A DNA stretch of 64,000 bases from Lepraria neglecta (lineage: Eukaryota; Ascomycota; Lecanoromycetes; Lecanorales; Stereocaulaceae), in contig CM065648.1 in the NCBI GenBank assembly GCA_033220425.1, forward strand, positions 248,001 to 312,000, written 5' to 3'. Both the position numbers and the translations under genes were made by a program. Under the pieces are notes generated by a model. The model did no database searches, was not told where the DNA came from, and saw nothing but the letters and a program-made list of their open reading frames with translations. Below are positions 1 through 64,000 of the stretch, one piece after another. Each line of letters begins with the position of its first letter. The stretch's first letter is position 1.

Positions 1-359
1 GATACTGACTGGATAAAATACTTGTCATGATAGATTGACGGGTGCGGTTAATACTAAGGAATAACGTCTATGGAGCCTTACTATTGCCTTTTTAAGAAAT
101 AACCAATTATATCTATAGTCTATAGTATAGTCCTTACTAGATACCTCGTCTGCCACCAAAATTTCGTGTGTGGTAGCGTACCCTGAAAGTGCCTTAGCGT
201 TCCCGCCAATGGTTCTGAAATCTATGGTAAAGCGGCAAGCAGATTCGACGATCCTGACCGCCAAGAACCCCCGTCGATATCTAATCGCTTGCACCAGATT
301 TTCGATTGTTTGACTTTTCACTCAACAGCCTACCACTCCTTGTTGTTTAATATCTCACT
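1..359. other. intergenic, upstream of lipoyl synthase
   Basis: No gene is recognised here. A 98-codon reading frame on the minus strand (25-321) has no recognisable domain and reads like chance coding. The part just before position 360 is CT-rich and presumably holds the promoter and 5' leader of the lipoyl synthase gene. Confidence 0.5.
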
Positions 360-1592
360 ATGGCGTCCAAAGCGACGAGACTACGGTGCCTTTACGCCCC
401 TCCTATACCCACCGTTCGACCCCGCCTACACTCTACTCGTACCTTTGCCACCGCAGTCTCAGAACCTACAGAGTCCACCGCCCCGCCTACATCCACGACT
501 CGCCGCTCCCCAACCACTTTCAAAGACCGTCTGAACGCAGGTCCTTCGCTATCAGACTTTGTCTCCCCTCCTCGTGAGGATGAAGAGCCTATGCTCGCCA
601 CAGCTCTTGTTGGTCCAGCTGGCAAGCAAAAAGAGATTACCCGCCTACCCAGCTGGCTACAGACGCCCATTCCAAACAATGCAAATTACAAATCTATAAA
701 ACGAGATCTTAGAGGCTTGAATTTACACACTGTTTGCGAAGAAGCTCGATGTCCGAACATCAGTGATTGCTGGGGCGGATCCGACAAAAGCGCTGCTACG
801 GCTACAATCATGCTCATGGGTGATACATGCACGAGAGGATGCAGATTCTGCTCTGTCAAGACTTCGAAAGCGCCGTCACCACTTGACCCACATGAGCCTG
901 AGCATACGGCGGAGGCACTGAAGCGATGGGGTTTGGGATACGTCGTGCTTACATCTGTTGATCGGGACGACCTAGCCGACGGCGGAGCAAATCATTTCGC
1001 AGAGACCATCATGAAGATAAAGAGTAAGGCGCCTGGTATGCTAGTGGAGGCATTGACGGGCGACTACGCTGGAGATCTGGAAATGGTGGCGAAGGTGGCG
1101 AGGAGTGGATTGGATGTCTATGCACACAATGTCGAGACAGTGGAGGAATTAACACCAATGGTGCGGGATCGAAGAGCGAAATTCAGGCAGAGTTTAAGTG
1201 TTCTGAAACATGCGAAGGAGGCCAAAGAAGGCTTGATCACAAAGACGAGTATCATGCTGGGACTGGGCGAGACACAGGATCAGCTTTGGGAGACATTGAA
1301 GGAGCTTCGAAACGTTGACGTCGACGTTGTTACCTTCGGACAATACATGCGACCTACGAAGCGACATATGCCCGTCCACACTTACGTAACTCCTGTCGTA
1401 TTCGAGACCTGGCGCCAACGAGCATTGGACATGGGATTCCTCTACTGTGCCAGCGGACCACTGGTACGGAGCTCTTACAAAGCGGGAGAAGCGTTCATCG
1501 AGAACGTGATCAAGAAAAGAGCTAGGAAGAACCAGACTGCGCTAGCCGAGGGAGCTATTACAAGTGGGTTCGAAACGACGAATGCCTCTTAG
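360..1592 (+). CDS. LIP5: lipoyl synthase, mitochondrial
   Basis: Radical-SAM enzyme that inserts two sulfurs into octanoyl groups on lipoyl domains (PDH, KGDH, glycine cleavage H protein) in mitochondria. It is a 410-residue single-exon frame. The first 50 or so residues are rich in Arg, Ser and Thr, as expected of a mitochondrial presequence. The family's two cluster motifs are both visible: an auxiliary-cluster motif [12 protein letters not shown] (about residues 125-136) and the radical-SAM motif CTRGCRFC (about 156-163). Family signatures such as [15 protein letters not shown] and the C-terminal RSSYKAGE also match. Length fits fungal orthologues and no break is seen. The ATG at 360 is the first one that leaves the presequence intact. 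Confidence 0.97.
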
Positions 1593-1897
1593 GCGACAGA
1601 AACCTTCGAATTATTTGCGATGACAGACAATTAGATTGGCGTTGATTCCGGAAAGCATTTACAGGCGTCTCTGGCATGGGAGGCTTCAACTGCCTAGCCA
1701 TTGGTGCATTTTCTGGCGGGCAAGAGCTGAGAATTGTAAATGATCTTGATTCTATGAGCCCAACAATACGCATAGAGAACTCTATTTCACTTTCTAATTT
1801 CGACTTCGTCCTATACTCACTTTCCCAGAGAAATTCTCTATCCCACCACACTATCAAAAGGATGTCAGACGCGCAGAGCTAACCCAACACTACCTCG
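1593..1897. other. intergenic between convergent genes
   Basis: About 300 bp between the ends of the lipoyl synthase gene and the converging crotonase-like gene. It presumably holds both 3' UTRs. No further gene or repeat is recognised. Confidence 0.5.
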
Positions 1898-2857
1898 TCA
1901 TGAACCAGGCGGCACAATCTCCGTCAAATCCTTCGGCAAATTCAACTCAAAAGTCCCAGCACTCTCATTCTCCGAAACCTTCAAAAACAGGGACGCAGCC
2001 TCCTGCGTGACTTTAGTGCTCGCAAGCTGTGTAAACAAGTCATTGTCACCTTGCAAATCGGTATCACTAGGCTTCTGCACATTAACTCTCGCCTTGATAG
2101 CAGCGAGCCCTTGTTCCGGAAAGGCCGCGATCCTCTCCGCCAGCGCATCAGTCTCCTGCGTCAATTCCTCCGCGCTCCCAAACGCCTTGTTCACCCAACC
2201 AATAGCCGCCGCGGTCACTGCATCGACGGCGCGCCCGGAGAGTATGTACTCCAGTGCTCGAGCACGCCCGATTAGCTTCACGAGGAATTGTATACCGCCT
2301 GCGCCGGGTGGGAGGCCAAATCCCACTTCTAAGTGCGAGACACTAGTTGCGGGACCAGCGTAGCGGATGTCGCACTGGACGGCGAATTCATTCCCAGCGC
2401 CACTTGTGCGGCCGTTGATCTCTGCAATGAAAATCACAGGCAGAGTAGCGAGATTCGTTCGGGTTCTGAGTAACTGCTCTCCAATCAATGTGCCGTTGCC
2501 GGGAGGTAATACCGGGCTCGAGGCGTCAAGGGCGTGGATTTCGTAATGGGCGATGAAGAAGTCGGGGTTTGCGGAGGAGAAGATGACGACTTTGGGATTG
2601 GTGGTGGTGTTGACGTTGGTGGCGAGCGTGTCGACGAAGGAGGAGACGTCGGCGGCGAGTTTGTAGTCCCAGAGGTTGATGGGTGGGTTGTTGATGACGG
2701 CGTGGATTATGCTGCCGTTTGTGGTTGTGGTGAGGGTGCCGTGGCCTGGGGAGGAAGTTCGGGCATGGACTTTGGCAGGAAGGCTGCGTGGTGTTGGAGT
2801 AGATTGAGCAGAGGTGAAGAGAAGGGGGAGCAGTGCGAACTGGATGATTGGATACAT
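1898..2857 (-). CDS. crotonase-fold (enoyl-CoA hydratase/isomerase family) protein with signal peptide
   Basis: Intronless 319-residue protein. From about residue 40 it has the crotonase fold: an alanine/valine-rich start with INNPPINLWD, the oxyanion-hole segment INGRTSGAGNEFAVQCD near residues 150-165, and the helix with GFGLPPGAGGIQFL. Members normally act on acyl-CoA thioesters in mitochondria, peroxisomes or cytosol. What is unusual is the N-terminus: MYPIIQFALLPLLFTSAQS looks like a classical secretory signal peptide, followed by a Pro/Ser/Thr stretch and several N-glycosylation sequons (NGS, NTT). A secreted or secretory-pathway location is therefore predicted, where CoA substrates are not expected, so substrate and reaction are unknown. 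It shares a 458-bp divergent upstream region with the NACHT-ankyrin gene. Confidence 0.85.
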   Translation of the reverse strand: MYPIIQFALLPLLFTSAQSTPTPRSLPAKVHARTSSPGHGTLTTTTNGSIIHAVINNPPINLWDYKLAADVSSFVDTLATNVNTTTNPKVVIFSSANPDFFIAHYEIHALDASSPVLPPGNGTLIGEQLLRTRTNLATLPVIFIAEINGRTSGAGNEFAVQCDIRYAGPATSVSHLEVGFGLPPGAGGIQFLVKLIGRARALEYILSGRAVDAVTAAAIGWVNKAFGSAEELTQETDALAERIAAFPEQGLAAIKARVNVQKPSDTDLQGDNDLFTQLASTKVTQEAASLFLKVSENESAGTFELNLPKDLTEIVPPGS

Positions 2858-3315
2858 GTTGGAGTTTTCAAAGGCAATCGAGATATCTACAGAGCACTAC
2901 AGACAAGCTGGGCCTTTTTATATAGAGACTCTGGTTACATCTGAGATTTCAATTTATCAGCATAAACCATGCAAGTCAGACCGTCCATGCATGCATAAGC
3001 AGATGTAATAGCTGTTCAGTAAACATTGCTAACCCTAACTTCTCCGAGGCATTGCGTGAGGATCAGGTTTTACCACTTCTGTATGCACGTTGCGAGGCTT
3101 TGCCGTCAGTAGAGGACGATGATAGATGGCTTATGTACTCGGAGCCGTTCAAGCCACCAAAGCCATCTGCCCCCAATGAGGTCTAGCGCCATGAGGCTGA
3201 AAAGCCTGCATATCTAGCCTGCACGTAGACGCCCACCACACTCCACATAGAACATGCCTAAACATCCTTCATCCCCGCGAGCTTTGCATGACTAAGGTAG
3301 GTAGTCGCAGCGACC
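2858..3315. promoter_or_regulatory. divergent promoter region (crotonase-like / NACHT-ankyrin)
   Basis: A 458-bp spacer between two divergently read start codons, so it must contain both promoters. A TATAT stretch near 2920 lies about 60 bp upstream of the crotonase ATG and could serve as its TATA element. No specific factor site is claimed. Confidence 0.4.
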
Positions 3316-6300
3316 ATGGCAGAAGCTATCGGTCTCGCCGCCAGCATCGGCGGCCTAATCAACCTCGCGATCAGCTTGTCGGATATCAGCTACGAGTACT
3401 TCAACAACGTAAGGCATGCTTCTAAAGCTATACAATCTTATTTTGTTGAGTTATCTGCTTTGAAAAAGGTTCTTGTTGGACTGGATGAAATTCTTCGTGA
3501 CCCTGTTCATGGAGTGGTGCTGGCGGGACATGGGTCGTTTGAATTGACTAGTGCGGGAATTGGTGAGTGTGAAGAGGAGTTGAGAAGGTTGGAGAAGAAA
3601 TTAGGGAAGAAGGCCAAGGGAGGTAGATTCCATGGTGCGGTTGGTAATTTGCTTTGGCCATTTAAGGAGAAAGAGACCAAGGAGATAGTGGAGACGTTGC
3701 ATCGGTACCGGGGTATCTTTCACGCTTCGTTGTCTCTTAATGGCTTGTGAGTATAGCCTTCAAGATTGGGAAACGGGATAGGATAGCTAATGTCAAGCAG
3801 TGTAGTTGGTGTAGAAATTTCCGAGAAAGTGCAGGGATTGGAAAGGACTATCAACAGTAAGACCCTGTGTTAGTATGCTGGGGGTTTGTGATTTGACCTT
3901 TTATAGCTACATATCAGGAGAAGATACTTCGTTGGCTCTGCTCCATCGATCCTTCCATAAACCATAACGCAGCATGTTCTAAGCGGGAACCTACCACAGG
4001 CAACTGGCTAATAAAGTCACAAGAGTTCGCTAATTGGTGGAATAATGCCAATCAGTTCTTGTGGCTCTACGGTATCCCTGGGTGTGGTAAGACCGTGCTC
4101 TGCTCCACCGTCATCGAGCATACAAACAATCAGATTACTAAAGACGCCACTTGTGGTTTCGCTTACTTCTACTTCGACTTCAACAGCGGAGAGAAGCAGG
4201 CGATTGATGGGTTCCTGTGCTCTGTCCTCGCACAGCTGTCATGTCAAATGGAGCCATTCTCGGACAGCATCAAAGCTCTATATGACGAAAACTATAAATT
4301 GTCCTCACGACCAAAGCGGGATACGCTCGTCGGGACACTTTTCACGCTTGCCAAAAGCTTTAGGCGAGTGTATGTTGTTGTCGACGCTCTCGACGAGTGT
4401 TCGGATAGGATTGGCATAGCAGATCTGATCGTCACTATCATAAGTCGTAAGAAGGAAGAGATCAACATCCTAGCGACGAGTCGGAAGGAGCAAGAACTTG
4501 AAGTAGGCCTCCGCGATGTGTCCTCCCAGAGCATCTTGGTACAGAGTGCTATGGTCGATAGAGATATTGCGTTGCATGTGCGAAGCCAACTGAGCAAAGA
4601 CAATCAATTGCGAAGATGGTCTGACTCGGTTAAACCCGAAATCGAGACAGCCCTTGTCGAAGGCGCTCATGGGATGTATGTATCCCTTTCCCCAAATCCA
4701 CGAGATGTTGCATGGTCCCTCGAATCTGGCTGAATTCCGTAGGTTTCGATGGGCTGATTGCCAGTTGAATGCCCTTCGCAAATGCCTCACTATGGCTGGA
4801 CTAAGAAAAGCCTTGCGTTCGCTCCCAAAGACCTTGGACGACACGTACAGTCGAATCCTGATAAACATTGATGAGGAGTATCGAAGAGAAGCCTACACTG
4901 TGCTTCAATGGCTGACGTTCTCCGTTCGGCCTTTACACCTTGTCGAGGTTGCCGAGGCGGTTGCCGTGCGACCTGGGAGTGATTTCCTTGATGACGAGGA
5001 GAAATTGCGTGATCCGCATGTCATCCTATCCATATGCTCCAGTCTTGTTGTCCTGTCCGAGTTTGGAGAGTTGAGGCTTGCTCATTACTCTGTGAAAGAG
5101 TACCTTGTCTCTGAACGTATACGGACGAGTCCGGCTTCACAATTCGCCATGATGGTCGACTCCGGAAACAAAGATATTGCCGAGATTTGTCTGACATACC
5201 TTTTGCTTTCTGACCAGTGGGATCTCTTATCACATTCGCGTTTCTTGGATTTCCCCTTACTGCGCTATGCAACTCAGAACTGGCACGTACATGCTCGAAG
5301 TGTGCCAGCCGAGCTTGCGCAGACTCGCGTAACACCACTTGCTGTGCAATTCCTCACTTCCAATGATAATCCAGCCTTCAAGCAATGGATAACTATATCA
5401 AAGCAGGATGAATTCTACTTTCAGCCCCCGTCTCGAGCCCTAGTAGGAACACCACTGTACTTTGCATCGTACTGTGGTTTGCTCGAAGTCGCTCGACTAA
5501 TGGTGGAATCGATGAAAGATGCTGACGCGAGGAGTGAAATATTGGGTGATGCTTTGAAGGCGGCGTCGAATAAAGGCCACCTCAACGTAGTAAAACTGTT
5601 ATTGGACGCTGTGGCCGCAATTGATGGTCACGAAAAGGATGACTATACGAGAGAAGACACCGTTACGGCGTTGCAACAGGCCGCCTGGAATGGGCATCTG
5701 GACATTACTCAACTCTTACTGAACAAGGGAGCTGATGTCAACGCTCAAGACCCTTGGGGCACAACGGCACTGCACTGCGAGGCTTGGAAGGGATATACCC
5801 CGATGCTGAAATTGCTTTTGGATAATGGAGCCGATCCAGAAACGCAGGATGGTGCCGGAGGGTCAGCTTTGCATTTTGCAGCTTATGCTGGACAAGAGGA
5901 AGTCATTCGGATGCTTCTGGATTATGGTGCTCGGGTTGATGCGAAGGCAGCCTTTCATACCTTTGTCCAAAAGAGCCCAAAAGTCGAGGAATTAGGCGCT
6001 TCTGACAAGGAGGTATTTGGGGAAGCTGCTTGGTTGGAGGATCGTGACGAGGGGCGTTGTCCGGGCAGAACACCACTTCACGAAGCAGCGTGGGCTGGCA
6101 AGACTGGGGCGGTCCGTCTGCTGGTGGAGAGAGGAGCCGATGTGAGGGCACAGGATGATAATGGCTGGACGGCGCTGCATCGAGCGGCTAAACAGGGCTT
6201 TGCTGATACGGCGCAGCTTCTGTTGGATCTGGGCTCTCCGACGGATTTGAGGGATCGTTCTGAGATGAGAATGACTGCTTATGAACTGGCTGCTGCGCAC

Positions 6301-6393
6301 ATGCGAGAAGATGTTGTGAGGGCGTTAGATCCTTTCCCGTCGGGACGTAAGAGCGTACAGGTGTTAGTGTGTGAAATAAGTGTTGACGGTTGA
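3316..6393 (+). CDS. HeLo-like/NACHT/ankyrin STAND protein (NLR-like)
   Basis: Four exons can be joined in frame: 3316-3746, 3801-3856, 3907-4675, 4743-6393 (introns of 54, 50 and 67 bp, all GT-AG), giving 968 residues. The N-terminus (AEAIGLAASIGGLINLA, then an amphipathic helical region to about 160) resembles the HeLo-like N-terminal domain of fungal STAND proteins, a cell-death effector class. A NACHT NTPase follows: P-loop GIPGCGKT near residue 215, and the Walker B region VYVVVDALDECSD near 320. The conserved GMFRWADCQL segment is rebuilt exactly across intron 3. A winged-helix-like region ends with AHYSVKEYL. The C-terminal third holds at least six ankyrin repeats (for example TALHRAAKQGFADTAQLLLDLG), which are divergent from one another. 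No break is visible, so this NLR appears intact. Inferred role: self/non-self or pathogen sensing leading to cell death. Confidence 0.9.
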
Positions 6394-7039
6394 AAGTGGA
6401 GAGGCATGTTTGTGGATCTTTTTATTTTGGCTGCGCGGCCAGCATGTTGTTCTTGGTGAAATGCCGACGACTTTGGAAAGCGCAAAGGGCTCGACTTCCT
6501 GGAGTGACATTCGCCGCATCTGCCACAAAATATCTGAGCTTTCCGTAGAATTTGGAGCTTGATCCTAAACCCGTCGTATTTGTATTAGTCCATTAGAACG
6601 CAATGTTTCCCATGAGCTCATAGCTGTAACACTGCATAAAAGCAACAAGGCGTAAAGGGAAATGACCAACTTTGTGCAAATATCAGCATACCAATTATTG
6701 ATATACTGTGTAAACACAGGTCCATCAGATCCCGCACCGTAGAAGTGTAATGTTATTAGAGGTGACTAAATTTATACACATTAAGTTGCTAGGTATTGGC
6801 ATACTGCGTAGATACATGTCCGTCAGATTAAGCCTCCACTATCGATCACTTTCTGCATTCTGCTACATGCTTCAGTTGACTTCGCCGAACGCTCAGTAAA
6901 TGCGTAATTCATGGTGTGCTTAGGAATACCAACAGCAGAGGATATCATGGAAAGCACATACTAACCTCAGACCCTTCTTTTCATCGTTCACTTTACCCTC
7001 CTCTTCTCTTTCTCATGCAATTTTATCAACCCGTTGCAC
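6394..7039. other. intergenic between convergent genes
   Basis: About 650 bp, AT-rich in the middle, between the converging NACHT-ankyrin and SUR7-type genes. Near 6700 and 6790 an imperfect direct duplication of about 45 bp is visible: both copies contain attg(g/a)-atatactg-like text followed by 'gtcc(a/g)tcagat'. No coding sequence is recognised. Confidence 0.45.
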
Positions 7040-8023
7040 CTAAGCTCTCGTGAATGAGGACCTCTCGCCATCAACCGCAGTCTCCTTGTCAATGAAGCTG
7101 CCCCGGTCTCTCGTGGTCTTTTGCTTGCGGCCGAAGAACATCTTGCCACCACCTCGCTTCCCTCCACTGCTTGATCCAGACGCAGCTCCACCCGCACACA
7201 GGAGAACCATGGCGATGAAGTAGCATGCAACGGCGGCCCACATGAAGCCGAAAGCGTCTTTACCGAGGGAGGCGTCCATACCATTGGATTTGAAGTTGTT
7301 GCGGCCTTTGACGAATGCGGCGCTGTGAGGATGAGTTATTAGCTAGGGTTGATTTTGTATTGGGGGAAAGGTGTGGGATGTAGAAGAAATTTGTATGGAG
7401 GTGGGGAAAGACTCACGTCATAAGCGCAGCGGTAAGAGTCTGGAAGAATAGCGCGACGGAGCACATAGCGCTGGAGAGGAAGCTACCAATGCGACTGCAG
7501 AGGGCCAGGAGACCGAGGAACAGTGAGCAGGCGCCGAAGAAGCCGCCGATAAGGACGAAGGCGAACATGAAACGCGTCAGGTAGTAATACCGGTGTGTGC
7601 TATTACCGCGCAGCTGTTAGTAATCTGTATAGAAGAGCGCCACCTGCGTAGTTTTGGCGTGGAGGTTGCTTACCCAATGAATTGCGTAGGAACGCCAGTA
7701 GTAGTGCCAAAGTTCCTGGCCGGGTCAAATGGGTAGGCGGGGTGCACTGTAGGGCATGAATTGCGGCCGTTGGTGACGCTGCAGGCATTCCAGAATGTCC
7801 ATCTTGTTGTAGCTGCTGCACCCGGGATGCCTGTGGTCGCGGCTTGGAGGAAGTAGAACTGGTTCGTGGGGTTCTTATTCACAGCGCCGCCGATGAGGAT
7901 CAGGAGGGTAAGGAGTAGGCCTCCACCGATGAGGACGAGGGACACGAGCCCGAGGATTGGTCCTGAGACTGCGTTAGGAGTGTTTCGGGTGATGGGATGG
8001 GAGCGGAGCTTACTGGCTGGCAT
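7040..8023 (-). CDS. SUR7/PalI-family four-helix membrane protein
   Basis: Three exons on the minus strand, 8023-7674, 7599-7417 and 7322-7040 (introns of 74 and 94 bp), give 271 residues. Four hydrophobic segments fit the SUR7/PalI plan: one near residue 25-47 (ILGLVSLVLIGGGLLLTLLI), then two adjacent ones after RYYYLTRF (FVLIGGFFGACSLFLGLLAL and a following segment), and the last near 210-230 (FGFMWAAVACYFIAMVLLCAG). The loop between TM1 and TM2 carries the W-N-A-C motif (TFWNACSV) typical of these proteins. The C-terminus is a basic, Gly/Ser-rich cytosolic tail. Family members mark eisosomes/MCC patches and affect wall synthesis, or act in pH sensing (PalI). Which branch this one belongs to cannot be told from sequence alone. 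Confidence 0.88.
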
Positions 8024-8711
8024 TGTCGCGGTTGTTTACGGGAAGCTACCCTGGGCTTTTAGATGTCAGTAATGGTCCATTGAAGGCTGCAAAACTGTCG
8101 CTTGACGCGCAAAACATACCGATTGTCTGTGTAGCGCAATTAAAAAGTCGTGGAGGTGGAGAGAAGCGCAAGGAAGCGGGCGCAGATGAAGAGAAGTGCT
8201 GGGTGAGCTGTGGCTGACGTAGCTACTAGCGCCAGCCAGAAAGTTTGTATGGGTCACGTTCTCGGCCTAGAGCAGCCTTTTAGGCATCTTTTCGGGGCCA
8301 ATTTCCCTGCTTTGCACCCTTACCCCAGCCTATCCGCTGTTTAGAGCCCGTAGAGCTTGCATCGTGCTACGTCATTCCAGATTCCATAATTGTTGGCAAA
8401 CAACGGCATTCTGTCTCGTGAGCATCTTGGCTTTCCTCTGACGCAAGTTTCAGCATCTACACAATTGGATCCTCAAGCTATGGGATTTTATTGTTCGTGT
8501 GAGACTCTGCCTAAGCGTTTTTCTACTTTACCTAGCTCTCTAGCCTGACAAATAGTCTCCGTCCAATTTCGCTCTAGCGCTTTTCGACATTTTCAATCCT
8601 TGCGGAGATCTGCCATGCATCGTCGAAGCGTGCCACAGCCTCACGTGCTTCAACAGTCGACAACTAGCTCTTAGATTATTTGCTTGAGAGATCAAGAAGC
8701 CGTAGAGAATC
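8024..8711. promoter_or_regulatory. divergent promoter region (SUR7-type / RAV2)
   Basis: 688 bp between two divergent starts. The two short open frames here (8023-8217 on plus and 8066-8257 on minus) show no domain and no conserved look. They are treated as leader or chance sequence. Confidence 0.4.
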
Positions 8712-9948
8712 ATGTCTGCTGCTGTCTGGCCTCCGATATCTCATGAGCAGCTCATCAAAGAGGAGGAAGAGTCTCTGGTATTATCTTGAGGATGCAGTTG
8801 GCCAGGTCTCATTGGTTGATTGTTTGTAGGCAGCCGAACTTGAATGGCTTCTCAATCTACTGCAAGAGAACCTTGCATCACTAAAGAGCGGTCTGCAAGA
8901 ATGTGTTGCTTTGCTGGCGCCTGAAGAGCCCGGTTCCACGCTTGCCGTGTCGTCTCTGAGGTCTGAAAGCGTCAAAGGCTTTGTGACAAGAATCGGTACT
9001 CGCATTGTCAAAGGCGTAAGTCGAAAGTTTTTCTAGCTTAGAAAATTAAACGTCAAGAACCAATATTTGGGCTCGCCTCCCACGCTTGCTGTGATTGCCT
9101 CGTTTGAACCTGCTTTGTCTCGACTGTCTCTTTGAACGTGGTCAGCCCAGCTGATATGCCATGCTGCGTAGGACATCAACCTTCGTGTGCAAACTCTCCC
9201 ACCTCCACGCTCACTACCTTCGTATCCTATCCACTTGCAGAACCCTATACTCTTACCCCAACTATCTGTCCTCCTCAATCTCCTTAACCAAGCCCTCGAC
9301 ATCATCGACATAAGTGCCTGGACCGGAGATCCGCACAATGGCTCGTTCATCGCTGGTCAATTGAAGTTGCTGGCCGACACCATAGAAGAAGCAAGGCAAA
9401 CGCTGAAAGGAGGTGAGGACGTCGTAGGCGGGAAATGGTGGGAGGATGGGACGAGCGATGATGTATGGCCCCTGTTCCTGCTGTCATTACATAGTCTGTA
9501 GCACCTCCTCCTCGTACAGACCCTTGTATTCACGATTCCTCTCCCTCCATCAGAGATACTTCCCCAGCTCACACCCCTTCCCATCCAGACATTCTCCCCC
9601 TCCCTCCCCTCAACCCTCTCATTCCACCTCTCCATCGCCGATGCCGCTCTCCTCCTCCACATCCGCACCCTCGCCCCGCCTTCACAACCCGAAACCTCAC
9701 TAACAGGCCTCTCCATCCGCACACGCCTCGGCCTAGCATCTCGCCCACCAGTCCACGACGAACTCGATCAGGTATTCCAGTACAGAGGGGAGGAAGTCAC
9801 CGTGAAGGAGAAAGTGAGGGTGGAGAGCCAGGATCCGAGTCTCATGGCTGTGATGGCGAAGTTGAGCGCGTTGGGACATGCGGTGGGTGGTTGGAGGGTT
9901 AGGGTTGGTGTGGTTATGGGGGAGGATGTTGAGGAGGAGGGGGAGTGA
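8712..9948 (+). CDS. RAV2: RAVE subunit 2 / Rogdi-type V-ATPase assembly factor
   Basis: Four phase-0 exons, 8712-8777, 8830-9015, 9172-9462 and 9502-9948, give 329 residues. The product matches the Rogdi leucine-zipper-domain family. It begins SAAVWPPISHEQLIKEEEE, then ELEWLLNLLQENLASLK and ECVALLAP. The conserved SLRSESVKGFVTRIGTRIVKGD follows across intron 2, then the WTGDPHNGSFIAGQLKLL block and the C-terminal VRVESQDPSLMAVMAKL. In yeast Rav2 works in the RAVE complex, which reassembles V1 and Vo sectors of the vacuolar ATPase; that role is inferred here from the family. Intron 3 as modelled is only 39 bp (9463-9501). A slightly different acceptor is possible, but the downstream frame is clearly right. 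Confidence 0.92.
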
Positions 9949-10330
9949 GTAGGTTGGGTAGTCTTGCATGGTAGCAAGGCACTGGGAATGCCGAGATCGT
10001 AGGTTCTAGAAGAGTAAATCATTGTGACTACCTAGGCGTATAGCACTCACAGTCGATTCTATTGATCGATAATGCCACTGTGAGCTGTGAAAGAGTTTCA
10101 TCTAGGAGGTGTTACTGGTCACTCTCTCGGCTGGTAGCCCTCATCATTGGTTTGACAGGTGAGTTGCTGCCCCGGAGGACTGTCAAAAGTTGGCCATCCG
10201 GCGTGGATTATCATATCGCTCTCTAGGCGAGCAGGCCATTTCTATCATACACATGCATCAACACTTTTCTTCAACTGTCCCATCTTTCCAACCATCTACC
10301 AACACGCGCTGCCAATTTTGCGGCAAGTGC
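9949..10330. other. intergenic between convergent genes
   Basis: About 380 bp at the 3' ends of RAV2 and the converging 234-codon gene. An imperfect inverted pair (cactcacagt near 10045, cactgtgagc near 10076) could form a weak hairpin. Nothing else is recognised. Confidence 0.4.
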
Positions 10331-11032
10331 CTAAGCACCCGCACACAAAGCGTAGTAGATCTCCAACGTGGTGTACTCCGTCAAATCCTCCAATCCAACA
10401 TAGGCCATGAACCCCTTTCCATAAGCCTGGTACGCACCCGGGCACTGGGCATTCTTCTTAGGCTTAGCCCCCACCTTGTTCTCACAGACGTAGAATAATG
10501 CCGCGTCCTCGTGTACGTTCTCAAGGTAGGTGCCCTGGAGCTTAATGTTGCGGTTGTACATAAGTGGCTTTGAAGCGTCAGGCATACGCTTATTGAATGT
10601 ATCTTGAGTAGTTCCGACAACCCAGTCCAGACCGAACATCTTCTTAAATACACCTGTGTCCTTCTGCTTGTTATCGGGATTGAAACCGTAAGGGCAGCCG
10701 CCGAAGATGACCTTGCCGCCGTTGTTGGCGAATTCTTTGAGACGTGTAGCGGTGGCTTCGCGGTCGCAAGACTCATCCATGGTAGTAGCACCGATGACAA
10801 AGATGATGTCGGCTTTTCTGGAATGAATATAGGTCTCAGAGGTTGCTGGGGCAGAGGCCTCCACAAGATAGTGGTCTTTGAAGTTCTCGATGAACTCCTG
10901 GTGTTCCTGGTCGGCCCAGACCATGCCGTGGTCAAGGACTAGGATGAGAATCTTGAAACGGTCGTCGAGTAGTGCTGAACTCGGTGGGAAACGCTCTAGG
11001 AGCTCCTGCTTAACATCACGCTTAGGATGCAT
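10331..11032 (-). CDS. uncharacterised fungal protein, possible GATase1/ThuA-like fold
   Basis: Single-exon frame of 233 residues. No family is recognised with certainty. The alternation of beta strands and helices suggests a flavodoxin- or glutamine-amidotransferase-like fold: FKILILVLDHG near 28-38, ADIIFVIGATTMD near 72-84, then LKEFANNGGKVIFGGCPYGFNP near 100-121. The Gly-Gly-Cys turn after a strand resembles the nucleophile elbow of class I amidotransferases and ThuA-like proteins, but no catalytic His-Glu pair can be assigned. There is no signal peptide and no membrane segment, so it is probably a soluble cytosolic protein. The good coding look and the absence of stops support a real gene; the function stays open. 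Confidence 0.75.
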   Translation of the reverse strand: MHPKRDVKQELLERFPPSSALLDDRFKILILVLDHGMVWADQEHQEFIENFKDHYLVEASAPATSETYIHSRKADIIFVIGATTMDESCDREATATRLKEFANNGGKVIFGGCPYGFNPDNKQKDTGVFKKMFGLDWVVGTTQDTFNKRMPDASKPLMYNRNIKLQGTYLENVHEDAALFYVCENKVGAKPKKNAQCPGAYQAYGKGFMAYVGLEDLTEYTTLEIYYALCAGA

Positions 11033-12339
11033 CGTGGTTTCGGTTGCGTTCTCGGCTGTAGTTGTGATGATTTCTTGATTGGTCTTGTGCTTGCGTTATT
11101 GAGGTGTGTTATTGAAAGGAGAGAAAGAAGAGCTTGCATTGTGGGCTGCTGGGTGGTGGCGTGGAAGCTCATCACCGCTGTCCGGTGAAGTGAAGGGGAC
11201 AGGGCAGGCTATATTTACACCACTATCGTCCGCAGACTGCTCCTCTCTAACCCTAATTGGCAGCGCATACTCTGCATAGAACGCCATGACTGGTTTCTGG
11301 TCCCAAGCAAGAGGTATGGTAATGTGATGTTTGAGCAATGCGAACAGTAAACAGAATTGGTACGCCATTGTGTAGCGAGTATCCTCATCATCACGGTCTG
11401 GTGAGGTGGCGAATTTGGGCCATTGGTTCGTACGATCCTTGCTCTATTGAGTTCCTTAAGAGGATTTCTTTTGCTTCAATAGCGTGTGGAGTCAAGGGTT
11501 TGCTGCGTTATTGCCCCTCGCTGTTGACAGATCCTTGCTCTGCTCACTTTCATACCTGGTTTCCTTTTCCATTGACAGAGTCTGGAAAGAAAAGATCCTT
11601 GCTCCATTTTCTTTCGCACATGCCCTCCTCTCAGCTCAGCAGAGTCGAGCCGCCGCCAGCCTCTTTGCACGAATTCCTATTCAGCAGACAAGTACACTCT
11701 CTGCATCCTTCGGTAGCATGGTACCATTGGATGCGCTTTCAATAGGTACGGTATTCGGTTGGTGAGCACATTGCAAAAGTTTCCATTCATGAGAGAAGGC
11801 AGTTCAGGCCACATGGAAGAGATGTCTAACGGCAACAATGCAGTTCGCTGAAATCCAATGGCCTACAAAGCGGAATAGCAGAAGAAGGGAGTGCTGATGC
11901 CTGGTAGGCTACCTCTGCATGTGTTTGCTTTGACGAAAGGAGCCTCTCGAGCATTCACTCTGCTCAAAGTGGGGCCAGGACAACTACAGGCCATTGTGAG
12001 GTATCAGGATCAAAGGTTGGGGTTTTAGATGGTCAGTGACTGCATTGGATATGTCGACTGCGCAAATAGGTCAATCTGATGCAGGTCAACGGAACATAAG
12101 AACACTCAAAGAGATGCCTGGAGAAAAATCTTGCGGAAGAGATTCTTGCTACGAGAAGAGAAGAGGTGAGGTCTGTCGTGCCGATGCTAAGCTAAGATAC
12201 CGAGGATACCCTAGCCCGCCAGCGTATTTTACATCCCGCCGAGCTTCAACGAATCATCAGTCTTGAGAGTCCTTGTCGAGTCTCCAATTTTTATGCCATA
12301 TGTAATGATGTTGCGCATTTATCACAGTTATATCTCAAG
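11033..12339. other. 1.3-kb gap between divergent genes
   Basis: Non-coding stretch between the divergent 233-residue gene and the PNPOx-like gene. Several open frames of 60-135 codons occur (for example 11338-11745), but none shows a domain, a signal peptide with a plausible mature part, or repeats. It presumably holds two promoters and long leaders. Confidence 0.5.
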
Positions 12340-13144
12340 ATGCTCGCCATGACAGAAATCCACCAGCCCCAGTTGAACTGGGAAGCTTCGGCTACAGCTA
12401 CGCATCCGCAAGTCTCTTCGTCCTTGCCATCGGAAGTCGAAACATGCTTGAAGAATGCTAGGTTTGTGAGTGTACTTCCTCCGCTGTGCATTTACATACA
12501 GCTGATTTGTGACAAAGCTCCATCTCGCAACTTGCGATGCCATGTTCCCCCACATCTCCCTCATGAACTATACCTACCTCCCCTCAACGCCCTTCAACCC
12601 TAATCCAGTGATCATTATGACTACAAACCCAACATCCAAAAAGACACTCAATCTCATCAATAACCCGCGAGTCTCCCTCCTCGTCCACGACTGGGTCTCA
12701 CATCGGCCGCCTACACGAAATCCAGACCCAACTCGAGAAAGCTCGCCGCCACCTCAAGCAACACGATCAAGCTTAGCAAGTCTATTGCTTAACATTAACA
12801 CAAGCTCTTTGAGCAGCATAAGTGCTACAATCAATGGAGAAGCTGTAATGGTTGAGCAAGGGAGCGAGGAAGAAAAGTGGTGCAAGGAAAGGCATTTAGA
12901 GAACAATACGTTTGGAGATCAAGCGATGGAAGAACAGGGATTTTGGGGGTCGGCACCGCAAGCACCAACCGAAGGCGACGGTGGCACCAACTGCTACATT
13001 GAAGGCGAAGAGGTTAGGGTCGTCCTTGTGGGAGTTAGGGAAGGCCGAATCGCAGACTGGAAGGGTGGGGTTAAGGATTGGAGTCTAGCTATGCATGATG
13101 GGGATGGCAGAGGAAGGCAGACAACGGCCAACGGTGTTGCTTGA
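12340..13144 (+). CDS. pyridoxamine 5'-phosphate oxidase-like split-barrel FMN protein
   Basis: Two phase-0 exons, 12340-12465 and 12518-13144 (52-bp intron), give 250 residues. Reading across the junction gives ARFLHLATCDAMFPHISLMNYTYLP, the first strand pair of a PNP-oxidase split barrel. It is followed by IIMTTNPTSKKTLNLINNPRVSLLVHDW, the classical FMN-phosphate contact region. The family includes yeast YLR456W/YPR172W-type proteins, whose substrate is not established; true PLP synthesis should not be assumed. The C-terminal half is acidic and Gly-rich. A second in-frame ATG lies at 12349, three codons in, so the exact start is uncertain. Confidence 0.85.
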
Positions 13145-13893
13145 GGTAATGGCATCTATGACCGCATAGCTCTGGCGTTCATACTTGCTTAATGCTAATA
13201 TAATACCAGTTTCAAATCACCACTGCCTTGTCTTGGCGGAGCGTCATTGTGCATAAATTGTCTTGGCAGGAAAGTAGAACAGAAATGTGCCGCCAACTCA
13301 GTCGGGGGCCATAAGAAACTTCAAACTCGATCTGAAAAGCAACCATCTATCCAAATTTTCTAAACACAATCCTATCTGATAGAGCGGCTTCCTATTACTT
13401 ATATTCTTTCATTTCAGATCTTTCGGTTTTATTGTTGTGGTGGTGTTCTTGTTGTAAGAAGATAACCTTTTGTGGCAATGACTTCTTACACCTTCTGTTG
13501 AGATCCTCTTATAGGCCAAGGTTTTAGGGACTCCAACATCGACGCGGGCGTTGCAACATAGACGAGGGGGAAGAGGTGCGATCGGCTATTTTTAGGTCCT
13601 GCACAAACCGAGGAAACCCTAATACTAGATACGCTGTCAGATAAGTGCAACCTGTGCTGCTGCAATGCTGCAAGCATTACAGTCTATCCCTATTGATTTT
13701 GATAAATTGGGAAACGTATAAATTTCTACGCGCTAAAAGTGGCACAGCAAAACCGACAGAAATATCAGCCCCTGCAGCCTGCTCTGAACATTCGTGAAGC
13801 TGTCTTATTACCCCGGTATCCCTCAGTTATTATGAGCTCTGTTTTCACGTATACTCTGTTTTAGCATTGTTTTCTAGTTCGGTGGCTTCATCA
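13145..13893. other. gap with repeat copy, no gene
   Basis: About 750 bp with the left direct-repeat copy (see 13222) and otherwise no recognised feature. A short minus-strand open frame (13486-13677) has no domain. Confidence 0.45.
13222..13270. repeat. left copy of an imperfect direct repeat framing a decayed block
   Basis: The core cttggcggagcgtcattgtg is repeated with one change (cttggcggagcgtcatcgtg) near 16507. Similarity extends outward to 'tgcc' on the left and 'cttggca' on the right, about 45 bp in all. The copy lies just 3' of the PNPOx-like gene. Confidence 0.7.
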
Positions 13894-15714
13894 ATGTTTA
13901 GTTATGCTATCTCTCGACCGTACCCCTTTCGATGGTTTACACCCATCGCTTTCATTGGCGGTGCTTTTGCGCTAGCGCTTTTCTCGTTCTTAAATTTCGT
14001 ATCAACAGGCTATTATCACAGGTGCAACTAAGCCCTGGTTCTCGCATCCGCTATCTTTTGTTCTGATACGTCACAGTGTTGAATATGTTACGGAACCAAA
14101 TTCTACAGTCTCTAATGAACAATGATTGAACCGTTGGCCCTCATACTTCACAAGTCAAATCAAGCCATTGTGTCAAGCGGAGGACGTTCAAGTAAACACC
14201 AGTGCTTCTCTCAGTAGTAACATCGATTTTCGGGACTGATTCAGTCTAGGATTCTTCACGAACCAAACTGCGCTCACGTATACCAATAATAGATGAGCCT
14301 AATCTAGTTGTCTCACTAGTTCTTGCCTATCTCAATAATCCAATACAGAATTGTCAAATTAATAATATACAGATTGAGTTAGAGTCAGAGGACCGCTCAA
14401 CAATCCAATATGCCTGGAATGCATCGGGCAAGTCTCTTCAGGTATGTGCCCTCCCAGGAACCGTAGGATAAATTGTTAACTTCGAAAGACATTTATTACC
14501 TGCAGTATTCAAAGCGACGATGGAATGGTTTTCTTCAATCTTACCTCGGAATATGATTTCGTACCTCCCACAGCTCAATTTCCGACAGGGAACTATAGCA
14601 CGTAAGTTGGGCTATTCAGTTTCATGGGACGAAATGCGACGACCAAGGCAAGTCTTTGGTAGGGTGAATCGCTGCTATAAGATCTCCTATTCCAAAATCT
14701 AATCGTATTCAGGACTAAAAGTGTTCAGATCTCAATATTGGGCATATGTTTCACGTAAGATGCAAATGATTCATGCTGAGACGTACAATAACTTGAGGAA
14801 GGGTACGATACGTATGTTCTTGCTCATACTGTGTAAAATGGCAGATCGTTGACGGTATTTATACCTCAGACTTCTCCAAACCTAACGCTAGCAATCCTAT
14901 TCAAGACATCAGCGACGTGGATTTCTGGGACGTCGACTATCACTTTACGACAAACACTGTAGTAGAAGATGAAGATCAAACCTTCGGTGGAAGTGGAGTT
15001 AGCATCGTCTTCCCCGGGCAAAACCATTACAAACCGAGTGTATCCAACCTGGCATCTAACACGCTTCTCCGAACGTCTGGCTCGCCTCAGACAGCCTAGC
15101 CAAGTCCTTCTACTCTACAATCATGACAGATCTAGGTCAGACCACTGCCATGCCCAACATTCTTCTCAACGCAACTGTCCTGCAATACTTTACCCAAAAT
15201 TTTACGTACATGCAAAACTATACCGTGAATGCACAGCCTGGTCTAGCAAACGACAGCTACGAGGCCCTCAATGACCAAACAGGTCCCTTGAACACGTCCA
15301 CCGCAGTGATATCTACGAAATATTTGTGTCAAGTACCGAGACGGAAATCGACAGGGACGATTTTTGTTTCTATCTTAGTAGCAGATCTTGTATTCATGCA
15401 AGCGCTCTGGAAAATCCTGAACTTATGTTCAGCCTGGCTCACTCATAAAGATCCTAAAGGTAAACAAAGAATCATGCCTCTCTACTAATGCCTTGAAAGG
15501 GCTGACATTGGCGATAATAGCGAATTATCGCTCTGGATGTGCAGAGCAGACAAGCGTTGCTCTTGCATCGCTTGGCGCCTCAGCACATGAACAAGAACTT
15601 CGTGTCTCTTCTGAATCAGGCATGCGACGTAAGGGTACACGATACTCACGATTAGAGTCAGCTGATGAGACTGAAGGAGTAGAAGATGGTCACTCCCTCA
15701 GACTAGGCATTTAA
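13894..15714 (+). pseudogene. decayed fungal membrane glycoprotein gene
   Basis: Pieces of one protein family appear in order but not in one frame. The N-terminus is FSYAISRPYPFRWFTPIAF plus a hydrophobic helix. Next come VEYVTEPNSTVSN, WPSYFTSQIKPLCQ, FFTNQTALTYT, LAYLNNPIQNCQINN and VFFNLTSEYDFVPPT. Then follow DVDFWDVDYHFTT and a C-terminal part (15123-15488) with many N-glycosylation sites, a membrane helix (TIFVSILVADLVFMQALWKI) and a cytosolic tail. GT-AG introns explain some gaps. A TGA at 14123-14125 lies in frame between the second and third blocks, and a frameshift with stops follows TYTNNR near 14290. I recognise this as a large-ectodomain, uncharacterised fungal membrane protein family. 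The stop codons make it a pseudogene. Confidence 0.7.
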
Positions 15715-16235
15715 CAGTGCTGGCGGGCTTGATCTTGATGCACAGTCAGTTGAAGGAAATATGCGAAGAATATTCGAAATGACAGCAGACTGGATTGCGG
15801 TTTTACTCATTGATGAAGCTGACGTATTCCTCGAGGCGCGTACCACGCAGGATCTAACCCGTAACAAAATTGGTCTCAGTATTCATACACATCCTTGAGT
15901 GCTATCAGGGCGTGATTTTCTTGACGAAAAACCTGGTCGGGGTCCTTGATCAAGCTTTTGAGTCTCGAATTCACCTAAAAATCAGATACAAAGACCTCGA
16001 CGCTGTAGCGCGGAAATCTGTGTGGTCAAATTTCGTGGATGGGAATCAACGTTCCAACGACATCAGTGACGAACAGCTTGGTGCACTTGCAGAAGAGCCA
16101 TTGAACGGACGTCAGATCAAGATCGCTGTGAAGACTGCGAAGCTTCTAGCGAGGACTGATGATCTACTGTCATCTGAAGAACACATAAGGACTGTGTTAC
16201 GTGTGATGGAAGAAAATCGGGAAGACATGGACTGA
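15715..16235 (+). pseudogene. AAA+ ATPase fragment, truncated and frameshifted
   Basis: The fragment starts directly after the stop of the preceding pseudogene. It reads SAGGLDLDAQSVEGNMRRIF, the Walker B motif VLLIDEADVFLEAR, then, one frame over, VSVFIHILECYQGVIFLTKN and the arginine-finger region LDQAFESRIHL. It continues to a natural-looking end at 16235. The Walker A half is missing. The frameshift lies in an A-run (cgtaacaaaattgg, about 15865-15870). It belongs to the fungal AAA proteins with a long N-terminal region. It is a dead fragment joined to its neighbour by a rearrangement. Confidence 0.8.
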
Positions 16236-16660
16236 GCTGTTGTTAGGTCAGAGAGAATTGTGTAGATTCAAGGGAAGGCTGCCTGCCCATCCTTTGCTGG
16301 GGTTCAGTTTCTGTTATGTTTCAGTTCGTGTTTACTCCGGCCGTAATGTGGTATTAGAGACTGCTTATTAGGCAGACTTCCAAGATAGGTGGTGTGCCCG
16401 AAGAGTCTGGACTGCTGATAAGGCACACGCAACTCTGTATACCTTTTTACCCAACGAAGTTTGGCAGATTGTTGTTACCTTTCCTCAGTAGTCATCGTAT
16501 GCCCTGGCTTGGCGGAGCGTCATCGTGCATATTAATACTTGGCAACGCGTGAACCCTGGAATTGATATCGTTCTTTCAACCAGATACCACCTATCCCGCC
16601 AATTCACCTTTCGAGCGCTGGCAGGCAGCGGCAACATTCGAATTGCTTTCAACGCCCGAT
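16236..16660. other. gap with right repeat copy and promoter of phosphotransferase gene
   Basis: About 425 bp. It contains the right copy of the direct repeat (16497-16547) and must hold the promoter and leader of the following gene. No other gene is seen. Confidence 0.5.
16497..16547. repeat. right copy of the direct repeat framing the decayed block
   Basis: Partner of 13222-13270, same orientation, with one mismatch in the 23-bp core and more differences outside. It lies about 115 bp before the start codon of the phosphotransferase gene, so it may be the original copy belonging to that promoter. Confidence 0.7.
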
Positions 16661-18052
16661 ATGGTCTACATCCGCTCAAAGAACCTGGAAGGCCTCCACC
16701 GCTACAAGTACGCCGGAGTCGACCACTCCTTGACCTCGAAATATGTTCTCAAGCCCTTCTACAACAATGTCGTTATCAAGTGCTTCCCAATGTCCATGGC
16801 ACCCAATGCCATCACATTATCCGGCTTCAGTTTCGTCGTCATCAACTTCCTGACCCTACTGTGGTACAACCCCACCCTCGATCAGGACATGCCACCATGG
16901 GTATATGCCTCATGGTCTGTTGGACTATTCTTATACCAGACGTTTGATGCGGTGGATGGTACACAAGCTCGGAGGACACATCAGAGTGGGCCTTTGGGGG
17001 AGTTGTTCGATCATGGGGTGGACGCTTGCAATACTGTGCTCGAGGTTTTGCTTTTTGCTGCTGCGGTGAATCTGGGCCAGAGCTGGTATACTGTGTTGAC
17101 ATTGTTTGGCTGTGAGACCATCATGGACCGCCGTAAGGGCATTTTCGTGCAGCCAATGCTAATTAATCTTCTCTAGCTACACTGACATTCTATATTCAAA
17201 CCTGGGACGAATACTATACCCAAACCCTGATCCTTGGCGTCGTATCCGGTCCTGTAGAAGGGATCTTGACTCTATGCATTGTGTACGCAATTACCGCAGT
17301 GAAAGGTGGTGGTAGTTTCTGGCAACAGCCTATGCTAGAGACTGTGGGCATTGCCAGGCATGGAATCATACCCAACTATGTCTACGAGTTGCCCTGGAAT
17401 CAATGGTATATGGTGTACGGAGGCCTTGTTCTGGTCGCCAACACTGTGCAAAGGTGAATCACCCACCGTCTTTCGGTATTCTTTGTAGCCAAAATAGCAC
17501 TGACTAACATTTTTAGCGCCCTGCATGTCATGGAAGTCCAACGAGAACGAAAACAAGATGTCATCAAACCGCTCTACGGTCTACTCCCATACTTCCTCAC
17601 CTGGACTTTTATCCCCGCATATCTTTACCTCCAACCAATCATCCTCGAATACCACCTCATACCGTTCGTCTTCTACGTCGGCCTGATCAACGCATACTCT
17701 GTCGGCCTGATGATCGTTGCTCATTTGGCCCAAAATCCAGTCTTTCCTATGTATAATGTGCTCACTTTACCCATAGGTCTTGCAGTTTTGGATTCATTGG
17801 GGCCTTTCTTGGGGCTGTGGCCTAGTGCTTTGGGAAGCGGAACATATCAAATAGCATTCGTCTTCATGCTCATGGGACTGGGGTTCGGAGTCTATGGAAG
17901 CTTCGTCGTAAGCTGTTCTTTTAGAGTTGGGGTTTCAAGCTGACCTGTTGCAGCACGATGTCATAACCACCATCTGTGATTATCTTGATATTTGGTGCCT
18001 GACCATCAAGCATCCGTATAACGAAGAAGACGAAAAGAAGAAGGCGAAGTAG
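16661..18052 (+). CDS. CPT1: ethanolamine/choline phosphotransferase (CDP-alcohol phosphatidyltransferase family)
   Basis: Four exons, 16661-17111, 17177-17453, 17517-17907 and 17954-18052, give 405 residues. The CDP-alcohol phosphotransferase signature D-G-x2-A-R-x8-G-x3-D-x3-D is complete in DAVDGTQARRTHQSGPLG followed by ELFDHGVDACNT. About seven to eight hydrophobic helices follow, as in yeast Cpt1/Ept1, and the tail is Lys-rich. The enzyme makes phosphatidylcholine or phosphatidylethanolamine from diacylglycerol and the CDP-alcohol, in ER or Golgi membranes (Kennedy pathway). Whether it prefers choline or ethanolamine cannot be read from the sequence. The ATG at 16661 starts the family's usual MVYIRSKNLEGLHRYKY. 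No break is seen. Confidence 0.95.
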
Positions 18053-18307
18053 TCCGAGGTCACTATAAGATTGCAGCACATTGGTATTCTCGTTGCAATG
18101 CTAGACTTTAAGCATCGAATTTTGGCGGGTAGATTTCGTTTGACATGATACCACAAAGCGATTATATTCTTCTAGCGGTATATTTCTTTAGCATACAACG
18201 ATCACCCGCCGTCTATACTGGCTTACCAAGATACTGTCGTGCTTCTATACTTTAAAGCAATGCACCCAAAACACCCATCGTCATGCACAAAGCCTACCTC
18301 CTTCCTC

Positions 18308-19269
18308 CTAAAAGGGGACATCCATATCCTCAACCCTCTCCTCTTCATTTCCTTTCCCTTTTGTTCCTGTTCCCTCCATGCATTCTTTCACAAACCCCAC
18401 AACAGCATCCAACCACGGCTTCTGACTCGGCACAAAATGCCCCCCAGGATGCACCACCACCCTCCCCTCACCACCCTCACAAGCCTCCACAAGCTGCCGC
18501 CCCCTCACCTCATCAACAACCACATCCACCTGCCCCAACACATGGAGCAACGGCGTCCGTATCTTCGGCTCATAAAATCCTTGATACCGCTTCCCCGGCG
18601 CCCTGAATCCACTGTAACAGACCGCGAATTTCAACGGACCCTGCACGAAGCCATCGACTGCTCCTTTATCTCCTCCCCTCGCCAAGAAGCTCTCCAGATA
18701 CGGTATCCCACCACCCTTCTCTGCAGCCTCAAACCCCTCCCTCCGCCCCCTTCCCTCCAGCAACGCAGCAACCATCCCCGTCGCCGCACCTCCCTGACTA
18801 AACCCCACCACCCCGTCAAAAGGCCCCTCACTCCTAATACACGCCGCAACAACATCCAACCCCCTCTCCAACCCCTCATACACAATCTCGCGGGGATCAT
18901 CGTGGTCTCTCCGCCTCCACCATCCATAAGCGTCCGGCGCTTCGGAGATAGGCATGTCGAGGGCTGCGGGGTTGAAGCCTGGGATGTCTGCGAAGGGGAG
19001 CTTGTGCGGGGCGCAGGGGTAGGTGAGGGAGAGGGTATAGTGGGTTGGGGGGAAGGCTTTTGTGAGGGCCTTGTGGAGGGCGCGGGTTTTAGCGTTGAAG
19101 AGGGAGGGGGATTGTGTGAAGCCTGCGATTGTATTATCTGAGGGAGTTCTATAGTGGGGTTGGAGGGACAGAAGATAGGAAGGGAAATTCTTATGAGAAG
19201 GCAACCGTACGTACCATGTAGCATGAGAATCTTGAGGGGTGTAGGGGAGGATGTGGTGGTGGAGGACAT
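18308..19269 (-). CDS. serine hydrolase, FSH (DUF341) family
   Basis: Two exons, 19269-19215 and 19122-18308 (92-bp intron), give 289 residues. Exon 1 ends LKILMLHG and exon 2 continues with FTQSPSLFNAKTRAL, which restores the start of the FSH fold. The catalytic residues are visible: nucleophile elbow GVVGFSQGGA, Asp in LGQVDVVVDE, and His in HPGGHFVPSQ. FSH1-3 relatives are small soluble esterases; some fungal ones sit in secondary-metabolite clusters, but none is evident here. An upstream in-frame ATG at 19347 would add 26 basic, Ser/Leu-rich residues that could be a mitochondrial presequence, so the start is uncertain. The long plus-strand open frame 18239-19141 is its GC-rich antisense shadow. 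Confidence 0.9.
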
Positions 19270-19400
19270 TGTGCGGATGGTGTGCAAGCTCAGACGAGGG
19301 TTGAGGCGAGATAAAACAGAGATCAGTGAACGGAAGCTCTGAGGCAATTGGACCTCATTGGCCGTAGTGGTGGAGCATGGAAGGATTGCTGAGGAGGCTA

Positions 19401-19707
19401 GAAGGGTTCACCCCTCAACCGGCAGAACCCCCAAACTGGCAGGCCTTGTAAGGCTGTCACCCGGAACTCTCGAATTTCCTACCCCGGGCACAGCTCTAGG
19501 GGCGTCTTAGGGCCCGAACAGCGAAAATTTACAGTACTCTATAGCTCGCCAATCAGACAAGTTCCGATAAAAGTTTTAGTACAAAAGTTATAGAGATATG
19601 TAAGACCTATAATGATATATGCGAAAAAAAATTCTCAAACGCTATATCTGTAGAGTTAGAGAGGGGCTGCTGGTTGGGGGTTCTGCCGGTTGAGGGGTGA
19701 ACCCTTC
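19401..19707. mobile_element. MITE, 307 bp, TA target duplication
   Basis: Perfect 34-bp terminal inverted repeats begin gaagggttcacccctcaa and run on with ccggcagaaccccc. Both ends are flanked by TA (19399-19400 and 19708-19709), the target duplication of Tc1/mariner-type elements. The interior is AT-rich and non-coding. It is a non-autonomous element that shares its outer 18 bp with the element at 25968-26182. A Tc1-type transposase remnant lies 2 kb away, but a link to it is not shown. Confidence 0.92.
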
Positions 19708-20039
19708 TACTTGGCGGGGTCGTTTAATCACCTTCAACCGTATAGAATCAGCCTCGCTGCCTGCGATTAGGCAATTCGTTATAGCTCGCCAGCCTCCTGC
19801 TTTCTTTTCTCCTCTATATACTTTGAACATTCGTCATGATTTGCGCGAGACTGTGCCGTAAGTATATTGAATAAGGATGCGGAGACTATTCAGTCTGACT
19901 AGGAGGAGTACTACTACTACTAGAGAGGCTACTAGCACTAAGACGTGAAAACTACCGCTACTGTAAGTACACTTAATCTGCTTAAGTTCATATCTGATAG
20001 AGAGAACGCTTAGGCATCTCCATCTAATCAGCATGTCGC

Positions 20040-21201
20040 GCCTTCAGCTGGAGACGAAATACAGCCTATCACCAGTTTAGCAGCCCCAGGAGCAAAAGTC
20101 GAACGACATGGCCTTTTCATATTACATACATCTGATGAGGGGGACCAAAATATTCCGGAGATGGACATTGAGAAAGTGCCTCTCCCCTCAGGCTTGAACT
20201 TCATAATAACGGGCATCGTAAAGCATTGTCGCTATCCATGGGCTGAATGGAGACGCTTTTCGTACATGGACCGATCCGAATTCTCAAAGATCATGGCTTA
20301 AGGACTTCTTACCCAATGATTTTCCTACCGCAAGAATTATGACATACGGTTATAATTCGACTTTGGCTTTCAGTACTTTTGTTGCTAATATTGGAGATTT
20401 CGCTACTGATCTACTCAATCGTTTGAATGCTGTCCGAAGATCTTCTTGCGTACTTCTTGCTATAGGTGCCTTTTGCACGTCTCGATACTTATGTCCCTTT
20501 TGAGACAGGATTCACGACCGCTCCTATTCATCTGCCATAGTTTAGGAGGTATTGTAGTCAAAAAGGCGCGCTTTTTTCTCCTTTAGCATGTTTCTCGAGG
20601 TCAAACCAAGAAAGTACTGACTGCCTTTAGGCCCCATACTGGTACATGAAGTTCAAAAACACTACAAAGCCATACTTGAATCGTGTTGTGGGCTTATCTT
20701 TATGGGCACACCGCAAAGGGGCTCAGCGGTAGCATCTTGGGCAAATTTGATGATCACTATAATAAGAACAGCAGGACTTCTATCGCTCCGGAAAGATCTC
20801 CTAAAGGATCTTCAAGCCAGCTCCCAGGAACTGAAACAGATCTCACGGCAATTTGTACACAGAGCTACAGGACTGCAGATACTGTCTTTTGTTGAACGAG
20901 AGTACACAAGGCCCCTGCAAACTTTGGTGATGATCCTCCTAATTCCCTAAAATCGATCCTCAACGAAATACTAAGATGTATTTAGGTGACCATGGATCTT
21001 CCAAATGAGCTTGTGATCCCCATAAATGCCAATCATCAGTCCATTTCTAGATTCTCTGACGCCGAAAGTCAATCATATATTTTGCTGAGACAATCACTTA
21101 TACCTCTTGTCACGAGCGTTATGAGCCAAGGTATGAGCATCTCATTTGGAATGACCTCAATGATTAAGCTCGAAGCACCAATAACTCACAATTCTCCGTA
21201 G
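20040..21201 (+). pseudogene. decayed alpha/beta-hydrolase head of an NLR-type gene
   Basis: Ordered pieces match the lipase-like (SERAC1/DUF676-type) domain that heads many fungal NB-ARC/NACHT-TPR proteins: GLFILHTSDEGDQ, IVAIHGLNGDAFRTWTD, SWLKDFLPNDFPTARIMTYGYNS and the nucleophile elbow LLFICHSLGGIVVKKA. Further on are CCGLIFMGTPQRGSAVASWA and PNELVIPINANHQSISRFSD. They fall in different frames with stops between (for example TAG after ARFFLL), and only some gaps look like introns. The NB and repeat domains that should follow are absent; a transposase remnant lies immediately beyond. So it is both decayed and truncated. Confidence 0.8.
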
Positions 21202-21289
21202 ATACAACCGAGTCCACTTCGCCCTTTACTAGAATTCTACTAGATTCAAAGCAATTTGGGAGCATTGGCGATCAGAGAACAAGCCTGAA

Positions 21290-22420
21290 TTACATACCTA
21301 ATGAGCCTAAGGATGAGATCGACCCAAGTGCAAGCCCACCCTATGGCCCTACCGGAGCAGAAGAAGACTGACGCTGATAAGTTATGTAATATAGCCTGAT
21401 CAATTGCATGCCATGCCTCTTTTGCTGCAAAAATTGACGCCTGTAAAGTCTCCTCTGTATCATCCGCAAAGTCTAGTTCTGGATACAATTGTATATCTCA
21501 GCTTTCGTTAAGGCCCAGAGATTTTCAATAAGATTTAGATCCGGCGGATAAGGTGGCCAAATCATAACTGAAATACCTATCTCTCTTAATACTGAAGCAA
21601 TAATTCGAGCTGTATATACAGACGCGCCGTCTAGTATAAAGATATCGCCTGGCTGAAGGATTGTAGGTAGAAACGGTCGATATATCTTAATAATAACGCT
21701 TGCTGTTACTCCTACTCGAGGAGCATTCGGATCCCTATCAAGAGCTATTAGGCCTGTCCGAGTGTTGTATCCAAAAGCCGCCTAGAATATCTTTTTCACG
21801 CTTTTTCCATATCTCTTCTCCTTAATATCGCCTTGTAAAAGTTGCTCGGAAGGTCGAAGAAAGGTCTAAACAGGCTGAATACTAGCTCCTCTTTCAACTA
21901 AGCATTCGTCAGATTATTTAACGCGTTGCCAGTCCTTAGATATAAAATGCTTATACGTTAAGGCCTATTGAAGACGCTTTTCGGCATGAATTAGCTTGAT
22001 TTCAGATCGTTGTTGTTGTCGCCATTTTCTTCGATCTATCTCTCGTAGTAACCCTTCTAGTAATCTCTTCTTAATAGCTCTATCCACCTCCTCTAATAAG
22101 TCCCGATGCTTAATATAAGGATTTTGATAAATAGCGATATTATAGAGATAATCTCTTTGCTCTTCTGAAAGCTTTCGAGGTGCGCCAGAGCGTGGTTTAG
22201 ATTTATTGTCAATACGGGATTTTTCACGTCGACAGGTCGTTTTGATTGTTAAGATAGTAATATCAGAATGAATCTTATGGATCTTATTGCAAGAGTATCC
22301 AATTGATCGTAACTCGCAGATACGAGAGCGTAATTGAGGAGATAATTCAGTGCGTGCCATAAGGATCTGAATAGTATATAGGTCTTGAAAAGGGGAAAAG
22401 TAGTATTCAAAAAGCAGCAT
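21290..22420 (-). pseudogene. Tc1/mariner-type transposase, mutated (DD34E)
   Basis: The frame starts MARTELSPQLRSRICELRSIG (ATG 22360), a helix-turn-helix start, and continues in one frame through four in-frame stops to the catalytic core. The stops are at 21967-21965 (TAG), 21916-21914 (TAA), 21868-21866 (TAG) and 21784-21782 (TAG). By comparison with the family all four occupy Trp positions. The catalytic triad is readable: Asp in SDE, Asp in FILDGASVYTAR, and Glu in PDLNLIENLW, with 34 residues between the last two. A 1-2 nt frameshift near 21490 precedes the C-terminal part with YPELDFADDTEET. No clear terminal inverted repeats were found around it. Confidence 0.9.
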
Positions 22421-22988
22421 GATAATAAACGGAGATACTAGTACTAATTTACTATTAGTTCCCCGTTAGTTTTTGACAGGGATTCAAACTTATTGCACCC
22501 TACTGTATAAGAAGGTGCTAGGGAGAGATCATCCCGACCAAGGGCGATACTGTGGTTTGTGTGCAGGGTTGGAGAGGCGGGATAGGGCATACGAATACGC
22601 TGAGAGTTGTTCCGGCAGAGGAGGATTTGGGGTTGGACCAGAATGCTTGAACGTCTGATATCTCGATGTGGGAGACGGGCTGGATGTACGAAAATGAACA
22701 CAAGGGATGAGGGACTGTGTGGATAGACCTTTTCTTCTTTTGTCTTTGGGTGTGTATGGAGTGAACTTGATGCGATGGGTAGCTGAAAAATTCACGTATG
22801 AGATACCATGACTTTTTGCTTTTCAGCCGTCTCTGAAGTAGATTGGCCACCTGTTCCTAATATACTGCCTTAATGACCGATCCAAGACATAGGTACCAAA
22901 GCCTACACGAAGCCTCAAGATACGAGAGGCGGACAGGGTTAACAGCCTTACACCGGCGCAGGTGCACGAGTTATAGCCTCTATCTCAG
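22421..22988. other. intergenic, no recognised feature
   Basis: About 570 bp between the transposase remnant and the 3' end of the alpha/beta hydrolase gene. Short open frames overlap on both strands without domain content. Confidence 0.4.
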
Positions 22989-24259
22989 CTACACCCCTCC
23001 TCCTGACCTAGCGACTTTCTCGAACACGTCCCGGAGCGCGCCTTTCTTGTAATCCACGATCAAGGAGTCGTGGTTCGCTTTGGGATACGTCTTCGTCGCA
23101 AAATCCACGCTTTCTTTGAACTCATCCTGCTGCCAGCACTGCTCGAAGTACTCCTGCCCGCGCTTTCCGATCATTATGTCCGAGCCGCTGAAGAAAGCCT
23201 CGACTTTCAGCTTTGCTCTGCCAGGATTCTGCTGCTGCAAAGTGCGTTCGTTCTGGGCGATCGACCTTATGCACGCCGCATAGTCCTGCGCCTCCCCCCA
23301 GTCAGCATCCTCGCATTTTCGAAGACACAGCTTTGCTTCATCGTTGACGCCGTTTGTGTCTTCGGCGAACTTGTACTTCGTAGACAAATTATCGATTGCT
23401 TTCGCCGTTTCTTCATCGACGCCATAGCGCTCTGCTGGAGTCGTGGAAGTTGAGACTTCAGTGCCTGGAATGTCTGTGCTTGCGGTTGAAGAAAAGAGGG
23501 ATGCTGCGGATGAGAGTAGACCACCGGACCAGGAGGTGCTGGGCATTATCTTGTTATTGATGAAGATGTTCAGATCAGCCCATGAGTCCATCATGCCGAT
23601 GGGGAGTTTAGAGAGGAGGGTTGTTAGGGTTGCGCCGGAGGCCGCTATGTGGACATAGGGAGCTAATGCGGTGGTCAGCTTTCGCGGGATGAGTGGATTT
23701 CTCGAGCTGCTTGGGACAAACCTAGGAATGCTACACTAGGTGCCTTTGGGTCAAGGAAGGTCCGGTGGTGGAGCAGGGTGTTGAGCGTGTACACGGCACC
23801 GGCACTATGTGTCATGAGGCTGATGTGCTCGATATCGAGCTTCTGTAGCAGTGCTGGGACTGTCTCGAGCCAGACTTTCATGCGGATGTTGATGGCCACG
23901 GGCGTGGAGCCCCCCATCGCTGGTCTCGCGTCTCCAGTCAGCTCTAACTGGAACGAGCATATCCGGAAGCGCAGTTACCTATCGGTGCATATGAGTCGCA
24001 CGCCACAGTCTCTCGCCAGCTTATTAGAATCTAGAGCGCTCCATCGAGAGCAAAACATTGGTCCAATGAAGAGGATGACTGGTAAGGATGCATCGTCGAA
24101 GTTATTCGTTGTAGAGTATGTCACTCGAAGCTTTGGATGGTCTGCTGTTTCGGGAAGCCATAGAGCACGGTGGAAGTACTTGGAGCAGAGCGTACGGATA
24201 GCCTGGTCTCTTGGCGAGGAAAGCGCATTGGAGATGGTGGATGTTTTAGAAGCGGACAT
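22989..24259 (-). CDS. alpha/beta-hydrolase fold protein
   Basis: Three exons, 24259-23979, 23924-23722 and 23662-22989 (introns of 54 and 59 bp), join in frame to 385 residues. The core reads VILFIGPMFCSRW, then CGVRLICTDR with PAMGGSTPVAINIRMKVW restored across intron 1. The nucleophile elbow is SLMTHSAGAVYTLNTLL, and VAFL with APYVHIAAS is restored across intron 2. The Ser in HSAG is the likely nucleophile; the acid and His cannot be placed with certainty. From about residue 210 the protein is Ser/Thr-rich and then helical with acidic-basic stretches. There is no signal peptide. Intron 2 uses the weaker donor GTTTGT. The gene is intact although it sits between transposon remnants. Substrate unknown. 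Confidence 0.82.
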
Positions 24260-24349
24260 ACTTAAGAGTTACGAGGTATGGCCTGTTGAAAGAGCACGAG
24301 CATAGCTAGAGAACAGGAGAAGATCTTGTATTCATGCCTCGTTACCCGA

Positions 24350-25780
24350 AGTCTCCCGGCCTCACCCCCGATCGGGACTGGGTGAGCGCCGCCTTAACGT
24401 CACATACTTGGGTGACTAGCGCTCGACAAAGGGTGATTCAGGGTGATTGAGCACCCTCTCGTGGGGGGCAGCTACGGCCTGGCCCCAAATTTAGCAGATT
24501 TCATTACGTTTATGATTCGCTAGGTCAGGGTCAGATTCAGGCGCACAACTTTTTAACCCAACGCTGACTCAGGTTATACGCAACTTTCCAACCACCGGTG
24601 GGGACGCGTAGCAGGACAAGTTCGATATCCTATAGGGAATCAGCAAAGGGCCCCTCACATCGGTCCACTGACTTACCCTGTAGCGGAGAGCTGCATCGAA
24701 TTTTCCATCTTTGTCAGGGAAGAAGGCGCCGATTCTCGCACCAGTCCAGCAGTATACAGACATCAGAAAAGGGAATTGGACTTTGTTGCGTGGATGGATA
24801 AAGTGGGCTTCGTCGACAGTCCAGAAAGTATGGTTGAATGCAATCAGCTCCTTTTTCCCGAACAAATGCTTCTCTTGTCGCTTGTTCACAACAAGGCCGT
24901 CCTTAAACAAGGTCCGCCTCACCCACTGACGGAGTTCATGTCAGCTAGACAGGCGCTACCACTGGGGCCAGAGCGCACTTACGGCGTATATCTGTTTTCT
25001 GTCTTGCTTCGTGACGATGCTACCGGTCAGTCGAGTGAACGCAGCAAAAAACCTCTCCACCTGGCTGTTCAGGGAGTCGGCAGTCACCCGGGGGGCAAGC
25101 TTTCCGTCACTGGTAAGGGCATAGAAGCGAAAGAAATCTTTCGTGGTGGCCCGGTCGAGAGGAGGTAGCCCTGCTCGAAGGCTATGCGCTCCAGTTGTGT
25201 ATGGGGCGTCGACCACATCATCGAGGAACGGCACTCCTTCGTCGTGTTTCTCTTTCTTGACAGAAGCTACCCACCTGCGTAAAGTCGTCAGTCCAAGCCT
25301 CATTGCATGATCGAACAGACGTTCAGACGTACATCTCGTAGCGCTCTAAAACATAACTCTGATCTCTTAGGCTCTTCGGCTCGTATGTGGGGCTGGCTTC
25401 CTTGCTGTCCTCTTCGTGGCAAGCTCCATAGCTGTAGCCGTTGGCCTTGGCTTTCTTGGCTACCTCTTCAGTTGATAGTTTTTTCCGGCCCATGATCCTG
25501 TAGAGCAAGGGCAATGACTGCAGCGTGAAAGGTGCGGGTTTGGTTACAAGAACGAGAGTCGAAGAGCCAGAGATGGGGGGCGGCGCACCGCTCCCCTTTG
25601 AACTCTACTTCCCCGGTCATCTCTAGAGCAAGCTGTGCGCGACCGCGAGTGGGGGATGGGTGTGAGCATGGTGAGCGAAAAATGTTCATCATCCGGGTGG
25701 GGTGCTGCTCACCCCTGCTCACCTAACTCACTCGCTAAAGCGGCCACACCCGTGTGAGCTCCGAGTGAGTACATTTCTGA
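24350..25780. mobile_element. possible element with degenerate inverted ends around the DUF3435 fragment
   Basis: The left end (about 24358-24402) contains ggcctcacc and then gggtgagcgccgccttaacg. The right end (about 25697-25780) read on the minus strand gives aaatgtactcactcggagct and then ggccgctttagcg. The same two end types, in the same order and orientation, frame the block at 40855-43587. Similarity is about 75%, so this is an inference rather than a clean TIR call. Confidence 0.45.
24537..25493 (-). pseudogene. truncated DUF3435 (FluG-domain-labelled) tyrosine recombinase
   Basis: Four exons, 25493-25333, 25274-24983, 24925-24677 and 24629-24537, join perfectly through GT-AG introns to 264 residues. 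The start is MGRKKLSTEEVAKKAKANG and the next block is YEPKSLRDQSYVLERYEM. Then come TTKDFFRFYALTSDGKLAPR, EKHLFGKKELIAFNHTFWT, VYCWTGARIGAFFPDKDGKF and RYRDIELVLLR. It breaks off at NLSQRWVKKLCA followed by TGA, exactly where relatives go on for several hundred residues with the C-terminal catalytic part. DUF3435 proteins include the captain recombinases of Starship giant transposons. This copy lacks the catalytic Tyr region, so it cannot act alone. Splice sites are intact, so truncation looks recent relative to point decay. Confidence 0.82.
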
Positions 25781-25967
25781 TGGCTTGATCTGCCAAGCCT
25801 GGTTTCCTAAACTCAACAATTTGACAGCAAAGGTCTTTTCGTGTCGCACCACCTTGAAGCAGTTCGCCGTGACTGCAAGCTTCATGCAAGCCGAGCAGGT
25901 TCCTTTACCTGCCGAAGCTGTCCCTGGTATTATCAGAGACGAGACAAAATGTCTGCGCTGTCACTTA

Positions 25968-26182
25968 GAAGGGTTCACCCCTCAAGTACGCAAACCCCCC
26001 AAGTGCGCACGGCCCTAACGAGCGCCTTGGAGCTGGCCGTTTAGGCAACGTGGAAATGCCCCGGAACTTGACGGCCTCGCAGCTTTAGGGGCCAGTTCAT
26101 TGCGCCTAAATAACCTACTCTAGGGCGCTCGTTAGGGCCGTGCGCACTTGGGGGGTTTGCGTACTTGAGGGGTGAACCCTTC
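25968..26182. mobile_element. MITE, 215 bp, TA target duplication
   Basis: Perfect 59-bp terminal inverted repeats start with gaagggttcacccctcaa and continue with gtacgcaaacccccc. TA flanks both sides (25966-25967 and 26183-26184). The two arms make up more than half the element and could form a long hairpin. The outer 18 bp are identical to those of the element at 19401-19707, while the rest differs. Confidence 0.93.
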
Positions 26183-27363
26183 TAGGCTTGGAGGAGGCTC
26201 CTGAAATGCCTCCCAGGACTCCTTCAGCCTGTGCTCCAATTTTCTTCATCGAACGTGCTCCAAACTCTCGCAACGGTGCGAAATGCCAGCTTTCACCCTC
26301 CACAATCCATTCTTCGGTCTACGGCTTGGGCCAGCGATACAGCCAGGTCGTCTTATTCGCCGCCTCGGACCTCGTCCGCGCAGCAGCTCAGTTCGAACAG
26401 ATGATTCCTTTTTAGAGCATGCTAGAGCACCTTTTCGCTCGACTACGTCGCTCCGAAGCCTCCTGCCTTTGCCTTCCTTTGCCGGCCACAGCTTCACCAC
26501 TGCTCAGCTGATCTGCGATACTGGTTGAGAATCCAGCTTGTGGCGAGGACCCTACGGCGAAGTGACTATCAAAATGATTATCTCTCTTCACGATCACTGG
26601 GGCTTTCCACTTGTCTGCCTGGCCGTGTCGACAAGGATCGTACCTTAGCCGTGATCGGATGGAATTAAAGGAGCCTTGGCTTCGACACGATCGACATTGC
26701 TCCTTTGCGTGTCTGCCTGGCTGCGCCGACAAGGATGCCGCAATTGCGTTGTTCTAGTGACGTGGCCTCGAGACGCCGATCTCGTGTTTGGGCAGGCGTG
26801 GTGGACGGCGCGGAACAGCCGATGCGTCATAGAGTCTCAGCTCGAAGATCCAGCCCGCTGCAGCTGATGTGGCTCGACCGGATATGGATGTCTCCGAGGG
26901 GCGCAGGGAAAAAAGTTGCATAGGATGCCGATACGCAGGGAACGCTCAGCTCGTATGATGCGTGGATCGAATACGAAGGTGCAATGGCCGGGAGCTGTGC
27001 CTGAGCGTGCAACTTGGTGTGAGGCGAATGACTGGAGATAGGCGATTAATGGTGTTAAGAGGAAGAGAAGGCGAAGGACGGGGTATATAAGCCGGGAAGA
27101 TCCCAGTGCGTGGTCTGGTAACCTTGGGTATATATAATCTACCGCTCGCCATCTCTCTTCACCTGGAATTTACCCTCTAGACTACTAAGTCAAAAATAGT
27201 CAGACTATTTCTATCCTCTGGTTCCCTTTGCGCTTGTACAATGGCCTTTGTTGGGATAGGTTCTTTCCATCACTTTTAACCCCTAAAGGCAGGCCTACAT
27301 CGCGATAGGCGGGAGTTTCTATACCTCAGGCGGTCTAAAAAAATTACATAGCTAGTTCAATAA

Positions 27364-27418
27364 ATGGTTCCCGCTCTAGATTACACCTATTTTTGGTAGG
27401 GATTAGAGCGCGAACCAT
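27364..27418. repeat. imperfect 15-bp inverted repeat (hairpin)
   Basis: The arms atggttcccgctcta and tagagcgcgaaccat match in 14 of 15 positions around a 25-bp loop. It lies in the gene-poor region with no neighbouring gene, so a terminator role is not suggested; a transposon end is possible. Confidence 0.55.
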
Positions 27419-28057
27419 GCACCTCGCTGGCGATGCTATGTCGCCGGCGCAGACGTCGCTGCCGCCCCTAGAGCGGTCTGGCGGAAGACCAGCAGCTGCA
27501 GCTCCGCTACAGGGCGGAAATTTGGTATACGGCGGAGCGGGCGGAGTTGGCTCACTGCCATAATTCTCGGGGGATCATAGGACCTTACTGGCGCCAGAAT
27601 TCATTGATAATATTATAGGAGTGTTCTAGCTAACCCTCATCCTCACTGCGGTATCTACGGCAAACGTTATCGACGTGTTACTACCCCTCCAGAGCTTGCA
27701 GCCTCGATATATCATAACCATCTTGCCCTAGTTCTTCTAGTGCTTGCTACACCCCCTATAGACGAATTAGTCCTGTCAACTTTGTATTCTTTATGCATGT
27801 AAACTACCTCTCGGCCTGAGATCCGTACTATATGGTTGTTACAGACTCGTCGAGGCCGTCTCTGTGGACGGAATAATGCAAGGGCAGTTTTTGAAAGACG
27901 CTACGACTTACGACAAGTCAGATTTCGTACTAAGTTGATAAATTATAATCTTATATGAGATAAAACCACAGGTAACGCATCAGCGATGGGTAAAGCGATG
28001 GGCTCGACGGGCTTCTTGATACCTATCGTATATAGGGGCCCTTCTTGCTGACGATGA

Positions 28058-28090
28058 TCTTCTTCTGGTCTTCTTCTGGTCTTCTTCTGG
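28058..28090. repeat. tandem repeat, 3 x 11 bp
   Basis: Three exact consecutive copies of tcttcttctgg. A simple short tandem repeat with no coding context. Confidence 0.85.
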
Positions 28091-30340
28091 TCTGCGAATC
28101 ACTGCCTCTACAACTAGGAGTCTCCGACGTAGAAGCTTCAGCTTAGTGTGACGTTTGACCTCGACTTGTTGGGCAGCAGTGAGTCGCCTCGACCGCCTCC
28201 ATCATCCACCGTCCCTTTCTAGCTCGATCCTGACTACGTATAGCGAGATGTTTACGATGAGCTCTGGCGACGGAGCTGCGAACCGGCGTCACGCGTGGCG
28301 CTCGTGGGACTTGGTGGCGTAGGGTGAGCCCGACCCATCTTGTTGATCCTGTAGGACCACAAGCTGATTGAAGAGCAAGCAAATCACAGCTGGTGATCAC
28401 GTACTCGTACCAAGTGCTGAAGGGGCGACCTGATAGCTGGGTGTTCTGGGTGTACGCAAGCAACGCGATTCGAAGAAGGATAACCTATGTCCAAGCGTGA
28501 TGGAAAACCCAGCGTAAAGTCTTGGCACTGCGTTCTCACGCCAGATACCCTCAATTTGGTCTAAATTGGGCTAATGACCCATATGAACAGATCCTAAGAC
28601 CACCATTCCTGCTGTCTCTGCGGTTGTTGTTCAAAATTACCACAGCGTTGATCATTGTGACGCCTATGACTGGTTACAGCATGTAAAAGCCGCATTCTTG
28701 ATCCGTGGCGGTACAATCAACGACGGCATCGGTGACAGTAAATTTAATGTTAGATAGAATTAATCATGTTATTTTCGATCTCTACAGAGGTCCAGAGTAA
28801 TCCATAGATATTGAAAGCGAGATTTTCGACCTTCATGCACCTAATTGAGATTCGTCGACGATCTTAAGGAAGGCGACGGAAGGAGCCGAATACGAAGCCG
28901 CAGAAATCTTGACTGCAGTCATTTGAACTGGCATGAGCAGCCGGTACGGCCCGATTTCGGAGCGTCCCTTAGCCACCAGTTCTGCAACAGACCCGCGCGC
29001 TTGGTATTGCTATTCACAATGCTGTTCGTGTCATGAATGCTCTCTCCATTCCTTCTCCGAGCGCTGAGTCTTATATGATCATTGAGCCAGATCTCTAACT
29101 GGTATAAGTGGATAGCCAAGCCAGCCTCCCCTGCCTCAGGTGCGACATGAGGATCGAGAAAGTTCTTCGGGTTGCGGGAGCGATGAGAGTACCTGAGAGT
29201 GGAGCTATAGACTTGGAAGTGCCCGTTGTGCTCTTGGATTTGAGAGCAGGGCACCCTGAATTCACAGGTATTCGCGAAGGATCGATGTAAACCTTTGACA
29301 TGTAGTCTAGGGGTTTTTGGTGTTAGGCATTTGTGTACGGACGCTCAGCGCTAACTTACGAGTTATTAACAAGAACTATCCTTCAAAGCTTTCCACCCGC
29401 TTCGATCATAAATCCAGCTGGCTGCTTCATCTTGACTAGATTGGGTCGATGATAGCTAGCTTGGCACGACATGGAAACCACATCTCGATGTCTTCGACAA
29501 GTGTGTCTAGTTACTGGATGGATGACGTACTGCCAGCTTTCTTTTTCGCTTTTGCTCGAGTTGAGTGGACTAAGCAAAACTATGTTCCTGCCTCATGTCT
29601 GCAATTTGATTCAGGACAGTAACCCTTCTGCCGTCCTTAGACCTGTCAGAGCTATTTTAAAATTCAAACCCCTGTTTATCGCTAAAATGCCCATTCAGGA
29701 ATCTGTTCATAAACTTCAGCCCAAAGCCAGCGATTGTACTTTCCTTGACTCCGCAAATCGAGTGAAATTAAGGCAAGTGCTCTGCGAATCGCGAAAGCAT
29801 GATCGGTACCAAGAGCATGAGATTGAAGAGACGATCGGACCAGTGCATTTCGAGTTGTAGTTCTGAGAACAGAACATTCTTCTTAATCGACTAAGTCACA
29901 TGGTAGTTTTCCTGTTAAAGAAGATTCTGGAGGGGACCTTGGTGAGTGAGCCAACCTGGTACGCCTGCAACGTAAGTCTTTTGCAAGTTTTCTTGTACGT
30001 CTTGCCACGTATCTACTCATCATTCTTACGAAGCTTGGCAACGGAAGTTTCGCGCAGATTTGAGGCCTATTCTTAGCAGCTAGGCAGCTTTCACATGTAA
30101 AACACTCGAGACGAACCAACTTTTCTCGGATACATGCCAATGAATGGACTGGGTCCTAGAGAGCTGAATCAAGCATTCGCCAAATTATTTTTCTCCTTCC
30201 CCATTGCTCTGACCATTTTGACGGACGCTTTCCACACAAACCAACTATCTACATATTCGAACCAGCCAACTCGAATATTCTGAACGGACTCTTCCCTCAC
30301 CGATCATCCATCTATACAAACACACCAACTGGAGAACAAA

Positions 30341-31101
30341 ATGTTCAGCGATCTACCCAACTTCCAAATCTCCGAAATGGCTTCATCCCCTCCCTTCCGA
30401 TTCCTTGAGCTGCCTGCGGAAATTCGCAACCAAATCTGCGAGGACGATTTCCGAACCGCTGGCTTTCTTTTTTTTTTGTTTTTTTGAAAGACTCCTTTCC
30501 ACTTACGCACTTGTCAGAAGATATACCAGGAGACGTTGGCCATGGCGGATGGGAGCAAATCCCGACTCCCGACTCAGGGTTTTGTTCTCGAGCCACAAAA
30601 TGAATCGAAAAGCGGGAGGAGAAGGGTACGAGAGCCCCATGTTTCCCGACCTAGTGGTAGTTCACCAATTTGAGTGCAGCCTTTTCTGGGCGAACTTCGG
30701 CCAACACAAAGAACACCTTCCCGCCAACTTCGAAGACTTTGCGAGGTTTAAAGACGTCCATATCATCGTTGCCGAGGAGTGGGAGACTTCCGTAATTGAG
30801 GATAGATGGCCGCTCGAAAACTTCTTCCATTAAATTCACTGAGGAGGGTAATAACTGGTTCTCCAACACAAAAGTGGCACTCCACGTTCCACAGACTTCA
30901 CGCAAAGAGCGAATCAACACCTTTTCGATGAATTTCAAGCCTCTGGAAAAACTCAAGGGCAAGGTGACTATTGTGGCTACCGATTTAGCTTGGGGTGCGT
31001 GTCTTTGGCCCAGCCCCGGGAAGGACTGGGAATTAAGTATCAACGGAAAGGAGCGATTTCGCGAACGGGAAGTCCTGCGGAGTTATGAATTTTGGAGATA
31101 G
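30341..31101 (+). pseudogene. F-box-like fungal protein, frameshifted
   Basis: An ATG at 30341 opens a frame with FRFLELPAEIRNQI, the typical start of F-box-like/2EXR fungal proteins. The family text then jumps frames: IYQETLAMADGSKSRL in a second frame; VHQFECSLFWANFGQHKEHLP to DRWPLENFFH in a third; then IKFTEEGNNWFSNTKVALHVP to the end at 31101. A run of 10 T, a G and 7 T near 30466-30485 marks the first break. The jumps at about 30640 and 30830 are not explained by good introns. The short middle (the usual TCRQIYQE context) is also partly missing. Decayed single gene. Confidence 0.7.
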
Positions 31102-31261
31102 TCTGCAAAGTGCAATCCGAAGTGCAGTTGGGGCCACTCACACTGCAAATTCCATTCGAAATGTAGCTGGGAGAACTTACAGTGCAAGTTCCATTCGAGG
31201 TGGAGCCCCAAGAGCTGCACATTCCTGGCTCTCGGATAGATGATTAGGATTGTTTCCAAAT

Positions 31262-32059
31262 TCATACCTGTCTAATCATCTTCCTAACAAGCCTCACCTG
31301 CTCCTCAACTCCCAACCCTTGCACATCTGCCTCCTGCAACGCCCTCCCCACAAGCAAGGTCTCTTTCACCCCTCCACTTTTCACCCATACCTTCCCATTC
31401 CTCCCTACCGCGACTTCAAAAGCCACTTTCTCCGCTATCTCCTCCAGCACCGCAATCCCCCCGTCCTCTCTCTGCTTAGCCATCAACAACCTCCTCGCCA
31501 TACCCATACTAATATTGAACACCATACCACCCTTAAGCTCCCCCATTCCTTCGCTCTTGCCGGTCGAGGGGTTGTAGCATACGATTTCCGGATCTGTGTG
31601 TTTTGAAGCTGTAAGGACCCGCGCGTAGATTAAGCTGCCGGAGTTCAGTTGGGGCCGGGTCTTTTTGGTGGCACCTTCAAATGCTAGTTGGGGGAGTTGG
31701 GCGAATGTTGTGTGCGGGGTTATGGAGCAGGAGTAGAAGTCCGTGGAGGAGTGGTGGACGGTGGCGATAATGAGGTCGTTGGGTTGGGGGATGTACTGTT
31801 TTGAGGGGAGGATGTCAGTATAGGTCACAAGAAATGTTCTACCAATAGACCGATTTACCCGACCACTATTATTTTCCACCCATATTGCATTCTTCTTCTG
31901 GTCAATGCAGAGAAGCCCGGCGACCGTAGACGTTATGGTCGAGGGAGGAACATGTCGCAGGCCTGGACCAAGCTTGAGCAGTAGATTCGGGTTGGTAGGA
32001 TTGGGAAGGATATCTGGGGAGATGGTCCCGCCAGGGAGGACAAGTGTTTTGCTGGCCAT
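31262..32059 (-). CDS. RRP40: exosome complex subunit Rrp40
   Basis: Two exons, 32059-31859 and 31795-31262, give 244 residues, close to yeast Rrp40 (240). An intron of 63 bp (31858-31796) is a multiple of three and has no stop, so an unspliced reading also stays open. Splicing is preferred because it restores the conserved WVENNSGRYIPQPNDLIIA. An N-terminal region, an S1-like barrel (DLIIATVHHSSTDFYSCSI) and a KH domain with the GxNG-type sequence in VAVGRNGKVWVKS are visible. The protein is a cap subunit of the RNA exosome, needed for 3'-5' RNA processing and decay in nucleus and cytosol. The gene is divergent from SSZ1 with 243 bp between the start codons. Confidence 0.93.
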   Translation of the reverse strand: MASKTLVLPGGTISPDILPNPTNPNLLLKLGPGLRHVPPSTITSTVAGLLCIDQKKNAIWVENNSGRVNRSIGRTFLVTYTDILPSKQYIPQPNDLIIATVHHSSTDFYSCSITPHTTFAQLPQLAFEGATKKTRPQLNSGSLIYARVLTASKHTDPEIVCYNPSTGKSEGMGELKGGMVFNISMGMARRLLMAKQREDGGIAVLEEIAEKVAFEVAVGRNGKVWVKSGGVKETLLVGRALQEADVQGLGVEEQVRLVRKMIRQV

Positions 32060-32302
32060 TGGCCCGGAATTGTGTTTTTATTTGAGCAGCATCTTCGAGG
32101 GAAGCAATAAGGGCTTGTCCATTGATTTTTGGTTCTCGATAACGGCTGCCAAGCCGTGGAACGGATCTAACCGACGCCATTGAAAAGTGCGGGTTGCGAA
32201 AAAAAAGTCGATCCTTGCAGAACTTGATCATCTTGAGCCTTCTCTAGCAAAAAAAGCAATGATACCCTGAGTTCGCTTTCACAGTTACTTACACTTAGAA
32301 AG
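32060..32302. promoter_or_regulatory. bidirectional promoter RRP40 / SSZ1
   Basis: 243 bp separate the two start codons. The region contains A-runs (aaaaaaaag near 32198-32208, aaaaaaagc near 32248-32256), typical of nucleosome-free fungal promoters. Both genes serve RNA and ribosome functions, so shared control is plausible but not shown. Confidence 0.5.
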
Positions 32303-34249
32303 ATGAGCGCCCAGCAAGATGGTGAAGTGGCTTCACCCGAAGTCCATGCTATTGGAATATCATTCGGCAACTCAAACAGCTCCATCGCATATACATCCAA
32401 CGTATGTCCCAACGCTCACATGTGCCGAGGCAGTTGCAATCGTTCGTCTGTAAGCTGACAGTCCTATTATATAGGAAGGCAAGGCGGAAGTCATAGCGAA
32501 CGAAGAAGGAGACCGATATATCCCCTCGGTACTATCATACATCGAAGGCGAGGAATACCATGGCACACAAGCGAAATCGCAACTGGTTCGGAACAGCGAG
32601 AATACGGTTGCGTACTTCAGAGACTACCTAGGCAAAGAGTAAGGACCTTAGCTGCCTTACATTGCTCAGTGCTAATAAGCACGCCCAGCTTCGACTCAGT
32701 AGACCCTCGACCATGTCATGCCTCTGCACATGCCAAGAAGCACGGGTCCACCGTAGCTTTCTCAATACAGGATACTGGATCAGAAGCCCATAATTCAGTC
32801 ACGGTCTCAGAAATTACCACTCGTCACATCCGCCGATTGGCATCCTCAGCCTCTGATTTCATGGGCAAACAGGTCAATGCAGCTGTCATCAGCGTGCCTA
32901 CAAACTTTACAGAAACCCAGAGAGAAGCCTTGACTCAGGCGTCAAAAGAGGCTGGCGTCGAGGTGTTACAGATGATCTCAGAGCCTACTGCAGCAGTATT
33001 GGCCTACGACGCACGATCAGAGGCAGAGATTAAGGACAAGATCATCGTTGTGGCAGACTTTGGCGGGACGAGATCAGACATCGTTGTCGTTGCTTCGAGA
33101 GGCGGCATGTACAGCATACTATCCACGTCCCACGACTACGAGACCGCAGGCGCACAACTAGATCAGATACTTATCGACCACTTTGCGAAGGAATTTATCA
33201 AGAAGAATAAGACTGATCCACGGCAAAACCCAAGGAGTCTGGCGAAATTGAAGCTCGAGGCTGAAGCGACGAAGAAATCTTTGAGTCTGGGTGGTAATGC
33301 AAGCTTGAGTGTGGAGTCTCTTGCAGATGGTGTGGACTTTGCCTCCACCATCAATCGAACGCGCTATGAAATGCTCGCGGCTAAAGTCTTTGCGTCATTC
33401 ACCCGCATGATTGAAGACGCCGTGAGGAAAGCAGACCTTGACATATTGGATATAGACGAGGTATGCTCGCCCCTTATTGGACCATGAGTCGAGGATTCCC
33501 TCAATCTTTGACGGCCTATATTCCGAATTCAAGCACTGCTCTGACTAACAATGTCTCAGGTCATCCTCTCAGGCGGAACATCCCACACACCACGCATCTC
33601 TCAGAACCTCCAACGCCTTTTCTCACCCAAGACCCGAATCCTCTCCCCATCAACCCTCCCCACAGCAATCGACCCCTCGTCTCTCGCAGCCCGCGGAGCC
33701 GCTATTCAAGCCTCGCTAATCTCAGAATTCGACAAAGAAGACATTGAACAATCCACACATCCCATGGTAACCGTAACGCCTCATCTCCGCAACGCAATCG
33801 GCGTAATGGTCGTCACAGATGATATAAAGAAAGGTCTCTTTACTGCCCTTGTAGAGAAAGAAACAGCCGTCCCCTGTAGAAGGGTCGGTATCTTTGTTGC
33901 GCCTCGTGAAGGTGGAGATGTCATTGTTAAGGTCTGCGAAGGCGCGAGAGATATCAAAATCACGAAGAAGGAGAAGTCGAAGACAAATGGCAAGGCTGCA
34001 TCAGATGACTCAGATCTTGACAGCGACGATGAAGAAGAGGACGAGGAGGTCAGGGAGAAGATATGGAAGGTGGGTACTGTGCTGGCTGAAGCAGCAATCA
34101 AGGACGTGAAGAAGGGAGGGAAAGTCGAAGTCACGGTACACGTTGGGGCTGATTTGGGCGTGGTTGTTACTGCGAGGGAAGTCGGTGCTAAGGGAGGTGT
34201 GAGGGGGAACTTGGACAAGCCAAGGGTGGTTGAGAATGGGAGTGCATAA
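32303..34249 (+). CDS. SSZ1: ribosome-associated Hsp70-like protein Ssz1
   Basis: Four exons, 32303-32401, 32475-32638, 32689-33460 and 33560-34249, join in frame to 574 residues. It is an Hsp70 ATPase domain: IGISFGNSNSSIAYT at the start, VPTNFTETQREALTQASKEAG, the ISEPTAAVLAYD phosphate region, VVADFGGTRSDIVVV and VILSGGTSHTPRI. A short divergent C-terminal part with an acidic stretch (DSDLDSDDEEEDEEV) follows, lacking a full peptide-binding lid. This pattern is that of Ssz1, which with zuotin forms the ribosome-associated complex acting on nascent chains with Ssb. No breaks are seen. Confidence 0.93.
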
Positions 34250-36035
34250 TGGTAGATCGCTCGAGTGCAAGGCATAAGAGGGGCGACGTTATGATAGATG
34301 GATTGACTAGCAACATTCCAATGGGCGTACAAATGAGCACAGTCTTCGAGGGCTGCTCTTGCCAAATTTCCTTCAGGACTTGGCCTTTGTCATATTCTTC
34401 TTGGAAACCCGTCGACAGAAAAAGTACCTTTGTTTCTCTCAAGCATCCGTATGACTACAGCCGAGCAGCGAGTACAGAAAAACGCTCTTTGCGTACATCA
34501 GCTGGTCCAATCGCAACTCATCGCCATCAAGTAAGTGTTCTACTTTCCGCACGTCGCCATTTAATGCTGATTTCTGTCCTCCATCCATACAAATAACTGC
34601 CTGAAGACGTTTTTCGCGTCCTAGAGATTCTCCCTCCAATCGCAACTCCGCAGCAAGACTTTACTTTCACTCCACGCAAGTCGCCACGAAGGCCGAGGCC
34701 AAGCGACTAGCCACGTCAGTGAAGGACTTCACCTACTTCTTCGCAAAGTTGCATGCATCTCACCTGACCGCATGCGATATTCTGTCATTCGGCCGCGGAC
34801 AACCTCGTTTTCATGTAGGTCGCCTTCAGGCTCCTGCATCTGGCGATTGCAGTCCAGAGGTCGGTCAGTTCGTGTCACTGCGTGCTTGCGTTCCTGCACG
34901 AAAAAGCATCGGAATGAGGTTGTTTTTCCAAGAAACGTCAAGATGATAAAACGTCATTCAACTCGCCGAGGCATTCAGCTCCTCCAAGCTTTCAACGGTC
35001 TGCGCTCCGCTTCCCCGGATCGCCATCGCATCGCATTCTGTGCTATCGACGCAATCTGCGTAAGATGAGAACTCAATTTTTGAGCCAAATTAACCCTGTC
35101 AGAGTTCACCTGGTAAAACCAACGTCGAAAATCTCTACCGATAACCAATCGTTTGGCGGGATTGCGTGAACTAAGAAACAAAACCCCCTGCCAGGTACCA
35201 GGGTTTGCAGCGGGATATCCAGGGGCAGCCGCTGGTTGAACAGGGATAAGCTGGGGCTAAGCATCACTAAACCGTCTCATCTAACTTTAATGCTCCAATA
35301 GCACCGCCTTCGCAACCTCACCCCAGCACTTCCATCTCGCTTCACATGGGAAATTGCAGTCATTGCGCTGCGCAGGCACACCAATCGCCACACACCTATG
35401 CTACCGATCGACTCTTTCCGCTGTGAAATGCTTGGTCCCCCAGGCAGCCTGAGCGGCTGTCCCCGCGCAAAATGGTGGGCGGTGCGCGAGGGAGGGGTTA
35501 GCTCGGTCAGGTAATCCCAGCAATAGTACCCTGCGGCAATTACTTCCCTAGAGCGTCTCATTTATGTTTGAGGGCATCCCAACATCATCGCCTCCGTCTT
35601 CTCACAAAAGACACGGTTTTCCTGTCGTTCCACTCTTTGTCCCAACATACACTCATTTCTGTGCGAGAATCTAGCATTCACGCACTCACGCTCTCTATAG
35701 AATCCATTTCGATCGAAGACTTGTTGAGTTGATCTCATAGAACCACTCACTCCTACTACTTGGCATTTGTCGCACAGAAGCATTCAAGCCAAGACATCGC
35801 GTGCTCAGGATACCAGTGTCAATCCCAATATCGAATATATTGCGCCAGATACAAAGGGACTCGGAAGGAGTACATATCAGTCGCAGACACTTAAGCAAAG
35901 GCATCGCGCAAGCATCTCGTCGCCAACAACCATCTCGGCGCCTCGCACAAACCCAGCGTTCGCGCCCACCACCTCACACAAAACCATAACCATATAACAA
36001 ACGTTTTACGCACGACAGCGCACACTCGCATGACA
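34250..36035. other. 1.8-kb intergenic region
   Basis: No gene recognised. Several Arg/Ser-rich open frames (for example 34772-35068) look like chance frames in mixed-composition DNA. The last few hundred bases, CT- and CA-rich, are likely leader and promoter of the GPI protein gene. Confidence 0.5.
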
Positions 36036-36533
36036 ATGCGGACCTCAATCCTCGCCCTCTCTCTCCTCACCTCTCTGGCATCGTGCTTGACAATCACTAA
36101 GACCACGACCTGCACCTCCACCTCAACAACCACTCTCTACCATATCTTAGCCTCCACAACCCAGGCCTACACCTCTCACATCCTCATCCCAACAACGACC
36201 GCCGTCATCCTCTCGACCGCCCCAGCCTCCTCTTCGACACCAGTCCCATTGTCGACCGCCGTGTCAACCCCGGTATCATCATCGCCGTCGGCCGTAACCA
36301 GCATCGTGTACAGCACGAGCGCTGCGCCATTCCCTACGACTGCCTCTTCAGTCGTTATCGCAAAAGGGACCAGCGTCCCAGTGCCCGTGGCCTCAGCACC
36401 AGGGTCGCCAGCCGGAACACCTGTCCCACCGCCAAGTCCATCGCCTTTCAACAGCGGCGCATCAATCAGGAGTACCAGCCAGCTACTGGGCAGCGCTGTT
36501 GCTATGGGAGCAGTGATCTGGAGCCTATGTTAG
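36036..36533 (+). CDS. Ser/Thr-rich GPI-anchored cell-wall protein
   Basis: Intronless frame of 165 residues from ATG 36036 (a second ATG two codons upstream, at 36030, is also possible). The signal peptide MRTSILALSLLTSLASCL is followed by a Ser/Thr/Val/Pro-rich body with TKTTTCTSTSTTT at the front and repeated P-V-P/S-T-P stretches. The C-terminus has a small-residue omega region (FNSGASIRS) and a hydrophobic tail ending AVAMGAVIWSLC. This is the layout of a GPI-anchored, heavily O-mannosylated wall protein. No enzymatic domain. Confidence 0.8.
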   Translation: MRTSILALSLLTSLASCLTITKTTTCTSTSTTTLYHILASTTQAYTSHILIPTTTAVILSTAPASSSTPVPLSTAVSTPVSSSPSAVTSIVYSTSAAPFPTTASSVVIAKGTSVPVPVASAPGSPAGTPVPPPSPSPFNSGASIRSTSQLLGSAVAMGAVIWSLC

Positions 36534-37148
36534 TAACGTGGGAGCTGGAGTATCGTCGTCTCGTCTAGGAAAATCTGGATAATCAAGTGCGCCCACGAGA
36601 CGACGACGGATAAAATCTCGGCCAGCAGAGCAGGTGGTGGATTCCCTTGGATTCTTGAACATCCATTTCTTTATGTTGCGATTGCATACCTACATTACAT
36701 CTGCTAGCGCCCCCAGTGGGTGGCCGCTTGCTTGCTTCTTTCGATATCCCCCGATACGAGCCCAGCTTTGATCGAGCGTGCCTGTCGCTACCTTTCTTAT
36801 GCTAGCCAGTTGTTTAGTTGGTTTACGAGGTTTACGTGTTAGTGATAGCGATGGTGGAGAGCGAGTACAACCTATGTACATAATACATTCGAATTAAGAT
36901 ACAATCCAAAATACTCAAATATGCTGGCAGTGGAGATGGTGGTGAGTTTAGAGTTGAGACATGTGCATTCCTTAGGAACATGGTTAAGACATTCGCGTGT
37001 TGGTCGTGCCAGACACGTAGAACAAGTGTGGATCTGTGAGCCAAATAGACCCTCTAACAGCCTAGTCCGCAAAAGATGGCTTAATTCCTCGCCAACCACT
37101 AATAGCGATCCACCTTCCTACACGCATCCTATTTCCATTCCGTTACCA
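36534..37148. other. intergenic, no recognised feature
   Basis: About 600 bp of likely 3' UTR and spacer. Short opposing open frames have no domain content. Confidence 0.4.
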
Positions 37149-37529
37149 CTACTTAAAATCATCTGCGTCCAGGGTATCCAGCGCATGCCGGATCTCCTCG
37201 ACGGATGCAGCGATATCCGGAAGAGGAAGGGAGGCAAAGAACCCGAACCGAGCAGGGTATTGCCGTTTCACTTTAGCTGCGTACTCGTTGATTTCCCTTG
37301 TAAGAGTCTTGATGGTGGCGGTGTCCGAGTTGAGGTGCGTGCCTGGTGAGGTGATACTGAGGATTGATTTTGCGATGCTGACGGAGTCCATGTAGGCGAG
37401 GTGGGACTTGATGATCCGTTCAGGAATGCCTGGCATGCCCTCAGGATTTGTGTAGCCATTGTCGAGTAGTGCTTTGCGGTAGCATGGAGGAATGAAGTAC
37501 GCGTGGACGTCGATTTTTTGGTCTGCCAT
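37149..37529 (-). pseudogene. amidohydrolase (ACMSD/decarboxylase-like) N-terminal fragment
   Basis: From ATG 37529 the frame reads KIDVHAYFIPPCYRKALLDNG, AYMDSVSIAKSILSITSPGTH, then REINEYAAKVKRQYPARFGF with FASLPLPDIAASVEEIRHAL. It ends LDADDFK-stop after about 126 residues, whereas family members (amidohydrolase-2 type, such as 6-methylsalicylate or ACMS decarboxylase relatives) have about 300-340. The metal-binding H-x-H is H-A-Y here, so a ligand is lost through one C-to-T change. Truncation plus loss of a metal ligand makes it very unlikely to be active. Confidence 0.75.
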
Positions 37530-38001
37530 CCCGGGCGAAGGTTGGCCTTTGAATCCTGTGCCACGGACCACGACGATTGGCAATCGGAGGTTTCAGAGTG
37601 ATAGACAATTCCCATGTTTTCAACGACTTTTGAGACGGGTGGTTTGACGATGCATGTTTCGGTCAATGCTCGTCATCTTTTTCTCGGTCCTACTCGTTGC
37701 ATACATATGCTGCACATGCGCAAGGATAAACTAGCTCGTATCAAACGGAGAAGTTTGACCAATTATTGCAGGCCTTCGAAACTTGTATCTCCAAGGAGGA
37801 ATGTTGCAAAGTTTGTGTCCTCGCGATTAACAGGGCAAGTACATAGCGCTAGGCACGAACAAATGATTTGGGAAACGAGTAAGTGCATACATATGGCTGC
37901 AGGACTACGTAGAACTAGCCAGATAATTAAATGAATAGGAATGAATCGCTAGCAGAATATCAACAATCGGAAAAACCCTATGACGACTTGCCTCCATAGA
38001 G
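37530..38001. other. intergenic, no recognised feature
   Basis: About 470 bp between two minus-strand pseudogenes, without a recognised element. Confidence 0.35.
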
Positions 38002-39642
38002 TCATGAGCTGCCACCAGCGCCGTTAGCAGATCCACGCCGCTTCGTCGGCGAACTTGCTAGGTCGTCCTCCCCAGGGTGCTTTCTGATGCCCTTATCGCT
38101 CGTTATTTGTGTCATGGAAGGCGCAGGTGGTTGGCTTCAGTTGGTGGATGGCTCTGTGCTCGTGGGCCTTGAGTCCTCTTCATGGGCAACCTCGCCAAGA
38201 GGGTTTCCGTCCTGGTGTTGGGCAACACCCCTATTGAAGATTGATCTACTTTCGACGTCTCCTGACTGATGGGGATCTGTTGTTGGTGGACAATGGGCCT
38301 GGTCGCCCTCGATGAGATTGGGTGACACAGATGGCTCTCGAAAAGGGCCGAAAAGGCTGCTTTCTTGTGTGTCGGTCTGGCTTATGCCATCCTTCTGCTG
38401 TGAAGTGCGTGGCACCTGTGTGGTATTCGTGCCTGTCAGACCGGCTGAGGAGCTCGGAGCGTTCTAATCCATTCTTGGAGGCTGGCTTGACGAACTTGAG
38501 GCGCTGACTGGAGGATAGGTGGCAGAACTTGGACTAGCACTTGCACTGCTGGGAGGAGGGATCATCGAGTCTGACACACTAGCATCTTATTCCTCATGGC
38601 CGGTCAAATATTCGTTCGGTTTGACCACAATTCTCCAAACTGGATACCTAGAGGCATCCCATCTCCTCGCATGTCTTCTTGAGTAGTTTTGCTCTCTCGT
38701 AGTGTAGTCATCAAGTATAGTGTTGCCTAACAGCGCTTTGCACTGACGTCGGAGACGACCACGTCGAGCAATGAATTGACACGTCCCCATAATTCCGTTC
38801 AAGGCGGAGGAGTCCACGTTAGACAAGCCATGTTTCAACCGGGTCCTGGCCCACGTCTTCGCAGCAGACGCGAAGTCGTCCATGGCGTCCCTTGAGGTGG
38901 TCCAAGCAGGTCTGGATGCAAGCGAACTTGTGAGATAATTCTGCCAATTATCCTATGCAGCGATTGCTGCCTTTTCCTCGCCTAGCAGTTGTGTAAACAT
39001 TTCTCGCCAGCAGAATGACAACGTTTTGAGCCGCTGGTCGATTTAGAGATCCGGTAGCGGAGTGTCATTAATCGCATGACAAACTTTGATACTTAGTGGT
39101 GGATCTCCTAATAGCGCTCGTTCCCAAAGTCGGCGGAAGATGAGATCATCTCGTCTCTCAGTATTGTCCAGGAGTTCGTCGAGGGCGAATATCGCTCTGC
39201 TATGGTCATGGTCATCCGAAAAGCCTCGGATGTGAAAGCCGTGATCGGACAAAGCAGTCGAATCCGGGAAATTAGATCGGAAGGCTGTACGACTTGATGC
39301 ATTCCATTTATCCACTACATGTTTCAAACCCATCAGCCGCTTCGCTGTACCTGTCTACTAACCTTTAGCTTTGTGTTTATGTAACGAAATCCAGCTTTGT
39401 GAAGGTGGAGGATACTGACCCATATAGAATCGAATTTGGGCTTCCGGTAGATATCTGATCCTAAAGAGTTCTTCGATGAGGGACATGAAATGCCTCGAGA
39501 CATGGCGACCGTCCATCCAGAGCCAGACCATGTCTTCCAATTTATTAGCACCGCCAACCTCCTCAAAGACCATGATCCAGAGCTTTGGAAGTAGGCTAGG
39601 CCTGGAGCCCGTGGTGGCTGTAGGCTTTACGGTGGAGGTCAT
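38002..39642 (-). pseudogene. F-box-like fungal gene with five nonsense codons in one frame
   Basis: Exon 1 (39642-39363) starts MTSTVKPTATTGSRPSLLPKL and continues WIMVFEEVGGANKLEDMVWL, an F-box-like start. A 48-bp GT-AG intron leads to exon 2 (39314-38002), which stays in one frame to KRRGSANGAGGSS-stop. Five in-frame stops interrupt it: TAA 39045-39043, TAG 38955-38953, TAA 38589-38587, TAG 38466-38464 and TGA 38139-38137. Between stops the text is coherent (RRWDASRYPVWRIVVKPNEY, then a Ser/Pro/Asp-rich tail and a basic end). No frameshift is needed, so only point changes disabled it. The rebuilt length is about 530 residues. The family's function is unknown. Confidence 0.78.
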
Positions 39643-40319
39643 CACTATGTATGGTGTAAGAACTCTTCGGCCGTAGGGCTCAAGGATGGAGGACCGAGAC
39701 CTCGGGCAAATAGCGTATCCGGCGAGTCGACACGATGACAACGTTCCTCTAACAGCGTGAGACGTTGAGATAGTAGAAGGAAAAGCTGCTAAATTTCACA
39801 GTGTGGTTGTTGTAGAGGGTTCTGGGGCAAGAAATGATGCTGGATGACAAGTGAACGCTTTGGAGATGATGAAGCTGGAAGCACGGACGGGCTCGCCTAT
39901 AGGGTTCTGTCGTGTGACCGTGACACTTGTCCCACCATATCCATGATTCACGCTGGAGCTAAAGAGTTTCGAACAGTGGCAAGGCCTTTGCGGCCTATGA
40001 TTCGTATGTAGATCGTGACTTTGAAGGTCCTGACATCGAAGTACGATGGATGACAACTATAGAGCTATGGTGTCTATGCGGCGGGTTGGAAACTGGCTTT
40101 ATGAGCACGGAGCCGTGCACCTGGATAAGCTCCCATCTCTGTTGGTCAATGCAAAGTAAATCATGTGCTACCATCGCTGGGTGCCACCAATGCATGCGTC
40201 AAGAGGGACAATGAATCCTGCCGCCACTTATTGTAGAGCTCAGCCTGAGAATTGTAGATATCCTCTGATAGTTTAGTTCCTTCCGAGCCTCGATGTTGTA
40301 GATTGCAACCTTCAACCCC
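39643..40319. other. intergenic, no recognised feature
   Basis: About 680 bp upstream of the F-box-like pseudogene. Open frames (39796-40056 minus, 39995-40195 minus) show no domain. Confidence 0.4.
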
Positions 40320-40712
40320 TTAGTCCGATTCCATGCCTTCAGGATCGACAATTCTTGGACGAAGGGTGCGATGATTTTGTTCGGATCTTGAGGAATCGGA
40401 GGCTGCTTTCACTTGCATTTCGATTCGGCACTGCTTGAAGTCAGCCAAGTCTCCATGCTGAGTCCTAGAAAGGCCTTGCTTTGGTACTGACATAGTAAGC
40501 TTCATGTACATCCACGCGCAGACGATCATCAGTATAGCATTGATCGCGATTGACCCAAGTAGTCCTTTCTTCTAGAAGCCTGGTCTTCGATGTATGTTTA
40601 TCTGATGATTTCTAGCCTCGACGGTGGTGTCTGGATCTTCTCGCCAACTTGCGAGTTCTGCTTGAGGTTCCTCTGCGCCGACTGGCTCGTAGGTTTGAGT
40701 CGGCTTGAACAT
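40320..40712 (-). pseudogene. small single-pass membrane protein remnant
   Basis: One frame of 131 codons starts MFKPTQTYEPVGAEEPQAEL (ATG 40712). It is interrupted by a single TAG at 40574-40572. It then gives KKGLLGSIAINAILMIVCAWM, a clear membrane helix, and a polar Ser/Gln/Arg-rich tail ending at 40320. The plan (polar N-terminus, one helix, short tail) is reminiscent of the front of UstYa/DUF3328 proteins, but the HxxHC motifs are absent, so this is only a suggestion. It could also be a short fungal protein with one nonsense mutation. Confidence 0.4.
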
Positions 40713-40854
40713 GTTTAGGACTGGTAGAGCCGTCATTGGGCAGTAAAGGTATGGGTTTGGGAGATGGTGGGTATTCGAGGTATAGGTTTTGACGGAGTAC
40801 GGAGACTAATAGGTCAGCTAGAGTCGAGATGCTGTCGTGTGAGAAAGTGATGCC

Positions 40855-43587
40855 AAGAAGACAAAAATGTGCCGCGGCCTCACCTCGGACCTGGCATAGG
40901 GTGAGCGCCGCTTTACGTAGCGCAATCCGGCTGACGGGTCGCGCGAGGCTGGGTAACCCTGTTCCTGTGTCCTGACTGCAAAGCGTTCGTTCTTGGCAGA
41001 AAGGGCTAGCTGAGACCAAAGTTGCTGACTGAGTCCAAAGTGGCTGGCTGATGCCACGTCACACCTCGTGGACTTTAACCCCCTCGATGGTAGCCCGAGA
41101 TCATTACATATATGTTGGATGTATGTACATAAGATCCTGAACTTGTAAACTCTCACACGAGGCACTCCAGACAGACTCACTTGGGCATCATGGCCACTAT
41201 CGCCGGCATAACAGGTAATCAGTTCCCACAAGGGATATAAGCTTATTAGAATAAGTACCAATATGCGTTATCCAGCCACGAAGTAGATCACAACATGAAC
41301 CTAGGGTTGATAATCCAACCCTAGAACAAGTATGACATTGTACTTGCGATCAGGACCGGAGGCCACCAATACGGTGGTGCTTCTTCTACGTCCGCTCCCA
41401 ACATCCAGCAGGACTTGAAAAAGACTTTTAGGGGTCCCAACGACCAAACCATTTTCGAGAAGGACTGGAGAACCTTTTTTCGCACGAACGTCAGCTGGAG
41501 TCTGGGGGCATTCAACACATATCTCACGAAGCACAAGCTATTCGTGCCCCACGGACAGTGCACCGATGTCCACCTCGGGGGCCACGTCTAGACCGGTGGA
41601 TATGGCTAGTTGGCCCGCAGTTTTGGCCTGTTCGGAGACCACGTTCTCTTGCTCGAGATAGTGGACCACGAGGGGAACTTCAAAGAAATTACAAAAGCCA
41701 CTGATCCCGAGCTGTTCTACGCCATTCTTGGAGGCAGTCCTGGAAACCTCGGAGTGCTGACGCATTTCACGATCGAGGTCCACCGCGACAGCGACTACCA
41801 AGGCTCCCGAGGCCTGAAGGCGCTATACTGGTACGATCCCACGACGTTGAAGCGCCTCCTGGACAGTCTGGTGGACATGTCGGACGACGAAAACTTTCCA
41901 CGCAATTACGACCTCTGTATCAGCGTCCTCAGCTCGTCATTCAAACTCCTAGACTTGTGGCCCGAGTTGGACGGCAAGATGAGAGAGGAACACCTGGAGA
42001 TTTACGGAAAAGACGGCATCCCCCTCTGGCCCCGGACGATCGTCGTGTATGCACAGTGGGTTCCGTTCGACAAGAACGACGTCTGCGACATGGCTTGGTT
42101 CGATCGGTTCAGGAAGGATTCTATCTCCATCAATGGGGTGCAACAGAAGCCCATGTCGGAGCTGACCGGGGGAGTGGATCTTCCGGAATGTGCGCGAATT
42201 CGACCACCCATACGTCAAGCGCACCTACCTGACCAAGTCGAGCACGCTCGGCAAGGACGGCTGGGCCAGCTGGGTCACCCAAAGCATCGACGCCATCATC
42301 AAGCCTGAGGCCAATCGCTACTGGCTGTCCGCCCAACTGCAGTGTGTCGGTGGCAAACACTCCAAATTCGTGACCAACGCCGACAACGGCACCTCCTACA
42401 GCTGGCGGGACTCGACCCTCGTGTGCACGCTCGATTGCTTCCACGAGTTTGCCGCCAAAGTCCGAGCCGAAGGCTGGGAAAAGGTCAATGACCTGGCAGG
42501 GATTGGTCCCAATTGCAAATTTAGCAAGCAAGACCGCCGTGTGCTCTGGGGTTCGTACGGCAGTTTCGATCTAGGTGAGAGTTGGAGTTCCTATTACGAA
42601 GACTGGGCCAAGTATGAGAGGCTACAGAAGGCAAGGAAGGCGGCCGATCCAGATGGTATCTACACCCCCAACCCCTTCTGCGTGAAGCTTTCGACTTGAG
42701 CACATCCCGGTCGAGTTCCTGCTGTTCTTTGACTGTCAGCGGAAGAAAAGACAGGAAATGTGTTAGCGGTTGAATCCGTGGTTGGTCTTGGAGTGCCTAC
42801 GGCGACTTAGCTAAGCGGCACGTTATCTTGAGAATGTCGAGGCCTTATAGCTGGGAGAGAATCTCTTTATCATCATATCTTACACTCACGAGGAGTTTTC
42901 TTTTCCTCTTGTTACAAGCACCTGTACACATGAGGCTTGCTACGCGTTGATAATAGATTACTAGGCCAAGGTACAGCAGATTACGATATAAAAGCAAGCC
43001 CCACACACCTCCAACTTTAGGTAGCACAACACACTCTTATACTACCTCTATATACCTCTTGTATTTATAGAGTAACGTGAATTACGTCTTCCGCGTCAAG
43101 TTATTTTTAAATTTCTTAAAGCCCTTTTATCGCTGGTTTTCCGTAACAATGATAAAAGATCCTTCCTGCGTAGCTTAGTGAATATATAGTATTATACCAA
43201 GTATGTTACTAAAAGCTTAAAGAATTCGAGGGAGTTAGTAGCTTAAGGCAGGAGCCGATAACGTAGTCAAAACTCCGCTGGTGACTATCCGAGGGAGCCA
43301 TTAAGATTTTGGGGACGTCGCTGATGACTGTTCGAGACCCTGATCGCCCCACGAAGCGTAGTTGTGCGTATGAGAATCCGAGCATCCTAATGGCTGCCTC
43401 ACCTTTCCTCGTGTTCAGCTGCCCACCGCCCACAGAAGCTGAAACAACGGGAGACCAGACCGATTGGAGAAATGCAAGGTCGAACCAATTGGGCAATGAA
43501 GGTGGGGTGCTGCACCACCCCTGCTCACCCAGCTCGACTGCTAAAGCGGCATTGCCCGAGCGAGCTCTGGGGCACATTTTTATTCTC
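40855..43587. mobile_element. 2.7-kb block with degenerate inverted ends carrying an oxidase fragment
   Basis: The left end reads aaaaatgtgccgcggcctca (from 40863) and then gggtgagcgccgctttacg. The right end on the minus strand reads aaaaatgtgccccagagctc (from about 43581) and then atgccgctttagcag. The outer 11 bp are identical in inverted orientation and a GCCGCTTTA motif recurs about 40-50 bp inside each end. The right end is also about 75% similar over 80 bp to 25697-25780, and the left to 24358-24402. No coding sequence for a transposase was seen inside; the cargo is a 5'-truncated FAD oxidase. No target duplication was recognised. Confidence 0.5.
41328..42699 (+). pseudogene. berberine-bridge-type FAD oxidoreductase, 5'-truncated and broken
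   Basis: The readable part starts inside the FAD-binding PCMH domain (YDIVLAIRTGGHQYGGASST) and lacks the first 80 or so residues. It goes on with LFVPHGQCTDVHLGGHV, TAG (41589-41591), TGGYG, TAG (41607-41609), ARSFGLFGDHVLLLEIVDHE and LGGSPGNLGVLTHFTIEVHR. The two stops stand at Gln positions of the family. At 42168-42172 a G-run has one base too many. After it the C-terminal part (FDHPYVKRTYLTKSSTLGKDG to GIYTPNPFCVKLST) continues in another frame to the natural end. Relatives are secreted or intracellular FAD oxidases of carbohydrates or secondary metabolites. Confidence 0.88.
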
Positions 43588-44409
43588 TTCTGAGGCGGCG
43601 AAACGATCGGGGTCGATCCAAGATGGTGTTAAGCTTCGTCAGGCGCTAAGTTCCATAACGTTTGCTTAGCCACCGTATACTTAGATATTATATTCGTGGA
43701 AGTGCCAATATCGTAGTACATTTTGAAGCCTGCCAAAAACGGAGTACAAACATCTTGGCATGACCTCAATCTCAAGCCTGGCGGAAGGTCTGAAACAGCC
43801 GTTACCTGCATTCAGCCAATAAGCATACAAGGCGTAGCCTCCTCTCCAAACTTAAATCATGAATGACATGAAGGATCAGATGAAGGATCAGTAGAAGGAG
43901 CTGTCAGCGGCTACTCTAACAAGGGGCGGGGCACTGGTCACTTCGGAACGGATCAACCTTATTCCTGACGGCGGCTCCTGAGGTATCAAAGCGAGCAAAG
44001 GTGGTGTGGGTACGCCTGAATGCTCATACCCGGCAGCTTCACCGTCTCCACACTCGTTTCTCTTCAACTCTACCTGCTACCTGACTGCCCTTGAGCCTTT
44101 TCATACACTCACTCTCCTACACTTTGTCAAGCCGTGGGGCCTGCCCCTCGTCATTGGCAGAACGTCGATACCCAACGCTATCTTAGCTGCAGTTTGCTGA
44201 CTCTCTTGACACACCCTGTTCACAGAGCTTTTTGATCTCTCCTTGAGCATCCATAAAATCCTACATCTTGTGTGCTGCATAGTACACAAACCTACACGCG
44301 CATGGTGTATTGCCTCATTCATAAGGCTTCGTCATAGGAGCCGCTGACCCCTCCCGAAATCGGCAAGACGCGAGCTCTCGGAACATTGTCAACAGCAAAT
44401 ACCGGCAAG
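42704..44409. other. 1.7-kb gap upstream of the MAPKK gene
   Basis: Contains the right end of the 40855-43587 block. The rest, AT-rich around 43.0-43.2 kb, shows no gene. The last 300 bp before 44410 are presumably promoter and leader of the MAPKK gene. Confidence 0.5.
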
Positions 44410-46109
44410 ATGACCGAGGATCAGGAGAGGATAATTCCTCAGATTCCTCAGGAAGGGTCGAGCCCTTCACCAGCACCGCTCCTCCGTCCCCCGATACCTG
44501 GAGGCCCCAGTAGAAGCACTGGCGGCGCTCGGACTCCGCGTTTGGGCCTTGCCATACCTCCTTCGCCAAGTCAAAAGCCTGTCTCCGAGAATAAGAATGT
44601 ACCTGATCTCCCTCCGCTCGCTACGATCCAGCGACCCTCTTCGCGGCCTACACTCCCTCACTTGAGGCTAGCTACCCCGAAGGGAACCAATACTACACCA
44701 CAAGAGGGGCCCTCCCTCGCAAATGGTCGACCGTCGCCTTTGCCATATGCAGGAGGGTCTGCGGGTGGTACCAGCGATGGCAGCGGGCACTCTAGGTCTG
44801 ACAGCTTCACCATGGTGGACGGCAAGAATAGCAATCCTACTTCGGCATCCTCGTCGGGCTTTTCACACCGACATCCCGTTGGGACGCCAGATCCAGCTTC
44901 TGCCATCAGCTCGGTCTACTCAGAAGGAGGTACTGCTATGGAGCGGGAAGGAAGCAATCACATAATACCAGACTTCGAAAACCTGCGTCTGGAAAAGGGA
45001 GGGGACCTTGATGTAGAAGATCTCGATGATAACGGGTGGAGAGCAGCTAGCGAACAGAAGAAGATCAAAGAGATTGGCAGCTTAGGGGAAGGCGCTGGTG
45101 GTGCTGTCACTCGATGCAGACTTGAGGGTGGAAAGACTGAATTCGCATTAAAGGTACGGCTACCTTCTAAAAGGTGTAAACGACCCTGCTCACAACTTGC
45201 CAGATTATCACCACAGATCCAAACCCTGATGTCAAGAAGCAGATTGTCCGAGAATTAGCTTTCAACAAAGATTGTGACTCCGAATATATTTGCCAGTACT
45301 ATGGAGCATTCATGGACGACTCAAGTGGGACCATTTCGATCGCTATGGAATACTGTGAAGGTGGAAGCCTCGACAGCGTATACCGAGAAGTCAAGAAGCT
45401 TCGCGGTAGGACTGGCGAGAAGGTTTTGGGTAAAGTGGCTGAAGGTGTTCTCAACGGTCTAACATATCTACATGGCCGAAAGATTATCCACAGAGGTATG
45501 CATCTCCGAACTTGATGGTTCCTGACCAAGCTCATGCTCATGCTCATTCTCATCAGACATCAAACCCTCCAACATCCTCCTCACCCGCTCTGGCCAGGTC
45601 CGCCTCTGCGACTTTGGCGTCAGTGGCGAATTTGGCACAAAGGGCGACGCAAACACATTTATTGGCACATCTTACTATATGGCCCCGGAGCGTATCACTG
45701 GCCAATCCTATACCATTACCTCTGACGTCTGGTCGCTCGGGGTCACCCTCCTCGAAGTAGCGCAACACCGCTTCCCATTCCCTGCAGACGGAACGGAAAT
45801 GCAACCCAAGGCAGGCTTGATCGATCTATTGACATACATCGTAAGGCAGCCAATACCGAAGCTCAAGGACGAGCCGGATAATTCGATCAAGTGGAGTGAG
45901 AAATTCAAATACTTCATTGAGTGCTGGTATGTACATTCGGGCTCGACACAGATGTTCATGCTTGCTGACCTCGCTTTAGCTTAGAGAAGGAACCTTCAAG
46001 GAGGGCAACGCCATGGCGCATGATAGAGCATCCCTGGATGGCGGAGATGCAAGGCAAGAAAGTCAACATGGAACACTTCTTGGCACAAGTTTGGGATTGG
46101 AAAGCGTGA
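44410..46109 (+). CDS. MKK2: MAP kinase kinase of the cell-wall-integrity pathway (Mkk1/2 type)
   Basis: Four exons, 44410-45153, 45204-45495, 45557-45926 and 45980-46109, join in frame to 511 residues. The first 220 residues are a Pro/Ser-rich regulatory region ending in [11 protein letters not shown]. The kinase domain starts with [14 protein letters not shown] (Gly-loop) and has the Lys in [16 protein letters not shown] is restored across intron 2, then [20 protein letters not shown] with the activation-loop Ser/Thr region (GDANTFIGT), YYMAPERI, and the C-lobe ending near HPWM. The extended insert-free C-lobe with [13 protein letters not shown] is characteristic of Mkk1/2 (MkkA) rather than of Pbs2 or Ste7. 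It acts between Bck1-type MAPKKK and Slt2/Mpk1-type MAPK. No break is visible. Confidence 0.95.
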
Positions 46110-47078
46110 GGCAGTGGCACAGACAAATCTCGGAGAAGCTGCTGTGAAGAGTGCTTCAACAATTTATACGTGATGACGACTTGCGAGCAGAGTACCAATT
46201 CGAGGGCTCGATCCATCAAAAGCCACTCCCCATGGTTTCTGGCAACCAGTGGGCTTCAACCCTTGGACATTTCCTAGAAGAGTCAGTTGGAGGAGGCAAG
46301 GCATCATTAGCGAGCGAGGGAACGGCAAATTTTCAAGGAGTTGGATATATATGAAGCATGCACCTAGGAGCTCAAGACTCTGCCCATGATCTAATTAGCT
46401 ATTCAGCCCCCTTAGAAGCAATATGCAAACATGATCAAGTAAATGAAGCAATTCGTATTATAAGTAGCAGTTCGGAGATGATTATGTATTCATCAAATGA
46501 CCCAATAATGTGATTGTTTTCATTATTGCGTAGATCTCTCATAAGACTAGCTTCTTGGCGTTTCATATCAACCATGCTAGTGCGGTTTCCTGCTTTGCAT
46601 CAAATATCAACCTTCCGAACAGCAACTGCCTCGGCTTGGGAGTCTTTCTATCTACCTGCGTGCTCTTGAGGGTAGCAGTGACTGAACGGTGTGGCAAATC
46701 AGTCGCGAAACATTGGGCCATTCTTTGCTCTTTTGAGAAGCAGACTCCGAGCTGATGACATCCGAAGGTCAACTCCTTCCACCGTCATGCTTCTCGTCTA
46801 TGCGTTGTTGCTATGTTGGCTCTCTTCCACCGAGCTGTATGCCAAAACTATAACTAATTGGTGCTCAAATCGTGTATGCAACCACAGAAGCAGCCCACCA
46901 GGACACAAGCGTCAACACTTGGAGGTAGCGAGCTACTTGTTAGTAGTGATGCAATGGCGTCACTTCTTTTAAGCAGAGCCTCAAAGTCTTTTTCCTTTCT
47001 TCTAGGGGCATGCGCATCCCATGTTCATTGTTCTTCGGAGCCGAAGTGGTACTGCCCCCAAGATCAATCTCGGGAATG
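46110..47078. other. intergenic, no recognised gene
   Basis: About 970 bp of 3' UTR and spacer. Open frames such as 46555-46755 and 46691-46972 lack any domain. The end of the region may be promoter of the ankyrin pseudogene. Confidence 0.45.
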
Positions 47079-49701
47079 GCAGACCCATTATCTATCGTTG
47101 CTAGCATCATCTCTGTCATTGTGGCCGTTGAAGGTTTGAGAAAGACCTTAGAGCAGATCAAAAATCTCTCAAATGCTCCTGATGAGGTCTTTGCCCTGAT
47201 TAACGAGGTATCGGACTTCGACATCGTATCGAAACATATCGAGGAGCTTGTCACAGATGATGATGAAGCCATGGCGGCTCATAGGTATCTGGAACACATG
47301 CAGAGATTGATAGAAAAGCACAAGACCAGCTCCTTCAGCTCGAGCATCTCATTCGTGGGCAGCTTTTGAAGCCCAAAGGCCCAAAAGGCAACCTCGCTGT
47401 ATCTCGCATTCAATGGACGATGACCAAGAAAAGGATCAACAATCTGCGGATGGACCTCCGAAACATTAGGCTCAACATTGTCGGCCAACTCGCTTCTACA
47501 AGCTGGTGCGTTGTCATGCACAGAACCCCATGCCCCCTTACTAAAACATCTTAGCGCACAGCAATCGCGAGTGCAACTTGGTGTCGACAAGATCTTGATG
47601 ATTGTCGGCAAGATACAAAAAGAGCAGACTTGGCTTCGGAGCCAGGCCGGGCACCTATCGGGGCAGCTACTACGTGATCACGAGCAACCCCAATCCCACG
47701 AGTGACAACTTCCTGACAGCTCCATGCGCCTCCTAACCAACTCTGAGAATGCTCACAACGGAGTGGATGGTTTGCTTGGATCCAAGTATCAAGCTAGCGA
47801 GCAACAAGACCAATTGGATGACAGTGACAGGAGTACACGCCTTGTGCTTAAGGTCAAAGCCTACATCCGAAAACGTGCGCGGCTCTTTTGTGACTCCCGG
47901 TGCAACTGCGCCTGTCACCCGTGACGCCAATACAGGTCATCTACCTCTCTTGACAAATCGCTGGGAACTTCTTCATTGGCTACACTGGGCTCCGCACAAG
48001 GCCTTCAATCAAGTGTATGAGCACCTTCTGCAACCGGAATCCATCCTTTGGAGCTCGTGTCGAATACGTCTTTCCGCACTGGTTTCTCTCCAATACCTTG
48101 GCAATACTCACCATCTCAATCACCAATCAACCAGCTTTATGTCTAAGTATCACCAGATTTCAAGGAGATGCTGATGTTTTCCGCCATATCAAGACGAATG
48201 ATCTCAAAGGTCTGCAGCTACTATACAGTACCGGCTTGGAGTCTCCAAGGGACGTTTGCAGTCATGGCCGGACTGCTCTTCTGGTAAGATTTGTCTCAAT
48301 TGCTTGGCAATTCCCCACTTATCATCATCGTTTTAGTGCAAGTCTATACAGTGCACGCACAATGTCATTGAGATCAGCATCCTACATCGTGCGTTAGTCG
48401 AGAGCGTTATCTCGCTTCATGATCATACTGCCAGCTTATTAACTCGTGTCGGGTTATAGTATGCTGTGCAGGAATGGAACCTCAAGATTACCCGCTTCCT
48501 CCTTGATGCTGACGCTGTAAGTATCTTAAGACCCTTGGCGACCTATAGGTTCTAACTTCCTTGCTAGGACCCATACATCCAGCATAATTACTAAAGATAG
48601 GTAGTTGTGTATCGGGCATCAAATCTCGGTTGACAGTTTTCTTACAGCAGCGCATATGAAGCCAGCTGGGATATTACATTCGCTGGGTCAGAGGATCAGG
48701 CAATATTGGAATCATTTCAAACGCTGTTCCCTTGCGATGATTGCATCGAGGACTTTGAGCTCTCATGGATTCATAGAATTGTTCTAGGTATTTTGAGTCG
48801 TGGCCTAGCAGAGGAACTGCATGTTTCCACCCGGGCTGAAGTCAACGTTCCTGACACAAGGGGAAGGAATGCTCTTTCTGGGTCTGCGCTGAGGGGAGAC
48901 CACCAGGCCGTCAGCCTACTCCTGGAAGCAGGGGCTGATAAAAATACGTCTGAAATTGACGGAAACACACCACTGCTCTTTTCTACGGAAAGGGGCGCAA
49001 ACTCATGCATGAAACTGCCGCTGAAAGCTGGTGCAAACGCAACACACCGGAGCCACAAAGGGCGAGACGCATTGTTCAAGGCTCTAGAGAACCACGATAA
49101 TCCCCATTGCACAAAGCCTCTTCTTGCGGCTGGCATCAGTGTCGATATTCGAGACTCGCACGGAGCTTCGCCTTTGAGCTGGGCTGCGCTTAGGAACCAC
49201 GTCAGGTCAATACCAGTTCTACTTGATTGTAGAGCCGATATCAATCTGGCCAATCAAGAGGGGGATACTCTACTGATGGAATCGCTCTTCTTCAACAGCG
49301 ATGATGCACTGAAATTGCTACTCGAGGCTGGAGCCGACTACACAAAAGAAGTCAGCTATGGAGACCCAATCTTACACGACGTGGCCATCTATGATAATCT
49401 CAGAACCATCGAGCGGCCAAGCTCCCAGGTATCGATATCAATGCTACCAACAAGAAGGGCAAAACAGCACTTCAATTGGTGCAGCAGCGGGAAGAGAAGC
49501 CAGACGGATTCGTGAAAGCATTTCAGATCATGTTGGAGGTTCGAAGGCGACCCCGGAAATGGTGCAGTCGACAATGAAATATCAGCGGCGCAGCAAGACC
49601 AGTCAGACACTTGCGAGGACTTTGTTCACGCCTTAGAAGAGCAACCGCCATATGTGTTTCAAGGCGGCACACCGCTATTTCCTTGCTTGAGCCTGGAATG
49701 A
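47079..49701 (+). pseudogene. ankyrin-repeat STAND-associated protein, multiply frameshifted
   Basis: ATG 47079 opens MADPLSIVASIISVIVAVEG, the helical N-terminal domain common in fungal STAND/ankyrin proteins. The family text then changes frame after EKHKTS (about 47325) to LLQLEHLIRGQLLKPKG. An intron with GT-AG ends follows. Another break near 47930-47970 (TGA after CNCACHP, then a one-base loss) leads to FFIGYTGLRTRPSIK and VEYVFPHWFLSNTLAILT. At least five ankyrin repeats run from 48820 to 49400 (for example GDHQAVSLLLEAGADKNTSE). A further frameshift near 49425 precedes LPGIDINATNKKGKTALQLV, and one more near 49540 precedes an acidic C-terminus ending at 49701. No nucleotide-binding domain is present between head and repeats. 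Confidence 0.8.
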
Positions 49702-50642
49702 CTGCTTCCCGAGTCTACACCAAAGCTAAAGCTGCTATGTAGATATCAAGCATGCACTATGTACATTTTCCAGTGCTAAATATTGTTGACAGTGGAGAGG
49801 AGTAAAGAGGCTGAGTTCCCTCGAGCCCAAGCCCAATCATGTTACCCCTATATCACGCCGCTACCTCTGACCGCCATTCCGATCACACACATGTCATAAG
49901 ACGAGGATGGTATCAGAAAGGGGCACACCGAGTAATTCATTTCATTCTCTAATCCATGATCCCAGTCACCCACCCCAGCATCTCACGCCGCCTGACAACC
50001 CTCTATTACAGTGCGAAGCTCACTAGTAACACCGAAATACACCGAGCACTGCCCTCCGCCGCATTTCTACTCTCAGTAGGACAAGCAACAAATCGGACCA
50101 TTCCGCTTTCCACTCCACCTTTCATCTCCGCTTTTTCGCTCAGGCCATTCTTCTACCAAAGCGGTTTTCTGTCGCTGGAGGATCATGTTTAACATTCATT
50201 CTGGCTAACATCCATTGTGCTTATGGAATAAGGCGGCGTTCATATCTAAGCGAGGTATTAGTTAAGCGGGATGTATATACCTTATGTAGGCTGCGCCTGA
50301 TATGAAATGCTTGTGTTTATAGTGGCAGGCTGTATGCAGCAATTTATGTTCCTGTCCCGTGGACATAAAGTAGCAAACATGGTCCGCCTCAGCCACGCAT
50401 CACGGTGGGCCAGCGATCTTCCCACCACCGCGCAATCTTTTCTGGGCTTCATGCATACCGGCTACCGTGCAATCGAGTCCGACGCGCAAACAGATAGTGC
50501 ATTTCATTTGCTTCCCAGAGTTCGACTGCTAGAGCATATAGTACAGCGCCGTCACAGGGAGGAGGAGGGACTTGTTCAATACATATTTACATTGTCCACA
50601 TCTAATCATTCTATAGACAAACATAGTAATGTCCCTCCATGT
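49702..50642. other. intergenic, no recognised feature
   Basis: About 940 bp between the ankyrin pseudogene and the left inverted-repeat arm. Open frames at 49956-50192 and 50307-50675 have no recognisable domain. Confidence 0.45.
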
Positions 50643-51130
50643 ATGGCGGAAAACCCACCGTGCCGGAAAATATGACGGATACTTTAACTTCAGGCGAATA
50701 TAACTCTGCGCACACGTCGGACTCTACTAAGTTCAGGTATATATCGTGTACTGTGGCTCTTTTGAAATATCGATTACCTTTCTGACCCATAAATTACATT
50801 CGTATCATCGCTTTCTCGCCTAATTCGCTCAGGGCCGTCTTTTATGACGAACCAATTTCCATTTACTGTAGCACCACCATGACGTTTTTTTTTAATTATC
50901 GTATACATAATAGGGATCTAATCCGAGCCTTTAACCCTTGTTATAATGATAGAAAGTTATCATCAGTTTTGTGCCTGCTGTCGCGCGCAAATTCATACAA
51001 GGTCGCCACCTTGGTCGGTACCTCCGATCAGAGTAATTGCTGATCCAGGCTAGTGCAAAACGACCTTGTATAGCCTTCGCAATAATTACCGTGTATCTTA
51101 CTTGTCTCGTCAGTAAGCCAAGTATATAGC
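50643..51130. repeat. left arm of a long diverged inverted repeat
   Basis: Matches the minus strand of 55510-55987 over most of its length. Outer end: gcggaaaacccaccgtgccg here, gcggaaagcccaccgtaccg there. Then ggaaaatatga in both, and actctgcg(c/t)a(c/t)acgtcgg in both. An inner segment at 50982-51060 (gcgcgcaaattcata, then gtcgccacctt and gtcggtacctcc) matches gcgcgcaaattcata, gttgccaccct and gtcggtacttcc on the other side. Overall identity is roughly 70-80% by eye. It lies directly upstream of the CHAT-NB-ARC-TPR gene. Confidence 0.85.
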
Positions 51131-51436
51131 TATCAGGCCTGATGACTTAAAGTGTGGCTCACTTTCTGGAAACATCTATTAATAGTTATGTGCTAAGTCT
51201 ATTTTGGGCGAGCAGGCGTGCCCCGCTCTTAGCGTCGCCAGCCGTCTTGTCGTGCCTACAACAATCGTGCAGGGGTAACTAGGATCTCAGGTCAGGCCAA
51301 TACCTGCCTTCCGTATTCAAATAAATGTTCATCAATGTTTAAAGTGACGGAGGTTGCAGCAGTCGTCTCATAACAACATACAACGACAGCTTGTGAAGTA
51401 ATACTTACCTGAACCTTCTCAGCCATACAAGATTAT

Positions 51437-54400
51437 ATGCCACGATGGCCACTAAAGGTCCTTATCCTTTCATCAGATCCTCGCAATACAGATCGGTTAC
51501 GTCTGGCGCAAGAGCATCGAGACTTACAGGTCGCAATCCGCGGAACACGCTCTGCCTCGTCGCTGGCTGTCCTCAATGAACCTTCCTGCCGATATTCTGA
51601 TATTACAGCAGCATTGGATCGCTTCGATCCACATATACTACACTTTAGTAGACACGGTAGAGAGGATGTATTATATTTTGAAGATGTTCAAGGGACCGCC
51701 AAAGCTGTCAAAAAGCAAGCGCTAGCAAGAGTGCTAAGCCATCAGAAAGAGCTGCAAATCGTTATACTCAATGCTTGTTTCTCGTTGGATCAAGGGCAGG
51801 CTTTTACGGATGCAGTTAGTCTGGCAATAGTATCAGAGGGAAGCATACTGGACCACGATACGATCGACTTCTCCCGAGAATTCTATACAGCGCTTAGGTA
51901 TGGACAGAGAAGTTATATCGAAGCTTTTGAGCGAGCAAAGTCCGCTCTTGAAATAACAGGTATAATAAAGGTGCATCTTTTGCAACGTGAAACGCCTGGT
52001 ATACAAGATGTCCCAGCATATTCATTCTTTGCACCAGGTGCTCGACAAGGTATAGATACGGAGGAGTTGCTTCAGACTCTACCGAAAAGCAGAGTAGTTG
52101 GGACTCCACATACGGTCGATGTTATACCAGACATAGGTAAGTGCTCTTAAGCAGAATGAAGCCTTTGGGAGAGAAGGAACACAGTTCCATTATAAGTCAA
52201 GCACGGGTTATAGAAAGCTGTCCACGTACGAGATCACTGAGTAAGCGCTGACCCAACATCTTCCAGAAGGCGATAGTTTCCACGTGCAGTTCCAGCTTAC
52301 GGGTCTGCCAGTTACCGGCTACTTCGTCGATCGCGACCCCGAAATGGAAGCGATAGAGCGGCATCTACTCCCGACAAAGACACAGGCTGGACGGAAGATG
52401 CACATCCTCCATGGCCTGGGCGGGATCGGAAAGACGCAGCTAGCGATCGCACACGCTCGAAAGCATCAGAACATATATAGTGCGATAGTATGGGTGAACG
52501 GCAACAGTAGAGATACGGTGCTGCAGAGTCTGGCGCGATTTGCTCAGCATTTGGGCATAAGCGATGCTGTAAATCCACCGAGCAGCACGGCTCAACAAGC
52601 TCCAGACATGGAGGCAGAGGCGCACGCCGTTCTGAGATGGCTGGGCCAAGAACGGAATCGTCGTTAGCTGATGATCTTCGACAATGTCGATCAAGACGTC
52701 CGATTCAGCGAGGAAGATACTCAGGCCTTTAGGGTCACATCATTCCTGCCACCAGCTGATCATGGCTCCGTGCTAATAACGACCCGTCTTCCTTCCCTAC
52801 GGGAGATGGGCCAGTCGACGGAAGTTGGAATTCTCACGCTGGATCAGGCACAAGAGCTCCTCAGCTATCGCTCGGGTCTATATCCATCAAGTTATGGTAG
52901 AATAAGCGTCCCATCAGAATCCGGAAATACAAGCCTGATAACATATTTTACAGACATGGCGAAGCTCATTCAGCGACTCGGCTACCTCCCTCTCGCTCTA
53001 GTTCAAGCAGGTACCTATATACACAAAACCAAGACGGGGTGCTCAAAGTACTTGGACCTGTATGAGGCTTCGTGGACCCAGCTCGCGGCCGAGACGCCTC
53101 AGCTACGGGACTATGAGAATGGGAGCATTCAGACGACGTGGATGATCTCCTATGAGCATGTGCGACAGGGCAACCGGACGGCGGGAAAGTTGCTGCAGCT
53201 GTGGGGGTACCTGGATCATCAAGATGTCTGGTATGAGCTCTTCCTTCGCGGACGCGATGGCTGCCAAGAAGAGTTGCAGGAGCTGGCAGGCAGCGAGATT
53301 ATCTTCAAGAGGGTGATGGAGAGCTTATTAGCCTACTCGCTGATCGAATCGCCCCAAGACAAGGAAAGCTATTCAATCCATCCGGTTCTGCATGACTGGT
53401 GCACTGAGACAATCAGTCATGGCCAATGTGACTTAATACTGGCCGCGGTGAGGATTGTAGGCACCGCGGCGCCGGGTCATTCAGTAGCCGAGTACTGGCT
53501 TTTGCAGCAACGACTGCTCCCCCATGCTGACCGATGTGTACGACAAATAGATGATCTAGAAGCGCTCCACCAACTTGAATCAGTCGAGGCTAGCAACGCA
53601 CTCCATGGTGTGGGTTTTCTCTTCGCCGATCAAGGCATGCACGCGAAGGCGGAGAAGATATATCGGCGGGCGCTGGATGGATACGAGAAAGCATGGGGCC
53701 CTGATCACACCTCCACCCTCGACACCGTCAACAACTTGGGCGCCCTTTATGCTGATCAAGGCAAGCTGGTAGAAGCAGAAGAGATGTATAGGCGGGCGCT
53801 AGCTGGAAAGGAGAAAGCATGGGGCCTGGATCATATATCCACCCTCTCCACCGTCAACAACTTGGGCGCCCTTTATGCTGATCAAGGCAAGCTGGTGGAA
53901 GCAGAAGAGATGTATAGGCGGGCGCTGGCTGGAAAGGAGAAAGCATGGGGCCTGGATCATATATCCACCCTCTCCACCGTCAACAACTTGGGCACCCTTT
54001 ATGCTGATCAAGGCAAGCTGGTGGAAGTAGAAGAGATGTATGGGCGGGCGCTGGCTGGATACGAGAAAGCATGGGGCCTGGATCATACATCCACCCTCTC
54101 CACCGTCAACAACTTGGGCAACCTTTATGCTGATCAAGGCAAGCTGGTAGAAGCAGAAGAGATGTATAGGCGGGCGCTAGCTGGAAAGGAGAAAGCATGG
54201 GGCCTGGATCATACATCCACCCTCGACACCGTCAACAACTTGGGCACCCTTTATGCTGATCAAGGCAAGCTGGTGGAAGCAGAAGAGATGCATAGGCGGG
54301 CGCTGGCTGGATACGAGAAAGCATGGGGCCTGGATCATACATCCACCCTCGACACCGTTAACAACTTGGGCAACCTTTATGCTGATCAAGGCAAGCTGGT

Positions 54401-55208
54401 AGAAGCAGAAGAGATGTATAGGCGGGCGCTAGCTGGAAAGGAGAAAGCATGGGGCCTGGATCATACATCCACCCTCTCCACCGTCAACAACTTGGGCACC
54501 CTTTATGCTGATCAAGGCAAGCTGGTGGAAGCAGAAGAGATGTATAGGCGGGCGCTGGCTGGAAAGGAGAAAGCATGGGGCCTGGATCATAGATCCACCC
54601 TCGACACCGTCAACAACTTGGGCGCCCTTTATGCTGATCAAGGCAAGCTGGTGGAAGCAGAAGAGATGTATAGGCGGGCGCTGGCTAGAAAGGAGAAAGC
54701 ATGGGGCCTGGATCATATATCCACCCTCGACACCGTCAACAACTTGGGCTCCCTTTATGCTGATCAAGGCAAGCTGGTAGAAGCAGAAGAGATGTATAGG
54801 CGGGCGCTAGCTGGAAAGGAGAAAGCATGGGGCCTGGATCATATATTCACCCTCTCCACCGTCAACAGCTTGGGCACCCTTTATGCTGATCAAGGCAAGC
54901 TGGTGGAAGCAGAAGAGATGTATAGGCGGGCGCTGGCTGGAAAGGAGAAAGCATGGGGCCCGGATCATCCCTCCACACTCCGTGCTATCAACAACTTACG
55001 CTTGCTTAATACTGGTCGAGGTGGGTAGATGAAAGTGAGAGAGATACATTCGCAGGCGCTCGATAGAAGTGATAGGGCACACGACACTAACCAGCATCTA
55101 CAAGCACCACCATCAATAGGGAAAGCCATCTTAAACAAACTCAAAGCTGGCATGCGGAGGCAGAACAAGGCTTTGCAGGACGGTAAACAGATCTCAGAAA
55201 TTATATAA
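51437..55208 (+). pseudogene. CHAT protease-like / NB-ARC / TPR receptor (NLR) gene with in-frame TAG
   Basis: Exon 1 (51437-52136) and exon 2 (from 52267; 130-bp GT-AG intron) form one frame. Residues 1-200 are a CHAT caspase-like domain: KVLILSSDPRNTDRLRLAQE, HILHFSRHG with catalytic-type His73, and IVILNACFS with Cys114. The bacterial-type core SREFYTALRYGQRSYIEAFE follows. An NB-ARC domain has P-loop GLGGIGKT (283-290), MIFDNVDQ (kinase 2), TTRLPS and the GLPL-like GYLPLALVQAG. From residue 686 there are eleven 42-residue TPR units. A TAG at 52665-52667 (codon 367) stands where relatives have Trp just before kinase 2. A second TAG (55026-55028) may be the true stop, though the frame continues to 55208. 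Apart from this it looks intact. CHAT-NLRs are proposed cell-death proteases; no gasdermin gene was found nearby. Confidence 0.85.
53622..55007 (+). repeat. tandem array of eleven 126-bp TPR-coding units
   Basis: Eleven consecutive 126-bp units each encode 42 residues of the form YADQGKLVEAEEMYRRALA plus (G/R)(K/Y)EKAWGLDH(T/I/R)STL(S/D)T and VNNLG(A/T/N/S)L. The nine central units are nearly identical in DNA; the first and last are diverged. Differences cluster at four or five codon positions. Homogenised repeats with hypervariable positions are the hallmark of fungal NLR sensor domains under concerted evolution and selection. Confidence 0.95.
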
Positions 55209-55509
55209 TCCTAGGTATGATAAATACATTACGTATGCATTACGTGAAACAGCTTTGACTCTTAATTGTCACGAGCAGTCACTATATCCCATTTTCGAGC
55301 TACTCAAAGATCCATCTGGTGCACGCCCCCTTTGGTGTACGCCATTGTCCGTGGTGAATACGACCATGTTATGGTATGCACCTTTCTAAATGTATCTTAG
55401 CTCGCCGGGGAGCTGTTGGCGGTTCCAACAGCTGACTGCTCGGAGTTGGATCATTATATTCTGAGGGTCCGCACAGCCATAGGCCTAACAGCCACAGGCC
55501 AAATAGCCA
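55209..55509. other. spacer between receptor gene and right inverted arm
   Basis: About 300 bp after the receptor gene. A repeated word (agccacaggcc / gccataggccta) is visible near 55480-55505. Weak similarity to the inverted left arm may extend into this part. Confidence 0.4.
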
Positions 55510-55987
55510 CAATAGCTTACCGGATGACATAATTAAATTACATTGTAATAATTATATGAGCCGTGCGGGGTTATTTTGCACCAGCCGGAGTTGGTAATTA
55601 CTTTCAGCGGAAGTACCGACTAGGGTGGCAACCTTTTATGAATTTGCGCGCTACAGCATATATAAAGCTTGATGGTAACTTCTTAGCATCATAGTAAGAT
55701 TCCGGGGCTCAGATAAGACCGTTGATGAGTGTTATAGAGTGGTAAGAGCTTTACAATAGTGCTATAGGGAAGGGATAATATAACGCTATAAAAGGAGGCT
55801 TTCTGCAAATCAGGCGCGAGGGCGACTATACAAACGTAATTTATAGGTAAGAGGAGTCTCGAATACTTACAATTAGCCACAGCACACGACTTCCACACAA
55901 TTATAGTAAATCCCGACGTATACGCAGAGTCATAGTCGCTTGAAGTTGGAGTACCCCTCATATTTTCCGGTACGGTGGGCTTTCCGC
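55510..55987. repeat. right arm of the long diverged inverted repeat
   Basis: Minus-strand copy of 50643-51130 (see there for matching blocks). Read inward it opens a 90-codon frame (55961-55689, minus) starting with ATG 26 bp from the outer end. The left arm has an ATG at the same distance. The region between the two outer ends is 5.35 kb. Confidence 0.85.
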
Positions 55988-56700
55988 GACCCAGGGATGG
56001 ACATTAATACAAGGCTTGCGCCATCGAGACTCCATAGATCCCACCTCGTAACATGACACAAATACACTGCGGCCGAGGATCTGCAACCCATGACACGTTG
56101 TTTCCCCATTCCTTTACAATCCTACTCTTCCCGCTCCGCGCTTCCTTCACCCCATACTTGCGCCCCTCGCACAGCCGCCATGTCCAATCCTTCCATCTTC
56201 TATTCTCGGCTTGGGGGCCTTAGGCAGGAGCGAGTGTCTTAGCAAAGGTCTGCGTAGAGTTGGGCTTGGGCTGTATCATTGTTGTCGTGCGCGTTCAAGG
56301 CTAATGTGGCCGTTGGACAACAGCGCCTTTCGCTTCGTGCGAGAACGTTGGGGCGCTATGCGAGTGTTAGAGGTGGTTGCTTATCAAGCCGTTTGCCAGA
56401 CCGAGCCCTGCAACAGCGGGTTGGTGTTCCAATCATAGCCTTATGATGTCCGTTGTCGCATTCGAAAGACGGTGGCTTCGTGGAAGACTATCGACGCCGA
56501 GATGGGTTTCATTCAGCAGAACCATGAGTGTCGATAGAATCCCTGCGAATCGATAGAGGTCCCAGGAGGAAGGCTAACTGCCAAAGTGGCTAATCAAAGC
56601 AATTGCTTTTGCAGAACGTTGTGATCCTTATGCTCGTAATGATTGCTCTGTAGTAAGAAACTCGTGAGGAGGTCGTGAGGCTATTGTCGTCATTCTGTTT
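55988..56700. other. intergenic, no recognised feature
   Basis: About 710 bp outside the right arm, up to the 3' end of the disordered-protein gene. One open frame (56211-56438) has no domain. Confidence 0.4.
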
Positions 56701-57681
56701 TCAATTTGCGGACGAGCGTCGAGCGATTCTTCTTGCCAGACCTTGCCATCGCCTGGCAGAGTTCGCTTGCTGTGTTAGGTCCTCCGAAAGGCTCTCGCGA
56801 GCGCTATGATAGCTCCGGCTGTTGGAAGTGTCTGACCTGGCGTACGAGCTTACACTGCCCATGGACGCTGATCGTGAGGGGAATTGCCAGCCATCAGGGG
56901 CTCGTGGACTTAAGTTCCGCACTGAACTCTCGTAAGTGGTCTGGGCTCGTTGGGGTCTCAGATTTTGCGATGGTACTGGGTCGAGAGGAGGCGAGTCGAG
57001 GTCCATAAGATCCGTCATCGGAATACTGTTCATAGCTTCTTGGAATAGGGGAGACATCGTCTCGTCCTCTGGAGGTTGGATGAGGCTTTGCAGTTGAGTC
57101 TGAACAGGCGTGAGTGGAGGCGTCAAGGCGAAGGGAGGTGGTACAGTAGAAGTCGGCGCTGAGTGACTGCGGTTGAATGATAAAGTCCTCGGTGGAGAGT
57201 AAGCTGGAGGAGAAGAATATGCTGTCTGGTCAGGAAAGATCTCTGGTTCCGCTTCGTTCTCAATAAGCCACATCTGCTCATCTGGCATCCACACCATAGC
57301 TGAAGCTGTGTTCGTGCTCCGAGGATTTGACTGTGGGACCGAAAGCGTGAGCTGAGGTATCGAAGCAGGCTGCCTCCTTTGTAGCAGAGTATTTCTGTCT
57401 CTGGTGATAGTAGGTGGAGTTACTGTCCGCTTGATTCTCGCCAAGATACAGGGAGAGTCAACGTCCCAGTTCCTGGGGACCGAAACTCCTGGACACACTC
57501 GTCTTTGGGGTAGCGGTGGAAGAGGTTTGTCTGCAAAGATTCCTGGCAAGGGACGACTATACTCCCTGAGTGGGCGGACGGGCTCATCATAAAGTTCCTG
57601 GCCATGGACAGCGAAGTGTCGGTCATCTGTAGGTGAGGCGGAGAATAAGGAGAGATCGAATAATTGCTCGTCTCCAGACAT
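56701..57681 (-). CDS. uncharacterised, largely disordered Pro/Ser-rich protein
   Basis: Single-exon frame of 326 residues, starting MSGDEQLFDLSLFSASPTDD. It is dominated by Pro, Ser, Thr and Gln, with short motifs such as ADKPLPPLPQRR and PPAYSPPRTLSFNRSHSAPT. The latter resembles 14-3-3 or kinase sites (R-x-x-S). The C-terminus is basic (RRWQGLARRIARRSS) and might bind membrane or nucleic acid. No folded domain, signal peptide or helix is apparent. The long stop-free frame with coherent composition favours a real fungal regulatory-type protein of unknown function. The minus-strand frame at 57623-58345 upstream is Cys/Ser-rich and unconvincing. Confidence 0.65.
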   Translation of the reverse strand: MSGDEQLFDLSLFSASPTDDRHFAVHGQELYDEPVRPLREYSRPLPGIFADKPLPPLPQRRVCPGVSVPRNWDVDSPCILARIKRTVTPPTITRDRNTLLQRRQPASIPQLTLSVPQSNPRSTNTASAMVWMPDEQMWLIENEAEPEIFPDQTAYSSPPAYSPPRTLSFNRSHSAPTSTVPPPFALTPPLTPVQTQLQSLIQPPEDETMSPLFQEAMNSIPMTDLMDLDSPPLDPVPSQNLRPQRAQTTYESSVRNLSPRAPDGWQFPSRSASMGSVSSYARSDTSNSRSYHSARESLSEDLTQQANSARRWQGLARRIARRSSAN

Positions 57682-60600
57682 GTTGGCTTGCCAACTTGTT
57701 ACTTAGTAGTACCTGACTTTGTTGAGGGATATAGATCAGTGACAGCATAACAGCAGATATATGGAACACTGGAGGGCAAGAAGGCGCAAGCATTCCATAG
57801 AGAGGCTCGAGAGGGAACGGGCATTTAGTGAGAAGGAGTATGGGATAGACCTCACAATAATCATGTGGGATTTGTTGCAGCGGCCGGGCGCCAACTACCC
57901 GCCAACATGGGGCGGTGTTGTGAGAGATTGGCCTCGAGTGCGGCCCATTGATGCATGCCGCAGGGAATGCCGGGGCGGGGTTGCAGGGGACTTGAGATTT
58001 ATGGACGCCAACGGTGATTTGGAAGAGCAAGCTGCATTGAGAAGCAAGGAAAGTAGAGAGATGGGAACAATAAGAAGCACTCTGCTGCAGATCGCGGGTT
58101 GAGTTTCTATAACCGTGCAAAGCCCCGCACGATGATGTCTTTGTTTGCAACAACATTTTTAGACAGATCTCCCGATGTGTGGGAGCCCTTATAACATCTC
58201 GGCGCGGCCGTGGGTGTAAAGTATCGATTTGTTTGCAAGAAAAAGAAGTGAACTGGTGGATAGTATGCCCTTTCTTCACAGTTTCATAATCCGTCTGAGA
58301 GCATAGGCAGTGTAGGAGTACGTAAAACGGATCGAAACGAGACACGCTGAGGAAGCGGTAAGATGTGATTCTCTAAGAGGCGCCCTGATGGACTGCATGA
58401 TGCATCAGCACCTAACTCCCGGTTCGCAAGTTCAGCGAATTTGACTCTGTGCCGGTCAAGATTGCCTCATTTTTCTCTCCAAAATTGGTAATGGATTGTG
58501 GGATTGTGGGGTCTTGGTGGTGTTAATCGAAGGAGGCTGAGCAAAAATGGTATTGATATAGTGCATGGCTGTGCTGCGATTTCATGTTGGAGATTTCGCT
58601 AAGACTTTGATGACTAAGCGACAAATTGTGCCTTCCGTCAAAGAAGGGGCAAGAACAACCATGTTTCGCAAGTTTTCCTCTATCTGTGACATGGACTCGT
58701 AGAAACAAGGCGTCCAACGCTTATCTATATAACAGCTGCAGATTCAATGACCAAATAGTGCTATGTCCAGTTTTGATAAATTGATTCCATAGTTACTTTG
58801 ACCGCTAGTGTCTCTGCCTTTCCCAATGCTGCAATCCTTCCACCCCAGCCGGCACTGAAGCCTTCCTCCACGCCCCCAGTCCTGACTCAACAAACAGGCC
58901 CGCTTACCTTACCGCAGCTGCGAATCTCGGAATCCTAGGTTAGCAAGGGCTGAAGGCACCAAAAAAAAGCTCTCCTTTCCATGCCTCCCATAACAGTTCC
59001 TTCATTAGGAGTCGATAGAGCCTCAATGCGAATCCCGCAAAGCTGAATCCTCGTTGTTGTATTCGTTTGAACGAGTTTGGTGACTTTGCCTTGTGATGTC
59101 GTCTGAAACATGGCAAGGGGAGGGCAAAAATCCCCTTGAGAGTTTCGCCCAAGCAAGGAGCAATGCGAACCCTCCTTCCCAACACCTAGGCATAGAAGCT
59201 GTCAAACCATCCTGCAGAGCTCGTAACTTCGTGCAATTTTGTGCGCATACTTTTAATTGCGGTGTGGTCCTATCATTAGTTTTAGGTAAGTGACGAGAAA
59301 ATTCCAGGTCAATGGCTTGAACTGACCACATTCGCAAGCTTTTCCATAACATACTGTAGGATGACAGTGTTCCTTTCAGGGGCTTGGTCGCAATGCCTTC
59401 ATACCGAGGCTGCGAATCCTTGTATGCCTTAACAGTCCGGCATGTCTGCTGATCTGATTTGAAAGAGTGTCAGCTCGGAAACTCAGCGGCCTTGGGGATC
59501 TCTTTCTTAGGAATCGGAGACGTGGATCGAACGTACGCAACGCCATTCAAATGCGAGGCAGGTTTCTTGCCAGCGACTACCAGTTGCTTGCCAAAACGTC
59601 CAGTTGCAATCGGCTTGGCGCCTTAGCAAGGTGTGGAAGTTCTACAGCCCAAAATAGGCACAAGCAGTGTCAGCCCTCACGCCGAATGCAAGATCGCTGC
59701 ATTGTGCTGGGTCGCACCCCAATCCTGCTTTATTGCATTCTATCAAGCGATTACTTCATAGTAGACAATAACGGTGGGCTCAGAATTGTCAATCTCTCGG
59801 GAAGTCACAAGCGTAATATGCAGAAAAGCCAGCTGGACATGAGACGCAACACCATGGGACCAAATGTATGGAGCAATAAAAAAGGACTTCCCGGCACCTT
59901 TGCAACACTATTTAAACAATTCTGAACCGCGCAACAGCGCAGTCAACGGCCACCGCAAAGAATAAATATGAGACCAGAGGCAGATGATGGCAGATAAGCA
60001 GGATATGACAGAGCACCAGCATTCAGTCAGTGTCGAGGAAGCGACACACTGTCTGACGTATTCCACTGAACATGGCGAATTGTGTTAAATGTATTCGGCT
60101 GAAATTACATCATGGAAAGCGGTCGCCAATAATAATGTTAGAGGCAACTCGATACTTTGCCGCTTCCTTGGGGACTGACTCCCAGCGTTATGAAGGATCC
60201 AATCTGACACAAATTCGAATCGCCGGAATTAGACTGCGCGCCAGAGGATGGGTCAAAGTAACATCGATATTAACATACAGCACGTATTGTGCTTCAATGA
60301 TGCGAGCTTGCACAGCATTTCGTTGGGCCAGCGCCTGGAGGGTTTGGAACGTCTTCATTTGCCTTAGGTCTCGTGGGCTTCACGGGCTCTTTTGTACGCT
60401 GCTCTCTGTGACGCCATCAGGCCCGCCGACATTGGAAATCGCCTTTTGATAAGTCAAGAGCCGCAAATTACGAGCCTCGAGCCTCAAATGGCCCTGGACG
60501 CTAAAAAGCTGGGGAAGGGATGAGACAAGAATAATGTCGCGGGAAGAGGCGTTTGAGGCGCTCTGATAGGCTTCTCTGGCAGTGAGCTAGCGTTTGAGCC

Positions 60601-61327
60601 GAAGGGCGCTAGCATTTTAGCTCAGGAGTAAATTACTCTTTCGGATTAGCTTTGAAGCCAGAGCGCCAGAACATCACCCTGCAGTTTCTCTGACAAAGTG
60701 GAATCAAAAAGCGCATCAAGTGGCGGCTGAAGTTTCATTCACAACAAGAGCCTGGCTCAAGTCTAAGAGACTCGAGAGTCGCCATGGCAAAGCATGGCAG
60801 GTGTAAAACAATCGAGAAACAAAGGACGGAATTCTTTGCTGTTGACCTCGTTCTTCCACTATGCACTCCACACCTGATCTGAGCCACGGAAAATCCTTTG
60901 TATTATGTTTCTATTTTGAACTCTGATTCGTCCAATTGGCCGGTACCTGCAGCGGAGATCAGCTAGGCACTAGGCTGACACAACTTCCCTGCAACTCGAA
61001 TTTGCCATGGTGGCACGAGTGGAGCTTCACAGGCAAATTTTGATGGTGGGCCGCCCGCTTGCAACTCCTTTCCCCGATGATCGTTGCCGTAATCTTACTC
61101 TTGGTATAAGGGCCCAACTCTACCCGCCGAGGCGACTTTTCTTCCTTCCTATATCCAACTTCGCCTTCTAACATCCTTCCAAGCAGTACTTGTTGCCAAC
61201 TTTCGACTTCGGTCATCCACTTTCTTTAAAAACAACAGCCTACTACTTACACACTCTCTTAATTGTTACTTTTCAACCTCACCTTTCAACACACCACAAA
61301 TCTCAAATTTACATCACCTCAATCAAA
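57682..61327. other. 3.6-kb region without a recognised gene
   Basis: Lies between the disordered-protein gene and the Pro/Ala-rich GPI gene, which are divergent. Open frames (57761-58102, 59467-59925, 60072-60449 and minus-strand shadows) show no family signature. The last 100 bp are CA/CT-rich and end in aatcaaaatg, a good fungal start context for the GPI gene. A very long upstream region would suit a strongly regulated wall protein, but no site is claimed. Confidence 0.5.
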
Positions 61328-62343
61328 ATGCGTTACTCAATTGCATTCGCTGCCCTGGCTGGCTCTGCCCTTGCTGCCACCACTATCCCATTGGCCAACC
61401 AGATTGGCGATGGACAGGTCCAGGTGCAGACTTCCGGCGCTCCCTCCGCTGTTACATCTGCTCCGGTTCAGGAGGAGACGGTGCTGAGCACCCAGGAGGT
61501 TGTTATCACCAGCTGTGCACCAGAGATCAAGAACTGCCCAGCCAACTCCCACTCCACCACCTCCATCGTGGTCCCAGTTCCCGCCCACCAGACCTCTGCT
61601 CCAGCTGCCCCGGCTCAGGTCGCAAGCACTGCTCCAGCTGCACCAGCTGCACCAGTCGCCGAGAGTTCAGCTGCACCCGCTCAGTCTCCAGCTGCTCAAT
61701 CGCCAGCTGCCCCGGCTCAGGTCGCAACCACTGCTCCAGCTGCACCAGCTGCACCAGTCGCCGAGAGCTCAGCTGCACCCGCTCAGTCTCCAGCTGCTCA
61801 ATCGCCAGCTGCCCCAGCTGAGATTGCAACCACCGCCGCTCCCGTTGCCCCGGCTGCGTCCGCCTGCCCGACTTGTCCAACCTGCCCAGCACCAGTCACC
61901 GTTGTCTCAACCATCACTGTGTCTGCATCCCCAGCTGCCTCCCCAGCTGCTGCTGCTCCCGCTGCCGGCTCCCCTGCTGCCGCTTCGCCTGCCCAGGTCG
62001 CCACCACCGCTGCCCCAGCTGCACCAGTTGCCGCCTCCCCAGCTGCTGGCTCCCCAGCTGCCGGTACCGCTGTTCCCCCAAGCCCAGGAGCCCCAGCACC
62101 AGTTGCTGGCTCCCCAGCTGGTGCCGCACCTGCCTCAGGCACTGCCGCTGGCACTGCATCTGGAACTGGGTAAGCTACAATCCACTCTCTCACAAAATTG
62201 AACAGTTTGCTAACTAATGTCTTAGTGTTGTCAGCAAGCCAACCAGCCCCCCCATCCAGGCCTTCCAGGGCGCAGCCAGCACCCTCGGCAGCTCAATGGC
62301 CATCACCGCCCTTGCCGCCTTCGCCGCCATCTTCCTTGCATAA
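61328..62343 (+). CDS. Pro/Ala-rich GPI-anchored cell-wall protein
   Basis: Two exons, 61328-62169 and 62226-62343 (56-bp intron), give 319 residues. The signal peptide is MRYSIAFAALAGSALAATT. It is followed by a short conserved head with VVITSCAPEIKNCPANSHS, in which the two Cys flank a small loop, as in many ascomycete wall proteins. The middle is a long Ala/Pro/Ser-rich stalk with an internal 102-bp duplication and a CPTCPTCP motif. Exon 2 supplies the GPI signal: small residues around GAASTLGSS and a hydrophobic end AITALAAFAAIFLA. Without splicing the GPI signal would be lost, which supports the intron. It is probably an abundant, O-glycosylated structural protein. The antisense and +1 frames here are open only because of the composition. 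Confidence 0.9.
61611..61814 (+). repeat. two 102-bp tandem copies inside the GPI protein gene
   Basis: Two head-to-tail copies encode APAQVA(S/T)TAPAAPAAP plus VAESSAAPAQSPAAQSPA. They differ at only two or three bases, so the duplication is recent. It lengthens the stalk by 34 residues. Confidence 0.9.
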
Positions 62344-63339
62344 ATCAACTCATGACGATAAGCGCCCTCCAAAAAGGAAAGATAGCATAGATGTGGTTAT
62401 ACATATGCGTGCATTGACGAATAGTTTCTTGTACTCTAGATGGGGCAGCTGGTGCGAGTCACCTGAGCTTCATTGCCATGCCAGGCATTGCGAGCTTTTC
62501 ACATTCTCGTACAGATGTAATTCATAATTGAGAGGTGTTGAATAGGAAGTCTAGCATTTACACAACTACACGTGTCACTGACTGTTGATTCTCGAGCCAT
62601 GATCAAGGCTTTTTGTACATAATAGATGAATCCAGTCATGACAAAATCTCTTCCTTTCTCTCGACCATGGCTCAATTCTCCAAGCTCCTAGATCACAACA
62701 TCACACCTCTTCCCGAATCTAAGTCCTCGAGTCCCCAGGATCACCGTATTGCGCAACCGAGACAACTCCCTTCAATCTAATCACGAAATTGCCAACCGAG
62801 CTACTGAGCCGATGTAACCCTTAATATCCGCAGTCACCTAGCTCCTGCTAACGACAAGCGGTCCACGATTCTTCGGTGCGCGTTCCGAATATTCTACGGC
62901 TTCTGTTCATGGTAAGACACGCGAGAACTTAGAAGACTGGTTTCATCATCGTCCTTGGTGAGGCTAGCTATTATGAAGGACGCTGAAGTCGCTCGAATGA
63001 TACGAGACTGTTCAACGTGGGATGAGGACTTCAGTATGCCTTGTCAGCGATTGACGAGAGAATTTGATGAGAGATTTGTTTGTGTTTCAGCCTCCGGCAA
63101 AGTGTGGTACTAGCTGTAGATCTTCGACGAGGGTTCTCGTAGGTATGATTTGGATATTCTTGCTTGGGATGCAAGGCATTGTGCATTCGGCTGGCGATGA
63201 CAACCCCTTGCACATGGCAGATTGTGCAGTGTAGTGTACTCACGAAATTGAGACTCACGACACTGGTTTTTGCTTCGATATTTTCCCTCTTTGAAATAAC
63301 GACAGAATACATCATACAGAAACGCATGCATGTCACAAA
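62344..63339. other. intergenic, no recognised feature
   Basis: About 1 kb between the converging GPI gene and the edge gene. It presumably contains two 3' UTRs. Minus-strand frames at 63031-63343 have no domain. Confidence 0.45.
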
Positions 63340-64000
63340 TCAAAGCAACTCCTTCAAATCATCCCTCGTCCTCATCTCCTCCAGCATATCCTGAAAATCC
63401 TCGTCCCCCTCATCAGCCTTCGCCTTGAATGCCGTCACATTCTCCTTCAGCCACATCTTATCTTTTCCGGCCTGCCATTTCAATATTAGCTATCCCGAGC
63501 AATTATCCACATCATGAGACATGAACGAGTTAAGAGTGCCCATCGTTCCCTTACCGGCGGTAATTCAAACCCAGCCTCAGACCCAGCAATGATGGTGCCG
63601 AGCACGAAGATTGCTCTGAGTTCTAAATCCTCTGATTTTTTCTTGTGAGGATTGACGATTTTCTCCCAAGCTTCTGTTACTGAGGTGCAGAGCTTGTTGA
63701 AATCGGCTGTTGAGCGGCCGCCTCCTGGTCGCACGTGGGCGAGGATACTGTTTGCTTGTCTCTGATCACAAGAGCATGTTAGACGTGCGAGTTTGATCAC
63801 ACTTAATGAACAGACACAAATAAAATACTCCTTTCGTGAATAGATTTGATAGCGTGAATCGTAGGACCAAGCTTGTAGATTGTTTTCTAATGAAGGAGAA
63901 AGAAGTAACAGAGACATGGAGCTACTGACCTTTTTACCTCCGATATATACGTCGTGACGGGAAATATCTGTAAAGCGTACGTTGACGAATAGAGAAGGAG
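63340..64000 (-). CDS. uncharacterised fungal protein, 5' end beyond the window
   Basis: The last two exons are clear: one ending at 63555 (starting at 63761 or 63759) and the last at 63471-63340. They join as GSEAGFELPP and AGKDKMWLKENVTAF, with GT-AG ends, and stop after RTRDDLKELL. The first of them reads RQANSILAHVRPGGGRSTAD and then FNKLCTSVTEAWEKIVNPHK. Further exons lie upstream (around 63837-63880 and beyond 63930), but their limits cannot be fixed before the window edge. The protein is soluble and helix-rich with an acidic-basic C-terminus. I do not recognise the family. Confidence 0.6.

What the first reader, a model, noticed from the sequence alone, without database searches (positions are those of the whole stretch)
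50643..55987. CHAT-NB-ARC-TPR receptor gene enclosed by long inverted repeats
Directly seen: a gene for a caspase-like CHAT domain, NB-ARC and TPR array lies exactly between two ~0.48-kb arms that match in inverted orientation (outer tips about 90% identical, inner blocks about 70-80%). Known: fungal NLRs with protease effectors are proposed cell-death switches. Inference: the receptor may have been moved, or kept mobile or invertible, as a 5.3-kb inverted-repeat cassette. Alternatively it sits between two inverted copies of an old element.
Basis: partly seen in the sequence, partly recalled or inferred. Interest (0 to 1): 0.85.

Follow-up and report, generated by a model that had tools for sequence, protein, structure and literature searches.

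The report
Jumping genes carrying fungal immune receptors
The receptor gene sits inside a small cut-and-paste transposon, one of a family in this fungus that carries whole cell-death receptor genes and sometimes their partner genes around the genome, which offers a concrete way for immune-like receptors to spread.

Summary
In detail: 50627-56006 is a TA-bounded, 5.4-kb element with inverted arms (70% over 439 nt, E 6e-49) around a CHAT-NB-ARC-TPR gene. The arms are ends of a transposon family. Its ~45-nt tip occurs in this 42-Mb fungal genome in 14 inverted pairs. Seven enclose NLR sequence (CHAT-NB-ARC-TPR, NB-TPR, NACHT-WD40), four of these with a HeLo-like (PF17111) effector gene. Five enclose a pogo-type transposase (HTH_Tnp_Tc5 + DDE_1) of one clade.

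Two NLR elements on different contigs are about 94% identical from TA to TA with unrelated flanks, so the unit moved. Two other elements, one with a decayed NLR and an effector by search hits, lie in paralogous DNA that gives empty sites with a single TA. In element C4, effector C-terminus and NLR N-terminus share a motif, and the element encodes its transposase (one frameshift).

The window NLR has an in-frame TAG and its element lacks a transposase: probably an old non-autonomous copy. NLRs as cargo are known in giant Starships; small pogo-type NLR carriers did not turn up in eight searches of the open paper library.

The parts
50627..50628 (.). left TA (target site)
   Evidence: sequence; TA precedes the tip in 14 of the 15 tips of alignment A1, the other reads TG; TA duplication shown at empty sites of two other elements
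50629..50671 (+). left terminal tip (A type)
   Evidence: nhmmer tip model E 9.3e-14 (this tip is one of the 12 in the model); pattern hit with 2 mismatches
50624..51060 (+). left arm (A-type end), inverted relative to the right arm
   Evidence: 70% over 439 nt; homologous to ends of other elements
51437..52136 (+). NLR exon 1: CHAT (caspase-like protease) effector domain
   Evidence: PF12770 E 2e-5; exon end inferred from the GT site
52137..52266 (+). likely intron (GTAAGT...CAG)
   Evidence: sequence; reading frame is continuous across it; inference
52267..53498 (+). NLR nucleotide-binding region, with in-frame TAG at 52665-52667; the NB-ARC match itself covers 52341-52889, the rest is inferred
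   Evidence: NB-ARC over cut-off, 1 TAG inside (C3:300341-300889); AAA_16 E 2.7e-5, below its cut-off
53499..55058 (+). TPR array of 126-nt units (11 registers); ORF ends 55028
   Evidence: TPR_10 E 2.8e-103, 10 stretches
55437..56006 (-). right arm (A-type end), 84% and 80% identical over 570 nt to ends at C6:3386816-3387384 and C2:1703050-1703592
55962..56004 (-). right terminal tip
   Evidence: nhmmer E 9.6e-15 (one of the 12 in the model); pattern hit
56005..56006 (.). right TA (target site)
   Evidence: sequence; family pattern

Best explanation
Window 50627-56006 is a non-autonomous copy of a pogo-like (Tc1/mariner-type) DNA transposon family that carries NLR genes as cargo. SHOWN: paired outward-facing ~45-nt tips recur at 14 sites in this genome, seven of them around NLR sequence. 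One element moved as a whole, NLR included. TA is duplicated on insertion at two sites. One clade of transposase (HTH_Tnp_Tc5 + DDE_1) lies inside or near these tips. INFERRED: a transposase made elsewhere in the genome binds the tips, cuts the unit out and pastes it at a TA. The long arms of the window copy are two ends of the same type (A/A), as in elements C4 and C5, not an inversion device. INFERRED from family knowledge: the receptor would sense a ligand through its TPR array, oligomerise through the NB domain, and activate the CHAT protease, giving regulated cell death. The window copy is probably defective because of the in-frame TAG.
For: Arms and tips. Tip pairs genome-wide: with no match of the reversed control pattern. 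Movement: C6:3382867-3387385 and C2:1703049-1708443 match at 94.5%, 94.2% and 93.7% in three blocks that run to the TA at both ends; flanks unrelated. Empty sites: C1:3456.7-3462.5k and C5:282.2-288.9k lie in paralogous DNA; each unfilled copy has one TA where the filled copy has two. Transposase: inside C4, C2b, C6b, C7 and C3b. Of 126 matches to the C4 transposase (ORF 1), 9 of the 12 with at least 50% identity lie within 10 kb of a tip (7 of 10 loci), and 0 of the 114 others (unchanged when the tips are added). No extra TIR around the C4 transposase. A pattern written from three tips, none known to lie on an NLR element, found a new pair, C5:282168-288918, which holds a (decayed) NLR match and a PF17111 effector match. 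Domains.
Against: The window element has no transposase match. Its arms are only 70% alike, and the right arm is closer to other elements' ends (84%) than to its own left arm, so it is old or built from mixed ends. No second copy and no empty site of the window element itself was found. TA at an element's edge is weak evidence for any single copy. In seven of 14 pairs no NLR was seen (three carry a kinase fragment, a squalene-synthase-like or a GST-like gene; three were not read and C1c was read only for about half its length). Two of the seven NLRs are damaged (window: one TAG; C5b: 11 stops within the match). The first arm and tip searches started from an NLR element, so the NLR share is biased upward. 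Three clade transposase loci have no tip within 10 kb. Beside C6c the transposase lies about 1.3 kb outside the tip pair. The right end of C2b is a weak match (E 0.001) and that of C7 was placed by homology to its left end.
Confidence: 0.92

Rival explanations
1. The tip-bounded segments are segmental duplications of NLR loci that spread by recombination between dispersed repeats, with no transposition.
For: The arms are dispersed repeats. NLR families duplicate readily (recalled).
Against: C6a and C2a homology stops at the TA at both ends with unrelated flanks. Two other elements have empty-site counterparts with one TA instead of two. A clade of transposase tracks the tips.
Confidence: 0.05
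2. Two inverted copies of an unrelated old short element (MITE-like) flank a resident NLR by chance.
For: The window arms are only 70% alike and each scores higher with an end elsewhere. The window element has no transposase match.
Against: Outward-facing tips in pairs enclose NLR sequence at seven sites. The unit C6a/C2a moved with the gene inside. Beyond the tip most ends fall into two types (A, B), found as A/A or A/B pairs, as expected for termini of whole elements.
Confidence: 0.05
3. The arms serve to invert the receptor (orientation switch).
For: Long inverted repeats can recombine (general knowledge).
Against: 70% identity with scattered mismatches is poor for recombination. Other elements have short matching ends: C6a, C1, C2b and C6b align end to end over 27-50 nt, C2a over 27 nt. 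Not tested across strains; no search for a site-specific recombinase was made.
Confidence: 0.01
4. NLR cargo is incidental: the transposon picks up any neighbouring gene, and NLRs are over-represented only because they are numerous or because the search began at one.
For: Other elements carry a kinase fragment, a squalene-synthase-like gene and a GST-like gene. The first searches began at an NLR element.
Against: Seven of 14 pairs hold NLR sequence in 0.19% of the genome. 4 of 49 PF17111 matches lie inside, against 0.09 expected (inflated by how the set was found). The C5b pair was found through tips not taken from an NLR element. Effector and NLR genes are carried together in four elements.
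Confidence: 0.35

Closest known systems
Pogo/Fot1-like elements of the Tc1/mariner superfamily
   Same: TA target, terminal inverted repeats, HTH_Tnp_Tc5 + DDE_1 transposase (passages of PMC7325037 seen for the TA target and fungal Fot1)
   Different: The NLR-carrying elements are 4.5-9.3 kb with receptor genes; Fot1-type elements are small and carry only a transposase (recalled). Arms up to about 0.5 kb.
Starship giant transposons
   Same: Fungal transposons with NLR cargo (passages of PMC12506042, PMC9594970, PMC12134995 seen; PMC9815663 passages citing Gluck-Thaler 2022)
   Different: Starships are very large and use a tyrosine-recombinase captain with DUF3435 (passage of PMC12506042). These elements are small, have inverted tips and a DDE transposase.
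ToxhAT
   Same: A DNA transposon of fungi that carries an accessory gene (search-listing abstract of PMC12506042: 14 kb, moves ToxA)
   Different: hAT class (by its name) with an effector gene; not pogo, not NLR
TET/JBP-encoding DNA transposons of fungi
   Same: Fungal DNA transposons that captured a gene (abstract of PMC12730594)
   Different: Other superfamilies (hAT, EnSpm, Harbinger, Zisupton and others, per the abstract); one enzyme gene, not receptor-effector pairs
nwd2/het-S, sigma and HRAM NLR-effector pairs
   Same: Neighbouring effector and NLR that share a short motif, effector C-terminus to NLR N-terminus (passages of PMC5485727); the C4 pair shows this
   Different: Here the pair lies inside a TIR transposon together with its transposase

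Membership tests
pogo-like Tc1/mariner transposon | terminal inverted repeats | tested here: met
   window tips E 9e-14 and 1e-14; 14 inverted pairs in the genome
pogo-like Tc1/mariner transposon | TA target-site duplication | tested here: met
   empty sites for two family members, C1b and C5b; the window copy itself shows TA at both ends but has no empty site to compare
pogo-like Tc1/mariner transposon | transposase with Tc5-type HTH and DDE_1 | tested here: met
   C4 element: PF03221 E 3e-6, PF03184 E 2e-13 and 3e-14 on two ORFs
pogo-like Tc1/mariner transposon | transposase in the window element itself | tested here: not met
   no DDE_1 match between C3:298625 and C3:304008 among 102; hence called non-autonomous
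pogo-like Tc1/mariner transposon | catalytic activity on these tips | not testable with these tools
   needs a binding or excision assay
Starship | very large size | tested here: not met
   the 14 tip pairs span 2.8 to 9.3 kb
Starship | DUF3435 tyrosine-recombinase captain | not tested
   no search made
fungal NLR (window gene) | effector, nucleotide-binding and repeat domains in one gene | tested here: met
   CHAT, NB-ARC, TPR; joined by an inferred intron
fungal NLR (window gene) | intact reading frame | tested here: not met
   in-frame TAG at 52665-52667
amyloid-signalling NLR-effector pair (C4 element) | shared motif between effector C-terminus and NLR N-terminus | tested here: met
   score 69 against a maximum of 46 in 200 shuffles, in 1 of 3 frames; in C2b and C5 the same test was negative

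The most novel reading that the evidence does not exclude
A family of small pogo-type transposons acts as a standing vehicle for complete cell-death modules (receptor, its PF17111 effector and transposase in one TIR unit). The cargo is kept because it benefits the host as immunity or the element as an addiction or nonself-recognition device, so fungal NLR repertoires are partly built by cut-and-paste transposition.
Probability: 0.45. Interest if true: 0.9.

Novelty: new variant of a known kind. Interest (0 to 1): 0.82.

Why it matters
Fungal NLR repertoires vary widely between genomes, and how they turn over is open. Starships are the known carriers. A small DDE transposon that carries NLRs, and in four elements an effector gene too, gives a simple, testable route for receptors to multiply and relocate within a genome, and perhaps between genomes. 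It also means that an NLR caught inside such an element must escape the genome's repeat defences, or decay as the window copy and C5b seem to have done.

Tried and rejected
Inversion switch: no support (see rivals). Structured RNA or tRNA in the window: none found. A coding exon shared by the arms: ORFs in the arms are short; not pursued. RIP as the whole cause of the 70% arm identity: 98 transitions to 58 transversions and somewhat raised TpA/ApT in the arms (1.02 and 1.15 against 0.75 for the window), so RIP may contribute but does not explain it all. A nested transposon around the C4 transposase: no further inverted repeat seen. Shared motif in C2b and C5 pairs: not found (C2b 40 against null maximum 45; C5 at most 37 against 49-53). 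Half of C1c (L049): three ORFs gave no Pfam match at E up to 1. A fuzzy regular-expression search for tips was poorly set and found only 3; replaced by nhmmer. A covariance model of the tips could not be used on this genome. Relatives, strains and empty alleles of the window locus: not held.
Full report
WHAT IS THERE. The two arms are real. Blastn of 50500-51400 against 55200-56100 on the minus strand gives 306/439 identical (70%), E 6e-49; a freer alignment scores 365 against at most 38 in 30 shuffles. Between them lies one gene on the + strand: a CHAT domain (ORF 51437-52150, E 2e-5), a likely 130-nt intron, an NB domain (NB-ARC match 52341-52889), and a TPR array of 126-nt units to 55028. 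An in-frame TAG lies at 52665-52667. The arms end at TA dinucleotides, 50627-50628 and 56005-56006.

THE ARMS ARE TRANSPOSON ENDS. The genome holding the window has 42.0 Mb in 11 contigs. Searches with each arm found 5 and 9 matches, the arms themselves included. All-against-all comparison of nine fetched stretches and the window showed that four of these places (L019, L020, L023, L024) also hold a 126-nt TPR array, with the arm's tip pointing away from the gene. The first ~45 nt are conserved between ends. A model of 12 tips, searched over 18 stretches, gave 16 hits at E up to 0.0011, among them inverted partners for seven elements. IUPAC patterns found more, with no match of the reversed control pattern. 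In all I count 31 tips: 14 inverted pairs and 3 without a found partner (C2:4147187, C1:3384520, C9:40554). Of the 28 paired ends, the right end of C7 was placed by an 83% inverted match over 134 nt, and the right end of C2b rests on a weak match, E 0.001.

WHAT THE 14 ELEMENTS CARRY. Nine were read. C3w (window): CHAT-NB-ARC-TPR. C6a and C2a: NB-TPR. C4: PF17111 effector, NB-TPR NLR, transposase. C5: PF17111 effector, NACHT-WD40 NLR (NACHT by Pfam, WD40 by eye). C2b: PF17111 effector, NB-ARC-TPR NLR, transposase remnant. C1: protein-kinase fragment. C6b: transposase remnant and squalene-synthase-like gene. C7: GST-like gene and transposase. Five were seen mainly through search hits and end pieces of 101-381 nt. 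C5b: an NLR match with 11 stops in it, so decayed, and an open PF17111 match. C3b: a clade transposase. C1b, C1c and C6c: no match inside; about half of C1c lies in L049, where three ORFs gave no Pfam match. So 7 of 14 hold NLR sequence, 4 of these with a PF17111 effector gene, and 5 of 14 hold a clade transposase.

PROOF OF MOVEMENT. C6a (C6:3382867-3387385) and C2a (C2:1703049-1708443, reversed) align at 94.5% (488 nt), 94.2% (3085 nt) and 93.7% (922 nt). Both ends stop at the TA; no flank match appears over the 17-18 kb compared (E limit 1e-10), and the 80 nt shown on each side are unrelated. The main NLR reading frames are open (893 and 1040 aa; the P-loop lies in a separate upstream frame). 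Over the first 380 codons there are 17 synonymous and 29 nonsynonymous changes, dN/dS about 0.52, so some constraint is likely, but the sample is small. Independently, C1b and C5b turned out to sit in paralogous DNA. The left flank of C5b reads straight through the place where C1b is inserted, with one TA where C1b has two. The right flank of C1b does the same for the C5b site, with some small differences beyond the TA. This shows TA duplication for two members, one of which holds NLR and effector matches.

THE TRANSPOSASE. The C4 element encodes HTH_Tnp_Tc5 and DDE_1 in two overlapping ORFs, that is one frameshift. No further inverted repeat surrounds it, so it appears to be the element's own. 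Its closest relatives track the tips: of 126 matches to ORF 1, 9 of 12 at 50% identity or more (7 of 10 loci) lie within 10 kb of a tip, against 0 of 114 below 50% (two loci have two pieces each, so matches are not all independent; adding the tips changes no count). Three loci do not fit (C1:3547315, C1:5354442, C7:197591). An NB-ARC match lies about 2 kb from C1:5354442 and an NLR match about 11 kb from C7:197591, but no tip was found there. At C6c the transposase lies about 1.3 kb outside the tip pair. Two further pieces (C2:4134.5k and C2:4139.3k, L029) lie 8-13 kb from the unpaired tip at C2:4147187.

WHY THE WINDOW ARMS ARE LONG. Beyond the tip, most ends fall into two types (null maximum 36). 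A/A elements (C3w, C4, C5) have long matching arms: 315/396 in C4 and 317/425 in C5. C6a, C2a, C1 and C6b pair an A-like with a B-type end and share little beyond the tip; the right end of C2b fits neither type well. The window's right arm scores higher with the C6a/C2a ends (504) than with its own left arm (267), so the window element is old or of mixed descent.

RECEPTOR AND EFFECTOR TOGETHER. In C4 the effector's C-terminus (VTFGPQNSGFQAGNINGGVN) matches a stretch before the NLR's P-loop (ISFGEANSGFQAGIIHGSVN), score 69 against at most 46 in 200 shuffles. PMC5485727 (passages) describes this arrangement, motif at the effector C-terminus and at the very N-terminus of the neighbouring NLR, as amyloid signalling. 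The same test failed for C2b and C5. Which known motif class C4 belongs to was not tested, nor was its exon structure proven.

HOW LIKELY CARGO IS SELECTED. The 14 elements cover 79.4 kb, 0.19% of the genome. Of 49 PF17111 matches, 4 lie inside, where 0.09 would be expected. The set was partly found by starting from an NLR element, so this overstates the excess. The fairest single test is C5b, found by a pattern written from three tips that are not known to lie on NLR elements, which nevertheless holds NLR and effector matches.

NOVELTY. Eight searches of the open PubMed Central library turned up NLRs as Starship cargo and other genes carried by fungal DNA transposons, but no listed paper on small pogo-type elements with NLR cargo. 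I saw search listings and the passages or abstracts named in Closest known systems, no whole paper. The library misses most subscription papers and bioRxiv.

WINDOW COPY. It is most likely a non-autonomous, partly decayed copy: no transposase match, arms 70% alike with a mild RIP-like skew, one in-frame TAG. Whether it is polymorphic between strains could not be tested.

Noticed in passing
C6b, L052:2806-3930 (C6:3650405-3651529): A squalene-synthase-like ORF (SQS_PSY E 4e-42) lies inside a tip pair together with transposase remnants.
   Followed up: partly
C7:2150195-2153869 (L054+L053): A tip-bounded element with a GST-like gene and a clade transposase ORF that lacks the N-terminal part.
   Followed up: partly
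C4:265608-266120: A degenerate DDE_1 stretch ends about 15 nt before the left tip of the C4 element, so the element seems to sit against another transposon.
   Followed up: no
L064-L067 (C5:281850-282230, C5:288850-289200, C1:3456400-3456765, C1:3462420-3462750): Two different elements are inserted about 25 nt apart in two copies of the same DNA; the C5 copy also shows a tandem duplication. This may indicate a preferred target.
   Followed up: partly
C1:3456702-3516231: Three tip-bounded elements lie within 60 kb (C1b, C1c, C1), a local cluster.
   Followed up: no
L049:405-674 + (inside C1c): A 90-aa ORF ending GNKYGGKDF looks by eye like the C-terminal tail of a fungal NLR-associated effector (recalled resemblance); no Pfam match.
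   Followed up: partly
window 28146-28476: A short stretch matches an NLR NB domain (C3:276378-276476, 55% over 33 aa, E 5e-4); probably a relic of another NLR.
   Followed up: no
window 25966-26184: A 219-nt stretch matches its own reverse complement at 79%, a fold-back repeat.
   Followed up: no
window 19399-19434 and 19674-19709: A perfect 36-nt inverted repeat.
   Followed up: no
window 48634-49512: An ankyrin-repeat ORF upstream of the element (Ank_2 E 1.4e-25 for 49009-49512).
   Followed up: partly
C2:5748577-5749171 (L025): The only other DNA match of the window NLR's CHAT-NB part (68%; 67% over 1.55 kb) sits at a locus where no tip was found, a possible resident source of the cargo.
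   Followed up: partly
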